DNA of 64,000 nt from positions 1 to 64,000 of the forward strand of contig NZ_PDWO01000010.1 of the NCBI RefSeq assembly GCF_010211765.1, written 5' to 3'. The stretch is from Pseudoxanthomonas kaohsiungensis. Lineage in GTDB: Bacteria > Pseudomonadota > Gammaproteobacteria > Xanthomonadales > Xanthomonadaceae. The notes under the pieces were generated by a model, which saw only the letters and a program-made list of their open reading frames with translations, did not search any database and was not told where the DNA came from. Below are positions 1 through 64,000 of this stretch, in pieces (the stretch's first letter is position 1; each line of letters opens with the position of its first letter). Both the position numbers and the translations under genes were made by a program.

Positions 1-163
1 CCACGTGGCTGCCGTGGCCCTTGCACTAGATCCGTGAGAAGGCCAGCGCCTGCGTGCCGGAGCCGGACCAGCCGGTGTCCGCGAGCAGCTTTTCGCCGGG
101 CGGGTTGCGATCTATGTGCTTGAGGTTGTGGGTAGCGGCGCCGCGGATGGGGCTCATGTCCAT
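1..163 (-). pseudogene. Decayed 5' end of a uvrA-like gene (excinuclease ABC subunit A)
   Basis: Reading leftwards from the ATG at 163, the peptide has THNLKHID, then GWSGSGTQALAF, then AFSRI, a TAG stop at 26-28, and in the same frame CKGHGSHV. This lines up without gaps with the UvrA N-terminus (THNLKNID, GLSGSGKSSLAF, AFDTIYAEGQRRYV). The stop falls on the Tyr codon, and the Walker A Lys-Ser is replaced by Thr-Gln, so it cannot bind ATP as UvrA does. The rest runs off the window. UvrA is the damage-recognition ATPase of nucleotide excision repair; a working copy must lie elsewhere. The alignment to UvrA is from memory of the family, so identity is likely but not proven. It could also be a remnant of a UvrA paralogue. 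No LexA box is visible upstream. Confidence 0.6.
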
Positions 164-320
164 GGCAATCGGGCAGGGGTTCCGTTGGGGGGCGGGGGAG
201 GCCGTGCAGGACGACCAATCGATCAGCCTACCGGCCTCCCGATTTGGGGGCAATCACACCGGTTGCCAACCCTTGCCGGACCGGCGCTTCCGCTAAGGGC
301 CGGAGCTGCCCGCCGCGTCC

Positions 321-1538
321 TCAGGCGCAGCCGCTGCCGTGCACGGGCAATGGCTGCGGCGCGCGCCGGGCCAGTGCCAGGCTCCACAGGGCCACGGCGA
401 GCGCCGAGGCCGGGACCAGCGCGGCCACCCAGGGCAGGGAGGCCAGGCCGCCGCCGTGCGAGATCACCGCGCCGCCGAGCCAGGCGCCGAAGGCATTGCC
501 GAGATTGAAGGCGCCGATGTTCAGGCTCGACGCCAGGCTTGGCGCATCCCCGGCCTGGCGCAGCACCCACAGTTGCAGCGGCGGCACGGTGGCGAAGGCG
601 GCCGCGCCGAGCAGGCCGGTCGCCAGCACCATCGCCCACGGCAGGTGCAGGGCGAAGGCCATGCCGGCCATCACCAGCGCCAGCAGCGCCAGCGACGAAA
701 GCAGGGCGGCTTCCAGGCGCCGGTCCGCCAGCCGCCCGCCGAGCAGGTTGCCGGCGATCATGCCGACGCCGAACACCAGCAGGATCGGCGACACCGCCGC
801 TTCGGCGAACCCGGTCACTTCGGTGAGCAGCGGCTGGATGAAGGTGTAGACGGTGAACATGCCGCCGAAGCCCAGCACCGTCATCAGCAGGCCCAGCAGC
901 ACCTGCGGCCGCGCCAGCACGCGGAACTCGTCGCGGAACGCCGGCGCCGCGCGTTCGCCACGGTCGGCGGGCACCAGCGTGGCGATGACCAGCGTGGCGA
1001 CCACGCCGATCGCGGCGACCGCCCAGAACGTGGCGCGCCAACCGGCCTGCAGGCCCAGCCAGGCGCCGGCGGGCACGCCGAGCAGGGTGGCCACGGTCAG
1101 GCCGGTGAACATGATCGAGATCGCCGACGCCTTGCGGTCTTCGCCGACCAGGCCGGTGGCGACCACGGCGCCGACCCCGAAGAACGTGCCGTGGGCGAGC
1201 GAGGTGACCACGCGCGCGGCCATCAGCACCGCGTAGTTCGGCGCCAGCGCGCAGGCGAGGTTGCCGAGGGTGAAGACCACCATCAGCGCCACCAGCACGG
1301 TCTTGCGCGGCATCCGGCCGGTCGCCGCGGTCAGCAGCGGCGCACCGAAGAAAACGCCCAGCGCATAGCCGGAGATCAGCAGCCCGGCGGCGGCGATGGA
1401 GACCCCCAGGTCGGTGGCGACCTGGGTCAGCAGGCCCATGATCACGAATTCGGTGGTGCCGATGCCGAACGCGCCGGCGGTGAGGGCGTACAGCGCGACC
1501 GGCATGCGGGAGCGGGGGGCGGCGGACAGGGAGGCCAT
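321..1538 (-). CDS. MFS transporter, DHA1 family (YdhP/AraJ-like)
   Basis: A 405-residue inner-membrane protein with about 12 hydrophobic segments. The first helix carries GTTEFVIMGLL, typical of the AraJ/YdhP/Bcr branch of DHA1 proton-coupled exporters, and a basic loop TGRMPRKTV follows helix 2 as in motif A. The ATG at 1538 is preferred because the frame upstream is rich in Arg/Ser and not membrane-like. Substrate cannot be told; this branch exports sugars, purine nucleosides or drugs. It is transcribed divergently from the LysR gene starting at 1633, the usual arrangement for a transporter controlled by its neighbour. The window gives no direct evidence of the inducer. Confidence 0.85.
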   Translation of the reverse strand: MASLSAAPRSRMPVALYALTAGAFGIGTTEFVIMGLLTQVATDLGVSIAAAGLLISGYALGVFFGAPLLTAATGRMPRKTVLVALMVVFTLGNLACALAPNYAVLMAARVVTSLAHGTFFGVGAVVATGLVGEDRKASAISIMFTGLTVATLLGVPAGAWLGLQAGWRATFWAVAAIGVVATLVIATLVPADRGERAAPAFRDEFRVLARPQVLLGLLMTVLGFGGMFTVYTFIQPLLTEVTGFAEAAVSPILLVFGVGMIAGNLLGGRLADRRLEAALLSSLALLALVMAGMAFALHLPWAMVLATGLLGAAAFATVPPLQLWVLRQAGDAPSLASSLNIGAFNLGNAFGAWLGGAVISHGGGLASLPWVAALVPASALAVALWSLALARRAPQPLPVHGSGCA

Positions 1539-1610
1539 GGCGGGACGGGTCCAGAGGGAGCGCCAGCCTGCGCCTTCCCTGTTATTCGAAAAACAGCGAA
1601 CATGCCAATT

Positions 1611-1629
1611 CAATTTCAATGGGAAATTG
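1611..1629. promoter_or_regulatory. Inverted repeat next to the LysR start, candidate operator
   Basis: The arms CAATTTC and GAAATTG are perfectly complementary with a 5-bp spacer. The repeat lies 3 bp before the LysR ATG in the 94-bp divergent region shared with the MFS gene. LysR-type proteins commonly bind such dyads to repress themselves and control the divergent gene. Binding here is an inference. Confidence 0.45.
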
Positions 1630-1632
1630 ATA

Positions 1633-2550
1633 ATGGACCGAGTCGGCGACCTGGCCCTGTTCCTGCGCGTACTCGATCTGGGTTCGATCACCGCTGCCGC
1701 GCGCAGCCTGGACCTGTCGGTGGCGGTGGCCAGCCAGCGCCTGAAGCGGCTGGAGCGGGACCTGGGCGTGCGCCTGCTGCACCGGACCACGCGGCGCCTG
1801 CATCCGACCCCGGAAGGTGCCGAGCTGGCCCAGCGCGGCCGCCTGCTGGTGGAGGAGATCGAAGCGCTGGGCGCCGGCCTGCGCGAATCGGCGCAGCAGG
1901 TCGCCGGCACGCTGCGGGTCACCGCCTCGGCCTCCTTCGGCCGCCAGTACATCGCCCGGCTGCTGCCGGAATTCCTCGACCTGCATCCGCGGTTGCGGGT
2001 CAGCCTCGACCTGGACGACCGTTACGTGGACCTGGTCGGGGCCGGCTTCGACCTGGCGATCCGCATCGGCGCCCTGGGCGATTCCTCGCTGGTATCGCGG
2101 CAGCTGGCGGTCAACCGGCGGCTGCTGTGCGCGTCCCCGGACTACCTGGCGCGACGCGGCGCGCCGGCCACGCCCGCCGACCTGGCCGGCCACGACTGCG
2201 TCCTGCTGACCGGGCGGGATGGCCGCCAGGACGTCTGGACATTGCAGGGTACGGACGGACAGCGGATGGAGGTCCGGGTCGCCGGCCGCTTCGAGAGCAA
2301 CTACGGCGAGGCGCTGCGCGACGCCGCCCTGGCCGGGCTGGGCATCGCCCTGCACTCGACCTGGCATGTCCACGAGGACCTGCGTGCCGGCCGGCTCCTG
2401 CCGGTCCTGTCCGGCTTCCCGGTCCCGTCCAGCGGCATCCATGCGGTCATGCCGGGTCGGCGCCAGGTCCCGCCCCGGGTCCGGGCCTTCGTCGAGTTCC
2501 TCGCCGGGCGGTTCGCGCCGCCGCCCTGGGAACCGGCCGGGGCAGGCTGA
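1633..2550 (+). CDS. LysR-family transcriptional regulator (CrgA/DmlR type)
   Basis: 305 residues. An N-terminal winged helix-turn-helix (about residues 1-60; GSITAAARSLDLSVAVASQ, then LERDLGVRLLHRTTRRL) is followed by a periplasmic-binding-protein-like effector domain (about 90-295). The HRTTRR segment and overall length fit the CrgA/DmlR subgroup. The ATG at 1633 is chosen because it gives the standard LysR N-terminus; an upstream extension of the frame runs antisense through the MFS gene. It is divergent from the MFS exporter, so it probably controls that gene and itself through the dyad at 1611-1629. The effector is unknown. Confidence 0.9.
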   Translation: MDRVGDLALFLRVLDLGSITAAARSLDLSVAVASQRLKRLERDLGVRLLHRTTRRLHPTPEGAELAQRGRLLVEEIEALGAGLRESAQQVAGTLRVTASASFGRQYIARLLPEFLDLHPRLRVSLDLDDRYVDLVGAGFDLAIRIGALGDSSLVSRQLAVNRRLLCASPDYLARRGAPATPADLAGHDCVLLTGRDGRQDVWTLQGTDGQRMEVRVAGRFESNYGEALRDAALAGLGIALHSTWHVHEDLRAGRLLPVLSGFPVPSSGIHAVMPGRRQVPPRVRAFVEFLAGRFAPPPWEPAGAG

Positions 2551-2578
2551 ACAGCCGGACCGGCGGGGTGGGGGATGG

Positions 2579-2608
2579 TTGCGCGTAACCGACTGAATTC
2601 CCTATAAT
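2579..2608 (+). promoter_or_regulatory. Sigma-70 promoter of rplU-rpmA
   Basis: TTGCGC (2579-2584), an 18-bp spacer and a perfect TATAAT (2603-2608) lie 65 bp upstream of the rplU start. This fits a strong housekeeping promoter. Confidence 0.75.
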
Positions 2609-2672
2609 CCCGCTCCTGTCCGTCCTCGATGGCGGCAGAGCGACCACAATAACTACAGAGGAATGCCTGGTC

Positions 2673-2981
2673 ATGTACGCAGTTCTGGTAACCGGCGGTA
2701 AGCAATACCGCGTGGCGCAGGGCGAAACGCTCCGCGTCGAGAAGCTCGAGGCCGATGCCGGCAGCGAGATCAAGTTCGACAACATCCTGATGCTGGGCGA
2801 CAGCGACGGGATCAAGATCGGCGACGCGCTCAAGGGCGCGAGCGTGACCGCCAAGGTCGTGGCCCATGGCCGCGCCGACAAGGTCCGGATCATCAAGTTC
2901 CGCCGCCGCAAGCACCACATGAAGCGGCAGGGCCATCGCCAGCACTACACCGAAATCGAAATCACCGGCATCGCCGGCTAA
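2673..2981 (+). CDS. rplU: 50S ribosomal protein L21
   Basis: 102 residues, the normal L21 length. It begins [18 protein letters not shown] and ends with the conserved basic segment [19 protein letters not shown], both hallmarks of bL21, which binds 23S rRNA near L20 in the large subunit. GAGGAA lies upstream of the ATG. It is first in an rplU-rpmA pair, 19 bp before rpmA, with the promoter at 2579-2608. The order rplU-rpmA-obg is conserved across proteobacteria. Confidence 0.98.
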
Positions 2982-3000
2982 CTGCTAAGGAGAATCCGTC

Positions 3001-3261
3001 ATGGCACACAAAAAGGGCGTAGGCTCCTCGCGCAACGGCCGCGATTCCAACCCGAAGTACCTGGGCGTCAAGATCTTCGGCGGCCAGGCCGTCGAGGCCG
3101 GCAACATCATCGTCCGCCAGCGCGGCACCCAGTTCCATCCGGGCGCCGGCGTCGGCCTGGGCCGCGACCACACGCTGTTCGCGCTGGTCGACGGCAAGGT
3201 CGAGTTCGGCACCAAGGGTGCGGCCAAGCGCCGTACCGTCAGCGTCGTCGCCGAAGCCTGA
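3001..3261 (+). CDS. rpmA: 50S ribosomal protein L27
   Basis: 86 residues. The start [20 protein letters not shown] is the L27 signature whose flexible N-terminal tail reaches the peptidyl-transferase centre. A shifted upstream cleavage peptide, as found in Firmicutes, is absent. It follows rplU with an AAGGAG ribosome-binding site and is closed by a terminator at 3312-3337. Confidence 0.98.
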
Positions 3262-3311
3262 TCCCCATGCCGCGCCCGGCGCGGCACGGTCCAGGCTGGG
3301 TTGGCGCAACG

Positions 3312-3337
3312 AAGGCCCCGCTCCGGCGGGGCTTTCC
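3312..3337 (+). terminator. Rho-independent terminator after rpmA
   Basis: The stem GCCCCGC/GCGGGGC with a TCCG loop is followed by TTTCC. It lies 50 bp after the rpmA stop and separates the ribosomal pair from obg. Confidence 0.7.
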
Positions 3338-3388
3338 ATTTCCGGCGGCCGCCTCCCATGGCGCGCCGCCGTCCGCGGCCGCCGCTAG

Positions 3389-4489
<1,101 letters not shown>

Positions 4490-4521
4490 GTCCGTGCTCG
4501 GGATCGGGGTAGGACAGACGA

Positions 4522-4551
4522 CGAAAAACCCGGCCGGAGCCGGGTTTTTCG
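4522..4551. terminator. Bidirectional terminator between obg and rpsT
   Basis: CGAAAAACCCGGC and GCCGGGTTTTTCG form a 13-bp perfect stem with a CGGA loop. Because A5 and T5 tracts flank the GC core, it has a U-run on both strands, fitting the convergent genes obg (stop 4489) and rpsT (stop 4599). Confidence 0.85.
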
Positions 4552-4598
4552 TTGCGCCGATGATTCGCGGTCGCGGCCCGCAGGCCGGCGTGCGCGGA

Positions 4599-4868
4599 TC
4601 AGGCGGCCTTGATCGCCTTGATGCGGGCGGTCAGGCGGCTCTTGTGGCGGGCGGCCTTGTTCTTGTGGATCAGGCCGCGCGAGCTGAAGCGGTCCAGCAG
4701 CGGCTGGGCGACGGCGTAGGCGGCCTCGGCGCCGGCGGCGTCGTTGGCGTCCAGGGCCTTGAGGACCTTCTTGACGGCGGTGCGGAGCTGCGAACGCTGG
4801 GCGGTATTGCGCGCGTTGCGCACGACCGTCTGCTTGGCGCGCTTCTTGGCGGACTTGATGTTGGCCAC
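4599..4868 (-). CDS. rpsT: 30S ribosomal protein S20
   Basis: 89 residues, beginning [18 protein letters not shown] and very rich in Lys/Arg/Ala, the bS20 signature. S20 binds the 5' domain of 16S rRNA. It is transcribed alone, leftwards, from the promoter at 4929-4957 and ends at the shared terminator. It is divergent from murJ, a linkage conserved in many gammaproteobacteria. Confidence 0.97.
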
Positions 4869-4928
4869 GGCGGTGGATTCCTGGAAAACTGTTGCGGATA
4901 CGGTGTGGTGGGATACAGCGAACGCGAA

Positions 4929-4957
4929 ATTATGGCGGATTCAATCACTTGGGTCAA
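4929..4957 (-). promoter_or_regulatory. Promoter of rpsT
   Basis: On the minus strand TTGACC, a 17-bp spacer and CATAAT lie 60 bp upstream of the rpsT ATG. Spacing is ideal and both boxes are one or two bases from consensus. Confidence 0.75.
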
Positions 4958-4999
4958 CAACCCCGGCCGGGGGCAGGCCCGGCCGGGGGAGGTCGGCCG

Positions 5000-6610
5000 A
5001 TGAGCGGCCACCGCCTGCTGCGCTCGACCTCGGTCATCTCGGCCATGACCTTCCTGTCGCGGGTGTCCGGCCTGGTGCGCGACCAGGTCTACGCCCATGT
5101 GTTCGGCGCCGGCGGGGCGATGGACGCCTTCTTCGTCGCCTTCCGGGTGCCGAACTTCATGCGCCGGCTGTCGGCCGAGGGCTCGTTCTCGATGGCCTTC
5201 GTCCCGGTGCTGGCCCAGTACCGGGAAAAGCGCACCCACGCCGAGGTCAAGCAGCTGGTGGATCGGGTGGCCGGCACCCTCTCCGCGGCGCTGCTGGCCA
5301 TCACCGCGCTGTTCCTGGTGCTGGCCCCGCAGATCGCCCGGGTCCTGGCGCCCAAGTTCGACGCCGGCCAGCAGGCGCTGCTGGCGCAGCTGCTGCAGGT
5401 CACCTTTCCCTACGCGCTGTTCATCTCGCTGGCCTCGCTGGCCGGCGGGATCCTGAACAGCTACCGGCGGTTCGCCATCCCGGCGCTGTCGCCGGTCCTG
5501 CTGAACCTGGCGATGATCGCCGCGGCGCTGTGGCTGGCGCCGCTGATGGGCGGCTCGGTGGTGGCGCTGGGCTGGGGCGTGTTCGCCGCCGGCATCCTGC
5601 AGCTGGCCTTCCACGTGCCGTCCCTGCTGAAGCTGGGCCTGCTGCCGCGGCCGCGCTGGGGCACGGCGCACGAGGGGGTGCGGCGGATCATGAAGCTGAT
5701 GGTGCCGACCCTGTTCGGCGCCTCGGTGGTGCAGTTCAACCTGCTGCTCAACACCTGGGTGGCCGCGATCCTGGTCAGCGGCAGTGTCAGCTGGCTGTAC
5801 TACAGCGACCGCCTGCTCGAGTTTCCGCTGGGCATGTTCGGCGTGGCGATCGGCACGGTGATCCTGCCGCACCTGTCCTCGCGCCACGCCGCCACCGACC
5901 CGGAAGGGTTCTCGCGCGGGCTCGACTGGGGCCTGCGCCTGTGCGTCCTGATCGGCGTGCCGGCGGCGCTGGGCCTGATCCTGTGCGCCGGTCCGCTGGT
6001 GGCGACCCTGTTCCAGTACGGCCGCTTCGGTGCCGACGACGCGCGCATGAGCGCCTGGAGCCTGATGGCCCAGTCCACGGCGGTGCCGGCCTTCCTGCTG
6101 GTGAAGGTGCTGGCCCCGGCCTTCTACTCGCGTCAGGACACCCGTACGCCGGTGCGCGCGGCGGTGGTCTCGGTGCTGGTCAATGCGGCAGCGACCCTGC
6201 TGCTGTTCGCCGGGCTGGTGTTCGCCACCGACGCCGGCCGCGCGGCGCTGGACGCCAATGCCGGCAGCCCGCTGCGGGCACTGGCCTCGATCGAGGGCGC
6301 GCATGCGCTGCTGGCCCTGGCCATCGCCATCGCCGGCTGGGTCAACGCGCTGCAGCTGGCGTGGCTGCTGCGCAGGGCGGGCGTGTACCAGCGCCAGCCG
6401 GGCTGGGGGCGGCTGCTGCGGCAGGTGGCCGTGGCGGCGCTGGGCCTGGTGGTCCTGGTGCTGGCCCTGCGCGGTGTATGGCCGGACTGGAGCGGCTGGA
6501 GCTGGTGGGCGCGCGGCTGGCGGCTGTCGCTGCTGGTCGGCGGCGGCGCGGCCGTCTACGTCGGGCTGCTGCTGCTGCAAGGGCTGCGCCCGCGCGACCT
6601 GCGCGGCTGA
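5000..6610 (+). CDS. murJ: Lipid II flippase MurJ
   Basis: 536 residues with about 14 membrane segments. The N-terminus has the MurJ/MviN motif FLSRVSGLVRD followed by GAMDAFFVAFRVPNF and SAEGSFSMAFVPV. The protein belongs to the MOP superfamily and flips the peptidoglycan precursor lipid II across the inner membrane. The ATG at 5000 is chosen over the upstream in-frame codons because it gives the standard short start before the first helix, with GGAGG just upstream. It heads the rightward group murJ-ribF-ileS-lspA. Confidence 0.95.
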   Translation: MSGHRLLRSTSVISAMTFLSRVSGLVRDQVYAHVFGAGGAMDAFFVAFRVPNFMRRLSAEGSFSMAFVPVLAQYREKRTHAEVKQLVDRVAGTLSAALLAITALFLVLAPQIARVLAPKFDAGQQALLAQLLQVTFPYALFISLASLAGGILNSYRRFAIPALSPVLLNLAMIAAALWLAPLMGGSVVALGWGVFAAGILQLAFHVPSLLKLGLLPRPRWGTAHEGVRRIMKLMVPTLFGASVVQFNLLLNTWVAAILVSGSVSWLYYSDRLLEFPLGMFGVAIGTVILPHLSSRHAATDPEGFSRGLDWGLRLCVLIGVPAALGLILCAGPLVATLFQYGRFGADDARMSAWSLMAQSTAVPAFLLVKVLAPAFYSRQDTRTPVRAAVVSVLVNAAATLLLFAGLVFATDAGRAALDANAGSPLRALASIEGAHALLALAIAIAGWVNALQLAWLLRRAGVYQRQPGWGRLLRQVAVAALGLVVLVLALRGVWPDWSGWSWWARGWRLSLLVGGGAAVYVGLLLLQGLRPRDLRG

Positions 6611-6637
6611 AGGCCGAAACGGCCAGGCGCCTCCCGC

Positions 6638-6643
6638 TATACT
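6638..6643 (+). promoter_or_regulatory. Possible -10 box upstream of ribF
   Basis: TATACT lies 68 bp upstream of the ribF start in the 100-bp gap after murJ. No good -35 is visible at the right spacing, so this is tentative. No FMN-riboswitch-like structure is present. Confidence 0.3.
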
Positions 6644-6710
6644 TCGGCGTTCGGTCCCGGACCGGCGCCGTGTCGGCGTCGCGGGCGCTCCAGCGATCAT
6701 GACCAGATAG

Positions 6711-7754
6711 ATGAGCAGGCTGTTCCGTGACGTCGATGGCGGGTCCTTGTACCCGCGCGGCAGCGTGGTCTGCATCGGCGCCTTCGACGGCCTCCACCTG
6801 GGCCACCGGGCGCTGGTGCGCCACGCGGTGGCGCGTGCGCAGTCGCTGGGCCTGCCGGCGGTGGCGCTGAGCTTCGAGCCGTTGCCGCGCGAGTTCTTCG
6901 CCCGCGACACCCCGCCGCCGCGGCTGACCCTGCCTCGCGACCGGGTCCAGGCGTTGCTCGGCCTGGGCATCGACCGGCTCGGGCTGCTGCGCTTCAACGC
7001 GGCATTGGCGGCGATGCCGGCCGAGGCGTTCGTCCGTCGCGTGCTGGCGGGGCGCCTGGGCGCGCGCGAGGTGTGGATCGGCCCGGAGTTCCGGTTCGGC
7101 AACCGACGCGGAGGCGACCTGGCCTTGCTGCAGGACATGGGCCAGGCGCTGGGCTTCGCCGCGGGCGAGATCGAACCGGTGCACGTGCACGGTGAGCGCG
7201 TGTCGAGCACGCGCATCCGCGAGGCGTTGCGCGCAGGCGATTTCGACAAGGCCGCCGCGCTGCTTGGTCGCCCCTACGCGATCGGCGGCCGGGTGGTGCG
7301 CGGCCGCCAGCTGGGCCGCACGCTGGGCTATCCCACCGCCAACCTGCGCTTTCCCAAGACCCCGGCGTTGTCCGGGATCTACGCGACCTGGGTGCATGGC
7401 GCCGGTCCGCGGCCGTTGCCGTCGGTGTCCAGCTTCGGCACCCGGCCGACGGTGGAGGGTGTCGAGCCGCTGCTGGAGGCCCACCTGTTCGATTTCAGCG
7501 GCGACCTGTACGGGCGCCACCTGCAGGTCGAGTTCGTCGCCAAGCTGCGCGACGAGGAAAAGTTCGCCGACCTGGAGTCGCTGACGGTGCAGATGCACCG
7601 CGATGCGGCGCAGGCGCGCAGCCTCCTTGCCGGCACCGCTGCTCCTTTCCCGTCGGATGTACAGGCGGGTGCGGATCCCGAGACCGCCAAACCCTTCCCC
7701 GACGCCACGCACGACGACGTGGCTTTCCCAACCAACGCCGCCGCGCGACGGTAG
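6711..7754 (+). CDS. ribF: Bifunctional riboflavin kinase / FAD synthetase
   Basis: 347 residues. The N-terminal nucleotidyltransferase (FAD synthetase) half has [10 protein letters not shown] and SSTRIREAL, and the C-terminal riboflavin kinase half (from about 185) has [11 protein letters not shown] and FGTRPTV. It converts riboflavin to FMN and then FAD. The last 35 or so residues, after [14 protein letters not shown], are Pro/Ala/Asp-rich and go beyond the usual ~310-residue family end, so they look like a disordered tail. It precedes ileS with a 5-bp gap, a linkage seen in most gammaproteobacteria. Confidence 0.95.
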
Positions 7755-7759
7755 ATGCC

Positions 7760-10606
7760 GTGACCCAAGACTACAAAGCCACCCTCCACCTGCCGGCCAC
7801 GGATTTCCCGATGCGCGGCGACCTGCCCAAGCGCGAGCCGGACACCCTGGCGCGCTGGGAGGCCGACGGCCTGTACGCGCAGCTGCGCGCCAACGCCAAG
7901 GGGCGGCCGCTGTTCGTGCTGCACGACGGCCCGCCCTACGCCAATGGCGCCATCCACCTGGGCCATGCGGTCAACAAGATCCTCAAGGACATCATCGTCA
8001 AGTCCAAGTACCTGGCCGGCTTCGACGCGCCATACATCCCCGGCTGGGACTGCCATGGCCTGCCGATCGAGATCGCGATCGAGAAGAAGTTCGGCAAGGT
8101 CGGGGTCAAGCTCGACGCCACCGAGTTCCGGCAGAAGTGCCGCGAGTACGCCGAATCGCAGATCGAGATCCAGCGCAAGGACTTCAAGCGCCTGGGGGTG
8201 ATCGGCGACTGGGACAACCCGTACAAGACGCTGAACTTCCGCTTCGAGGCCGACGAGATCCGCGCGCTGGCCAAGATCGTCGACAACGGCCACCTGACCC
8301 GCGGCGTCAAGCCCGTGCACTGGTGCTTCGATTGCGGCTCGGCGCTGGCCGAGGCGGAGATCGAATACCAGGACAAGGTGTCCCCGGCGGTCGACGTGGC
8401 CTACGCCGCGCGCGATGCGCAGGCGGTGGGGGCGGCGTTCGGGGTGCAGGTGCCGGCGGACGTCGAGGTCGCGATTCCGATCTGGACCACTACGCCATGG
8501 ACGCTGCCGGCGTCGCTGGCGATCTCGCTCGGGCCCGACCTGGAATACGCCCTGGTCGAAGGTCAGGCGCATGGCGGCCAGCGTCGCTGGCTGGTGCTGG
8601 CCGACGCGCTGGCCGAGCGCGCGCTGCAGCGCTACGGCATGGCCGGTGTCACCGTGCATGGCCGGATCAAGGGCGCGGCGCTGGAAAACCTGCTGTTCGC
8701 CCATCCCTTCTACGATGACCGCGACATTCCGGCGATCCTCGGCGACCACGTGTCGGCCGACGACGGCACCGGCGCCGTGCACACCGCGCCCGGCCACGGC
8801 CAGGACGACTACGTGGTCGGCAAGGCCTATGGCCTGATCGACAAGTACACCGCCGCGCAGCTCAATCCGGTCGACGGACGCGGCGTGTACCTGCCGTCGA
8901 CGCCGCCCGCGCACGGCGTGGAACTGGCCGGCCTGCACATCTGGAAGGCCAACGACACGATCATCGAGGTGTTGCGCGCCAGCGGCGCGCTGCTGGCGGC
9001 GACCAGGCTCGAACACAGCTATCCGCACTGCTGGCGGCACAAGACGCCGATCGCGTTCCGCGCCACGCCGCAGTGGTTCATCTCGATGACCCAGGCCAAC
9101 CTGCGCGCCGACGCGCTGGCCGCCATCGAGACGGTGAAGTGGTATCCGGAGTGGGGCAAGGCCCGCATCGCCGGCATGGTCGACGGCCGCCCGGACTGGA
9201 CGATCTCGCGCCAGCGCACCTGGGGCGTGCCGATCGCGCTGTTCGTGCACCGCGAAACCGGCGAGCCGCATCCGCGCAGCACCGAACTGATGCGCCAGGT
9301 CGCCGACAAGGTGGAGCAGGGCGGCGTCGATGTCTGGTACACGCTGGACCCGGCCGAACTGCTCGGCGCCGAGGCGGGCGACTACGACAAGATCACCGAC
9401 ATCCTCGATGTCTGGTTCGATTCGGGCGTGACCCACGAAGGCGTGCTGCTGGAGCGCGGCCTGGGCAAGCCGGCCGACCTGTACCTGGAGGGCTCGGACC
9501 AGCACCGCGGCTGGTTCCAGTCCTCGCTGCTCACCGGCGTGGCCATCGACAAGGCGGCACCCTACAAGCAGTGCCTGACCCACGGATTCACCGTGGACGA
9601 GCACGGCCGCAAGATGTCCAAGTCGCTGGGCAACGGCATCGAGCCGCAGGACATCATGAAGACCCTGGGTGCGGACATCCTGCGCCTGTGGATCGCTTCG
9701 GCCGACTACAGCAACGAGATGTCGCTGTCGCAGGAGATCCTCAAGCGCAATGCCGATGCCTACCGGCGCCTGCGCAACACCGCGCGCTTCCTGCTGGCCA
9801 ACCTGCACGGCTTCGATCCGGCGCGCGACCTGCGCCCGCTGGAAGACATGGTCGCGCTGGACCGCTGGATCGTGCATCGCGCCTTCGAGGTGCAGGAGAA
9901 GATCAAGGACGCGTACGCGCGCTACGACTTCGCCGGCATCGTGCAGGCCCTGCTGAACTTCTGCAGCGTGGACCTGGGTTCGCTGTACCTGGACGTCACC
10001 AAGGACCGCCTGTACACGATGGGCGAGGATTCGCGCGGCCGGCGCAGCGCGCAGAGCGCGATGTACCGCATCGCCGAGGCCTTCGTGCGCTGGATCGCGC
10101 CGGTGCTCAGCTTCACCGCCGACGAGCTGTGGGGCTACCTGCCGGCGACCACCGAAAGCGGCGCGCGCGCGGGCAACGTGCTGTTCGCCACCTGGTACGA
10201 GGGCCTGGCTCCGCTGCCGGCCGATGCCCAGCTGGGCGCGGCCGATTTCGATCGCCTGCTGGTCCTGCGCGAGCAGGTGGCCAAGGTGCTCGAGCCGATG
10301 CGCGCCAACGGCCAGATCGGTGCGGCGCTGGAAGCGGAGATCACGGTGACCGCCGGTGCCGACACCGCCGCCCATCTGCAGCCGCTGGCCGAGGAGCTGC
10401 GCTTCCTGCTCATCAGCGGCGACGTTACGGTGGTGGCGGCACAGACGGACGACATCTTCGTCAGTGCCCAGCCCACGACCAAGGCCAAGTGCGTACGCTG
10501 CTGGCACCACCGTGCGGACGTCGGCGTGGACGCGTCGCATCCGGAGCTGTGCGGGCGCTGCGTATCCAACATCCAGGGTCCCGGCGAGGATCGCAGGTGG
10601 TTCTGA
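7760..10606 (+). CDS. ileS: Isoleucyl-tRNA synthetase
   Basis: 948 residues with a GTG start, directly after the ribF stop. The class I motifs are HLGH (in [16 protein letters not shown]) and KMSKS. The editing domain (about residues 200-400) has [10 protein letters not shown]. The C-terminus carries a zinc-binding CVRCWHHR ... CGRC. The enzyme charges tRNA-Ile and edits mischarged valine. An ATG five bases earlier is out of frame, so GTG is the start. The lspA ATG follows the stop after 2 bp, indicating co-translation. Confidence 0.98.
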
Positions 10607-10608
10607 GC

Positions 10609-11130
10609 ATGAAGACGACGCGACCCAAGCCCAATGCGATGTCCTGGCTGCTGCTGTCGGCGGCCATCATTGTCGCCGACCAGTGGACCAAGGCCTGGGT
10701 GCTGTCCAGCCTGCCCGAGTACACCGCCGTGCCGGTGATTGACGGCTTCTGGAACTGGTACCGCACGTACAACACGGGCGCGGCCTTCAGTTTCCTGGCC
10801 GACGCCGGCGGCTGGCAGGCCATCTTCTTCACCGTGCTGGCGTTCGCCATCTGCGGCCTGCTGGGCTGGTGGCTGTGGCGCACCCCGCGCGGCGACTGGC
10901 GCCAGGCGCTGCCGTATTCGCTGGTGATCGGCGGGGCGCTGGGCAATGTCATCGACCGCCTGGTCCACGGCCACGTGGTGGATTTCATCCAGTGGCACTG
11001 GCGCGGGCATTACTGGCCGGCATTCAACCTGGCCGACGCGGCGATCGTGGCCGGGGCCGTCGGTATCGCCTTGTTCGGGGTGTTCGACGGCAAGCGCAAG
11101 CCGTCGGCAGCGGGGAAGGCGGGGAAGTAA
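10609..11130 (+). CDS. lspA: Signal peptidase II (prolipoprotein signal peptidase)
   Basis: 173 residues with four membrane segments. The conserved blocks [31 protein letters not shown] and FNLADAAI contain the catalytic aspartate pair (in VIDR and LADA). It removes the signal peptides of lipoproteins after lipidation, so it serves the lipoproteins elsewhere in this window such as BamC and the DUF4136 protein. It is coupled to ileS by a 2-bp gap. The fkpB gene that often sits between lspA and ispH is missing; only a 185-bp spacer is present. Confidence 0.97.
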
Positions 11131-11315
11131 GCGCGGCCGGCTCGCCGGCAGCATTCCTCACAACCCCGCCGGCCCGGCGTCGCCTCCGCGTACGGGCCTG
11201 GGCCCTTCGGGGCGGCGCCGCTGGCTGGCGCCGGGTGCCGCTTCGCCCGCCGGGAGGAGCGCCTCTCCCACCCATTCAGCCCAGTGGCATGGCTCTCTTC
11301 GGTAGACTGGATTCC

Positions 11316-12266
11316 ATGGACGTCATCCTCGCCAACCCCCGCGGCTTCTGCGCCGGCGTCGATCGCGCGATCGAGATCGTCAAGCGCGCCATCGAGACCC
11401 TGGGCGCCCCGATCTACGTGCGCCACGAAGTGGTGCACAACCGTTTCGTGGTCGACGACCTCAAGGCCCGCGGCGCGGTGTTCGTCGAGGAGCTGGACGA
11501 GGTGCCGGACAACGCCACGGTGATCTTCAGCGCCCACGGCGTCTCCCGGGCGGTGCGCGAGGAAGCGGACCGGCGCGGGCTCAAGGTGTTCGATGCGACC
11601 TGCCCGCTGGTGACCAAGGTCCATCTGGAAGTGTCGCGCCATTGCCGGGCCGGCCGCGACGTGGTGCTCATCGGCCACGCCGGACATCCGGAAGTGGAGG
11701 GCACCATGGGCCAGTGGAGCCGCGAGGGGGCCAGCGGCCGCATCTACCTGGTCGAGGACATCGACGACGTCGCCACGCTGCAGGTTGGCCAGCCGGAGAA
11801 CCTGGCCTACACCACCCAGACCACGCTCTCGGTGGACGACACGCGCGGGATCATCGAGGCACTGAAGGCGCGCTTCCCGGCGGTCCAGGGGCCGCGGCAC
11901 GACGACATCTGCTACGCCACCCAGAACCGCCAGGATGCGGTGCGCGAGCTGGCCGGGCGCTGCGACCTGGTGCTGGTGGTCGGCTCGCCGAACAGCTCCA
12001 ACTCCAACCGGCTGGCCGAGCTGGCCCGGCGCGAAGGCGTGGAGTCGTACCTGATCGACGGCGCGCACGAGATCGACCCCGCGTGGGTGGCCGGCAAGCG
12101 CCATATCGGCCTGACCGCCGGGGCCTCGGCGCCGCAGGTGCTGGTCGACGGCGTCATCGCACGCTTGCGCGAGCTGGGCGTGCAGGGCGTGAGCGAGCTG
12201 GATGGCGAGCCGGAAGACATGGTCTTCGCCCTGCCCAAGGAATTGCGGCTGCGCCTGGTGTCGTAG
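11316..12266 (+). CDS. ispH: 4-hydroxy-3-methylbut-2-enyl diphosphate reductase
   Basis: 316 residues. Three cysteines at about 12 (PRGFCAGV), 96 (FDATCPLV) and 199 ([11 protein letters not shown]) bind the [4Fe-4S] cluster, and HEVVHN, SAHGVS and GHAGHPE supply substrate-binding histidines. This is the last step of the MEP isoprenoid pathway, making IPP and DMAPP. The ATG at 11316 gives the universal [12 protein letters not shown] start; an in-frame ATG 27 bases upstream has no family support. The stop codon is the TAG inside the GTAG of a REP element. Confidence 0.97.
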
Positions 12267-12331
12267 AGCGGGGCTTGCCCCGCTGTTTGCCTCTTCGCCA
12301 CGCGGGAGCAGCGGGGCAAGCCCCGCTCTAC
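12263..12331. repeat. GTAG REP pair (inverted) after ispH
   Basis: A 23-bp element beginning GTAGAGCGGGGC (12263-12285) and its exact inverse ending GCCCCGCTCTAC (12309-12331) are separated by 23 bp. Each is itself a hairpin, and the two can pair with each other. They resemble the GTAG-headed REPs of Stenotrophomonas and relatives, which are spread by RAYT-type transposases; none is in this window. Lying between ispH and the convergent channel gene, the pair may end both transcripts. Confidence 0.85.
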
Positions 12332-12379
12332 CACGTCACCGGCGACCACGGCCCCGCCGAAGCGGGCGACCGACCGCAG

Positions 12380-14722
12380 CTACACCATCCGGATGTTCAG
12401 CTCGCGCAGCTTGCGCAGGATCTCGAACAGCAGCGCGCTGCGGGTTGCCGCCGCCTGGCGCGGCGTGGCGACGAAGCCGGTCGCGCTGAACATGACCTGG
12501 CCCTTGTCGGAGATGCCGTCAATCAGAACGCTCGGCGCCGGCGCCTCGAGGATGCCCGGGTGTTCGCGGAATGCCTCCAGCAACAACTCGCGCACCAGGT
12601 CCGAGTCGGTCGTCAGCGGCATCGGCAGCACGATCTTCACCAGGCCCTCGGCATTGGAGAAGGTGCGGTTGCGCACGGTCTTGGTGATCAGCTCGGAATT
12701 GGGCACCAGCACCGTGGTGCGGTCGCCGGTCTGGATCTCGGTCGCGCGCACGTTGATTCGCCGGATGTCGCCCTCCGCATCGCCGACCACCACCCAGTCG
12801 CCGACCTTCACCGGCCGCTCCGCCAGCAGGATCAGGCCGGAGATGAAGTTCTGCACGATCGCCTGCAGGCCGAAACCGATACCGACCGACAGCGCGCTGG
12901 CGATCCAGGCGATGCGCTCCAGGCCCACGCCGATGGCCGCCAGGGCCATGGCCACCGCCAGCACCATGGTGGCGTAGCCGAACAGGGTGACGACCGAGGC
13001 ACGCATGCCCTCGTCCATCTTCGTGGTCGGCAGGTAGCGGCGGGCGAGCCAGCGCTTGACCAGGTGGAAAACGCCGGTCGCCAGCAGGAACACCCCGATC
13101 GCGCGGACGACATTGGCCGGGCTGAGCACGAGCTGGCCGATGGTGATGCCGCGGGCGAGGCCGAGCGCGCGCTCGACCAGGCCCTCGCCACTGGCCCCAT
13201 AGGGCATGGCGAGCGCGATCAGGCCCAGCAGCACCAGTAGCGTGCGCAGCAGGGCCGAGGCGACCACCGCGATGCGCTCGACATGGCGCGGGTCCAGTCC
13301 GAAGCGGTCGTTGATCCGGCGGCCGGCCACGCCCTTGGCGCCGAGCAGCGCGCACACCAGGTCGTCGATGAAGCGCATGCTCAGGTACAGCGTCGCCAGG
13401 ACCACGCCGGCCCACAGGATCTGCAGGGCGATGAAGCCGGACAACGCCACGTGGCCGGTGAGCAGGCCGATCAGGCAGATCGATACGCCGACCCAGCCGA
13501 TGCTGATGGCGACGTTGATCCACGGGCGGAAATGCGGCTTGGCCGTGGCCGGCGGCGATTCGCCTGCGGGTGCCGGCGCCCGTTCCGAGCGCGATTGCAG
13601 GCGATGCACGCGGACCAGTGCCAGCAGCACCACCGAAGTGGATGCCAGTGCCGCCAGCGCGGTGAAGGCGACGGCCAACGGCAGACTGGCATTGACCAGC
13701 TCGGCCAGCGCCTGAGGGAAGCGGGCGATCACGATCGCGAGCGCGGCCGCCAGGGGCAGCGGCCGCAGCGCACGCGCACCGGCATCGGAGATCGCAGGCA
13801 ACCGCCACGAGGGGCTGCGGACGGCGAGCAGCACCGCGCCCAGCGTGGTCACGAAGGTCGCGAACACCAGCAGCCCGCCGGCGAGATCGGCCAGCTGCGC
13901 GACCGCCGGCGGGGCGTCCGCCGGCAGCAGGGCCGCCCGCAGGAGGCCGACGATCCACAACGCCGCCAGGGTCGAAAGCAGCAGCCGCGCCATCGCCGGT
14001 GCCGACCGGCGCAGCGGCCCGGCGGGGATGTACCTGCCCACCAGGCGCGGCACGCGGCGTGCGCCGAACCAGCCGATCGCCACGGCGACCAGGACCGCCA
14101 GCGCCAGGTAACCGAGCGACCTTTGCGGGCTGGCGCGCCAGTGCGTGGCCACCGCCTGGCTGGCGTCACGCCAAAGGGCGCCGAAGCGCGCTTCGTCGCG
14201 GGCTTGGCTGTCGGCCAGGTCGCGCCACAGGCGAGGACTCCACGGCGGCGTGGTCCGCACCGACAACCTCTGGTGGAAGCTGTCCTGGCGCGCGGCGGCG
14301 ATGCGGTCCAGCAGCTGGGCGCTTTCCACCGAGGCCAGCCGGGCCTGGCGCAGTTCCGCGTCCACCTGGTTCCGTTGGCGCTGCAGGTCGCGGCGCTCGC
14401 GCGTGACTTCGGCCGCTTCCTGGCCTTGGCCGGCCGGGCTTTCGCCAAGCTCGGCCAGGCGTGCGTCCAGGCTCTGCAGCTCCGGGCTGCGCTCGGCGAT
14501 GGTCTGCTCGGCCTGGCCCTGGATCTTCAGTACGGCCTCGCGCGTCTCCTGCAGTGCACGGTCGTCGTCCTTCCCCTTCTGCTCGTCGAGCCGGGCGCCG
14601 ATCTGTTCCAACTGCTGGCGGGCCCGTTCCAGCGATGGCGCCTGCGCCGTCGCCGGCCAGGTCCAGGCCGCCAGCAGCAGCATCGTCAGCAGGGCCGGCA
14701 GGATCGGGAGGCGGTAGCGCAT
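12380..14722 (-). CDS. MscS-family mechanosensitive channel with DUF3772-type N-terminus
   Basis: 780 residues. A signal peptide (ending about TAQA) is followed by a periplasmic coiled coil (about 27-140; Glu/Arg/Gln-rich), then about ten membrane segments and a C-terminal MscS domain. The pore-lining and beta-domain motifs are SVGIGFGLQAIVQNFISGLIL, ERPVKVGDWV and VPNSELITKTVRN. It is far larger than MscS (286 residues) and resembles the YbiO/MscK class that opens under hypo-osmotic stress. It is transcribed alone, facing ispH. Confidence 0.88.
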   Translation of the reverse strand: MRYRLPILPALLTMLLLAAWTWPATAQAPSLERARQQLEQIGARLDEQKGKDDDRALQETREAVLKIQGQAEQTIAERSPELQSLDARLAELGESPAGQGQEAAEVTRERRDLQRQRNQVDAELRQARLASVESAQLLDRIAAARQDSFHQRLSVRTTPPWSPRLWRDLADSQARDEARFGALWRDASQAVATHWRASPQRSLGYLALAVLVAVAIGWFGARRVPRLVGRYIPAGPLRRSAPAMARLLLSTLAALWIVGLLRAALLPADAPPAVAQLADLAGGLLVFATFVTTLGAVLLAVRSPSWRLPAISDAGARALRPLPLAAALAIVIARFPQALAELVNASLPLAVAFTALAALASTSVVLLALVRVHRLQSRSERAPAPAGESPPATAKPHFRPWINVAISIGWVGVSICLIGLLTGHVALSGFIALQILWAGVVLATLYLSMRFIDDLVCALLGAKGVAGRRINDRFGLDPRHVERIAVVASALLRTLLVLLGLIALAMPYGASGEGLVERALGLARGITIGQLVLSPANVVRAIGVFLLATGVFHLVKRWLARRYLPTTKMDEGMRASVVTLFGYATMVLAVAMALAAIGVGLERIAWIASALSVGIGFGLQAIVQNFISGLILLAERPVKVGDWVVVGDAEGDIRRINVRATEIQTGDRTTVLVPNSELITKTVRNRTFSNAEGLVKIVLPMPLTTDSDLVRELLLEAFREHPGILEAPAPSVLIDGISDKGQVMFSATGFVATPRQAAATRSALLFEILRKLRELNIRMV

Positions 14723-14851
14723 GCGTTACGCGGGAGGCGGGGGAAGGGGGGCTAAGTTAGCACCGCCCCGGTGATCCCCCGTGCAGGGATCGGGTTCGCC
14801 GGCGCCGCGGGGCACGCGCCGGCCGGTGCATGGGGCTGGCCGCCCCAGGAA

Positions 14852-14883
14852 CGACAAGGCCCCGCCGAAGCGGGGCCTTGTCG
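14852..14883 (-). terminator. Terminator hairpin of tRNA-Thr
   Basis: CGACAAGGCCCCG and CGGGGCCTTGTCG form a perfect 13-bp stem with a CCGAAG loop, 6 bp beyond the tRNA 3' end. There is only a short U stretch after it. Confidence 0.7.
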
Positions 14884-14889
14884 CGCATC

Positions 14890-14965
14890 TGGTGCCGGAA
14901 ACAGGAGTCGAACCTGCGACCTACGCATTACGAATGCGCCGCTCTACCAACTGAGCTATTCCGGC
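14890..14965 (-). tRNA. tRNA-Thr (anticodon CGT)
   Basis: 76 nt including an encoded CCA end. The acceptor GCCGGAA pairs with TTCCGGC, the D-arm is GCTCAGTTGGTAGAGC, the anticodon loop is TTCGTAA and the T-arm contains GGTTCGACTCC. Anticodon CGU reads ACG. A minus-strand TAGAAT at 15000-15005, 35 bp upstream, is a plausible -10, but the -35 is weak. Confidence 0.97.
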
Positions 14966-15116
14966 GTTGCCGGGCCGCGCGGGCGCGTCCGGGGGCGGAA
15001 TTCTAACGGTTCGCGGACGGGCAGGCCAGCGGAACGATGCCGGCGGCGCTCGAGTCTCGCCAGTGGAGACGGTGCACCGCTACATTGGCCTCCCGCTTTC
15101 CCTGTCCGCCGGTACC

Positions 15117-16520
15117 GTGGCCAAACTCTCATCCAAGTCCGCCGCCCGCACCGCCTACGTCTGTGGCGAGTGCGGCGCCGAATACACCAAGTGGCAGGGC
15201 CAGTGCGGCGAGTGCGGCGCCTGGAACACGCTCTCGCAGGTGGTGCTGGAGCCGGCCGCCGCTGCGGGCGCCGGCGCCGGGCCGGCGGCAGCGCGGCGTT
15301 CCGGCTGGGCCGGCAAGGTCGATCCGCCCAAAGTCACCGCGCTCAAGGACGTCAGCCAGGCCGCCGAAGTGCGCGTGTCCACCGGCATCGGCGAGCTGGA
15401 CCGGGTGCTGGGCGGGGGGCTGGTCGAGGGTGCGGTGGTACTGGTCGGCGGCGACCCGGGCATCGGCAAGTCGACCCTGCTGCTGCAGGCGCTGGCGAAG
15501 ATGGCCGCGCAACTGCCGGCGCTCTACGTCACCGGCGAGGAATCGCTGGCCCAGGTCGCCGGCCGCGCCGTGCGCCTGGACCTGCCGCTGGACAACCTGC
15601 AGGCGCTGGCCGAGACCGGCATCGAAGCGATCCTGCAGCACGCCTCGGCAGCGCAGCCGAGGCTGATCGTGGCCGACTCGGTGCAGACCCTGTGGACCGA
15701 AACCCTGACCGCCGCCCCCGGTTCGGTCAGCCAGGTACGCGAGAGCGCGGCAAGGCTGGTGCGCTACGCGAAGGAGACCGGAACCGCCGTGTTCCTGGTC
15801 GGCCACGTGACCAAGGAGGGCGGCATCGCCGGCCCGCGCGTGCTCGAGCACATGGTCGACGCGGTCCTGTATTTCGAGGGCGAGAGTGGCAGCCGATTCC
15901 GGGTACTGCGCGCGTTCAAGAACCGCTTCGGCGCGGTCAACGAGCTGGGCGTGTTCGCGATGGGCGACAAGGGGCTGAAGGAAGTGCCCAATCCCTCGGC
16001 GATCTTCCTGTCCGGCAGTTCGCAGCAGCCCGGCAGCTGCGTGATGGTCACCCGCGAGGGCACCCGGCCGCTGCTGGTGGAAGTGCAGGCGCTGGTCGAT
16101 GCCTCGCCGCTGTCGAATCCGCGCCGGGTCGCGGTGGGCCTGGAGCAGAACCGGCTGGCGATGCTGCTGGCGGTGCTGCACCGGCACGGCGGCGTGGTGG
16201 TCGGCGACCAGGACGTGTTCGTGAACGTGGTCGGTGGCATCCGCGTGCAGGAAACCGCGGCCGACCTGCCGGTGCTGCTGGCGGTGCTGTCGTCGCTGCG
16301 CGACCGGCCGCTGGCGGACAAGACCGTGGCCTTCGGCGAGGTCGGCCTGTCCGGCGAGATCCGGCCGGTGCCCAATGGCGAGGAGCGGTTGCGCGAGGCG
16401 GCCACGCACGGCTTCCGTCGCGCGATCGTGCCGAAGGCGAACGTGCCCAAGGCCGCGCGCTTCAAAGACATGGAAGTGATCGCGGTCGAGCGCCTCGCCG
16501 ACGCGCTGGAACAGGCGTGA
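15117..16520 (+). CDS. radA: DNA repair protein RadA (Sms)
   Basis: 467 residues with a GTG start giving the usual (M)AK start. A C4 zinc finger (Cys16, 19, 30, 33: VCGECG ... QCGECG) is followed by a RecA-like ATPase with Walker A GGDPGIGKST, the RadA-specific KNRFG motif and a C-terminal Lon-protease-like domain. RadA is a DnaB-like helicase that drives branch migration during recombination. The open frame extends 150 bases upstream, but that part overlaps the tRNA-Thr promoter region and has no family match. It overlaps the next gene by GTGA. Confidence 0.96.
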   Translation: MAKLSSKSAARTAYVCGECGAEYTKWQGQCGECGAWNTLSQVVLEPAAAAGAGAGPAAARRSGWAGKVDPPKVTALKDVSQAAEVRVSTGIGELDRVLGGGLVEGAVVLVGGDPGIGKSTLLLQALAKMAAQLPALYVTGEESLAQVAGRAVRLDLPLDNLQALAETGIEAILQHASAAQPRLIVADSVQTLWTETLTAAPGSVSQVRESAARLVRYAKETGTAVFLVGHVTKEGGIAGPRVLEHMVDAVLYFEGESGSRFRVLRAFKNRFGAVNELGVFAMGDKGLKEVPNPSAIFLSGSSQQPGSCVMVTREGTRPLLVEVQALVDASPLSNPRRVAVGLEQNRLAMLLAVLHRHGGVVVGDQDVFVNVVGGIRVQETAADLPVLLAVLSSLRDRPLADKTVAFGEVGLSGEIRPVPNGEERLREAATHGFRRAIVPKANVPKAARFKDMEVIAVERLADALEQA

Positions 16521-17098
16521 GCCACGCGGCGCCGCCGGCGGCGCCCGCGCGGTGGTGGGTGCGCTGGCCCTCGCTGCTGCTGCATCCGTTCGCGGTGTTC
16601 GCGTTGCTCACCCTGGTCGCCGCATGGCGCCTGGACCCGGCTGCGCTGCCGCGCGCGATGGCGGGCATGGCGGTGGTGGTGGCGATCGTGTGGGCGTTCG
16701 CGTGGTGGCGCTGGCGCAGCGGGCGCTGGAGCACGGTCGATGCTTCGCGCGCGCAGGAGCGGCCGCTGCTGTATGCGATCGCGCTGTCGCTGGCCGGCGC
16801 CTACTGGCTGTGGATCGGGGGCCGCGCCTCGGCGATGTCGACCGGAGTGCTGTCAGCCATCGCCATGCTGTGCATCGCCGGGCTGGCCAACCGCTGGATC
16901 AAGCTGTCGCTGCACATGGCCTGCCTGGTGTTCGCCGGCGTGGTGCTGCTCGGCCTGTGGCGACCGCTGGGCCTGGTGTTGCTGGCCTGCGTGCCGCTGC
17001 TGGCCTGGTCGCGGCTGCGCCTGGCCCGCCATACGTGGGTCGAGGTGCTGGGCGGTTCGGTGCTGGGTGCGCTGGCCGGCGCACTCCTGCTCCCGTAG
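16517..17098 (+). CDS. Membrane protein, degenerate PAP2-phosphatase-like
   Basis: 193 residues, GTG start within GTGA, so probably translated together with radA. Five or six hydrophobic segments are visible. NRWIKLSLHMACLVF and SRLRLARHTWVEVLGGSVLG sit where PAP2 lipid phosphatases have their SGH and R-x5-H-x3-D motifs. Here the first reads SLH and the final Asp is Glu, so activity is doubtful. PAP2 membership is inferred from spacing alone. The stop codon is the TAG of the GTAG REP that follows. Confidence 0.6.
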   Translation: MSHAAPPAAPARWWVRWPSLLLHPFAVFALLTLVAAWRLDPAALPRAMAGMAVVVAIVWAFAWWRWRSGRWSTVDASRAQERPLLYAIALSLAGAYWLWIGGRASAMSTGVLSAIAMLCIAGLANRWIKLSLHMACLVFAGVVLLGLWRPLGLVLLACVPLLAWSRLRLARHTWVEVLGGSVLGALAGALLLP

Positions 17099-17117
17099 AG
17101 CGGGGCTCGCCCCGCTG
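17095..17117 (+). repeat. Single GTAG REP
   Basis: Begins GTAGAGCGGGGC and ends GCCCCGCTG. Its TAG is the stop codon of the PAP2-like gene. It lies between convergent genes and may act as a terminator. Confidence 0.8.
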
Positions 17118-17146
17118 CTGGCGCATCCCGGAGCGGGTCGCCGCGG

Positions 17147-17935
17147 TCAGGGCCGGCCCAGCACCAGCTCCAGCACGAACTTGCTGCCGAAGAACGACAA
17201 CAGCAGCAGCGCCATCGCGGTCAGCGTCCAGTGCACCGCGCGCACCCCGCGCCAGCCGTAGCGCCAGCGGCCCAGCAGCAGGCCGCCGAACACCAGCCAC
17301 GACAGCACGCTGAGCACGGTCTTGTGGACCAGGTGCTGGGACAGGAAGTCTTCGACGAACAGCACGCCCGTCAGCAGGGTCAGGGTCAGCAGCAGGAAGC
17401 CGACGGCGATCGTGCGGAACAGCACCGTCTCGAGCTGGGTCAGCGGCGGCAGGGCGCGCAACCAGGCGTGGAACTCACGCCGGCGCAGCGCGCGTTCCTG
17501 CAGCCACAGCATCGTCGCCAGCAACGCGGCGATGGCCAGGGTGGCGTAGGCCAGCAGTGCCAGCCACGCGTGCAGCTGCAGGCGCCAGTCCAGAGCCGGC
17601 GAGGGCGCGTGGCCGTGGCCGTGGTAGATCAGCAGCATCGCGGCCGCCAGCGGAAACACCACCACGCCCACCGCCGCCGTGCCGCGCGCGCCGACCAGCA
17701 CGGTCATGGCCGCCATGCCCAGCGCGACGAGCGACAGCGCCGAATAGAAATGCAGGTCCGGACCGCCGGCCGTCCGCCAGGCGACCATCGCGTGGTAGCC
17801 GGCATGCAGGACCACGGCCGCCAGCGCCAGCCAGCGCCAGCCCCCGCTACCATCCGGCCGCTCGCGCGGCACCGAACGCAGCAGCAGCCCGGTGGCCACG
17901 AAGTAGGCAAGCACGGCGATGAGAACGATTGTCAT
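17147..17935 (-). CDS. ypjD: CcsA/YpjD-family inner-membrane protein
   Basis: 262 residues, about eight membrane segments. It belongs to the cytochrome c assembly protein family, with conserved histidines in LHAGYHAM, LQLHAWLALLAYATL and LVHKTVLSVLSWLVF. In gammaproteobacteria this gene (ypjD, corB-linked) regularly lies back to back with ffh, as here. It may handle heme or support cytochrome c biogenesis, but its role is not settled. The ATG at 17935 gives a helix starting at residue 2; the extended frame upstream is non-membrane and crosses the ffh promoter region. Confidence 0.85.
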   Translation of the reverse strand: MTIVLIAVLAYFVATGLLLRSVPRERPDGSGGWRWLALAAVVLHAGYHAMVAWRTAGGPDLHFYSALSLVALGMAAMTVLVGARGTAAVGVVVFPLAAAMLLIYHGHGHAPSPALDWRLQLHAWLALLAYATLAIAALLATMLWLQERALRRREFHAWLRALPPLTQLETVLFRTIAVGFLLLTLTLLTGVLFVEDFLSQHLVHKTVLSVLSWLVFGGLLLGRWRYGWRGVRAVHWTLTAMALLLLSFFGSKFVLELVLGRP

Positions 17936-18126
17936 CGAACGAGTGTCGCACAAGGTCGCGAGGCGGCGGAATGGCCGCGTTGCCACGGGCCCCCGGCGGC
18001 CCCGGGGCCGGAAGCGTCCCGATCGTCGCGACCCCGGCTGGTGCCGGTGGCACGCCGCCCCGGCCGTCGAATCGCGGCGTCGCCAGAGCGGGCGCATGCG
18101 CGCCCGGGCCGGTTGCCGGCGCCGGC

Positions 18127-18132
18127 TATAAT
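18127..18132 (+). promoter_or_regulatory. -10 box of ffh
   Basis: TATAAT lies 32 bp before the ffh start. No clear -35 is present at 17 bp, so only the -10 is called. Confidence 0.5.
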
Positions 18133-18164
18133 CTGCGGCCGCTTTCCCCGCATCGGTCCGCCCC

Positions 18165-19538
18165 ATGTTCGAATCCCTGACCCAGCGCCTGTCCGGCACC
18201 CTAGAGCGCCTGCGTGGCCGTGGACGGCTGACCGAGTCCAACATCACCGAGGCCGTGCGCGAGGTGCGCATCGCGCTGCTCGAAGCCGACGTGGCCCTGC
18301 CGGTCGTCCAGGCCCTGATCCAGCGGATCAAGGTCCGCGCGGTCGGCCAGGAGGTGCTGAAGTCGCTGACCCCGGGCCAGGCCCTGATCAAGGTCGTGCG
18401 CGACGAGCTGACCGCGGTGATGGGCTCGGCCGCCAGCGACCTCAACCTCAACGTGCCCGCGCCGGCGGTGATCCTGATGGCCGGCCTGCAGGGCGCCGGC
18501 AAGACCACCACGGTGGGCAAGCTGGCCCGGCACCTGAAGGACAAGCGCAAGAAGAAGGTGATGGTGGTCAGCGCCGACGTCTACCGCCCGGCCGCGATCG
18601 AGCAGCTCAAGACCCTGGCCGAGCAGACCGGCGTGCTGTTCTTCCCGTCCGACGCCGGGCAGAAGCCCGAGGACATCGTCCGTGCCGCCATCGCCGATGC
18701 GCGCAAGTCCTTCGCCGACGTGCTGATCGTCGACACCGCCGGCCGCCTGGCCATCGACGCGGCGATGATGGCCGAGATCAAGGCGCTGCACGCGGCGGTC
18801 AATCCGGTCGAGACCCTGTTCGTGGTCGACGCGATGACCGGCCAGGACGCGGCCAACACCGCCAAGGCGTTTTCCGAGGCGCTGCCGCTGACCGGCGTGG
18901 TCCTGACCAAGACCGATGGCGACGCCCGCGGCGGCGCGGCGCTCTCGGTGCGCTACATCACCGGCAAGCCGGTCAAGTTCGTCGGTACCGGCGAGAAGGT
19001 CGACGGCCTGGATGTGTTCCACCCCGACCGCGTGGCCGCGCGCATCCTCGACATGGGCGACGTGCTCTCGCTGGTCGAGCAGGTCGAGCAGACCGTCGAC
19101 CAGGAAAAGGCGGCCAAGCTCGCCGCCAAGGTCGCCAAGGGCAAGAAGTTCGACCTCAACGACATGCGCGACCAGCTCGAGCAGATGCAGAACATGGGCG
19201 GCATCGCCGGCCTGATGGACAAGCTGCCCGGCCTGGGCCAGGTGCCGGAGCACCTGAAGGCGCAGGTGTCGCAGAGCAAGGAAGTGCCGCGGATGATGGC
19301 GATCATCGGCTCGATGACGCCCAAGGAGCGGCGCAACCCGGACCTGCTCAATGGCTCGCGCCGGGCCCGCATCGCGCGCGGTTCGGGCACCACCCCGGCA
19401 GACGTCAACAAGCTGCTCAAGCAGTACCAGCAGATGGAAAAGATGATGGGCAAGCTGGGCCGCGGCGGCATGAAGGGGATGATGCGCGGGCTGCAGGGCA
19501 TGATGGGCGGCGGCATGGGCCGCATGCCGTTCCGCTGA
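18165..19538 (+). CDS. ffh: Signal recognition particle protein Ffh
   Basis: 457 residues. The N domain (1-85) is followed by the G domain with GLQGAGKTTT, VDTAGRL and TKTDGDARGG, and the methionine-rich M domain (about 300-457), ending in a MGG/MRG-rich tail. It binds 4.5S RNA and signal anchors of nascent membrane proteins and delivers them to FtsY. Length and motifs are standard. It is divergent from ypjD and precedes pabC by 43 bp. Confidence 0.98.
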   Translation: MFESLTQRLSGTLERLRGRGRLTESNITEAVREVRIALLEADVALPVVQALIQRIKVRAVGQEVLKSLTPGQALIKVVRDELTAVMGSAASDLNLNVPAPAVILMAGLQGAGKTTTVGKLARHLKDKRKKKVMVVSADVYRPAAIEQLKTLAEQTGVLFFPSDAGQKPEDIVRAAIADARKSFADVLIVDTAGRLAIDAAMMAEIKALHAAVNPVETLFVVDAMTGQDAANTAKAFSEALPLTGVVLTKTDGDARGGAALSVRYITGKPVKFVGTGEKVDGLDVFHPDRVAARILDMGDVLSLVEQVEQTVDQEKAAKLAAKVAKGKKFDLNDMRDQLEQMQNMGGIAGLMDKLPGLGQVPEHLKAQVSQSKEVPRMMAIIGSMTPKERRNPDLLNGSRRARIARGSGTTPADVNKLLKQYQQMEKMMGKLGRGGMKGMMRGLQGMMGGGMGRMPFR

Positions 19539-19581
19539 GCGGTCCGGTGCACGCGGCGGCTCCGGCGTTGGCTTCGCTGCG

Positions 19582-20406
19582 GTGAGCTCGCCGGGCGAAC
19601 CTGTCGTCCTGCTCAACGGCCAGCAGGCCGGCGCCGACGCGCTGCGCGTCCTCGCCCAGTCCAACTACGGGCACTTCACTTCCCTGCAGGTGCGCGGCGG
19701 TGCGGTGCAGGGGCTGGACATGCACCTGGACCGCCTGCGCCAGGGCAATGCCGAACTGTTCGATGCCGGCCTGGATGCCGGTGCGGTCGTCGGCTGGATG
19801 CGCCAGGCCGCCCTCGCCCGGGGGGGCGACTGCTCGATGCGGGTGACGCTGTTCTCGCGCCGGTTCGACCATCGCCAGCCCTTGCGGCCGGTGGCGGTCG
19901 ACGTGCTGGTGGTCGCCTCCGCGCCACTGGTGCCGACGGCTGCCCCGCTGCGCCTGCAGACCCGCTGCTTCGTCCGTCCGGTGCCGCAACTCAAGCACGT
20001 GGGCACGTTCCCCTTGTCCCACCACCGCCGCCAGGCGCTCAAGGCCGGGTTCGACGACGCCCTGTTCGTGGATGGCGAGGGCCCCGGCGCGGCGGTCTCG
20101 GAGGGATCGTTCTGGAACATCGGCTTCTGGGACGGCGACCAGGTGGTCTGGCCGCAGGCGCCCGCGCTGCGCGGCACCAGCGAGCGGCTGCTGCAGCAGG
20201 GCCTGGTCCAGGCCGGGATCGCCCAGGTGGTCCGGCCCGTGGCGCGGGCCGGGCTGGGAGATTTCCTCGCGGCCTTCGCCACCAACGCCAACGGCGTCCA
20301 GCCCGTCGCGTCGATCGACCGGATCGGCTACGCGGCGGCGGCGCAGGACGCGGTCCTGGCGCTGCTGGCCGATGCCGGGGGCAGGGCGCCCTGGGAGCCG
20401 CTGTAG
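19582..20406 (+). CDS. pabC: Class IV aminotransferase, probable aminodeoxychorismate lyase
   Basis: 274 residues, GTG start. It is a fold-type IV PLP enzyme: the catalytic Lys lies in PVPQLKHVG, and the cofactor and carboxylate-binding segments [11 protein letters not shown] and [15 protein letters not shown] follow. PabC makes 4-aminobenzoate for folate from aminodeoxychorismate. D-amino-acid and branched-chain aminotransferases of the same fold are possible alternatives, but the length fits PabC. Whether it is transcribed with ffh is unknown. Confidence 0.75.
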
Positions 20407-20449
20407 GCGCCCAGGGCTGAATCCCGGGTGCCGTACGGGCGGGCGCGGG

Positions 20450-20478
20450 TTGTCCACCCCGGCCGGGTCCCCTACAAT
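20450..20478 (+). promoter_or_regulatory. Promoter of rpsP-rimM-trmD-rplS
   Basis: TTGTCC, a 17-bp spacer and TACAAT lie 50 bp upstream of the rpsP ATG. Confidence 0.7.
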
Positions 20479-20528
20479 TGCCGGCTTACCTCGCCACCCT
20501 GGCGACTGGGCAACACCGAGAAACCACC

Positions 20529-20789
20529 ATGGTCAAGATCCGTCTCACCCGCGGCGGCGCCAAGAAGCGCCCGTTCTACCACATCATCGTCACCGACTCG
20601 CGCAGCGCCCGCGACGGCCGCAACATCGAGCGCGTCGGTTACTACAACCCGGTCGCGTCCGGCAACGACCAGCGCATCGTGCTGGACATCGCCCGCGTCG
20701 ACCACTGGGTCGGCAATGGCGCGCAGCTGACCGACAAGGTCCGCAACCTGTACAAGGAAGCGACCAAGGCCCAGGCGACCGCCGCCTGA
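20529..20789 (+). CDS. rpsP: 30S ribosomal protein S16
   Basis: 86 residues. The start [20 protein letters not shown] and the following [18 protein letters not shown] are diagnostic of bS16, an assembly protein of the 30S body. The ATG at 20529 is fixed by this start; an earlier in-frame codon would overlap the -10 box. It is first gene of the conserved operon rpsP-rimM-trmD-rplS. Confidence 0.98.
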
Positions 20790-20842
20790 TCCGGCCCGGC
20801 CGCCGGTTCGCCGGTGGCCCTGTTCCTCCCGGAACGCACTGC

Positions 20843-21373
20843 ATGAACGACGACGCGCGCTCCACCACGCCCCGCAAGCTGGTCCTGCTGGGTGCGGTGT
20901 CGGGCGCCGTCGGCGTGCGTGGCGACGTCAAGCTGCAGTCCTGGACCGAGCCGCGCGCGCAGATCCTCCGCTACCAGCCGTGGATCCTGCGCTCGGCCAA
21001 CGGCGTCGAGCGCGAGGTGCAGGGCGTGCGCGGTCGTGACGGCGGCAAGCACGTCGTCGCGACGGTGCCCGGCGTCAGCGACCGCGACGCGGCCGAAGCC
21101 CTGCGCGGCACCGAGATCCTGGTCCCGCGCGAAGCCCTGCCGCCGCCAGCACCGGGCGAGTACTACTGGGTCGACCTGGAAGGCCTGCGCGTGGTCACCG
21201 TCGAGGGCGTGGCCCTGGGCGAGGTCTCGCACCTGCTGTCGACGGGCGCCAACGACGTGATGGTGGTGCGCGGCGAACGCGAGCGCATGCTGCCGTTCGT
21301 CCAGCCCGATTACGTGAAGTCGGTGGACTTCGAGTCCGGCACGATCACCGTCGACTGGGATCCCGAGTTCTGA
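20843..21373 (+). CDS. rimM: 16S rRNA processing protein RimM
   Basis: 176 residues. The N-terminal RimM beta-barrel ([23 protein letters not shown]) is followed by the PRC-barrel domain ([23 protein letters not shown] ... [14 protein letters not shown]). RimM binds S19 and matures the 30S head. It is the second gene of the operon, 53 bp after rpsP. Confidence 0.95.
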
Positions 21374-21454
21374 GGGCGTCCGCCCGCGTGGCGGATCGCC
21401 TGTTGCCAGTACACCAGCCAGTACGCCATGCCGGCCTCGCCGGCGGGAGTCACG

Positions 21455-22222
21455 ATGCGCATCGACATCGTCAGCCTGTTCCCCGAGTTCGTCGACCAAT
21501 GCGCCGCGTTCGGCGTGGTCGGTCGCGCGCGCGAACGCGGGCTGCTGTCGCTGCACGGCTGGAACCCCCGAGACCACGCCGAGGGCAACTACCGCAAGGT
21601 GGACGACCGCACCTTCGGCGGCGGGCCGGGCATGGTCATGCTGGTCGAGCCGCTGCGCCGCTGCCTGGCGGCGATGCGCGGGGCCGATCCGGTGCGACCA
21701 CGCGTGGTCTACCTGAGCCCGCAGGGGCGCCGGCTGGACCAGGCCAAGGCCCGCGAGCTGGCCGCGTTGCCGCGCCTGGCCCTGCTGTGCGGGCGCTACG
21801 AGGGCATCGACGAGCGCCTGGTCCAGGCAGAGGTCGACGAGGAACTGTCGATTGGCGATTACGTCCTGTCCGGCGGCGAACTGGCCGCGGCGGTGGTCGT
21901 CGATGCGGTCGCGCGGTTGCAGGACGGGGTCCTGAACGACGCCGGTTCGGCCGAGCAGGACAGCTTCGAGGACGGCCTGCTGGACTGCCCGCACTACAGC
22001 CACCCGGTCGAGCACGCCTATGGCACGGTGCCGGAGGTGCTGCGCTCGGGCAACCACGCCGCTATCGCCCGCTGGCGCCGGCAGCAGGCACTGGGCAGGA
22101 CCTGGCTGCGGCGCCCGGACCTGCTTGAGGGCCGGATCCTGTCGAAGGCCGACCAGAAGCTGCTGGACGACTGGCGCCAGGAGCACGCCGGGGACGCGCC
22201 GGATGGGTTCCGGGGCAGGTAG
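21455..22222 (+). CDS. trmD: tRNA (guanine37-N1)-methyltransferase
   Basis: 255 residues. It begins [15 protein letters not shown] and carries the deep-trefoil-knot SAM-binding motifs [12 protein letters not shown] and [12 protein letters not shown]. It methylates G37 next to the anticodon and so prevents +1 frameshifting. The ATG at 21455 is chosen over one 27 bases upstream because GGGAG sits at the right distance and the family starts MRI/MKI. Confidence 0.97.
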
Positions 22223-22242
22223 CCCGCGGCCGCCAAAGCGGC

Positions 22243-22248
22243 TACAAT
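22243..22248 (+). promoter_or_regulatory. Possible -10 box of an rplS promoter
   Basis: TACAAT lies in the 155-bp gap between trmD and rplS, longer than the other gaps of the operon. The -35 is poor. It could give extra L19 relative to the enzymes upstream. Confidence 0.35.
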
Positions 22249-22377
22249 ACCTGGTTCCTGCGGGCGGCTCCGCCCTGGCTGGACCCCATAACAATCACGT
22301 GCGGCGCAATTCTGCGACCGCATCGGCCCGAGTTGTCGACCACGACACGCCCACCCGAACACATTGAGTCGGTCACC

Positions 22378-22785
22378 ATGAGCAAGCTGAACAAGTCCAT
22401 CGTCGCGGAATTCGAATCCGCCCAGATCACCCGCGAACTGCCGAAGTTCAGCCAGGGCGACACCGTCGTGGTGAACGTCAAGGTCAAGGAAGGCAACCGC
22501 GAGCGCGTGCAGGCCTATGAAGGCGTGGTCATCGCGATCAAGAACGCCGGCCTGAACTCCTCGTTCACCGTGCGCAAGATCTCGCACGGCTATGGCGTCG
22601 AGCGCGTGTTCCAGACCCACAGCGCCACCATCGACTCGGTCGACGTGAAGCGCCGCGGCAAGGTCCGCGCCGGCAAGCTGTACTACCTGCGTGGCCTGGA
22701 AGGCAAGGCCGCCCGCATCAAGGAAGACCTGGCCGCGGTGGCCAAGGCCAAGGCCGAAGCCAAGGCCGAGAAGGCCGCCGGCTGA
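22378..22785 (+). CDS. rplS: 50S ribosomal protein L19
   Basis: 135 residues. The bL19 blocks [47 protein letters not shown] and [16 protein letters not shown] are intact. L19 sits at the 30S-50S interface. The C-terminus ends with an Ala/Lys/Glu-rich tail (about 20 residues) longer than in E. coli. The ATG at 22378 is preferred over one 45 bases upstream. Confidence 0.97.
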
Positions 22786-22813
22786 TCGCGCCCTTCCGCG
22801 CTGCGATACCGCG

Positions 22814-22836
22814 ACGGCCGCCCCAGGGCGGCCGTT
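22814..22836 (+). terminator. Terminator hairpin after rplS
   Basis: ACGGCCGCC and GGCGGCCGT form a 9-bp stem with a CCAG loop, followed by only two Ts. It ends the rpsP operon. Confidence 0.55.
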
Positions 22837-22923
22837 CGCGTTCAGGGTCGACGACGGCACCTGCCGCTACCCTGGACCCGGGCCCGGCGCGGCACGGCCG
22901 GCAAGGAACCCGCGGAGAACGAG

Positions 22924-23328
22924 ATGACTGACGCGCTTCCTCCGAACCCGGTGCGGCTGGACGTGTGGCTGTGGGCCGCGCGCTTCTTCAGGACCCGCAG
23001 CCTGGCCAAGCAGGCGGTGGAAACCGGCAAGGTGGACGTGGCCGGCCAGCGCCCCAAGTCTTCGCGCGCGGTACGCGTGGGCGACACGTTGCAGGTCACC
23101 CGCGGCGAGGAAGTCTTCGATGTGGTCGTCCTCGACCTGAGCGACACGCGTGGCCCCGCCCCCGTGGCCCGGGCGCTCTACGCCGAAACCGATGCGTCCC
23201 GGGCGCGCCGCGAGCAGCAACGTTTGCAGCGCGCTGCCATGCGCGATGGCTACAGGCCGCCCGAACACAAGCCGGACAAGCGCGCCCGTCGCCTGATCCA
23301 GGCGCTGGGCGACATCGACGCGCTCTAG
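22924..23328 (+). CDS. hslR: Heat-shock protein 15, ribosome-associated S4-domain protein
   Basis: 134 residues. An S4 RNA-binding domain (VRLDVWLWAARFFRTRSLAKQAVETGKVDVAG) is followed by a basic C-terminal tail ending KPDKRARRLIQAL, as in Hsp15. Hsp15 rescues stalled 50S subunits carrying a nascent chain after heat shock. It is monocistronic here. Confidence 0.92.
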   Translation: MTDALPPNPVRLDVWLWAARFFRTRSLAKQAVETGKVDVAGQRPKSSRAVRVGDTLQVTRGEEVFDVVVLDLSDTRGPAPVARALYAETDASRARREQQRLQRAAMRDGYRPPEHKPDKRARRLIQALGDIDAL

Positions 23329-23348
23329 GCCCTCATCGGCCGGTGCCC

Positions 23349-23372
23349 GTAGAGCCGGGCTTGCCCGGCTAC
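23349..23372 (+). repeat. Single GTAG REP (variant core)
   Basis: GTAGAGCCGGGC, TT, then GCCCGGCTAC: a near-perfect palindrome with one C/G pair changed relative to the other copies. It lies between convergent hslR and the DUF937 gene. Confidence 0.75.
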
Positions 23373-23452
23373 CCTGCGCGGCCCGGCGGCGAGTGGAAAG
23401 AGCCGGGGCGGCATAGCGGGGCGAACCCGCTGCATGCGGCACCGACAGGCCT

Positions 23453-24058
23453 TCAGCGTCTCCCGCCGAACAGTCCCATGCCCAGGTTGAGCAGGTCGCT
23501 GGCATCGACGTCGCCGTCGCCGTCCTGGTCGAGCAGCGCGTCGAGCGCGCCGCCGCCTGCGCGCTGGCGCACCTGCGTGCGCTCCTGGCCGAGCAGCTCG
23601 CCCAGGCCGCCGGCATCCAGGCCTTGGCGCGCGCTGCGGTTGGCCAGGAATGACATCACGATCGGCGCGAGCATCGCCAGCAGCTGCATCGCCTGGCCGC
23701 TCCCCAGGCCGGTGGCCTGGCCCAGGCCCTGGGCGGTGCGCGGCTCCGCCCGGCCCAGGACGTGGCCGAGGATCGCGGCGCCATCGGTCTGCCGCGAAGT
23801 GCCGCCGCCGAGCACGGCCCCCAGCACGCTGCCCAGGTCCATGCCACCGCCATGGTCGCGCTGGAGCGCTCCGTACAGGGCTTGCGCGCCCTGCGGCTGG
23901 GCGCTGTTGCGGCCCAGGGCGCCAAGCAGAAGCGGCAGGGCGGCGGCGACCGCGTTGCCGGTCTGGTCCGGGTCGGTGCCCAGTTGGCGCGACAGCTGCT
24001 GCAGCGGGGCGCCCTGCAGCTGGGCGAGCAGTTCTTCGGTGAGCAGGGGCTGGTTCAT
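23453..24058 (-). CDS. DUF937 (YidB-like) protein with a C-terminal EF-hand-type loop
   Basis: 201 residues. DUF937 region about 1-150, Gln/Gly/Leu-rich, containing LPLLLGALGRN and LLAMLAPIVMSFLANR. The C-terminus ends with DQDGDGDVDASDLLNLG, a calcium-loop (EF-hand or dockerin-like) pattern seen in some members. The function of DUF937 is unknown. The ATG at 24058 is supported by AGGAGAAC just upstream. Confidence 0.75.
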   Translation of the reverse strand: MNQPLLTEELLAQLQGAPLQQLSRQLGTDPDQTGNAVAAALPLLLGALGRNSAQPQGAQALYGALQRDHGGGMDLGSVLGAVLGGGTSRQTDGAAILGHVLGRAEPRTAQGLGQATGLGSGQAMQLLAMLAPIVMSFLANRSARQGLDAGGLGELLGQERTQVRQRAGGGALDALLDQDGDGDVDASDLLNLGMGLFGGRR

Positions 24059-24173
24059 GGCGTTCTCCTTGCCCGGTCGGGAGGCCAAGATACGCCTGCC
24101 GCACCGGCCGATGGGGCGCGCGCCGACCGGCGGGCGGTGCGGTTGGCGCTGCCCGCGCGGGCGGGAGGCGAAT

Positions 24174-24210
24174 GGCGTGGCCCAGTGCGTTGCACGCGCC
24201 GGGCCACGCC
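24174..24210 (-). terminator. Stem-loop downstream of katG
   Basis: GGCGTGGCCC and GGGCCACGCC are perfect 10-bp arms 18 nt beyond the katG stop, enclosing 17 nt. No U-run follows, so termination is inferred only. Confidence 0.4.
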
Positions 24211-24227
24211 GCTGTGGTCGCCGGGTG

Positions 24228-26787
<2,560 letters not shown>

Positions 26788-27480
26788 ATGACCACCCGCG
26801 CCACCCGCCTTCTCCATCTGCTGGACGACCTCCGCCGCCGGAGGCGGCCAGTCCGCGGCGCCCAGCTTGCAGACCAGCTCGGGATCAGCCTGCGTACGCT
26901 CTATCGCGACATCGATGCGCTGCGAGCGCAGGGCGCCGTCATCGCCGGCGACCCGGGCGTGGGCTACCAGCTGCGCGCCGGTTTCATGCTGCCGCCGATG
27001 ATGTTCTCGCCCGACGAGTTGGAGGCGCTGGTGCTGGGCGCGCGCTGGGTGGCCTCGCATGCCGATCCCGAACTGGCCGAGGCGGCCGGTCGTGCGCTGG
27101 ACCGTGTCGTCGGCGTGCTGCCGGAGGGGCTGCGCCTGCAGGTGGAGACCAGCGGCCTGTTCGCGCCGGACTGGAGCCCGGTGCCGCCGGAGCCATGGCT
27201 GCCGGCGCTGCGCCGCGCGATCCGCGAGGGCAACGCGGTGCGCCTGTGGTATCGCGATGCCCAGGGCCGGGCAAGCGAGCGCCTGGTCTGGCCGTTCGCG
27301 ATGGCCTTCCTCGCCGACATGCGCTTGCTGGCCGCGTGGTGCGAATCGCGCGCGGACTTCCGCCATTTCCGCGCCGACCGCGTGCTGGGGCTGGAGGACA
27401 CCGGTCGGCGCTATCCGGAGCAGCGCCAGCGGCTGATCCGGCGCTGGGAGCGGCAGCGCCTGCGCCGGCCTGGCGACTGA
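26788..27480 (+). CDS. WYL-domain transcriptional regulator (YafY/DeoR-like HTH)
   Basis: 230 residues. An N-terminal winged helix (about 5-60; RGAQLADQLGISLRTLYRDIDALRAQGAVI) is followed by a WYL domain (about 135-225; AIREGNAVRLWYRDAQG, VWPFAMAFLADMRLLAAWCESRADFRHFRADRV). WYL domains sense small ligands or nucleic acid. The ATG at 26788 gives the normal start at MTTRATRLLHLL. It precedes a GST and GFA gene pair, probably its targets through the dyad at 27617-27639. Confidence 0.88.
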   Translation: MTTRATRLLHLLDDLRRRRRPVRGAQLADQLGISLRTLYRDIDALRAQGAVIAGDPGVGYQLRAGFMLPPMMFSPDELEALVLGARWVASHADPELAEAAGRALDRVVGVLPEGLRLQVETSGLFAPDWSPVPPEPWLPALRRAIREGNAVRLWYRDAQGRASERLVWPFAMAFLADMRLLAAWCESRADFRHFRADRVLGLEDTGRRYPEQRQRLIRRWERQRLRRPGD

Positions 27481-27616
27481 CCGCGGCCGCTGGCGCCGGG
27501 TCGCCGCCGGAGCCCGCATCCGCGCGCCGGTCGCAGCCACCGATCGCGCGTTCCAGTCATCGCGCTCCGGCGCGCGGTGCCCGCGTGCGCACTGCGCGCC
27601 GGCCACCGGGACTCCA

Positions 27617-27639
27617 CTGCTGACACCTGCTGTCAGCAG
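27617..27639. promoter_or_regulatory. Candidate operator of the WYL regulator upstream of the GST gene
   Basis: CTGCTGACA and TGTCAGCAG form perfect 9-bp arms around CCTGC. The dyad lies 44 bp before the GST start and 137 bp after the regulator, the expected place for a local operator. Binding is inferred. Confidence 0.55.
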
Positions 27640-27682
27640 GCGCGGCGCACACTGCCGGCTCCCTTCCAGTGACGGAGCGACC

Positions 27683-28327
27683 ATGAGCAAGACGCTGACC
27701 TTCTACACCCATCCGATGTCCCGCGCCCGCATCGCCCGCTGGATGCTGGAGGAGACCGGCCTGCCGTACGAGGAGGTGGTGCTCGACTTCGGCACCACCA
27801 TGAAGGCGCCCGACTACCTGGCGATCAACCCGATGGGCAAGGTCCCGGCGATCCGCCACGGCGACACCGTGGTCACCGAGAACGCTGCCGTGTGCGCCTA
27901 CCTGGCCGAACTGGTGCCTGAGAAGGGCCTGGCGCCGCCGGCAGGTTCACCCGAACGCGGTGACTACTACCGCTGGCTGTTCTTCCTGGCCGGGCCCGTC
28001 GAAGCGATGTTCACCGCCAAGCACGCCGGTGCGTTCGCCGCGCCGATGAACGCCGGCTACGGCAGCGAGGCCGACGTGCTGCGCGTGCTCGAACAGGCCG
28101 TGGCCGGCCGCGAACACCTGGTCGGCGACCGCTTCACCACCGCCGACCTGTACATGGCCGCGTTCCTCGGTTACTACATGATGATCGGCGTGCTGGAGAA
28201 GAAGCCGGCATTCGTGGAATTCGCCAGCCGGCATGGACGGCGACCGGCGGCCATCGCCGCCAACGCGCGCGACGACGCGCTGGCGCCGGCGCATCCGCAT
28301 CCGGCCATGGCCGGCGCCGGGAACTGA
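27683..28327 (+). CDS. Glutathione S-transferase family protein
   Basis: 214 residues. The N-terminal thioredoxin-like domain (LTFYTHPMSRARIARWMLEETGLPYE ... NPMGKVPAI ... TENAAVCAYLAEL) is followed by the all-helical C-terminal domain (GDRFTTADLYMAAFLGYY). The Ser in HPMSR is the likely glutathione-activating residue, and the NPMGKVP cis-Pro loop is intact. Substrate is unknown. It is translated ahead of a GFA-type gene 14 bp downstream, so both may act on glutathione adducts. Confidence 0.9.
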   Translation: MSKTLTFYTHPMSRARIARWMLEETGLPYEEVVLDFGTTMKAPDYLAINPMGKVPAIRHGDTVVTENAAVCAYLAELVPEKGLAPPAGSPERGDYYRWLFFLAGPVEAMFTAKHAGAFAAPMNAGYGSEADVLRVLEQAVAGREHLVGDRFTTADLYMAAFLGYYMMIGVLEKKPAFVEFASRHGRRPAAIAANARDDALAPAHPHPAMAGAGN

Positions 28328-28341
28328 CGGGAGTCGACGAC

Positions 28342-28746
28342 ATGGAAAAGACCTACCACGGCAGCTGCCACTGCGGAGCGATCCGCTACCGGGCCACGCT
28401 CGACCTGGCCGCCGGCACCGGCAAGTGCAACTGCACCTACTGCAGCAAGATCCGCAACTGGAGCGCGCGGGCGACCGACTTCGAACTGCTCGATGGCGAA
28501 GCGCTGCTCGGCGACTACGGCAAGGACTGGGGCGAGGGCAACATCCACCATCGCTTCTGCAGCCGCTGCGGGGTCAACCTCTACGGCCACGGCTACATCG
28601 CCGAAGCCGGCGGCGGGTTCGTCTCGGTGCTGGTCAACACGCTCGACGATGCCAGCATCGACGAACTGGTGTCGGGCCCGGTCCGCCATGCCGATGGCCG
28701 CCACGACAACTGGATGAATCCGCCAGCGGACACGCGCGCGATGTGA
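28342..28746 (+). CDS. GFA family zinc protein (glutathione-dependent formaldehyde-activating-like)
   Basis: 134 residues with the CENP-V/GFA fold. Zinc ligand motifs are CHCG (near residue 9), CNCTYC (about 30-35) and CSRCG (about 73-77). Members are often called S-(hydroxymethyl)glutathione synthases, but the enzyme activity is disputed for most. Position directly after a GST supports a glutathione-linked role. GGAG precedes the ATG. Confidence 0.88.
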   Translation: MEKTYHGSCHCGAIRYRATLDLAAGTGKCNCTYCSKIRNWSARATDFELLDGEALLGDYGKDWGEGNIHHRFCSRCGVNLYGHGYIAEAGGGFVSVLVNTLDDASIDELVSGPVRHADGRHDNWMNPPADTRAM

Positions 28747-28791
28747 TCGCGCGGTGGCACGGGGATGAAAGGCGTCGGTCAGCTGCGAGCC

Positions 28792-28883
28792 GCGATGGCG
28801 GTAGGGCGCGCGGAAAGCGTCGGCTCTGGTGGAAGGCGCGATGGCGGCAGGGCGTATGGAAAGCGTCGGCTCCGGTGGGAGCC
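28792..28883 (+). repeat. 46-bp tandem repeat, two copies
   Basis: Units at 28792-28837 and 28838-28883 agree at 39 of 46 positions. Each contains GGAAAGCGTCGGCT, the same motif that flanks the structured elements here and at 38.8 and 39.2 kb. A weaker third copy of the motif lies just upstream (near 28767). Confidence 0.75.
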
Positions 28884-29022
28884 GCGGCGGGCCGGGTGGG
28901 TCGTGGCCGCTCGGGCGCACATCCATGTGCGCACTCGCTACCGCGGACATCCATGTCCGCTGCCACGACCCACCCGACCCGCCACGTCTCCGCGCGGCTC
29001 GAGGGTCGTCGCTTCTTCGGGA
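28858..29022 (+). repeat. Structured intergenic element, copy A
   Basis: The flank AGCGTCGGCTCCGG (from 28862) leads to a core with perfect 15-bp outer arms (28893-28907 and 28962-28976; GGGTGGGTCGTGGC and its complement). The 54 bases inside form two hairpins, GCGCACATCCATGTGCGC (28915-28932) and GCGGACATCCATGTCCGC (28943-28960). A tail near 29003-29022 (GGGTCGTCGCTTCTTCGGGA) matches the tails of the other copies. I do not recognise the family. It may be a non-autonomous mobile element or a structured RNA. Confidence 0.75.
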
Positions 29023-29073
29023 TGAGAGCCGTCGGCTCTGGCAAGCGCCACGACGGCGGTAGCCCGTGCTGTC

Positions 29074-29181
29074 GTAGAGCGGGGCTTGCCCCGCTGCTTT
29101 GACGCGACGTCGCTCCACGGAAGTGCGCAGCCGGGCAAACCGGCTCTATCCGAGGAAGCAGCCGGGCAAGCCCGGCTCTAC
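29074..29181. repeat. Cluster of three GTAG REP palindromes
   Basis: One forward copy (29074-29096) and two inverted copies (29128-29149, worn, ending CTAT; and 29159-29181, ending CTCTAC). The cluster is 48 bp from the mutS stop and between convergent genes, so it may end both transcripts. Confidence 0.8.
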
Positions 29182-29228
29182 GGGGCAGGGCATTTGCGGT
29201 CGCTACGCCACGCCGTGCTCCGGCATCG

Positions 29229-31874
29229 TTACAGCAGCGACTTCAGCCGGTACAGCGCTTCCAATGCCTGCTTCGGCGTCAGCTCGTCGGGGTCCAGCGC
29301 GGCCAGCGCTTCCTGCGCCGCCGAAGGCGCAGCGGCGAACAGGCCGAACTGCTGCGGCGCGTCCAGCGCCTGCGGCGCCATTTCCGAGGCATGGCTTTCG
29401 CGGCCACGCTGCTCCAGCTCGGCCAGCCGGCGCCGCGCCTGCTGCAGCGTGGCCTTCGGCAGGCCGGCCAGCGCCGCCACCTGCAGGCCGAAGCTGCGGT
29501 CGGCCGCGCCGTCCTTCACTGCGTGCATGAACACGAGCGCATCGCCATGTTCGACGGCATCGAGGTGCACGTTGGCGATGCCGCTGTCCGGCGTCGCCAG
29601 CGCGGTGAGTTCGAAGTAGTGGGTCGCGAACAGGGTCCAGCAGCGGTTGACCGCGGCCAGGTGGCGCGCCACCGCATCGGCCAGGGCCAGGCCGTCGTAG
29701 GTCGAGGTGCCGCGGCCGATCTCGTCCATCAGCACCAGCGACTGGCTCGTCGCGTGATGCAGGATGTAGCTGGTCTCGGCCATCTCGACCATGAAGGTCG
29801 ACTGGCCGCGGGCGAGGTCGTCGCCCGCGCCGATCCGGGTCAGGATCCGGTCGATCGGGCCGATCTGCGCGCGCGACGCGGGCACGAAGCTGCCGATGTG
29901 GGCGAGCAGCACGATCAGCGCGTTCTGGCGCATGTACGTGCTCTTGCCGCCCATGTTCGGGCCGGTGATCACCAGCATCCGCCGCGGCGGCAGTTCGGGG
30001 TTGTCCACGCTTTCGGCGTGCAGGATGAGATCGTTCGGCTCGAACGGCTCGTCGCGTACCGCCTCGACCACCGGATGGCGGCCGCGCTCGATCCGCAGGC
30101 AGGGCGCCTCGACCAGTTCCGGGCGCGACCAGTCCAGCGCCTGCGCGCGCTCGGCGAAGCCGGCCAGCACGTCCAGCTCGCTGAGTGCGGCGGCGCAGCG
30201 CTTGAGCGGCTCGAGCACGCCGTTGAGCGAATCGAGCAGCGCCTCGTACAGGAACTTCTCGCGCGACAGCGAACGGTCGCGCGCCGAGAGTACCTTGTCC
30301 TCGAACGCCTTCAGTTCCTCGGTGATGTAGCGCTCGGCGCCGGTCAGGGTCTGGCGACGGGTGTAGTGCACCGGCGCCTTGTCGGCCTGGCCTTTGCTGA
30401 TCTCGATGTAGTAACCGTGGACGCGGTTGTAGCCGACCTTGAGGGTCGCGATCCCGCTGCTCTCGCGTTCGCGCGCCTCCAGGTCGACCAGGAACTGGTC
30501 GGCGTGGGTGGACAGCCGGCGCAGTTCGTCGAGCTCGGCGTCATGGCCTTCGGCGATGACGCCGCCGTCGACCAGTTTCAACGGCGGCTGCGGCGCGATC
30601 GCCGAAGCCAGCAGGTGCGCGGTCTCGTCGTGGCGGCCCATCTCGTCGGCCAGCGCCTGCAGCCGCGGCGAATCCAGCGGCGCCAGCGCCTCGCGCAGCG
30701 CCGGCAGCATCGCCAGGCCGTCGCGCAGGGTGGACAGGTCGCGCGGCCGCGCCGATCGCAGGGCGACGCGGGTGAGGATGCGTTCGATGTCGCCGAGGCC
30801 GCGGAAGCTTTCGCGCAGGTCGCGGTCGGCGCCACGTTCGACGAGCGTCGCCACCGCATGGTGGCGCCCGTCCAGGACCGCGCGATCGCGCAGCGGCCGG
30901 TGCAGCCAGCGCCGCAGCAGGCGCCCGCCCATTGGCGTGATCGTCGAATCGAGCACGCCGAGCAGGGTGTGGCGGGTGTCGCCGTCGACCCGGCTGTCCA
31001 GTTCCAGGTGGCGGCGGGTGGCGGCATTCATCGCGATCGCGTCGCCCGCGGTCTCCACCGAGATCGAGGTCAGGTGCGGCAGCTGCTGCTTCTGGGTCTC
31101 CTCGACATAGCCGAGCAAAGCGCCGGCGGCGGCCACGGCCAGCGACTTGTCCTCGATGCCGAAGCCGGTGAGGTCGTGCAGGCCGAAGAAGCGCAGCAGC
31201 TGGCGCCGGCCGCTGTCGGGGTCGAACAGCCAGGGCGGACGGCGGCGCAGCGCGCCGGCGCTCATCGGCGGCAGGCCTTCCTCGTCGGGGACCAGCAGCT
31301 CGGCCGGCTCCAGCCGCGCCAGTTCGGCCAGCAACTGGTCCTCGCCGTCGACCTGGTTGACCAGGAAGCGGCCGCCGGCCAGGTCGGCCCAGGCCAGGCC
31401 GTAGCCGCTCTTTCCTCGCGATACCGCCATCAGCAGGGTGTCGCGGCGTTCGTCCAGCAGCGCCTCGTCGGTGACCGTGCCGGGCGTGACGATCCGCACC
31501 ACCTTGCGTTCGACCAGGCCCTTGGCCAGCGCCGGGTCGCCGATCTGTTCGCAGATGGCCACCGATTCGCCCAGCGCGACCAGGCGCGCCAGGTAGCCCT
31601 CGTAGGCATGCACCGGCACGCCGGCCATCGGGATCGGCGCACCGCCCGAACTGCCGCGCTGGGTCAGGGTGATGTCGAGCAGGCGCGCGGCCTTGCGCGC
31701 GTCGTCGTAGAACAGCTCGTAGAAATCGCCCATGCGGAAGAACAGCAGCAGGTCCGGATACTCGGACTTGGCCGCGAAGAACTGCTTCATCAGAGGCGTG
31801 TGTTCGGGCGCGCCCGGCGGTTTCCGCGCCCCTTGTTCCTTTTCAACGACTTGCGGCTGTCTTGGGTCTTGCAT
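29229..31874 (-). CDS. mutS: DNA mismatch repair protein MutS
   Basis: 881 residues. The mismatch-reading Phe-x-Glu lies at 51-53 ([11 protein letters not shown]). Connector, lever and clamp regions follow, then the ATPase with [10 protein letters not shown], Walker [17 protein letters not shown] and [10 protein letters not shown]. The extreme C-terminus ([20 protein letters not shown]) is the tetramer-forming helix-loop-helix. MutS finds mispairs and recruits MutL. The ATG at 31874 fits the family; upstream frame is Arg-rich. It is monocistronic, ending at the REP cluster. Confidence 0.98.
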
Positions 31875-32196
31875 TACGGGCTCGAAGTGGGCGTGAGCGA
31901 TCTGGAGGCGATCTCGACGGTCGGAAGATCGACCCTCGCTGGCCGGCGCAGGTCGCGCGTGGCGAGGTCGAACGCCAAGGGTGGAAGTATCGCCGACGCT
32001 GGCCGGCTGCGTGCATGCGCAGCGCACGCCGGCCAGGCCACCGGAGCGGCGGCATGGCCGGTCGACCCGATCCCTGCGGCAAGCGGCGCCCGCCAGACGC
32101 CGCCCTTGCCCGGCGCTGCCCGGCACGCATCGACCGCCTGCCGGCACGAGGGCGTGGACCCACGCGCCGGCAGGGCAGGCGCTGCCCGTCCGGGCG
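31875..32196. other. Gap between mutS start and terC 3' end, with terC stem-loop
   Basis: This 322-bp stretch has no gene. It must carry the mutS promoter, which I cannot place with confidence. At 32137-32174 (minus strand, 23 nt after the terC stop) CCTGCCGGC and GCCGGCAGG enclose a second hairpin GCGTGG/CCACGC. This is a likely terC terminator, though without a U-run. Confidence 0.5.
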
Positions 32197-33156
32197 TCAC
32201 CCGTCCGCGGCGCGCCGGGCCGGGCGGGCCAGGCTCAAGGCGATGGTCGTCCCCAGGATCAGCGCCACCACGCCGAGCGACCAGAGCACGGGAATCTTGT
32301 AGACGTCCACCACCAGCATCTTGGCGCCGATGAAGCCCAGCACGACCGCCAGCCCGTACGGCAGCAGGTGGAAGCGATCGGCCATGCCGGCCAGCAGGAA
32401 GAACATCGCGCGCAGGCCCAGCACCGCGAACACGTTCGACGTCAGCACGATGAACGGGTCGTAGGTGATCGCGAAGATCGCCGGGATGCTGTCCACCGCG
32501 AAGATCACGTCGGTGATGCCGATCATCACCAGCACGATGAACAAGGGAGTGAACTTGCGCCGGCGGCCGCTGCCCAGCCACAGCGCGCCGCCGTGGTAGC
32601 GGCGCACGAACGGCACGTGCGCGGTCAGCCAGCGCAGCACCGGGTTGTTCTCCAGGCTCGGTTCCTTGCCGGCGGCGAACCACATCTTCACCCCGGTCAG
32701 CAGCAGGAACGCGCCGAACACGTAGAGCATCCAGTGGAACTTCGCCAGCAGCGCCGCGCCGGCGAAGATCAGGATCGCGCGCAGCACGATCGCCAGCAGG
32801 ATGCCGATCACGAGCACGCGCTGGCGCTGCTCCTCCGGCACCGCGAAATAGGTGAACAGCATCAGGAACACGAAGATGTTGTCGACCGCCAGCGACTTCT
32901 CGACCAGGTAGCCGGTCAGGAACTCCAGGCCGACGCGGTTGGCCTGGGCCAGCCCGGCGGTCTCGTGGACGTACCACCACAGTCCGCCATTGAAGGCCAG
33001 CGCCAGCGCCACCCAGCCCAGGCTCCACCACATCGCCTCCTTGAACGTCACCTTGTGTGCGCCGCCGTGGCGCATCAGCACCAGGTCGACCATCAGGGCG
33101 ACCACCACCAGGCCGCCGAAGCTGGCCCACAACCAGGGATTGCCAATCGTTTCCAT
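32197..33156 (-). CDS. alx: TerC/Alx-family membrane protein, probable manganese exporter
   Basis: 319 residues with about nine membrane segments. The TerC signature acidic motifs are [13 protein letters not shown] and [19 protein letters not shown]. Alx and MntP-like TerC proteins export Mn(II) in E. coli and other bacteria, sometimes for metalating secreted enzymes. The 5' leader (33236-33350) looks like the manganese-sensing yybP-ykoY riboswitch, which strongly supports manganese transport over tellurite resistance. Confidence 0.9.
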
Positions 33157-33235
33157 CGAGATTCCCGCGCATGAAGTGGAGGACGGCCGCGGGCGCGGAC
33201 ATCTCGGGAACCGTGGGAACGGGGATCCGGGGACA

Positions 33236-33350
33236 TGCCTTCGCCGTCGCGGCGAAGGTCTCGCTCACAGCCCGTCGGGCTGCCGTGGGACCGGAGCACG
33301 CAGGCTCGAAATGACGGTCGACACGTCGGGAGCTACTCCCCTTCGGCAAC
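33236..33350 (-). ncRNA. yybP-ykoY (Mn2+) riboswitch in the terC/alx leader
   Basis: On the minus strand the two conserved metal-binding loop segments are present in order and at the usual distance: GGGGAGTAGC (33332-33341) and GAGACCTTCGCC (33251-33262). The latter continues into the stem CCTTCGCC/GGCGAAGG (33238-33258). This class senses Mn(II) and typically precedes alx, mntP and P-type ATPases, as here. The switch ends about 80 bp before the terC ATG. Identification is from remembered consensus; a covariance-model search was not possible. Confidence 0.85.
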
Positions 33351-33518
33351 GATTGTTCATCGCCGGCGCGGTCCGGTCAACCGGGGCGATGCCGGTGGTT
33401 CACGGGCCTGGCCGCGCTGCCGGCAGCTCGGGCTGCCGCGCAGCCCGTGACCGGCGGCCTCGATCGGCAGGCCGGATAGGCGATAGCATCGGGACCCCGC
33501 ATATCCGCAGGAAGTCCC

Positions 33519-34730
33519 ATGCCCCATCGCCTCTCCGTCTGCCTGGCCGTGCTGTTGGCCACGGGAAACCTGTTCGCCGCCGAAGCTCGCACCGATCCGC
33601 GCCAGCTCGCCCGCGAGGCCCTGATCGTCGACACCCACATCGATGCGCCGGGTGAACTGATGGATGGCTGGCGGGACCTGGGCGCGCTCACCCCGGACCG
33701 CGAGTTCGACTACCCGCGGGCGCGCGAAGGCGGGCTGGACGTGGCCTTCATGTCGATCTACACCTCGCCCGGGCAGGACCGGGCCGGCACCGCCCGCGAG
33801 ATCGCGCACAAGCAGATCGACGCGGTGGAGGCGATGGTCGGCCGCCATCCGGACAGGTTCGCGCTGCTGGCCTCGCCCGGCGACGTCGGCCGCCTGCGGG
33901 AGGGTGGCCGGGTGCTGCTGGCGCTGGGCATGGAGAACGGCGCGCCGGTGGGCGACGACCTGGCCGAACTGGAGCGCTTCCACGCGCGCGGGGTGCGCTA
34001 CATCACCCTGGCCCACAGCGAGAGCAACCGGATCAGCGATTCGTCCTACGGCCGGCAGCGCCAGTGGCAGGGGCTGAGCCCGTTCGGCCGGCAGGTGGTC
34101 GCGGAGATGAACCGGCTCGGGATCATGGTCGACGTCTCGCACCTCTCCGACGACGCGGTGCGCCAGGCGGTCGCGCTCAGCCGGGTGCCGGTGATCGCCA
34201 GCCATTCCGGCTTTCGCCACTTCACCCCCGGGTTCGAGCGCAACCTGAGCGACGAACTGGCCAAGGCCATCGCCGCCCGCGGCGGCGTGGTCCAGGTCAC
34301 CTTCGGCAGCGCGTTCGTCAATCCGCAGATGGCCGCCGACACCCAGGCCTATTTCGTCGCAGCCGCCGCGCTGGAGCAGCGCAATGCCGCCGCGCGCGCG
34401 GCCGGCAGGCCGGAAGAAGACAAGGCCGCGTTCGAGGACGAATGGGAACGCACCCATCCCCCGCGCCCGACGGCGATCGACGCGGTGGCCGACCAGATCG
34501 ACTACGGGGTCAAGCTGCTGGGCATCGACCACGTCGGCCTGGGCTCGGACTTCGACGGCGTCTCGGGCAACCTGCCCGAAGGCCTGCGCAACGTCGCCGA
34601 CTACCCCAACCTCGTCGCCGCGCTGCAGGCGCGCGGCTACTCGGACGAGGACCTGGGCAAGATCCTGGGTGGCAACCTGCTGCGGGTCTGGTCCGCGGTG
34701 GAAGCGGGCAGTGCGCGTCCGCGGGATTGA
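33519..34730 (+). CDS. Membrane dipeptidase (peptidase family M19), secreted
   Basis: 403 residues with a signal peptide (cleavage near FAAEA). Metal ligands of the renal-dipeptidase TIM barrel are visible: DTHID (His-x-Asp), the bridging Glu in GMENG, and His in DVSHLSD and IASHSG. The C-terminal GSDFDGV carries the catalytic Asp region. It hydrolyses dipeptides in the periplasm, some members also D-amino-acid dipeptides. It is close to a CDF zinc exporter but with a 78-bp gap, so joint transcription is uncertain. Confidence 0.93.
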   Translation: MPHRLSVCLAVLLATGNLFAAEARTDPRQLAREALIVDTHIDAPGELMDGWRDLGALTPDREFDYPRAREGGLDVAFMSIYTSPGQDRAGTAREIAHKQIDAVEAMVGRHPDRFALLASPGDVGRLREGGRVLLALGMENGAPVGDDLAELERFHARGVRYITLAHSESNRISDSSYGRQRQWQGLSPFGRQVVAEMNRLGIMVDVSHLSDDAVRQAVALSRVPVIASHSGFRHFTPGFERNLSDELAKAIAARGGVVQVTFGSAFVNPQMAADTQAYFVAAAALEQRNAAARAAGRPEEDKAAFEDEWERTHPPRPTAIDAVADQIDYGVKLLGIDHVGLGSDFDGVSGNLPEGLRNVADYPNLVAALQARGYSDEDLGKILGGNLLRVWSAVEAGSARPRD

Positions 34731-34808
34731 TCGCCGGCATGGCGGCCGCCGGTCGCATGCCCCGGCGGTGTAATAGTCTCCGGCGGGGCGGGCCGCAATA
34801 GTGTCGGC

Positions 34809-35858
34809 ATGACGCACGAGCACGACGCCCACCCCGCAACGCCGCCCGCGCGAGCCGGCCACCACAGCGGCCATGCCCATGGCAACGGCCATGGTGGCCA
34901 CACCCATCCCGCCGAGTGCGGACCCACGCACTCACATGGCCACGGCCACGACCACGGCCACGGCGGGCACAGCCACGTGCCCACGGAGATCCGCTTCGAG
35001 CGACCGCTGTGGTGGGCGCTGGGGCTGACGGCCACGGTCCTGCTGGTGGAGATCGCCGGCGCCTGGCTGACCAACAGTCTGGCCCTGCTTTCCGACGCGG
35101 CGCACATGGCCACCGACACCCTGGCGCTGGCCATCGCCCTGGTCGCGGTGCGCCTCGCGCGGCGCCCGCCGGACGCGCGGCGTACCTACGGCTATGCGCG
35201 TTTCGAAGCACTGGGCGCGCTGGCCAACGGCATGCTGCTGTTCGCCCTGGCCGGCTACATCCTCTGGGAGGCGTGGCAGCGCTTCCGGGTGCCGTTGCCG
35301 GTGGCGAGCCTGGGCATGCTGGTGGTGGCGGTGGTCGGCCTGGCCTGCAACCTGGTGGCGATGCGCCTGCTGCATGCCGGCAGCGGCCAGAGCCTGAACC
35401 TCAAGGGCGCCTACCTGGAAGTGTGGAGCGACATGCTCGGCTCGTTGGCCGTGGTCATCGCCGCGCTGGTGATCCGCTTCACCGGCTGGCTGTGGGTGGA
35501 CCCGCTGCTGGCCGTGCTGATCGGCCTGTGGGTGCTGCCGCGGACCTGGGTACTGGTGCGCGAGGCGCTCAACGTGCTGATGGAAGGGGTGCCGCATGGC
35601 GTGGACCTGGCCCGCCTGCGCGCCGATCTCGGCGCGCACCCGCAGGTGGCCGGCATCCACGACCTGCACGTCTGGGCGCTGGCCTCGCGCACCCCGGCCA
35701 TGACCGCGCACGTGGTGGTCGCGGACGGGAGCGACCCGGCCGTCGTGAGGCAGGAACTGGCGGGCCTGCTGGCCCGGCATGGGGTCGCGCACGTGACCCT
35801 GCAGATGGAACGGCCCGGGGAAGCCGCTTGCGCCGGGGTGCGCTGCGGCCACCCCTGA
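34809..35858 (+). CDS. Cation diffusion facilitator, zinc/cobalt/cadmium exporter (CzcD/ZitB type)
   Basis: 349 residues. A strikingly His-rich N-terminus (residues 1-57, 17 His interleaved with Gly) precedes six membrane segments. The transport-site motif SDAAHMATD in helix 2 and YLEVWSDMLGS in helix 5 match the H/D sites of zinc exporters. The cytoplasmic C-terminal domain (HPQVAGIHDLHVWAL) binds further zinc. It exports divalent metal by proton antiport. The His tract fits ZnT or ZitB-like proteins. No metalloregulator is adjacent. Confidence 0.92.
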   Translation: MTHEHDAHPATPPARAGHHSGHAHGNGHGGHTHPAECGPTHSHGHGHDHGHGGHSHVPTEIRFERPLWWALGLTATVLLVEIAGAWLTNSLALLSDAAHMATDTLALAIALVAVRLARRPPDARRTYGYARFEALGALANGMLLFALAGYILWEAWQRFRVPLPVASLGMLVVAVVGLACNLVAMRLLHAGSGQSLNLKGAYLEVWSDMLGSLAVVIAALVIRFTGWLWVDPLLAVLIGLWVLPRTWVLVREALNVLMEGVPHGVDLARLRADLGAHPQVAGIHDLHVWALASRTPAMTAHVVVADGSDPAVVRQELAGLLARHGVAHVTLQMERPGEAACAGVRCGHP

Positions 35859-36000
35859 GCGTCGCAGGCTCCATCCCGAAAAGGGCATCGCCGTATCGTC
35901 GCAGCGCAAAATGCGGTATTTGTAAAGCGGGTTTAACGTCCGTGACGTGGATACCGGTCCGAATGGACGCCGGGCCGCCGCCTGGGAAGGGCGCCTGCAG

Positions 36001-36024
36001 CATCGACATCGACATCGACATCGA
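36001..36024 (+). repeat. Four tandem CATCGA hexamers upstream of the TonB receptor
   Basis: CATCGA is repeated four times without change, starting 61 bp and ending 38 bp before the receptor start. Copy number could vary by slippage and alter promoter or leader spacing. Length variation is inferred, not shown. Confidence 0.7.
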
Positions 36025-36061
36025 CGACACATCGCCATCACACCACCCTGGGGAGGGAACC

Positions 36062-38608
36062 ATGGCCTGCGCAACCCTGAAACACACCGGACTTTCGATC
36101 GCGGTGCTCGCCGCGCTGGCGGTCGTTCCCGCCGCGCACGCACAACAGGCGGCAGCCACGCCGACGGCGGAGGACGAGGAACCGGTCACGCTCTCGGCGC
36201 TCACCGTCACCGCGCAGAAGCGCGAGCAGGCGCTGCAGGAAGTGCCGATCACGGTCAACGTGCTCAGCGAGCAGCTGCTGCAGGACACCGGCGTGCGCGA
36301 CATCAAGGACATGCAGGTGCTGGTGCCGGGCCTGACCGTGACCAGCACGCAGAGCGCTGCGCAGACCGTGGCCCGCATCCGCGGCATCGGCACGGTCGGC
36401 GACAACGCCGGCCTGGAGTCGTCGGTGGGCATCGTCATCGACGGCGTCTACCGGGCGCGCAACAGCGTCGGCTTCACCGACCTGGGCGAGCTGGAGCGGA
36501 TCGAAGTGCTCAAGGGTCCGCAGGGCACGGTGTTCGGCAAGAACACCTCCGCCGGCGTGATCAGCGTGGTCACCCGCCGCCCGAGCTACACCCAGAGCGC
36601 CGAGGGCGAGCTCACCGTCGGCAACTACGGCGCGGTGGGCGTCTCCGGCGCGTACAACGACGCGCTCGGCGAGAACAGCGCGTTCCGCATCTATGCGGCC
36701 CAGCGCACCCGCGACGGCGTCGATGACGTGCGCGTCGCCAACGGCCCGCGCCGGGAGACGGACGACGGCGACCAGAACATGCATACGCTGCGCGGCCAGC
36801 TGCTTTGGGAGCCGGCCGATACCGTGGAGGTGAACTTCGCCGCCGACTACACCAGCCGCGAGGAGAACTGCTGCGTCACCGTGACCACCGTGCGCGGCCC
36901 CACCGCGGCGATCCTCAATGCCCTGACCCCGGGCGGCGAAGCGGTGATCCCGGTGGCCGATCCCGACCGCCGCCTGGCCTACAGCAACCGCAGCACCGAA
37001 CAGGACATCAAGGACAAGGGCTTCCAGGCGGAAGTGAACTGGACCACGCCGTGGGCCAACGACGCGGTGCTGACGTCGATCACCGGCTGGCGCGAGTGGC
37101 AGGCGATCAACGGCCTGGACTTCGACTACAGCGCCGCCGACGTGCTGTACCGCGCGCCGGACGAGGACGAGTCGCTGACCAAGTTCGAGACCTTCAGCCA
37201 GGAATTCCGCCTGACCGGTTCGAGCGAGACGATCGACTGGATGGTCGGCCTGTTCTACTCGAACGAGGACCTGGACCGCAACGAGACCTACCGCTACGGC
37301 GCCGCCTACGAGCCGTACCTGTCGACCGCGCTGCTGGGCCAGATCAACCCGGCGCTGGCCGCGCGCCCCGATGCGCCGCTGTTCCTGTCGCAGGCCACCG
37401 GCCGGCCGTTCGGCACGCTGTTCCCGGGCCTGGCCACGCTCGACACCTACAAGCAGAACGCCGAAAGCACCGCGATCTTCACCAACAACACCTGGCACGC
37501 CACCGACGCGTTCGACGTCACCGTCGGCCTGCGCTACACCAGCGAGAAGAAGACGCTGGAGTCGGACTACACCAACCCCAACGGCAGCCAGGCCTGCGCC
37601 TCGTATTTCCTGCCCAACGGCCAGGTCAACCCGGCCGCGCTGCAGCGCATCGGCGCGGCCCTGGTCTCGCGCGGCGTGCCGGCCGCGGCGGTGCCCACGA
37701 TCGCCCCGCAGGTGATCGGCTTCACCTGCCTGCCGTGGGCGAACGTGGCCCACAACGGCCGCTCCACCGAGCAGGAACGCGACGAGAAGGAATGGTCCGG
37801 CACGCTCAAGCTGTCCTACAACTGGACCGACGACGTGATGACCTACGCCTCGTACGCGCGCGGCTACAAGGCCGGCGGCTTCAACCTCGACCGCGTACAG
37901 TCGTCCAACGGCCTTTCCAGCGGCACCCAGGGCATCATCCCGGTGGACGACACCTCGTTCCCGGGCGAGTTCGTCGACAGCTACGAGCTGGGCACCAAGA
38001 CCACCTGGGCCGACGGCAACCTGCTGCTGAACGCGGCGCTGTTCTACCAGGAATACACCGACTTCCAGCTCAACAGCTTCCTGGGCACCAGCTTCGTGGT
38101 GCGCTCGATCCCGGAGGTCACCTCGCAGGGCGTGGACGCCGAGCTGCTGTGGAATACCCGCGTCGACGGCCTCTCGCTGCAGGCCGGCCTGGTTTACGCC
38201 GACACCAAGTACGGCGACGACCCGCTGCCGGACGCCGGCCTGGTGCTGCTGCCGGGCAGCCAGATGAGCTTCGCGCCGGAGTGGTCGGGCAACGTCAACA
38301 TGACCTACGAGTGGGACATCGGCGCCAGCCTGGTGGGCCGGTTCAACATCGGCGCCAAGTACATGTCCGAGTACAACACCGGCTCGGACCTGGATCCGGA
38401 GAAGCTGCAGGACGCCTACACCCTGCTCAACGCGCGCGTGGTGCTGGGCGACCAGGGCGGGCGCTGGACGGTCGAGCTGTGGGGCCAGAACCTCACCGAC
38501 GAGACCTACAAGCAGGTCGGCATCGACGCGCCGATCCAGACCGGTTCGTGGAACGCCTTCCTCGGCTCGCCGCGGCTGTACGGCGTGACCCTGCGCGTGC
38601 GCTACTGA
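36062..38608 (+). CDS. TonB-dependent outer-membrane receptor
   Basis: 848 residues. A signal peptide (cleaved after AAHAQ) is followed by the TonB-box region LSALTVTAQKREQALQEVPITV, the plug domain (about 50-160; ERIEVLKGPQGTVFGKNTSAGVISVVTRRP) and a 22-strand barrel ending in the aromatic terminus LRVRY. It imports a large substrate using TonB/ExbBD energy. The sequence style (QKREQALQEVPI, FGKNTSAGVISV) is that of the sphingomonad-type receptors for sugars, vitamins or aromatic compounds. Substrate is unknown; no transporter or regulator gene is adjacent. Confidence 0.93.
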   Translation: MACATLKHTGLSIAVLAALAVVPAAHAQQAAATPTAEDEEPVTLSALTVTAQKREQALQEVPITVNVLSEQLLQDTGVRDIKDMQVLVPGLTVTSTQSAAQTVARIRGIGTVGDNAGLESSVGIVIDGVYRARNSVGFTDLGELERIEVLKGPQGTVFGKNTSAGVISVVTRRPSYTQSAEGELTVGNYGAVGVSGAYNDALGENSAFRIYAAQRTRDGVDDVRVANGPRRETDDGDQNMHTLRGQLLWEPADTVEVNFAADYTSREENCCVTVTTVRGPTAAILNALTPGGEAVIPVADPDRRLAYSNRSTEQDIKDKGFQAEVNWTTPWANDAVLTSITGWREWQAINGLDFDYSAADVLYRAPDEDESLTKFETFSQEFRLTGSSETIDWMVGLFYSNEDLDRNETYRYGAAYEPYLSTALLGQINPALAARPDAPLFLSQATGRPFGTLFPGLATLDTYKQNAESTAIFTNNTWHATDAFDVTVGLRYTSEKKTLESDYTNPNGSQACASYFLPNGQVNPAALQRIGAALVSRGVPAAAVPTIAPQVIGFTCLPWANVAHNGRSTEQERDEKEWSGTLKLSYNWTDDVMTYASYARGYKAGGFNLDRVQSSNGLSSGTQGIIPVDDTSFPGEFVDSYELGTKTTWADGNLLLNAALFYQEYTDFQLNSFLGTSFVVRSIPEVTSQGVDAELLWNTRVDGLSLQAGLVYADTKYGDDPLPDAGLVLLPGSQMSFAPEWSGNVNMTYEWDIGASLVGRFNIGAKYMSEYNTGSDLDPEKLQDAYTLLNARVVLGDQGGRWTVELWGQNLTDETYKQVGIDAPIQTGSWNAFLGSPRLYGVTLRVRY

Positions 38609-38628
38609 GCGCAGGCGGGGAAGGCAAG

Positions 38629-38656
38629 AAGGGGCCGCCATTGGCGGCCCCTTTTC
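38629..38656 (+). terminator. Terminator after the TonB receptor
   Basis: AAGGGGCCGCC and GGCGGCCCCTT form an 11-bp stem with an ATT loop, followed by TTCTTT. It lies 20 bp after the stop codon. Confidence 0.85.
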
Positions 38657-38788
38657 TTTGTGGGTGCTTGTCCTGCTTGCCGACCCGGTGCGTTGCAAGG
38701 TGGCCCGCAGCAGTGCCAGGCCGGATCAGAAGTGCACAGTGTTTCGCGGGAGCATCGGAGATTGAACCGGTTCTCTTCGGGAGTATCC

Positions 38789-38958
38789 AAGAGCGTCGGC
38801 TCCGGACGGGGCCGCCGTCCTGCCGCCATGGGGGTCGTCGCTCGCGCCGGCGTCCCTGCCTCAGCTCGCGACCGCGGCACATCCCTGTGCCGCTCGACCC
38901 CCATGGCGACAGAACGGCGTCCTTTCGGCGCGTCACGGGCGTGGCTTCGATCATTGCA
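38789..38958 (+). repeat. Structured intergenic element, copy B1
   Basis: The flank AGCGTCGGCTCCGG, then GGGGCCGCCGT, leads to a core with perfect 14-bp outer arms (38824-38837 and 38895-38908; CGCCATGGGGGTCG and its complement). Inside, GCGGCACATCCCTGTGCCGC (38874-38893) forms the second hairpin; the first is eroded. The tail has ACGGCGTCCT and GTGGCTTCGATCATTG, shared with copy B2. The arms differ completely from copy A yet pair perfectly. Confidence 0.75.
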
Positions 38959-39048
38959 ACGCTTCGAGCGATCAGGTTTGGCGCGAAGAATGAGGTAAAC
39001 GGCAAGGGGCAAAAGCGGCACGCCCTGTCCTTGTCCGAAGACCCGCCA

Positions 39049-39212
39049 TCAATCGAAGCCACGACCCCGAAGATCCCCGAGGACGCCGTGTCCTGGGGAG
39101 AGGGCCCAAGTGGCACATGGATGTGCCACGACCCGAGTAAAGACAGGATGTCGTCCCGAGGGATGGGCCCTCTCCCCAGGGCACGGCGGCCCCTTCCGAA
39201 GCCGACGCTTCG
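39049..39212 (-). repeat. Structured intergenic element, copy B2 (inverted)
   Basis: Read on the minus strand it has AGCGTCGGCTTCGG and GGGGCCGCCGT, then perfect 17-bp outer arms (39092-39108 CCTGGGGAGAGGGCCCA and 39164-39180). Inside is the hairpin GTGGCACATGGATGTGCCAC (39110-39129) plus a short one at 39142-39152. The tail ACGGCGTCCT and GTGGCTTCGATTGATG matches B1. Core length is 89 bp against 84 and 85 for the other copies. Confidence 0.75.
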
Positions 39213-39300
39213 ACCCATCAGGTCCGAAGCCGGCGCTTCAACCCGCCAGCTCCGACTGCGGCGCTTCAGCCAGCCGACTCAAGGCCGACGCTTCGCCGCG
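39193..39300 (-). repeat. Array of short GAAGCGTCGGC-type motifs
   Basis: On the plus strand the motif appears as GAAGCCGACGCTTC (39199-39212), GAAGCCGGCGCTTC (39226-39239), a worn GACTGCGGCGCTTC (39255-39268) and GGCCGACGCTTCG (39283-39295). The copies are about 27-30 bp apart. The first two are partly palindromic. The first belongs to element B2; the rest extend the array towards pncC. Confidence 0.55.
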
Positions 39301-39385
39301 CCATCGCCGACCGCCGCCGCACCGGCAGACACGCGGCGGCGTTTGGGCTAAAAGGTGGGGCATTCCCCCTGCGGTACCCCGGACA

Positions 39386-39883
39386 ATGCCGATCCCTTCC
39401 GATGCGCAGCTGCGCGAACAGGCCGATGCCCTCGGCGAGCGCCTGCGCGCCACCCGCGACCACCTGGTCACCGCCGAAAGCTGCACCGGCGGCTGGATCG
39501 CCAAGAGCCTGACCGACATCGCCGGATCCTCGGACTGGTTCGACTGCGGCATGGTCGTCTACAGCTACGAAGCCAAGCAGGGCCTGCTCGGCGTGCGACC
39601 GCAGACCCTGGAAGAGCACGGCGCGGTCAGCCGCGAAACCGCGATCGAGATGGTCTCCGGCGCGCTGGTCCACTCCGGCGCCAGCGTGGCGGTGGCGGTG
39701 ACCGGCATCGCCGGGCCCGGTGGCGGCAGTCCCGACAAGCCGGTGGGCACGGTGTGGATCGCCTGGAAGCGCCGCGGCGGGTACGCGCGCGCGCAGGTGT
39801 TCCATTTCGACGGCGACCGCGAGGCGGTGCGGCGGCAGACCGTGGGCCAGGCGCTGGCCGGGATCGCGGAGCTGCTGCCGTGA
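39386..39883 (+). CDS. pncC: Nicotinamide-nucleotide amidase (CinA C-terminal family)
   Basis: 165 residues. The CinA C-terminal domain has LVTAESCTGGWIAKSLTDIAGSSDWFDCGMVVYS, GAVSRETAIEMVSGAL and VAVTGIAGPGGGSPDKPVGTVWIA. It converts NMN to NaMN in the pyridine-nucleotide salvage cycle, removing the NMN made by DNA ligase. Being near recA (cinA-recA linkage) is conserved in many bacteria. The ATG at 39386 gives the family length; the frame upstream runs through the repeat array. Confidence 0.92.
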   Translation: MPIPSDAQLREQADALGERLRATRDHLVTAESCTGGWIAKSLTDIAGSSDWFDCGMVVYSYEAKQGLLGVRPQTLEEHGAVSRETAIEMVSGALVHSGASVAVAVTGIAGPGGGSPDKPVGTVWIAWKRRGGYARAQVFHFDGDREAVRRQTVGQALAGIAELLP

Positions 39884-39917
39884 ACGCGGGCCGCGTCCGC
39901 ACGGCGAGGGCCCGCTG

Positions 39918-41600
39918 ATGTGGGAGACCCTGGGCACCGTCCGCGACCTCGGCCGCCTGCAGCAGATCGCCTCGGTCCTGGTCGGTTACGGCTTCGGCGA
40001 CATGGTCCGACGCATCGGCCTGGCCGGCGCGCTCGAACGCGCCGGCCGCCTGCTGCACTGGCAGGACCCGCAGGCGATGGCGCACATGGCCCCGCCCGAG
40101 CGCGTGCGTCGCGCGCTGGAAGACCTCGGCCCGACCTTCGTCAAGCTCGGCCAGGTGCTGGCCACGCGCGTGGACCTGTTCGGCCCGGAGTGGATCGCCG
40201 AACTCGGGAAGCTGCAGAACGCGGTGCCGCCGCTGCCCTTCGAGCGCGTGCGGCCGCAACCGGTCGAGGACCTGGGCGCCGAACCGGAGGCGGTATTCGC
40301 GCAGCTGGATGAAGCGCCGATCGCCGCCGCCTCGCTGGCCCAGACCCATCGCGCCTGGCTGGCCGACGGCACCGCGGTGGTGCTGAAGATCCGCCGCCCC
40401 GGCATCCGCGATACCGTCGAGGCCGACCTGAGGCTGCTGGCGCGGCTGGCCGAGATCGTCGAGGCGCAGGCGCCGGACCTGCACCGCTACCGTCCGCGCG
40501 AGGTGGTCCAGCAGTTCGCCCAGTCGCTGCGCCGCGAGCTGGACTTCGCCGCCGAATGCCGCAACGCCGAGCGCATCGCCGCCAACTTCGCCGGCCACGA
40601 CGAGATCGTGGTGCCGCGCGTGCACTGGCAATGGACCTGCGAGCGGCTCAACGTGCAGGACTTCGTCGCCGGCATCCCCGGCCCGGACCTGGCCGCGGTC
40701 GATGCCTCGGGCATGGACCGGAAACGCCTGGCCCAGGTCGGGGCCGGCATCGTGCTGAAGATGGTGCTGGAGGACGGCTTCTTCCACGCCGACCCGCATC
40801 CGGGCAACATCTTCTACCTGCCGGGCGAGCGCATCGGCGTGATCGACTTCGGCATGGTCGGGCGGGTCTCGGAGCAGCGCCGCATCCAGATCGTGCAGCT
40901 GCTGCACGGGCTGGTGGAGCGCGAAGCCGAAGCGGTCACCGACGTGCTCATGGAATGGGGCGAGGGCGCCTGGGAAGCGGATGAGACGCGCCTGCAGGCC
41001 GACATCGGCGCCTTCGTCGACCAGTACCGCGGCGTGCCGCTGAAAGACCTGCGCATGGGCGCGATGCTGCTGGACGTGACCACGATCCTGCGCGACCACG
41101 GCCTGAGCCTTCCGCCCGACTTGGCGTTGATGATCAAGGCGTTCCTGACCCTGGAAGGCTTCGGTCGCCAGCTCGACCCGGACTTCGACATGGCCGGCGC
41201 CGCTCGCCCGTACGTGGAAAAGGTGCTGCTGGCCCGCTACTCGCCGCGCGCACTGCTGCGGCGCGGGCGGCGCGGTGCTATCGACGCGCTGGAGCTGGCC
41301 GGCGATTTGCCGCGCGAGCTGCGCCGCCTGCTGCGCGCCGCGCGCCGCGGGCGGTTGAACATGCAGATCGAGGTCACCTCGCTGAAGGCCTTCGGCGAGC
41401 AGGTCGACCGCGCCGCCAACCGCCTGACCATGGGCGTGGTCACCGCCGCCCTGGTAATCGGCTCGTCGATCGTGATGAACAGCGCAGGGGGCGGGGTTCC
41501 CAGCCGCTGGCTGCTGGCGCTGGGCGTGGCCGGCTTCGTCGGCGCCGCGCTGACCGGGTTATGGATCCTGCTGTCGATCTGGCGGAGCGGGCGGCGGTAG
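39918..41600 (+). CDS. ubiB: UbiB/ABC1-family atypical kinase
   Basis: 560 residues. The signature motifs are KxGQ (GPTFVKLGQVLATR), an Ala-rich nucleotide loop (PIAAASLAQTH), VVLKIRRPG, HADPHPGN and DFG (VIDFGMVGR). The C-terminus has two membrane helices (VVTAALVIGSSIV and WLLALGVAGFVGAALTGLW). The family supports ubiquinone biosynthesis or coenzyme Q precursor extraction by ATPase activity. It is not inside a ubiE-ubiJ-ubiB cluster, so it could be a second ABC1 paralogue rather than the UbiB proper. Confidence 0.85.
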   Translation: MWETLGTVRDLGRLQQIASVLVGYGFGDMVRRIGLAGALERAGRLLHWQDPQAMAHMAPPERVRRALEDLGPTFVKLGQVLATRVDLFGPEWIAELGKLQNAVPPLPFERVRPQPVEDLGAEPEAVFAQLDEAPIAAASLAQTHRAWLADGTAVVLKIRRPGIRDTVEADLRLLARLAEIVEAQAPDLHRYRPREVVQQFAQSLRRELDFAAECRNAERIAANFAGHDEIVVPRVHWQWTCERLNVQDFVAGIPGPDLAAVDASGMDRKRLAQVGAGIVLKMVLEDGFFHADPHPGNIFYLPGERIGVIDFGMVGRVSEQRRIQIVQLLHGLVEREAEAVTDVLMEWGEGAWEADETRLQADIGAFVDQYRGVPLKDLRMGAMLLDVTTILRDHGLSLPPDLALMIKAFLTLEGFGRQLDPDFDMAGAARPYVEKVLLARYSPRALLRRGRRGAIDALELAGDLPRELRRLLRAARRGRLNMQIEVTSLKAFGEQVDRAANRLTMGVVTAALVIGSSIVMNSAGGGVPSRWLLALGVAGFVGAALTGLWILLSIWRSGRR

Positions 41601-41612
41601 GAGCTGGGGCAG

Positions 41613-41647
41613 TTGCACGCGGCGGGTGTTAGTAGTATTACTACTAA
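41613..41647 (+). promoter_or_regulatory. lexA promoter with overlapping LexA operator (SOS box)
   Basis: TTGCAC (41613-41618), 17 bp and TATTAC (41636-41641) form the promoter. The perfect palindrome TTAGTAGTATTACTACTAA (41629-41647) covers the spacer end and the -10. It matches the Xanthomonas LexA site (TTAG and CTAA half-sites), so lexA represses itself. The palindrome ends 2 bp before the lexA ATG at 41650, leaving no room for a ribosome-binding site. Confidence 0.9.
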
Positions 41648-41649
41648 CC

Positions 41650-42303
41650 ATGGACCTGACCGACACCCAGCAAGCCATCCTCGCCCTGATCGCCGAGCGG
41701 ATCGAAGCGGAGGGCATGCCGCCCTCGCAGGCCGAGATCGCCCGTGCCTTCGGCTTCAAGGGCGTGCGCGCGGCGCAGTACCACCTGGAGGCGCTGGAGG
41801 CGGCCGGGGCGATCGAGCGCCTGCCGGGACGTGCCCGTGGCATCCGGGTCAAGGTCGCACCGCAACTGCCGCAGGGCGAGCTGGCCCTGCCGCCGGCCAT
41901 GAACGACGACGCGCTGCGCCTGCCGGTGCTTGGCCGGGTCGCCGCCGGCGCGCCGATCGGCGCCGACGTGCCGGCCGACATGGCCGAGAGTTTCCTGGTG
42001 TTGGACCGGGTGCTGTTCTCGCCCTCGCCCGATTACCTGCTCAAGGTGCAGGGCGACTCGATGCGCGACGAGGGAATCTTCGACGGCGACCTGATCGGCG
42101 TGCACCGTACCCGCGACGCGCGCTCGGGCCAGATCGTGGTGGCGCGGGTGGACGACGAGATCACGGTCAAGCTGCTCAAGGTCGGCAAGGACCGCATCCG
42201 GCTGCTGCCGCGCAACCCCGACTACGCGCCGATCGAGGTGCTGCCCGACCAGGATTTCGCCATCGAGGGCCTGTATTGCGGCCTGGTCCGGCCCAACCGC
42301 TGA
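41650..42303 (+). CDS. lexA: SOS repressor LexA
   Basis: 217 residues. N-terminal winged helix ([23 protein letters not shown]). Cleavage site Ala99-Gly100 (VAAGAP), catalytic Ser137 (QGDSM) and Lys174 (TVKLLK); the Ser-Lys distance of 37 equals that of E. coli LexA. On RecA-ssDNA contact it cleaves itself and derepresses SOS genes. The start fits the family and lies 2 bp from the operator, so the transcript is probably leaderless. It is part of the cluster lexA-recA-recX. Confidence 0.97.
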
Positions 42304-42487
42304 TGGCCGCGCCGGCTGCCCGCAATCCGGCCGGCGGCGCGGCGTTTTCCCACAGCCGGGCGCGTCGCCGGGCGATGGGAAGGCCGCATCGGCTCGCCTA
42401 GTTTTGTGTTCCCCGGCCACCGTCGCAGCCTGTGCGACCACGGCCCGCCAGACTTCACGCCACACCACTGACACCGAGGATTCCACG

Positions 42488-43516
<1,029 letters not shown>

Positions 43517-43532
43517 GCACCCACGCGGGTGC
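43517..43532 (+). terminator. Weak hairpin between recA and recX
   Basis: GCACCC and GGGTGC with an ACGC loop directly after the recA stop, with no U-run. It may attenuate recX expression relative to recA, as known in E. coli. Confidence 0.45.
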
Positions 43533-43643
43533 AACGGGTAACCGTTCCCCGCCGGAGTGCTGTCAGTGGCGCGATGGCGGGGAGCGGTCTTTGAAAGCCA
43601 GGAGGGCAGGCGCCATGGATGGCGCATATTTCCCGGGCGAACA

Positions 43644-44186
43644 ATGAGTCAGGAGTTCCGCGATCCGAAGGGCGGCCCATCGGGCGACGGCGATGGCGCG
43701 CAGATTGATGGGCCCGCTCCGGCTGGCCGCAAGCGTCGCCCGGAACCCACCCCGGCGCAGCGCGCGATGGGCTTGCTGGTCCGGCGCGAGCATTCGCGCA
43801 AGGAACTGGCCCGCAAGCTGGCAGCCAAGGGCGTGGACTCCGGTGAGGCGACGGCCACCGTCGACCGGCTCGCGGGCGAGGGCTGGCAGGACGACGCGCG
43901 TTTCGCCGAGTTCCTGGTGCGCAGCCGTGCCGCCAACAGCTACGGTCCGCTGTTCATCCGGGCCGAACTGGGCACCCACGGGCTGGGAAGCGACGCGATA
44001 GCGACTGCCCTCGCAACCTTCGAGGGCGATTGGATGGAAGTGGCCCGGGATCTCGTGCGGCGCCGCTTCGGTCCGGCCGACTCCCTGGACCTGGCCCGGC
44101 GACGCAAGGCCGCTGACCTGCTGGCCCGGCGCGGATTCGACGGCGACAGCATCCGCCGGGCGACCCGCTGGGACCCCGACGACTGA
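43644..44186 (+). CDS. recX: RecA regulator RecX
   Basis: 180 residues. The RecX three-helix repeats are recognisable: [60 protein letters not shown] and [25 protein letters not shown]. It caps and disassembles RecA filaments. The first 45 residues are Gly/Pro/Asp-rich and not part of the conserved core. The ATG at 43644 is tentative; a later start is possible, and the upstream part of the frame is unlike the family. Confidence 0.9.
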
Positions 44187-44323
44187 GTGCACGGACCCGG
44201 GACGCCCGGCCCCGGGCCAGCCGTCCCGGCCCCCGGCTCTGCTACCCTTTGCGGGTCCCATTCCCGTCCAGCCGGGCCGCTAGCGCGCCTTCCCGGCCCG
44301 GACCCGTCCGCCAGCGAAGCCCG

Positions 44324-46972
<2,649 letters not shown>

Positions 46973-47091
46973 CTGGCCGGGTCGCGCGCCCGGACCCGGC
47001 CCTGCGGACCCGGCCCTTGCCGGCCTACAGCTGGGAGAAGTACGATCCGAAGCCATTTGACCCTTCCATACGCTGCTGAGTGGACGCGCGT

Positions 47092-47109
47092 GGCCTTTTC
47101 CGGAAGGCC
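47092..47109 (+). promoter_or_regulatory. csrA leader hairpin with a GGA
   Basis: GGCCTT and AAGGCC flank TTCCGG, making a hairpin 42 bp before csrA; a GGA crosses the loop edge, and a second GGA lies in the ribosome-binding site (GGAGAAAG). CsrA binds GGA in loops and often represses its own mRNA. Autoregulation here is inferred. Confidence 0.35.
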
Positions 47110-47151
47110 TCGCGGGCCGGCGAAGGCATGCCGGCGCCATGGAGAAAGACA

Positions 47152-47358
47152 ATGCTGATTCTGACCCGCCGCGTAGGCGAAACCCTGATGATCGGTGATT
47201 CGATCACCGTCACCGTGCTCGGGGTCAAGGGCAACCAGGTGCGCATCGGCATCACCGCGCCGAAGGACGTGTCGGTGCACCGGGAGGAAATTTACCAGCG
47301 GATCCAGCGGGGCGAAGCTCCCGGAAACGCAGGCGGCGAGGGCGATCCGGCCGGATGA
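47152..47358 (+). CDS. csrA: Carbon storage regulator CsrA
   Basis: 68 residues, the standard start [16 protein letters not shown] and [21 protein letters not shown]. The dimer binds GGA motifs in mRNA leaders and controls motility, biofilm and virulence functions in xanthomonads. The C-terminal tail is short and Gly-rich. GGAGAAAG sits upstream of the ATG. It follows alaS as in E. coli and precedes tRNA-Ser. Confidence 0.98.
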
Positions 47359-47369
47359 CGGCAAAACGT

Positions 47370-47398
47370 TTGCCGCGAAACGGCGCAGACGGTATCCT
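47370..47398 (+). promoter_or_regulatory. Promoter of tRNA-Ser
   Basis: TTGCCG, 17 bp, TATCCT, 40 bp upstream of the tRNA 5' end. Confidence 0.55.
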
Positions 47399-47438
47399 TT
47401 CGCGGCCCGCGGGCACCGAGGTGCGGTGCGGGTCGAAC

Positions 47439-47531
47439 GGAGTGATGCCCGAGAGGCCGAAGGGGCTCCCCTGCTAAGGGAGTATAGGGTCAAAAGCTCT
47501 ATCGAGGGTTCGAATCCCTCTCACTCCGCCA
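47439..47531 (+). tRNA. tRNA-Ser (anticodon GCT)
   Basis: 93 nt with CCA encoded. Acceptor GGAGTGA pairs with TCACTCC. The anticodon loop CTGCTAA gives GCU, reading AGC/AGU. A long variable arm (class II) is present, and the T-loop is TTCGAAT. Confidence 0.97.
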
Positions 47532-47537
47532 GCTGCG

Positions 47538-47563
47538 AAAAGCCCCCGAAAGGGGGTTTTTTT
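47538..47563 (+). terminator. Rho-independent terminator of tRNA-Ser
   Basis: CCCCC, a GAAA loop, GGGGG and a T7 run, starting 7 bp after the tRNA. Confidence 0.9.
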
Positions 47564-47800
47564 GCATCTGGAGGAGCTGGATGAGAGCCATAGGTTCGAC
47601 AACCTTGCAGCGGTTGCACGGCGCAGCCGCCCGCACGGTGAGCCGCGTAGCGGCGAAGCAGTGGTGACGGATCTCGCTGCCCATGCCGGACGGGGGCCCC
47701 GGGCGGGAGCTCAGAGCCGCCCGGCCGGGATAACCCGCCGGGCGGAATCACGTCGCAGCACGACCTCGCGGTATATGCAGTTCCGCAGTGGCGCAGCCAT

Positions 47801-50272
47801 TCAGCGCCGGCGACCGCCGCCTCCCATGGGCCTGGAGAAGCCGCCGGCAGGCCGCGAATAACCGCCGGCCGGGCGTGAGTAGCCGCCTGCCGGCCGTTGC
47901 ACGCTGCCGCTGCTCGAGCGCTGGTAGCCGCCCTCGCGTGCCGAGCGGTCGCGGATCAGGTCGTTGCGGGTCTGGCCGTCGGGGTTGCCGCGGTGTTGTT
48001 CCGGCCGGCCCACCTGCTGCCACTCGCCGTCGTCATAGCGGTAGACGTTGCCGTCCTTGCCCGCGTACACATCGTCGTTGATCTTCGCCACGCCGCCGCG
48101 GTCGAACTCGCCGGTGTCGGTGTTGTAGCGGTAGCCGCCCGCGCCGCTGATGTCGACCCGCTGGCCATCGCTGTTGATGGCGCCCGCGCCTGCCGCGCCC
48201 TCCGGCCCGGAAACCTTGCCGGCGGCCATTTCGGTGGTGCGACCGGTTTCGGTATTGATCACGGTGCGGGTGCCGCCCGCCGCCGACTGCCCGGTATACG
48301 GGTTGTAGGCGGCGGCACCGGTGCCGCCGACCACGCGCCCGGTTTCCGGGTTGTAGCGGATGCCCTGCGCGCCGGCGCTGGTGGTGCCGGTGTAGGCATT
48401 GGTGTTGACGTAGCCTCGGCCGGCGCCGCGCCCGCCGGTGCGCTCGTTGTAGTAGCCGCCGCGGTACCCGCGGCCGATGTTGCCCGTGTACGGGTTGGCC
48501 CAGGCCGCGCCGGTGCCCGCGACCACCGCATTGCCCCAGCGGCCGTAGAAGTTCCAGGCGCCCGCGTCGCCCCACCAGCCGCCCGGATAGCCCCACCAGG
48601 GGCCCCACCACGGGTACCAGGGGTAGTAGCCCCAGCCGAAGCCGAAGCTCCAGCCCGCGTAGGTGCTCCAGCCGAAATACACGCCCATGCCATAGGTCGC
48701 GGGGCAGCCGTACCAGTAGTTGTACACCCACGGATCGCAGTAGTAGCCGGTGCCGTAGACGACCACGCCGCTGCTGGCCACGGTGCCGTAGTAGCCGGGC
48801 GTGTAGCCGACGTAGACATCGTCGCCTTCGCCGCCATAGATGCGCACGTAGGTCACGTAGTGCAGCGGTGAGCTGGTCGGGATCGAATAGATCTCGGATG
48901 GCACGCTCTCGGCCACGCTCCACGGCCCGTTGGCGGCCGGGCCGGTGAACCAGACGCCCTTGTCGACCGCATAGAAGGCGCCCCCTGGCACCAGGATCAC
49001 CGGCACCGGGGTGTTGGCTGCGTATTGCAGTCGGGTGCCGGCGATGGCCTCGAATTTCGGTTCGCCGTCGTACTGCACTTCCAGCTTCGCCTTGGTGCGG
49101 TCGACCGTGGCCGTTTGCGGGATGCTGTTGGCGATCAGCGATTCGAACGCTTCCGGAGTGCCGGCGATCGATGCGAGCACGCTGCCTTTCGCGCTGTCCG
49201 GCGGGATCTTGGCGAAATCCACCGGCAACTTGTCGGGTGCGACGTGCTGCCAGGGGCCGCGACTGGTCGCGGCGGTGAACCATCGCCCGGACACCAGCAC
49301 GTACCAGGCGTTGTTCTTGGCGCCATTGATGATCACGTCGGCGCGGGTATTGGCGATATAGCTCAGTGCGGTGCCCGGAAGCGGTGCGAACTGCGGATCG
49401 CCGTCGACCACGATCAGTTCGGCCGGGCCGGTGCGCACGACGATGTCGGGAAAGCCGCCGGACGCCAGCAATGCCTGCAGCGACTCGGGTGGGTCGTCCA
49501 GCGCATCGACCAGATGCGCGCCGACGGCCTGGTCGGCCGCCGCCTGCAGCGCCTTGTCCACCTTGTCGACCCGGCTCCAGGGCCCTTCCAGGGTCGCCGC
49601 GCTCGCCCAGCGCCCGCCGAGGCGGGTGTAGTAGCGCCCATCGTCCTGCAGCAGCAGCGAACGGCTGTTGATCACCCGCTTCACCCCCTCCATCGGGGTC
49701 GGCCTGAGTGCGGGCTTGCCGTCCACCAGTATCAGCTGCGAGGGCTTGAAAACGATCAGGATTTCCGGCGGGACGTTCTTCACCGGAAGCGTGGCCGGCT
49801 TCTTTTCGGCCTGGGTGATCGCCAGCGCGGACTCGAGCTGGTCCAGGTCGATGGTGAACGTCGCGCCTTCGCGGACCAAGCTGCGCACCAGGCCGAGGTA
49901 CCTGTCCTGGCTGGAGATCGCGGTCGGGAAGCTGGCACGCTCGAAGCTCGGATTGCGCAGGACGACTTCGCGCGCCTGCTTGTCCACCTCGGTGAGTGCG
50001 CTGAACCAGACCACGCCATAGTCGAGGCTGTCGACGGTCTTTCCGTCGGCGCCGGTCTCGACCCCGGTCTTCACCGACACGGCGAAACGTCCCCTGAGCC
50101 GGTTGCCCTCCCAGCTTTCCATCTGTGGCTGGTAGACCGTGAACGGCGTGCCGGAGGCGCTGTACTGGCGCGGGAACGGTCGCGCGTCGATCGACGTGGG
50201 GGCGGCGCAAGGAGCGGGCAGCGACATCACGGCCAGCAACAGGCCGGCGATCATGGTGGACATGCGACGCAT
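47801..50272 (-). CDS. Large secreted Gly/Tyr/Trp-rich repeat protein
   Basis: 823 residues with a signal peptide (to about residue 24). Three related modules occur at about 181-237, 287-350 and 398-458. Each has VDG-x-P near the front and GRW or GVW, then GPW near the end (LGGRWASAATLEGPW, VSGRWFTAATSRGPW, DKGVWFTGPAANGPW). Residues 483-580 are extremely Tyr/Trp/Gly-rich. Further on come NPYTG-type repeats (about 590-690) and a tail with PAGGYSR twice and PAGGFSR once (794-814). Similar proteins are commonly labelled as carbohydrate-binding family V/XII, without proven function. The start at 50272 is set by GGAG upstream. It is monocistronic. Confidence 0.8.
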   Translation of the reverse strand: MRRMSTMIAGLLLAVMSLPAPCAAPTSIDARPFPRQYSASGTPFTVYQPQMESWEGNRLRGRFAVSVKTGVETGADGKTVDSLDYGVVWFSALTEVDKQAREVVLRNPSFERASFPTAISSQDRYLGLVRSLVREGATFTIDLDQLESALAITQAEKKPATLPVKNVPPEILIVFKPSQLILVDGKPALRPTPMEGVKRVINSRSLLLQDDGRYYTRLGGRWASAATLEGPWSRVDKVDKALQAAADQAVGAHLVDALDDPPESLQALLASGGFPDIVVRTGPAELIVVDGDPQFAPLPGTALSYIANTRADVIINGAKNNAWYVLVSGRWFTAATSRGPWQHVAPDKLPVDFAKIPPDSAKGSVLASIAGTPEAFESLIANSIPQTATVDRTKAKLEVQYDGEPKFEAIAGTRLQYAANTPVPVILVPGGAFYAVDKGVWFTGPAANGPWSVAESVPSEIYSIPTSSPLHYVTYVRIYGGEGDDVYVGYTPGYYGTVASSGVVVYGTGYYCDPWVYNYWYGCPATYGMGVYFGWSTYAGWSFGFGWGYYPWYPWWGPWWGYPGGWWGDAGAWNFYGRWGNAVVAGTGAAWANPYTGNIGRGYRGGYYNERTGGRGAGRGYVNTNAYTGTTSAGAQGIRYNPETGRVVGGTGAAAYNPYTGQSAAGGTRTVINTETGRTTEMAAGKVSGPEGAAGAGAINSDGQRVDISGAGGYRYNTDTGEFDRGGVAKINDDVYAGKDGNVYRYDDGEWQQVGRPEQHRGNPDGQTRNDLIRDRSAREGGYQRSSSGSVQRPAGGYSRPAGGYSRPAGGFSRPMGGGGRRR

Positions 50273-51273
50273 GGCGTTCTCCAGCATAGCCTGATGGACT
50301 TCATTCCCGGGTACTGTTCAAGGCACCGCGGCAGCCGCGCACACCGGGAGGCGCCACGCTACCGCAGCTGCAACGGCGCCGCGGCCGGCACACGCTATCG
50401 CAGGAGCAGGCGGCCCGCGCGCGGCGCAACCGCGCGATCCGGACGGGGCCCGCCGGGCTTTCCGGCTCGCGGCGCAACGGGGAAGGTCGAGGGTCGAAGC
50501 ATCCGGTGGATGCGGGGATCGCTCCTGTCCTTCGCCTGGTCGCCGCCGCTCCGGCGATTGCAGGGACCCATCATCGTAAGCCTGCGGGTCGGACAGCATT
50601 GGGCCTTGGGCCTACGCGGACGCCGGTGCCGGGCTGTGGTCCGGTGACGTTGACGATGCCGCCCGGCGATGACGGGCGTTCCGGCTGGCCCGCGGATCCA
50701 CGGAGCCCGCATGCCCGACAACGATCGAGCAGCGAAGTGTGAATGGTTCTGTTGCGGGTGCCGGATGGACTGGTCACTGGCCGCCCACATCATCGAATCG
50801 GCGGTGGCCTCCGTTGTGGGAGGCGATCGGCATGCCGGGTGCTATCGCGGTGATCCGCACCTTCCTCAACCACTGCCTCGAGCGCGACGTCGCGGACTTG
50901 CGGGAACGCCAACGTGAGCCGCGCACGAAAACGATGATCTCTACCGGACCCCGTTCCTGCAGGCTGGCGGCGAGGGGGCGTGCCGCTCAGGACATGGGTC
51001 CTTGGGGTAATAGGTCTTCGTGATAAAGGGAAATACGATGCCCGCAGCCGTGGCGACCCGACCTCTGCACGACGGCATGCCGCGCCTGGCAATGCACGCC
51101 CTGGCCAAGCGGGTCACTGCCGGGTGGCGCCTGCCGGCCGTGGGGCCGGGCCGCGCGGCCTGCATGGATGCTTCACGCCGCCGGGGTATGGTCGGCCTGC
51201 CTCACCGGTTTCCGTCGGGCAGGTCCGTTGCGAGGTCCCGTCCAGCCTGCTTCAACCACAGAGGAGTAGTGAG
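50273..51273. other. 1-kb gap without an intact gene
   Basis: Small open frames on both strands are Arg/Pro-rich and look random. The only hint of former coding is the frameshifted ORF at 50765-51023. The region must hold the promoters of the large secreted protein (leftward) and the DUF4136 lipoprotein (rightward), but I cannot place them well. Confidence 0.65.
50765..51023 (+). pseudogene. Frameshifted small membrane-protein ORF
   Basis: From the ATG at 50765 the frame reads MDWSLAAHIIESAVASVV. If one G of the GGG at about 50818-50820 is removed, it continues as EAIGMPGAIAVIRTFLNH and then CLERDVADLRERQ. The joined peptide has a helix pattern reminiscent of small membrane proteins of the DUF1622 kind. 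The family assignment is weak. It could be a sequencing error, a remnant, or chance. Confidence 0.3.
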
Positions 51274-51828
51274 ATGACACGCCTGGTTCTGATCGTGCTG
51301 TCGACCCTGCTGCTGGCCTCGTGCGCCAGCACCCCGACCGTGCATACCGACGCCGACCCGTCGGCCAACTTCAGCGCTTACCGCACCTATACGTGGCTCA
51401 ACAAGCCCGACCAGAACGGCGTGCCGCCGCTGGCCGCGCAGCGGATCGTGGAATACGTCAACGCCCAGCTCAATGCCAAGGGCTGGCGCGAGACGCCCGA
51501 GGGCGACGTGGCGGTCGTCGCGCACGTGGCCACCCAGCAGCAGCAGAGCCTGGACACCATGTACTCCGGTCCGATGTACGGCGGCTGGGGCTGGGGGCCG
51601 GGCTGGTACGGCGGCATGGGCATGGGCAGCGCGACCACGCGCGTGCGCACCTACACGGTCGGCACGCTGGTGGTGGATCTGTTCGACACGAAGACCAAGC
51701 AGGCGATCTGGCGCGGCACCGCCAGCGACACGGTGCCGGATGATCCCGCCAAGGGGGACGCCCTCCTGCGTGCCGGCATCGCCGAGATGTTCGAGGGCTT
51801 CCCGCCGGGCAACGTGCCGGCCAAATAA
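51274..51828 (+). CDS. DUF4136 lipoprotein
   Basis: 184 residues. Lipobox LLASC with Cys17, then DUF4136 core: FSAYRTYTWLN, AQRIVEYVNAQLNAKGWRE, VGTLVVDLFDTKTKQAIWRGTASDTV. A Gly/Met/Tyr/Trp-rich insertion (YGGWGWGPGWYGGMGMG) sits mid-protein, recalling the composition of the secreted protein nearby. Outer-membrane attached by lipid after LspA processing. Function unknown. GAGGAG precedes the ATG. Confidence 0.88.
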   Translation: MTRLVLIVLSTLLLASCASTPTVHTDADPSANFSAYRTYTWLNKPDQNGVPPLAAQRIVEYVNAQLNAKGWRETPEGDVAVVAHVATQQQQSLDTMYSGPMYGGWGWGPGWYGGMGMGSATTRVRTYTVGTLVVDLFDTKTKQAIWRGTASDTVPDDPAKGDALLRAGIAEMFEGFPPGNVPAK

Positions 51829-51854
51829 CGGCGGCCGGCGGGTACCCGGTGATG

Positions 51855-51887
51855 AAAAAAAAGGGCCTGCGACAAGTCGCAGGCCCT
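51855..51887 (-). terminator. Rho-independent terminator of tRNA-Arg
   Basis: AGGGCCTGCGAC and GTCGCAGGCCCT are perfect 12-bp arms, followed on the minus strand by a T8 run. It starts 7 bp after the tRNA 3' end. Confidence 0.92.
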
Positions 51888-51893
51888 CTGAAA

Positions 51894-51970
51894 TGGCGCG
51901 CCCGGAGAGATTCGAACTCCCGACCGCCTGGTTCGTAGCCAGGTACTCTATCCAGCTGAGCTACGGGCGC
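51894..51970 (-). tRNA. tRNA-Arg (anticodon ACG)
   Basis: 77 nt with CCA encoded. The acceptor GCGCCCG pairs with CGGGCGC, the D-arm is GCTCAGCTGGATAGAGT, the loop CTACGAA gives anticodon ACG (inosine-modified, reading CGU/CGC/CGA), and the T-arm has GTTCGAAT. Confidence 0.97.
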
Positions 51971-51985
51971 GTTTCAAGGCGCGGA

Positions 51986-52014
51986 ATTATGCGCGAGCCG
52001 CTGGCGGCCGTCAA
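51986..52014 (-). promoter_or_regulatory. Promoter of tRNA-Arg, over the end of the hydrolase gene
   Basis: On the minus strand TTGACG, 17 bp and CATAAT. The -35 box overlaps the stop codon of the hydrolase gene (52011-52013), so tRNA-Arg has its own start even though it lies downstream in the same direction. Confidence 0.75.
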
Positions 52015-52874
52015 CGCTTGTCCGCAGGTTCGTTCGGCAAGCCTGTCGTGGCGAGGGTCGCGGCCACCGTTGCCGGTTGTTTCATCCAGCCGAAGTGGTC
52101 GGCCGGCGCCTGCAGCGCGACCGAATCCAGCTGCACGACCCGGGCCGGCGCATGCGGCAGCTTGGCCAGCAGGGCCTCCATCGAAGTGGACGGTGCCAGC
52201 CAGTCCGACGCCAGTACCACCCCGCAGGCCGGTGCACGCACGCGCGCCATGTCCGCTTCCAGGTCCGCGTCGAAGCCGGCAGCGCGGTAGCGGTTGCTGA
52301 GTCCGACCCGGGCCCAGTCGGCGATCAGGCCCCGCGCCTCGGTGCCGCCGAAGCCCAGCGTCCGGCCGGGCAGGGTGCCTTGCTGCCGGGCCAGCCACGG
52401 CAGGAAGCGGTACACCAGCGGCAGGAGCCAGCCGCGCGGTGCCGGGAAGGTGCGCCAGTAGGGCGTGCCGCTGGCGACCAGCCACAGGCCGGACACCGCG
52501 TCGGGATTCTGGCCGGCGAAGCAGCACGCCAGCTGCCCGCCCAGGCTGTGGCCACCGAGCAGCAACGGGACCTCGTCGCCACCGAGGGCGGCCACGCTGG
52601 CCGGCAGGTCCAGCGCCAGCAGTTCGCGATAGCCCCAGTCCTGCGTTCGCGAGGGACGCAGCGTGCTGCTGCCGTTGCCGCGCCATTCGTGCAGGTGGGT
52701 CGCGACGCCGTGCGTGGCCAGCGCCTGGGCCAGCGGCAGGTAATGGCGCGCCGCCACGCCCAGCGCCGGCAGCCACAGCAGGCGCGCGCGCGGCCGCACC
52801 GGTTCATGCGCCAACAGGGTCCAGCGGTGTCCGTCGGTCGCGGTGGCGGTCGTCTCGGTGGGCGTGGACGTCAT
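52011..52874 (-). CDS. Alpha/beta hydrolase
   Basis: 287 residues. The nucleophile elbow GGHSLGGQ gives Ser110, and a late His is in APADHFGW. WLPALGVAARHYLPLAQALA and HEWRGNGSS are typical of the family's oxyanion and cap-leading loops. Substrate unknown. Its ATG overlaps the thiD stop in ATGA, so it is translationally coupled to thiD. A direct role in thiamine metabolism is possible but unproven. Confidence 0.85.
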   Translation of the reverse strand: MTSTPTETTATATDGHRWTLLAHEPVRPRARLLWLPALGVAARHYLPLAQALATHGVATHLHEWRGNGSSTLRPSRTQDWGYRELLALDLPASVAALGGDEVPLLLGGHSLGGQLACCFAGQNPDAVSGLWLVASGTPYWRTFPAPRGWLLPLVYRFLPWLARQQGTLPGRTLGFGGTEARGLIADWARVGLSNRYRAAGFDADLEADMARVRAPACGVVLASDWLAPSTSMEALLAKLPHAPARVVQLDSVALQAPADHFGWMKQPATVAATLATTGLPNEPADKR

Positions 52875-53692
52875 CGGCCGGGCATCGCCGCGAAGTGATC
52901 GAGTACGTCCACTTCACCGCGGCCGGGGCGGTAACCGCCACGCAGCGCGGCGTGCACGTAGTCGGCCGCCGCCGTGCAGGCCGCGCGCAGGGCCAGGCCG
53001 CGTGCCAGGTTGGCCGCGACCGCCGACGCCAGCGTGCAGCCGGTACCGTGCGCCTCCAGGCGCAGGCGCGGATGGGCCGTGCGCTGTTCGCCGTCGGCGT
53101 CGGCGAGGATGTCGACCACCTCGCCCGGCCCGGCCAGGTGGCCGCCCTTGAGCAGGACCGCCGGAGCGCCCAGCGCGCGCAGCGCGGTGGCGGCCTGCGA
53201 CATCGCCGCAAGGCTGTCGATCCGCCAGCTCAGCAGCAGTTCGGCTTCCGGAAGGTTGGGCGTGATCACCGTGGCCATCGGCAGCAGGCGCGTGCGCAGG
53301 GCATCCAGCGCATCTTCGGCGAGCAGCCGCGCGCCGCTGGTGGCGATCATCACCGGGTCGACCACCACCTGCGCGGGTCGATGCCGCGCCAGGGCACGGG
53401 CGACGGTCTCGATCACCCCGGTGCTGGCGAGCATGCCCAGCTTGACCGCGCCGATGCGGAAGTCGTCGAAGCACGCATCGATCTGCGCGTCGAGGAACGC
53501 CACGTTCGGCACCTCCACCGCGGTCACCCCCCGGGTGTGCTGCGCGGTCAGCGCGGCGATCGCTGACAGCCCGTGCACGCCGTGGGCGGCGAAGGTCTTG
53601 AGGTCGGCCTGGATGCCCGCTCCGCCACCGGAATCGGAGCCGGCGATGGTCAGGACGGAAACCGGGCGCGAATCGGCGCGATGATCGTTCAT
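52871..53692 (-). CDS. thiD: Hydroxymethylpyrimidine/phosphomethylpyrimidine kinase
   Basis: 273 residues. Ribokinase-like fold with the ThiD signatures [50 protein letters not shown] and [10 protein letters not shown]. It phosphorylates HMP and HMP-P for thiamine synthesis and salvage. The longer open frame upstream continues into DUF1275 DNA in another frame, so the ATG at 53692 is the start. No TPP riboswitch is visible. Confidence 0.95.
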
Positions 53693-53742
53693 GCGGCTAT
53701 TGTGCACCGCCGCCACTGCGCCGCGCGGGCGCGTCGAGCCGG

Positions 53743-54450
53743 TTAGGGGGCATCCTGCGAAGCCGGCCCGTTCCCCGCGCGGCGTTGCCGTACCAGCACC
53801 GCATGCCGGTAGGCGACGTAGCCCACGCCCGTCAGTCCGGTCAGCGCGGACGGCACCAGCAAGGCGTGGTACCGCAGGAGGGAGAACAACCAGGCGCCGA
53901 GGATGCCGCCGCCGAGGAACCCGCTGATGATCAGTCCGCTGAGCGTCAGCCGCCGCATCGGCAGCGGCAGGCCGCGGATCAGGTGGCCCAGGCCGATGCC
54001 CAGGTCGGTGAACATGCCGCTGAGGTGGGTGGTGCGCACCAGCGCGCCGCTGTAGGCGGTGACCATCGCGTTCTGCAGCCCGCAGGCGATCGCCGCCAGC
54101 AGGGCGCCGGACAACTGCTGGCGCACGAACAGCGGGACGGCCGCGGCCAGCAGCAGCGATTCCAGCGCCAGGACGACGCCGTAGCGCCGTCCGAGGCGCA
54201 ACGTGCCGTCCTGGATGATCAGGCCGCTGAGCATCGCGCCGACGCAGAAAGCGATCAGCACGCCCCACAGGTGCGCGACCGCACGCCAGTCCCCCGCCGC
54301 CAACGCTGCGCCCAGCAGGCTGGTGGTTCCGGTCAGGTGGCTGACCGCTTGGTGCTCGAAGCCCAGGTAGCCGACCACGTTGACCATGCCGGCGATGCAC
54401 GCCAGCGTGACCGCCCCGACCCAGACCCAGCGCGGCAGCTGCAGGCCCAT
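53743..54450 (-). CDS. DUF1275 (YoaK-like) membrane protein
   Basis: 235 residues with six membrane segments. DUF1275 blocks: ACIAGMVNVVGYLGFEHQAVSHLTGT, GLQNAMVTAYSGALVRTTHLSGMFTDLGIGLG. Function unknown; relatives are small permease-like proteins. It lies 16 bp downstream of phoH and ahead of thiD on the minus strand. Confidence 0.87.
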   Translation of the reverse strand: MGLQLPRWVWVGAVTLACIAGMVNVVGYLGFEHQAVSHLTGTTSLLGAALAAGDWRAVAHLWGVLIAFCVGAMLSGLIIQDGTLRLGRRYGVVLALESLLLAAAVPLFVRQQLSGALLAAIACGLQNAMVTAYSGALVRTTHLSGMFTDLGIGLGHLIRGLPLPMRRLTLSGLIISGFLGGGILGAWLFSLLRYHALLVPSALTGLTGVGYVAYRHAVLVRQRRAGNGPASQDAP

Positions 54451-54466
54451 GCCCGTGGCCTCTGCG

Positions 54467-55867
54467 CTACAGCACTTCCGACGCGAAGTCGGCCAGGCGC
54501 GAACGCTCGCCGCGGCGCAGCGTGATGTGCGCGCTGTGCGGCCAGTTCTTGAAGCGGTCCACGGCGTAGGTCAGGCCCGAGGTGGTTTCGGTCAGGTAGG
54601 GGGTGTCGATCTGCTCCACGTTGCCCAGGCAGACGATCTTGGTCCCCGGGCCGGCGCGCGTGATCAGCGTCTTCATCTGCTTGGGGGTGAGGTTCTGCGC
54701 CTCGTCCAGGATCAGGTAGCGCGACAGGAACGTGCGGCCGCGCATGAAGTTCATCGATCGGATCTTGATCCGCGAGGCGAGCAGGTCGTTGGTCGCCGCG
54801 CGGCCCCACGCACCGCCTTCCTGGTTGTGCGTCAGCACTTCCAGGTTGTCGGTCAGCGCGCCCATCCACGGGGTCATCTTCTCTTCCTCGGTGCCGGGCA
54901 GGAAGCCGATGTCCTCGCCGACGCTGACCGTGGCGCGGGTCATGATGATCTCGCGGTAGCGCTGCTGGTCCATCGCCTGGGCCAGGCCGGCGGCCAGCGC
55001 CAGCAGGGTCTTGCCGGTGCCGGCGGTGCCGAGCAGGGTGACGAAGTCGATGTCCGGGTCCATCAGCGCGTTGAGCGCGAAGTTCTGCTCGCGGTTGCGC
55101 GCGCTGATGCCCCACACCGCGTGCTGGCCGCTGCGGAAATCGTCGACCAGGGCGAGGGTGGCCTTGCCGCCTTCGACCTTGACCACCCGCAACTCGACCT
55201 CGTCCTCGCCGGGCAGGTACAGGTACTGGTTCGGATGCCAGTCCTCGTCGTCGCGCAGCACCACCTCGTAGCTGGTGCGGCCCTTGTCCGACCACGAGCG
55301 CAGGTCCTTCTCGTGGCGGTCCCAGAAGTCCTCCGGCAGCTCGGTGGCGCCGGTGTAGAGCAGGCTGAAGTCGTCCAGCGCGCGGTCGTTCTCGTAGTCC
55401 TCCGACACGATCCCGGCGATGGCCGCCTTGATCCGCAGGTTGATGTCCTTGGAGACGAACACCACCGGGATCTCGGCCGGCGTCTGTTCCTTCAGCGCCA
55501 GGATCGCGCCGAGGATGGCGTTGTCCGGGATGACCGCGCCGAAGCTCTTGCCGGCCTCGAAGTGGCTGGTCTGGAAGCGCAGCAGGCCCGCGCTCTGCCG
55601 GCCGCGCAGCTGCACGCCCTGCGGCTGGACCAGCGGGATGCCGTCGGCCAGCCGCTCCAGCCCGGCGTTCTCGACCAGCTCGTTGAGGAACCGGCTGACC
55701 TGGCGCGCGTTGCGGCTCGCCTCGGAGGTGCCCTTCTTGGCGTTGTCCAGCTCCTCGATGACCTGCATCGGCAGGAAGATGTCGTGCTCGTCGAACTTGA
55801 ACAGCGCGGTCGGATCGTGCATCAGCACGTTGGTATCCAGCACGTAGATGCGCTTGCCTCGGGTCAT
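54467..55867 (-). CDS. PIN-PhoH protein (PhoH2-type)
   Basis: 466 residues. N-terminal PIN nuclease domain (about 1-150; YVLDTNVLMHDP with its metal Asp residues) fused to a PhoH ATPase (about 250-450; LLGTAGTGKTLLALAAGLAQA, MTRATVSVGEDIGFLPG, YLILDEAQNLTPKQ). PhoH2 proteins are sequence-specific RNA helicase/RNases, often paired with antitoxins, but in xanthomonads and pseudomonads this gene stands alone near bcp, as here. The ATG at 55867 gives the standard start. Confidence 0.93.
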   Translation of the reverse strand: MTRGKRIYVLDTNVLMHDPTALFKFDEHDIFLPMQVIEELDNAKKGTSEASRNARQVSRFLNELVENAGLERLADGIPLVQPQGVQLRGRQSAGLLRFQTSHFEAGKSFGAVIPDNAILGAILALKEQTPAEIPVVFVSKDINLRIKAAIAGIVSEDYENDRALDDFSLLYTGATELPEDFWDRHEKDLRSWSDKGRTSYEVVLRDDEDWHPNQYLYLPGEDEVELRVVKVEGGKATLALVDDFRSGQHAVWGISARNREQNFALNALMDPDIDFVTLLGTAGTGKTLLALAAGLAQAMDQQRYREIIMTRATVSVGEDIGFLPGTEEEKMTPWMGALTDNLEVLTHNQEGGAWGRAATNDLLASRIKIRSMNFMRGRTFLSRYLILDEAQNLTPKQMKTLITRAGPGTKIVCLGNVEQIDTPYLTETTSGLTYAVDRFKNWPHSAHITLRRGERSRLADFASEVL

Positions 55868-56012
55868 CGTGGCTTCCTGGTGGATGGTGCGTTGCATGGG
55901 GGTGGAACGCGGTCGCACGCAACGGCGCCGATCGCGCGCACCGGTGCCGGACAGGGGCGAGCCGCCGCGGCCTGCGGGGCAGGGCGACGGAGGCTCTGGA
56001 TCGGGGCGGCGG

Positions 56013-56489
56013 TCACTGGGAGGCTTCGGCCTTCAGCGCGTCGAGCACGGCCTGGGCGTGCCCGGGGACCTTGACCCCGCGCCATTCGCGCACGATGCGC
56101 GAGTCGGGCGAGACCAGGAAGGTGCTGCGGACCACGCCCAGCACCTTGCGGCCGTACATGTTCTTCTCGTGGATGACGTCGAAGGCGCGGCACAGGGCTT
56201 CGTCGCCATCGCTGACCAGCGCGAAGTCGAAGCCCTGCTTCGCGCAGAAGTTGTCGTGCGACTTCACCGAGTCGCGCGACACCCCCAGCACTTCGGCGCC
56301 CAGTTCGTGGAACCGCGGCAGCAGCGCGTTGAAATCCAGGCCCTCGGTGGTGCAGCCGGGCGTGCTGTCCTTGGGGTAGAAATACAGCACCAGCCAGCGG
56401 CCTGCGTAATCGGCGAGGGAGGCGGTGCGGCCGCCGGACAGGGCCAGCGGCAGTTTCAGGGTGGAGCGGTCGAGCCTGGGTTGCTTCAT
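56013..56489 (-). CDS. bcp: Thioredoxin-dependent peroxiredoxin (Bcp/PrxQ)
   Basis: 158 residues. Peroxidatic Cys46 in STPGCTTE. The usual E. coli-type resolving Cys five residues later is absent (Leu51), but Cys82 in DNFCAKQGF lies 36 residues on, the same arrangement as the Cys47-Cys83 pair described for Xylella PrxQ. It reduces peroxides with thioredoxin. It follows gcvR by 21 bp. Confidence 0.94.
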   Translation of the reverse strand: MKQPRLDRSTLKLPLALSGGRTASLADYAGRWLVLYFYPKDSTPGCTTEGLDFNALLPRFHELGAEVLGVSRDSVKSHDNFCAKQGFDFALVSDGDEALCRAFDVIHEKNMYGRKVLGVVRSTFLVSPDSRIVREWRGVKVPGHAQAVLDALKAEASQ

Positions 56490-56510
56490 CGTGCCGGAAC
56501 CGCGCTCCCG

Positions 56511-57086
56511 TCAGAACTTCATCGGATCCATGATCGCGTCCAGGTTCAAGTGGTCGCAGAACTCGAGGAAATCGTCGCGCAGCGCGGCGATGTGCATGTT
56601 CGCGGGCACGCCGATCGTCACCTGCGCCGAGAACATCTCCGCGCCGGTCTGCATCGCCCGGTAGCGGGTGCTCTGCAGGTTCTCGATGGTGATGCCTTGG
56701 CGGTCGAAGAAGTCGGCCAGCTGGAACAGGATGCCGGGCTTGTCGGCGGCCACGACCTCGACGATATACGGCAGCAGGTTGGACTGGATCTGCTTGGCGC
56801 CGGTGCGGTACCAGTTGAGCTTCAGGCCTTCCTCGCGGTCGAGCCGGCCGAGCATGGCTTCCAGCTTGGCCACCGCGTCCCACGAACCGGTCGCCAGCGC
56901 GGTCATCGACACGTCGCGGCCCACCGTGGCCAACCGCGCATCCACCAGGTTGCACCCGCTGTCGGCGATGCGGCGCGTCACCGACAGCAGCGGCGACTCC
57001 GGATGCGTCGTATAGGCGTTGATCAGGAGGTGGTTTTCGTTCGGCGAAGGCCGGGGCGGGGTGTCGGTCAAGGAGGCTTCCGGCAT
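56511..57086 (-). CDS. gcvR: GcvR-like ACT-domain regulator
   Basis: 191 residues. Two ACT domains: about 20-90 (NAYTTHPESPLLSVTRRIADSGCNLVDARL) and about 105-185 (VVAADKPGILFQLADFFDRQGITIENLQSTRY). GcvR represses the glycine cleavage operon together with GcvA by protein contact, not by DNA binding. It is divergent from dapA across an inverted-repeat promoter (57134-57168), as in Xanthomonas. Confidence 0.85.
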   Translation of the reverse strand: MPEASLTDTPPRPSPNENHLLINAYTTHPESPLLSVTRRIADSGCNLVDARLATVGRDVSMTALATGSWDAVAKLEAMLGRLDREEGLKLNWYRTGAKQIQSNLLPYIVEVVAADKPGILFQLADFFDRQGITIENLQSTRYRAMQTGAEMFSAQVTIGVPANMHIAALRDDFLEFCDHLNLDAIMDPMKF

Positions 57087-57133
57087 TGCGAGAGGCTGAA
57101 TGGCGGCTGGGCTCGCCCGGCCGCTGGGCGCAG

Positions 57134-57168
57134 CATACTTGCCCGTGCTTTCAGGCCGCAAGTATGAT
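57134..57168. promoter_or_regulatory. Face-to-face promoters of gcvR and dapA with an inverted repeat
   Basis: For dapA, TTGCCC (57139-57144), 18 bp, TATGAT (57163-57168). On the other strand TTGCGG, 18 bp, TATGCT serves gcvR. The perfect 9-bp dyad CATACTTGC / GCAAGTATG (57134-57142 and 57158-57166) covers both -35 and -10 boxes. Both promoters occupy the same DNA and should exclude each other. The dyad may also be an operator. Confidence 0.65.
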
Positions 57169-57230
57169 CGGGCCTCCTGAAAACCGGGCCGCGCCATGCG
57201 CGGAACCCGCAGAATCCAGAGCCAACCGCT

Positions 57231-58139
57231 TTGCATCCCACCGGCCTGATCACCGCGCTTGCGACCCCGTTCGACGAGGCCGGCGCACTGGACCTCGACG
57301 CCTGGCGCCGGCTGCTGCAATGGCAGCTGGCCCGCGGCGTGCAGGGACTGGTCGTGGCCGGATCGACCGGCGAGGCGGCGATGCTCGAGGACGCCGAGTA
57401 CGACGCGTTGCTGCGCCTGGCGGTGGAAACCGTCGCCGGCCGCGTGCCGGTGCTGGCCGGTACCGGCCAGCCGGGCACCGCGCGCACGATCGCCCAGACC
57501 CGCCGCGCCGCCGCCGCAGGCGCCGATGCGGCGCTGGTGGTGGTGCCACCCTACGTGCGGCCGACCCAGGCCGGGCTGCTGGCGCACTACCGCGCCGTGG
57601 CCGAACAGGGCGGACTGCCGGTGCTGCTGTACAACGTCCCGGGTCGCACCGGCGCCGACATGCTGCCCGATACCGTGGCCGAGCTGGCCTCGCACGAACG
57701 TATCGTCGGCATCAAGGAAGCGGTCGCCGATCCGTCGCGGATGGCGGCACTGGTCGCGCTGCGCGGCCCCGGTTTCAGCGTGCTCGGCGGCGACGACGGC
57801 AGCGCCTGTGGCGCCATGCTCGCCGGCGCCGATGGCCTGGTCTCGGTCGGCTCGAACGCGGCCCCGGCCGCCTACCGTCGCCTGTGCGACCTGGCGCGCG
57901 GCGGCGAGACGGTCGCCGCGCGCGAATGGGATGCACGGCTGGCACCGCTGCATGGCTTCTGCGGCGTTGAGTCCAATCCGATCCCGGTCAAGGCGCTGCT
58001 GCAGCGTCTCGGCCACGGGCAAGGCTTGCGCCTGCCGCTGCTGCCGCTGTCGGCGCAGTTCCAGGGCGAGGCGGCCGCCATGGTCGCGCTGGCGCGCGAA
58101 CTCGAATCACTCAGTGGCCGCGAAGCGCTCGCGGCCTGA
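57231..58139 (+). CDS. dapA: 4-hydroxy-tetrahydrodipicolinate synthase
   Basis: 302 residues with an apparent TTG start (no in-frame ATG precedes it). [16 protein letters not shown] (residues 44-49), Tyr134 in [10 protein letters not shown], Arg139 and Schiff-base Lys162 in GIKEAVAD. E. coli has Thr-Thr at the 44-45 position; here it is Ser-Thr, so the hydroxyl relay is kept. First step of lysine/meso-DAP synthesis from aspartate semialdehyde and pyruvate. It is followed after 24 bp by bamC, as in many gammaproteobacteria. Confidence 0.95.
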
Positions 58140-58163
58140 TCCAGACAACCCCGGAGAGCATTG

Positions 58164-58691
58164 ATGTCCAACACTTCCCGCTTCGCCCGTGCCTCCGTGG
58201 CCGTGCTGCTGGCGTCCACCGCCACCGTGCTGCTCGGCGGCTGCTCCTGGTTCAGCAAGGGTCCCAAGGGCGACTACGCGCTGGCGGCCGAGGAGCGTCC
58301 GCTGGAGGTGCCGCCGGACCTGAACCTGCCCGACACCTCCGGGGCGATGGCGCTGCCGCCGGCCGGCGGTGCCGCGCCGCGTCCGCAGCAGGCGCCGGCC
58401 GCCGCCCCGGCGGCTTCGCCGAGCGGTTTCACCGTGCCGGGTACCCGCGATGCGGTGTTCGCCCAGGTCGGCACCGCGCTGGAAGGCATCGAGGGCGTGA
58501 CCATCGCCAGCCGCGCCCAGTTGCTGGGCACCTACGACGTCAGTTACCAGGGCGTGGACTTCCTGGTGCGGGTGGTCGCGGTCGAGGGCGGCGCCTATGT
58601 TTCGGCGGTCGATCCGCGCGGCCTGCCCGCCACCGCCGAGGCGCCGCTGAAGGTGGTCGCCGCACTGCAGGCGGCGCTGGCCAAGGGCTGA
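58164..58691 (+). CDS. bamC: Outer-membrane assembly lipoprotein BamC (NlpB), short form
   Basis: 175 residues. Lipobox LLGGC (Cys27) and then the BamC N-terminal region YALAAEERPLEVPPDLNLPDTSG, which in E. coli threads into BamD. Only one helix-grip-like domain follows (about 88-173); E. coli BamC is about 344 residues with two. BamC helps BamA insert outer-membrane proteins. A TTG one codon upstream also lies in frame; the ATG is preferred. Position after dapA supports the call. Confidence 0.8.
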   Translation: MSNTSRFARASVAVLLASTATVLLGGCSWFSKGPKGDYALAAEERPLEVPPDLNLPDTSGAMALPPAGGAAPRPQQAPAAAPAASPSGFTVPGTRDAVFAQVGTALEGIEGVTIASRAQLLGTYDVSYQGVDFLVRVVAVEGGAYVSAVDPRGLPATAEAPLKVVAALQAALAKG

Positions 58692-58718
58692 CGACACGGC
58701 GCCTGCCATCGCCGTCGC

Positions 58719-58747
58719 AAGAAAGGCGCCCCCTGGGCGCCTTTCTT
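58719..58747 (+). terminator. Terminator after bamC
   Basis: AAGAAAGGCGCCC and GGGCGCCTTTCTT are perfect 13-bp arms with a CCT loop, so it can act on both strands. It lies 27 bp after the bamC stop. Confidence 0.85.
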
Positions 58748-58748
58748 C

Positions 58749-58812
58749 GTAGAGCGGGGCTTGCCCCGCTGCCACCAGTCCGAAACGCGCAGCGGGGCAA
58801 GCCCCGCTCTAC
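58749..58812. repeat. GTAG REP pair (inverted) between bamC and fdxA
   Basis: A forward copy (58749-58771, GTAGAGCGGGGC) and its inverse (58790-58812, GCCCCGCTCTAC) are 18 bp apart. The second ends 2 bp from the fdxA stop. Together with the terminator at 58719 it separates the convergent genes. Confidence 0.85.
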
Positions 58813-58814
58813 GC

Positions 58815-59138
58815 TCAGCGTTCCAGCAGCGGCAACTTGCCCGGCTTGCCGTCCCACTCGGCCGCATCGGCCAGCGGTTCCTTGCGCACCGTGATCACCG
58901 GCCAGGCCTGCGACAGCTCGGCGTTGAGCGCGACGAAGCCTTCCTGGCCGGCGGGCACGTCATCCTCCGGGTAGATCGCGTTGGCCGGGCATTCGGGCTC
59001 GCACAGGGTGCAGTCGATGCACTCGTCCGGATCGATCACGAGGAAGTTGGGGCCTTCGTGGAAGCAGTCGACCGGGCACACCTCCACGCAGTCGGTGTAC
59101 TTGCACTTGATGCAGTTCTCGGTGACGACGAAGGGCAT
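58815..59138 (-). CDS. fdxA: Seven-iron ferredoxin FdxA
   Basis: 107 residues. Cys9, 12, 17, 21, 25 and 40, 43, 46, 50 match the [3Fe-4S]/[4Fe-4S] pattern of Azotobacter-type FdI shifted by one ([17 protein letters not shown] and [12 protein letters not shown]). It carries electrons at low potential; physiological partner not shown. Monocistronic, leftward. Confidence 0.96.
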
Positions 59139-59212
59139 GGGCGGCGCGGGGCGTGGCGAACAGGGCGCGCCATTCTAGTCCACCGGCCGGCCGGCGTCGC
59201 GCCGGGGACGCG

Positions 59213-60112
59213 TCACGCCAGGCCGCGGGTCCGCGCCAGTCGGTGCATGCCGGCGGCGGCCAGCTCCTCGGAATGGCGCTGCACTTCGATGCCGCGTGCC
59301 TGCAGGGCGCGCGCATAGCGCTCCACCAGCGCCTCGCTGCCGACCAGGTGCACCGGCGCCGGCAAGCCGGCGAGCGCGGCCTGCAGTTCGTGCCCGATCA
59401 GCAGGCCGGACAGGTACGAAGGCAGCGCGGCCTGGGCGAAGTGGCCGAAAAGCGACGCGGTGCGCACGCCGAACAGGTCGTGCAGCAGCCCGCTGGCGGG
59501 ATCGCGGCTGCATTCGAGGCCGGCGTCGAACGCGGCGAGGTCCATCGGCGGCTCGCCTTCGGGCATGCTGCGCCCGAGGATGCTGTGCAAGCGCAGCACC
59601 GAATACAGCTCGCCGGTCATCGCGGTGGAGACGTGGACGATGGCGCCCTCGCGCACGCGCACCCACTTGCTGTGGGTGCCGGGCAGGCACAGGGTGTGGG
59701 TGCCGGGCCCGAGCGTGTCGAGCAGGCCGGCCACCTGGGTTTCCTCGCCGCGCATCACGTCGCCCACCAGTGGCCCGTGGTCGGCCACCCCGGGAACGCA
59801 CCACAGCGTGCGCCGGGCCAGCCCGGGCGCCTCCAGCGACGCGTCCAGGTGCAGCATGCCTGCGGCCAGCGCCGCGGCGTCGGCCGGGCAGCGCACGTAC
59901 GGCACTTCGATCCAGCCCCCGCGCGCGCCGACCATGCCGGCCATGACCACCAGTGGATCGTCCCAGTCCGCCAGGAGTGCGCCGAGCACCTTGCCGAAGC
60001 GGCCATGGCAGGCCAGTGCCCCTTCGTTGCTGCGGCGCCGCTCCAGGACGAGACCGTCCGCGGCGAGCCGGTAGGCGCGCAGGCTGGTGCCGCCCCAGTC
60101 CACCGCGATCAT
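59213..60112 (-). CDS. dgoK: 2-dehydro-3-deoxygalactonokinase
   Basis: 299 residues. ASKHA-like sugar kinase of the DgoK family: N-terminal phosphate loop MIAVDWGGTSLRAYRL, then VMAGMVGARGGW, RGEETQVAGLL, LPGTHSKWVRV and LIGHEL. It phosphorylates 2-dehydro-3-deoxy-D-galactonate. Its ATG overlaps the stop of the lactonase gene in ATGA. Last gene of the galactonate operon. Confidence 0.92.
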   Translation of the reverse strand: MIAVDWGGTSLRAYRLAADGLVLERRRSNEGALACHGRFGKVLGALLADWDDPLVVMAGMVGARGGWIEVPYVRCPADAAALAAGMLHLDASLEAPGLARRTLWCVPGVADHGPLVGDVMRGEETQVAGLLDTLGPGTHTLCLPGTHSKWVRVREGAIVHVSTAMTGELYSVLRLHSILGRSMPEGEPPMDLAAFDAGLECSRDPASGLLHDLFGVRTASLFGHFAQAALPSYLSGLLIGHELQAALAGLPAPVHLVGSEALVERYARALQARGIEVQRHSEELAAAGMHRLARTRGLA

Positions 60113-61032
60113 GGCAATACCACCCGGCCTTCCGGCAGGCCGAGCGCCCGCGGCAGGCGGAGCTCGAACAGGTTGCCCGAGCCGGGCCAGGCGCTGCGCG
60201 CAGCCTGGCCGAGTCCCTGCGGCGAGGTGATCACGTACAGCGTGTCCAGGCCCGGGCCGCCGATCGCGCAACAGGAGGGTTGCGGCACCGGCATCGGCAC
60301 GATCCGGTCGACCGTGCCGTCGGGGCGGTAGCGCACCACCCGCGCGCCGCCCCACTGGGCGTTCCAGAGGTGGCCTTCCGCGTCGATGGTGGAGCCGTCC
60401 GCCACCGCGCCGGGCAGGTCGACCCGCGCGAACACCCGCGACCGACCCACCTGCGCCCGGTCCGGGTCGTAGTCGCAGCAGTGGATCTCCGCCGACATCG
60501 AGTCGCACCAGTACAGGGTGCGGCCATCGGCCGAGAACGCGATCGAGTTGGAGATGGCCACCGGCGGCAGCGGCAGCGGTCGCAGGCCGTGCGCGGCCGA
60601 GTACTGGTAGAACGCGCCGACCGGAGCCTTCGTCGCCGATTCGTCCATGGTGCCGAACACGAAGTTGCCATGCCGGTCGGCGCGGCCGTCGTTGCTGCGC
60701 GTGCGCGGCTCGTGCGGCTCCACGTCGGCCAGGTGCACCAGCGGCACCGCGTCCGCGCCGTCGGCCAACGCCGCGTCGAGGTCCGCGCGGTACAGCGCCT
60801 TGGCCAGGACCAGCAGCAGGTCGCCCGCCTGGCCCAGGCCGATGCAGCCGGGGCGGTCGGGCAGGGGCCAGGACCGCGAGGTTCCCTGTGCCGGCAGGTA
60901 CATCCACAGGCGGGCGCCGTCGATGTCGACCCACAGCAGCGCCTGGCGGCGCTCGCACCACAGCACACCCTCGCCGTGGGCGCAGCGGGAATCGACGGTC
61001 AGGCGGGCCGGGTCGGACGGGGCGGGATCCAT
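60109..61032 (-). CDS. SMP-30/gluconolactonase-family lactonase
   Basis: 307 residues. Six-bladed propeller. Metal/active-site pattern: HGEGVLWCE (Glu), RSNDGRADRHGNF (Asn-Asp), ISNSIAFSADG (Asn) and VADGSTIDAEGHLW (Asp). In this operon it most likely opens D-galactono-lactone to galactonate, the step before DgoD. The ATG at 61032 is preferred over one 78 bases upstream, which would overlap dgoD. Confidence 0.88.
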   Translation of the reverse strand: MDPAPSDPARLTVDSRCAHGEGVLWCERRQALLWVDIDGARLWMYLPAQGTSRSWPLPDRPGCIGLGQAGDLLLVLAKALYRADLDAALADGADAVPLVHLADVEPHEPRTRSNDGRADRHGNFVFGTMDESATKAPVGAFYQYSAAHGLRPLPLPPVAISNSIAFSADGRTLYWCDSMSAEIHCCDYDPDRAQVGRSRVFARVDLPGAVADGSTIDAEGHLWNAQWGGARVVRYRPDGTVDRIVPMPVPQPSCCAIGGPGLDTLYVITSPQGLGQAARSAWPGSGNLFELRLPRALGLPEGRVVLP

Positions 61033-61042
61033 CGTCGACGTT

Positions 61043-62191
61043 CTACCATTCGGCGACGCTGCCGTCCGCATGGCGCCAGACCGGATTGCGCCAGTCGGGC
61101 GGGTTGGCATGGGCGTGGCGCAGGCGCTCCTCGTCGATCTCCACGCCCAGCCCCGGCAGCGGCAGGGCGCGGATGCAGCCGTCCTCGCAGGCGAAGTCCT
61201 CGCGGTTGGCCACGTAGTCGAGCAGGTCGGCGCCCTGGTTGTAATGGATGCCGATGCTCTGCTCCTGCAGCATCGCGTTGTGCGAGACGAAGTCCACCTG
61301 CAGGCATGCGGCCAGCGCCACCGGCCCCAGCGGGCAGTGCGGCGCCAGGGCGACGTCGTGGGCTTCGGCCATCGCCGCGATCTTCAGGCATTCGCTGATC
61401 CCGCCGGCGTGCGAGAGGTCCGGCTGCAGGATCGCCAGGCCGCCGCCCTGGAGCACGCGCTTGAACTCGAAGCGCGAGTACATGCGCTCGCCGGCCGCCA
61501 GCGGGATCGCGCTGGCGGCCGCCAGCTGCGGGTAATACTCCGCCTGCTCGGGCAGCACGGGCTCCTCGACGAACAACGGCCGGTAGGGCTCCAGCTCGCG
61601 CAGCAGCACCCGCGCCATCGGCGCACCCACGCGGCCGTGGAAGTCGATGCCGAAGTCGACGCTGTCGCCGAATGCATCGCGCACCGCCGCCACCTTGGCC
61701 AGCGCCGCGTCGATCGCGCGCGGGCTGTCGACCAGGCGCATCTCCTCGGTGCCGTTGAACTTGAAGGTGTCGAAACCTTGGGCGCGATAGCCACGGATCT
61801 GTTCCACCAGCTCGGCCGGACGGTCGCCGCCGACCCAGCGGTAGGTCTTCATCCGGTCCCGGACCAGGCCGCCCAGCAGCTGGTACACCGGCACGCCCAA
61901 CGCCTTGCCCTTGATGTCCCACAGGGCCTGGTCGATGCCGGCGATCGCGCTCATCAGCACCGGCCCGCCGCGGTAGAAGCCGCCGCGGTACAGCGTCTGC
62001 CACAGGTCGTTGATCCGTGCCGGGTCCTGGCCCACCAGGTAATCGCCCAGTTCATGCACCGCCGCCTCGACCGTGCGTGCGCGGCCCTCCACCACCGGCT
62101 CGCCCCAGCCGGTGATGCCTTCGTCGGTTTCGATCTTGAGGAACAGCCAGCGCGGCGCCGCATGGTAGGTGGTGAGGCGGCGGATCTTCAT
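61043..62191 (-). CDS. dgoD: D-galactonate dehydratase
   Basis: 382 residues, the same length as E. coli DgoD. Enolase-superfamily (mandelate racemase type) with the metal ligands in [17 protein letters not shown] and AGERMYS, and general acid/base His in APHCPLGP. It converts D-galactonate to 2-dehydro-3-deoxygalactonate. The ATG at 62191 gives [10 protein letters not shown], the family start. Ten base pairs before the lactonase gene. Confidence 0.95.
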
Positions 62192-62231
62192 GCACGGGCC
62201 TTGGTCGGGGGGCGTCCGGTGGACAGGTTTT

Positions 62232-62888
62232 TCATGGGCGGTAGGCGGTCTGTACCAGGCGGAACTCGCGCGCGCCGGAACGGGTGCGCTCGATCGGCTG
62301 GCCGGGACGGTAGAGTTCGCCGCCGATGCCCGCGCCGGTGCTCCCGGCGGCCAGGTAATCGGTGAGCGTGAGCGGGGTGACGCCGCCGACCACGAACAGC
62401 GGCACGGCAGGCAGCACCGCGCGAAGCGCACGCACGTGGCCCGGGCCGTAGGTGGCGGCGGGGAAGAGCTTGAGCATCTGCGCGCCCGCATCGAGCGCGG
62501 CGAACGCCTCCGAGGCGGTCGCGAATCCGGCCACCACCTGCATCCCCGCCGCCACCGCGTGGCGGATCAGCGGCGGATGGGTGTGCGGGGTGACGATGAA
62601 GCGCGCACCCAGGTGCTGCAGCGTGTCCACTTCAGCCGGGCGTAGCACCGTGCCGCCACCGATCCAGGCATGGCCGCCGTGCTCGCGGGCGGCGATGGCG
62701 ATGCTCTGGGCCCAGTCCGGCGAGTTCAGCGGGATCTCGATCGCGTCGTAGCCCTCCTCGACCAGTACGCCCACGTGCGCAGCGGCTTCGCCGGGCGTGA
62801 TGCCGCGCAGGATCGCGATCAGCGGCAGGCGGAACGGCGCATGCGCGCTCCGCACGCCAAGGCCGGCGGGTTGGCCAGGGTCGGTCAT
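62232..62888 (-). CDS. dgoA: 2-dehydro-3-deoxy-6-phosphogalactonate aldolase
   Basis: 218 residues. KDPG/KDPGal aldolase barrel: [21 protein letters not shown] (catalytic Glu), [20 protein letters not shown] and Schiff-base Lys in [11 protein letters not shown]. It splits KDPGal to pyruvate and glyceraldehyde 3-phosphate. A KDPG aldolase would fit the fold but not the operon. First gene of dgoA-dgoD-lactonase-dgoK. Confidence 0.93.
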
Positions 62889-63109
62889 GCCAGGCCTCGG
62901 TGCGGGCCTGGAAGGGTGCGGATCGGTCCGCCCGGGCGCGCGCGCAGGTGGTGCACGGCCGTGTGCTGGAAGCGTGCCATGGCCCTCCTCCCAGGCCGTT
63001 TTCTGGAAGCCCGCGGCGCTCCGGCGGGCCGGATCGGTTCGCGTGCAGATGCAGCGGCGGTAGCCTCCCCCGACAAGTTATGTTGGGCAAATGAAATTTT
63101 CGCCGTAAT

Positions 63110-63128
63110 CTATTCCAGCTTCGAATAG
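63110..63128. promoter_or_regulatory. Candidate LysR operator between dgoA and the LysR gene
   Basis: CTATTC and GAATAG are perfect arms with a 7-bp spacer, 17 bp before the LysR ATG in the 257-bp divergent region. It keeps the LysR-type ATTC-N7-GAAT layout. A minus-strand TTACGG-N17-CAACAT is a possible dgo promoter close by. Confidence 0.5.
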
Positions 63129-63145
63129 TTTCTCTGGGAGGGGAA

Positions 63146-64000
63146 ATGGGCAAGCTGACCGGCAATGCGCACTGGTTCAACCCGTCGCGACTGAAAACGC
63201 GACACCTGCTGTTGTTGATGCACCTGGAAGAACAGGGTTCGGTCCTGCGCGCGGCCGAGGCCGCGCGGATGACACAGCCCGCGGCCTCGAAGCTGCTGGC
63301 CGAGATGGAGGGGCTGCTGGGCGTGCCACTGTTCGAGCGCCATGCCCGTGGCGTGGAGCCGACCTGGTACGGCCAGGTCCTGATCCGACGCGCCCGCACC
63401 GCGCTGCTGGAGATCGGCCGCGCCCAGGAAGAGATCGCCGCGCTGCGCGACGGGCGCATGGGGCAGGCGTCGATCGGCACGGTGGTCAACCCGGGCACGA
63501 ACCTGGTGCCGCAGGCGGTCGCCGCGGTCAAGCGCGAGCACCCCGACATCCTGGTGCGGATCGAGATGGATTACAGCCGGCCGCTGGTGGCCAAGCTGCT
63601 GGACGGGCAACTGGACCTGGTGATCGGCCGGATCATGGATCCGGAGGGTGGCGCGGACCTGCTGTTCGAGCCGCTGTCCGACGAGCCCCATTCGGTGATC
63701 GTGCGCGCCGGCCATTCGCTGGACGGCCGCGCGCAGGTGGGGCACGGGGAGCTGGCGCCCTACGGCTGGATCCTGCCGCCGCCGGACAGCGTGTTGCGCA
63801 CGCGGCTGGAAACCATGTTCCTCGAACACGGGCTGCTCGGCCCGCGCAACACCATCGAGACATCTTCGCTGTCGGTGACCATCAACCTGCTGCGGGTCAG
63901 CGACCTGGTGACAGCGCTGCCGGCGGAGTCGGTGGCGCCCTACGTGCAGGCGCGCCAGCTGGCGGTGCTGCCGCTGGACCTGGGCGTGGGCATGGAGTCG
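63146..64000 (+). CDS. LysR-family regulator, probable dgo operon regulator (3' end cut by window)
   Basis: The first 285 residues are visible, then the window ends. N-terminal HTH: HLEEQGSVLRAAEAARMTQPAASKLLAEMEGLLGVPLFERHARG; effector domain from about 95. It is divergent from the galactonate operon, so it probably controls it. E. coli uses a GntR-type DgoR for this job, so a LysR would be a different solution. GGGAGGGG precedes the ATG at 63146. Confidence 0.88.
   Translation, partial: MGKLTGNAHWFNPSRLKTRHLLLLMHLEEQGSVLRAAEAARMTQPAASKLLAEMEGLLGVPLFERHARGVEPTWYGQVLIRRARTALLEIGRAQEEIAALRDGRMGQASIGTVVNPGTNLVPQAVAAVKREHPDILVRIEMDYSRPLVAKLLDGQLDLVIGRIMDPEGGADLLFEPLSDEPHSVIVRAGHSLDGRAQVGHGELAPYGWILPPPDSVLRTRLETMFLEHGLLGPRNTIETSSLSVTINLLRVSDLVTALPAESVAPYVQARQLAVLPLDLGVGMES

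Follow-up and report, generated by a model that had tools for sequence, protein, structure and literature searches.

A TwoAYGGAY-like RNA with predicted RsmA sites in a MITE-like mobile unit of Pseudoxanthomonas kaohsiungensis

The window, a 64-kb stretch of Pseudoxanthomonas kaohsiungensis DNA, contains three copies of an intergenic element that is best explained as a non-autonomous, MITE-like mobile unit. The element probably spreads bivalent RNAs with predicted RsmA sites, which would serve as decoys or as 3′-UTR sites. Each RNA of ~130 nt would be encoded on the strand opposite to the one on which the element was read in a preliminary description of this DNA, and an outer stem of 24–25 bp would present two GGA-loop hairpins, H1 and H2, side by side. 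New here is the placement of an apparently TwoAYGGAY-like RNA inside a MITE-like mobile unit, which usually takes the form of a divergent inverted pair and is absent from the matching loci in most of the congeners compared.

The three related copies of the preliminary description are real and lie where it placed them, with a conserved tail of ~28 nt adjoining each core (Table 1). Its hairpin motif, ACATCC(A/C)TGT, likewise holds, with 4 occurrences in the window against 0.07 expected from dinucleotide shuffles and 87 in the genome against 2 for a reversed control pattern. The outer stem, put there at 14–17 bp with perfectly complementary arms, actually measures ~24–25 bp, and the arms are imperfect in some copies. 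The 5′ flank noted there corresponds to an outer end of the mobile unit, and the tail to the leader. A csrA/rsmA gene for the proposed partner protein lies in the same window; of the three CsrA-family matches of the genome, it scores best. Between a TonB-receptor-like gene and the pair in the window lies a T-run hairpin that appears terminator-like by eye, which speaks against the favored explanation.

Table 1. Element copies in the window, their parts, and the csrA/rsmA gene.
Feature	Coordinates	Strand	Basis
Copy 1, structured RNA core	28862..28991	- (functional)	R1 covariance model 105 bits; fold -96 kcal/mol, z -8.55
Copy 1, outer stem 3′ arm	28884..28907	-	Predicted fold; partner 28962-28985
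Copy 1, outer stem 5′ arm	28962..28985	-	Predicted fold; partner 28884-28907
Copy 1, hairpin H2, tip ACAUGGAUGU	28943..28960	-	Motif search and predicted fold
Copy 1, hairpin H1, tip ACAUGGAUGU	28915..28932	-	Motif search and predicted fold
Copy 1, leader (tail of the preliminary description)	28992..29019	-	Family consensus CGAAGCCACGACC
Copy 2, structured RNA core, left half of divergent pair	38792..38924	-	R1 115 bits; fold z -7.06
Copy 2, hairpin H2, tip ACAGGGAUGU	38874..38893	-	Motif search and predicted fold
Copy 2, hairpin H1, loop CAGGGACG	38849..38860	-	Sequence
Spacer between pair halves, both leaders face to face	38925..39078	none	
Copy 3, structured RNA core, right half of divergent pair	39079..39209	+	R1 131.9 bits; fold z -7.50
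Copy 3, outer stem 5′ arm	39084..39108	+	Predicted fold; partner 39164-39188
Copy 3, outer stem 3′ arm	39164..39188	+	Predicted fold; partner 39084-39108
Copy 3, hairpin H2, tip ACAUGGAUGU	39110..39129	+	Motif search and predicted fold
Copy 3, hairpin H1, GGA triloop (GACAGGAUGUC)	39142..39152	+	Sequence and predicted fold
Composite mobile unit, 418 bp, ends AGCGTCGGC ... GCCGACGCT	38792..39209	none	83-95% identity to 3 other composites
csrA/rsmA gene, proposed partner protein	47152..47307	+	PF02599, E 2.2e-26

The window copies fold better than 200 of 200 dinucleotide shuffles on either strand, with z scores of -8.55, -7.06, and -7.50 for copies 1 to 3 on the functional strand and -7.06, -5.17, and -6.94 on the strand first read. 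Selection on pairing, as proposed in the preliminary description, is borne out by a structure-blind alignment of 32 copies, which was made from 36 candidates after removal of a truncated row, an unrelated hairpin, and two near-duplicates. Both sides change in 38 of its 48 pairs. The cells with changes on both sides number 334 against a shuffled mean of 90, and the covariation score is 0.604 compared to 0.175 after shuffling and at most 0.114 with the partners slid.

The functional strand is indicated by the mismatches of the outer arms. On the functional strand, the 82 genomic copies hold 118 G·T and 2 A·C mismatch cells. The corresponding counts are 75 and 2 in 54 non-redundant copies, and 182 and 5 in 112 elements of other genera. 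When partners were shuffled ten times in the same gapped alignment as a control, the G·T:A·C ratio was 643:337, and in 20 stem columns of the 32-copy alignment, 41 cells are G·T and none is A·C, where column shuffling gives 75 and 42 on average. Counted without gaps, the mismatches come to 99 G·T, 47 A·C, and 293 others, a result that probably stems from misaligned arms; the strand conclusion relies on the gapped and MAFFT counts. Strand bias from replication or transcription does not explain the G·T excess, since it is seen on both contig strands and in four gene contexts. Because the imperfect pairs of the stem are of the G·U type on the complement of the strand first read, a function at the RNA level is indicated, and RNA-type selection on that complement is well supported. 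Two of the three natures considered in the preliminary description, mobile element and structured RNA, hold together. The third, a protein-bound DNA cruciform without an RNA role, would suit the strong inverted repeats that fold on both strands, but is highly improbable because a double-stranded cruciform would not give strand-asymmetric mismatches. The asymmetry test needs no expression data to indicate which strand of a structured repeat matters, and could be used for other repeat families.

The outer stem is nearly free in sequence and encloses the two adjacent hairpins, whose loops look made for RsmA/CsrA, judged by the shape of its sites. H2 carries CANGGANG and H1 carries CA(N)GGANG, and 80 of the 82 copies have both motifs; loop conservation is taken from these 82 because the pattern that picked the 32 aligned copies contains the loop. 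The H2 loop reads CATGGATG in 47/82 and another form of CANGGANG in 34/82, and the H1 loop reads CAGGANG without the N in 50/82 and with it in 31/82. At the base of H1, 36/82 copies (17 of the 32 aligned) carry CGAG..CGAG, a tandem G·A if paired; 25/82 have standard-pair alternatives, and the remainder show neither pattern. The two GGAs are 26–30 nt apart, a spacing that would suit both binding faces of one RsmA/CsrA dimer. In other genera, 103 of 112 elements retain both motifs, a conservation that is partly selection by the search, since its model contains the GGA loops. This set comprises 108 of 126 matches plus four from another search, leaving out duplicates in overlapping loci and weak or antisense matches; the matches come from 60 regions, which are part of the places listed with matches. 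One or both motifs are absent from nine distant matches, among which L299 1656, a simple long hairpin that lacks GGA loops, was kept as a miss, and motif losses also concern L113 1149 and H1 of L114.

At least 82 copies, each scoring at least 83 bits with the covariance model, are present in the genome, which confirms that the family extends beyond the window. The model listed 84 matches, two of which were left out as antisense echoes of 33–35 bits, and 82 may be a lower bound because scoring covered 150 of the 8911 initial candidates. All 82 lie outside predicted genes, 39 of them in convergent regions and four between divergent genes. In 60 of the 82, the gene on the 3′ side runs against the RNA, so the sense strand of its 3′ end is the strand first read and not the functional one. 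A sense 3′-UTR element or terminator on the strand first read would fit this gene orientation but was rejected in view of the wobble asymmetry. Neither a conserved promoter-like or T-run terminator-like flank nor, by position-wise composition, a fixed-position AT-rich -10 upstream or T-run downstream was found in the 54 non-redundant copies, and a free-standing sRNA gene was rejected for lack of such signals. Since the halves of a pair are inverted, a transcript from either side would contain one correctly oriented RNA. Read-through transcripts would thereby expose the GGA loops to RsmA, and sites that bind it would make the element RNAs decoys or 3′-UTR sites. It is also conceivable, albeit unlikely, that the RNA has another role, like those suggested for REPs (mRNA 3′-end protection, RNase III processing, or transcript attenuation), and that something other than RsmA binds the GGA loops. 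The intergenic, mostly non-divergent placement and the long, GC-rich, sequence-free stem would be in line with such a role. A generic hairpin, however, needs no near-invariant GGA in two loops amid changing stems, and most other-genera members looked at keep the two-hairpin geometry.

The preliminary description did not recognize the family. Its architecture is that of TwoAYGGAY (RF01731), to which the element appears closest among known families, although the window copies fall below the Rfam threshold. TwoAYGGAY is predicted to bind CsrA by published motif analysis, and a tandem GA is described in its stem (PMC4333381, available sections). RF01731 belongs to Rfam clan CL00106, which also contains rsmX. 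Like TwoAYGGAY, the element has a long outer stem around two GGA-loop hairpins and, in part of the copies, a tandem G·A in the stem. Unlike it, the window copies score under the gathering score of 43 bits, the H1 loop lacks the N in most copies, and the element is high-copy and mostly found in mobile divergent pairs; the available portions of the TwoAYGGAY literature examined do not mention multi-copy or mobile forms. In the Rfam comparison suggested earlier, RF01731 matched neither the window copies at E values up to 5 nor the genome at E 0.001, and a search of the window at the gathering score and of 28500–39500 at a lax threshold gave only chance-like hits for the element. Elsewhere, five distant loci match RF01731 at 34–41 bits, four of them across all 168 positions, and matches above the cut-off occur in 13 of 298 genomes of the order. 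The element is set apart as a variant because the window copies miss the RF01731 threshold.

RsmA/CsrA is a master regulator of bacterial lifestyle, and CsrB, CsrC, RsmX, RsmY, and RsmZ are RNAs from one locus each. RsmU of X. campestris, processed from a 3′-UTR and proposed to sequester RsmA, is likewise a one-locus RNA (PMC7694677, available sections). The element shares repeated GGA-loop hairpins with all of these RNAs. It differs in being dispersed and in having two sites in each copy, and no dedicated promoter was found for it. When all four GGA of RsmU are changed, RsmA binding in vitro and overexpression effects persist, and the complex runs faster, which its authors take as a possible sign that less RsmA is bound (PMC7694677). 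GGA alone is therefore not decisive. The same paper, in its available sections, states that RsmA is required for virulence in several Xanthomonas and that a BLAST search of sequenced Xanthomonas genomes gave no significant homologue of the classical RsmA-sequestering RNAs. The element would thus offer testable candidate RsmA-sequestering RNAs in many genera of the order. No mobile or high-copy CsrA-binding element is reported in the literature searched, as far as available, including PMC2864571, PMC4333381, PMC11701678, PMC4383904, PMC2817692, PMC3733652, and PMC7694677.

The RNA is mostly carried as two divergent halves, each of ~165 bp. Four composites are 83–95% identical, spacer included, and differ in the genes outside. 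In the six pairwise alignments between them, the left homology ends lie within 8 bp of each other; on the right, three alignments stop at the end and three continue for 23–62 bp, in extensions that resemble more copies of the end repeat. That the composite unit has moved is well supported by these comparisons, by matches at only a few of the corresponding loci in the genus, and by varying match numbers among its genomes. Its terminal inverted repeat, AGCGTCGGC/GCCGACGCT, is short and degenerate in many copies.

Bacterial MITEs (Correia, RUP, ERIC) are short non-coding mobile units with terminal inverted repeats. The element resembles them in these features and differs in its conserved RNA, in the lack of a target-site duplication (none seen by eye in the four composites), and in that no cognate transposase was found among the Y1_Tnp genes of the genome. 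No autonomous copy, sought as a divergent pair whose halves are over 500 bp apart, was present among neighbors within 1 kb in the own genome. REP/BIME and CGTC-tagged REPs are, in the available text, also dispersed, intergenic, palindromic, arranged in inverted pairs, and patchy across species, and the CGTC-tagged ones are also without a known transposase (PMC2817692, PMC3733652). As in the latter, the outer end AGCGTCGGC has CGTC beside a palindrome and recurs in tandem too. In contrast to REPs of 20–40 bp, the halves of ~165 bp contain a stem and two hairpins, with no GTAG tag and with strand-specific RNA constraint. A REP/RAYT identity was rejected, given the absence of a GTAG tag at the element ends and of an association with Y1_Tnp loci.

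The genome does encode three Y1_Tnp transposases. Together with the mobility of the element, its hairpin-prone ends, and the promoter and terminator that were not found, this would be expected if folded single-stranded DNA were recognized by an HUH transposase or in an attC-like manner, the hairpins serving transposition and the RNA being incidental. Single-stranded DNA also tolerates G·T somewhat better than A·C. This explanation is improbable: the G·T/A·C ratio near 60:1 is above expectation for DNA, the loops fit the site of an RNA-binding protein down to the variable positions, and every composite has one functional-strand copy per DNA strand. Furthermore, neither an exact GCGTCGGCT/AGCCGACGC end nor an R1 match occurs at the three Y1_Tnp loci, two of which have several GTAG-type repeats around the transposase gene.

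A mobile RsmA-binding RNA, the favored explanation, would make for an unusual mobile element, in that it carries a protein-binding RNA module directed at a global regulator. That the transposable element spreads by means of this decoy, and that copy-number differences reset Csr/Rsm strength between sister species, is a tentative and rather doubtful extension. As decoys, the copies would supply two RsmA/CsrA sites each, ~160 in the genome, and the inverted pair would render the effect independent of insertion orientation.

Relatives of the element, for which a search of the wider order had been suggested, occur in at least 24 of 95 genera sampled. Within the genus, R1 matches per genome range from 0 to at least 56, the number scored, and such variation among sister species is a ready natural experiment. 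At the mutS locus, a full match is found in 1 of 14 loci, that of the P. kaohsiungensis genome itself. Of 17 genomes in the genus, three have an R1 match at the cinA locus, counting this genome. Among 80 named loci, R1 exceeds 100 bits in two Pseudoxanthomonas records only.

The ~160-bp intergenic element is a structured RNA that is encoded on the strand opposite to the one first described (the F strand), a mobile unit and a member of a wide family, all of which is well supported. The three copies of the preliminary description were confirmed in the window sequence and are the only matches listed there for R1, a covariance model that was built from 32 element copies. The proposed search of the 3.76-Mb draft genome returned 82 copies at 83–142 bits, which may be a lower bound because scoring covered 150 of the 8911 candidates from the first look. 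Selection on pairing, as claimed from the three copies, holds in a structure-blind alignment of 32 copies: 38 of 48 pairs show changes on both sides, and the covariation score of 0.604 drops to 0.175 when partners are shuffled and to 0.114 or less when they are slid.

On the F strand, a leader (consensus CGAAGCCACGACC) and a conserved foot (GGACGCCG) are followed by the variable outer arm, the hairpins H2 (e.g., GUGGCACAUGGAUGUGCCAC) and H1 (e.g., GACAGGAUGUC, with a basal stem that is longer), the complementary arm, a second conserved foot (CGGCGGCC), and the end CCGAAGCCGACGCU. The H2 loop has four bases (NGGA), and that of H1 is NGGA or a GGA triloop, with a GGA-to-GGA spacing of 26–30 nt (28 nt in 52/80 copies). 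The H1 basal stem contains tandem G·A (CGAG..CGAG) in 36 of the 82 copies and standard pairs in 25; the remainder follows neither simple pattern.

Perfectly complementary arms cannot tell the strands apart, but a G·T mismatch on one strand is an A·C on the other. Using an arm alignment that scores both alike, the F strand of the 82 copies contains 118 G·T, 2 A·C, and 96 other mismatches, and that of 112 elements from other genera 182, 5, and 54, respectively. Shuffling arm partners among copies ten times gave a G·T:A·C ratio of 643:337 as the control, and MAFFT columns of 32 copies gave 41:0 versus 75:42 with columns shuffled. A cruder ungapped count of 99:47, with many other mismatches, is probably due to misaligned arms. 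The asymmetry is the signature of an RNA tolerating G·U, which strengthens the structured RNA among the earlier proposals and moves it to the complementary strand. It disfavors the protein-bound DNA cruciform that had been proposed alongside, as the mismatches are strand-asymmetric; folded single-stranded DNA is a less likely alternative to RNA. Strand-biased mutation is a poor alternative, since the G·T excess is present for F copies on both contig strands and in every gene context, and divergent pairs carry F on both strands of one locus.

The remaining proposal, a mobile element, is borne out by composites, in which two divergent copies and their spacer form one unit. Four of them (including 38792–39209) are 83–95% identical, spacer included, and the genes outside differ. 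In 6/6 comparisons, homology starts no more than 8 bp from the left end; on the right side it ends at the unit end in 3/6 and extends 23–62 bp in 3/6, through sequence resembling further end repeats. No target-site duplication is visible in these four composites, and none of the three Y1_Tnp transposase genes of the genome could be linked to the element. Among 33 neighbor pairs within 1 kb in the genome, the F-strand orientation is divergent in 31, tandem in two, and convergent in none, with spacers mostly different from pair to pair. At cinA, 3/17 genomes of the genus have an R1 match, this one included (one ended by a contig end), and the closest genome tested (CinA 97% identical) has none at that locus. 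At mutS, this genome holds the sole full match among 14 loci, a second one (L438, 19.5 bits) being negligible; by eye, the mutS neighbor is retained without the element in several congeners and is a different one in others. R1 matches range from 0 to at least 56 per genome within the genus.

Tandem or degenerate arrays of the outer end adjoin copies (37-bp period in L010; see table), as if insertions accumulate at existing ends. Two congeners without the element at cinA (L180, L185) have a different long structured inverted repeat upstream of the gene (GAATGCCCCTGGAGGCGAA...TTCGCCTCCAGGGGCATTC in L180; that of L185 is similar). GTAG-type REP repeats (GTAGAGC.., GTAGGAGC..) also occur, several of them around two of three Y1_Tnp genes.

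Any overlap of the 82 copies with predicted genes is 40 bp or less (genes called from codon usage, with 11 selected open frames of the window as the training set). Gene contexts are convergent (39), co-directional (39), or divergent (4), and the gene 3′ of the RNA is oriented against it in 60/82 copies. Because no fixed promoter-like or terminator-like pattern was found adjoining the RNA, we infer that it would be made by read-through. The inverted pair would then make sense, as transcription from either side would read the far half in the functional direction.

H2 reads CANGGANG and H1 reads CA(N)GGANG in 81/82 copies each (both in 80/82), and the loops vary at the N positions, where all four bases occur before GGA and T or C prevails after it. 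The CsrA SELEX consensus is RUACARGGAUGU, the RsmE core is CANGGANG, and the CsrB repeat is CAGGANG; we take the H1 and H2 motifs to be such CsrA/RsmA sites. Both motifs recur in 103/112 elements of other genera, which were found by a model that itself contains the loops. Members in other families of the order carry a pair of GGA hairpins held by a stem whose sequence is unrelated, with L113 (at 1149) and H1 of L114 as exceptions among distant members. Judged from sequence, RsmA likely binds the RNA.

A lax Rfam search of distant loci found TwoAYGGAY (RF01731) in five at 34–41 bits (gathering score 43), four spanning the whole model. A published motif analysis (PMC4333381) predicts CsrA binding by TwoAYGGAY and cites tandem GAs in it. 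Across the order, RF01731 matches 26/298 genomes at E 0.001 (13/298 over the cut-off), and R1 matches 64/397 genomes at E 0.0001 in 24/95 genera (23/60 genomes at E 0.001 in a first sample of relatives). Some RF01731 matches are the opposite-strand partner half beside an R1 match (G006 near 818.9 kb, G229 near 85.7 kb). Taken together, these matches make the element the same kind of RNA as TwoAYGGAY. The window copies, however, are not classed as RF01731 members because they do not reach its gathering score, and RF01731 has no match in their genome at E 0.001. The element belongs with the TwoAYGGAY/CsrA-binding RNAs, with CsrA/RsmA binding predicted, and is of interest as their mobile, high-copy form.

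At least 80 loci contain an exact two-CCATGGATGG-hairpin pattern; their records come from many Gammaproteobacteria (Luteimonas, Stenotrophomonas, Lysobacter, Marinobacter, Halomonas, and others), plus a few from elsewhere. R1 matches 23 of the 80 listed at E 0.01; of a set of 23 of the 80 that were folded, several show the stem and two hairpins (e.g., Stenotrophomonas, Marinobacter, Halomonas, Oceanimonas, Pantoea), and others do not. A sister type (GGGACC..CATGGATG..GAGCC..GGA loop..TTCACGGCG..GTCCC) takes the place of the partner half in certain other genera and also occurs in Stenotrophomonas and Marinobacter records. In g17, another genus of the family, copies also form direct tandem pairs ~250–460 bp apart. 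The genome also contains a second, ~55-nt repeat of two adjacent GGA/TCC-loop hairpins (CCCGCACATGGATGTGCGGG and TGCGAGGGACTCGCA); by eye, some copies continue on the other strand into a Shine-Dalgarno-like AGGAA and a start codon, one probably at murG.

Coordinates of repeats, RNAs and the csrA gene (L, loci; G, genomes)
Feature	Position	Remark
Outer-end arrays	window 39209-39300; L010 1501-1600; G000 C55:6929-7093	
GTAG-type REP repeats	window 29075-29180; L140; L144	
Sister element type	L258 2643-2768; L263 2282-2405; L287 2522-2649; L312 ~444-477; L320 ~7643-7675	
g17 direct tandem pairs	G337 (L258, L259); G182 (L296); G220 (L283, L284); G379 (L294); G236 (L254, L255)	
~55-nt second repeat	about L172 2671; L173 2942; L174 2966; L176 3039; L177 3011; L178 3066; L144 1153	
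csrA gene	window 47152-47307	
Xanthomonas sRNA sX7 (RF02226)	window 43536-43628	Rfam 57.8 bits, cut-off 55; between recA-like and recX-like frames
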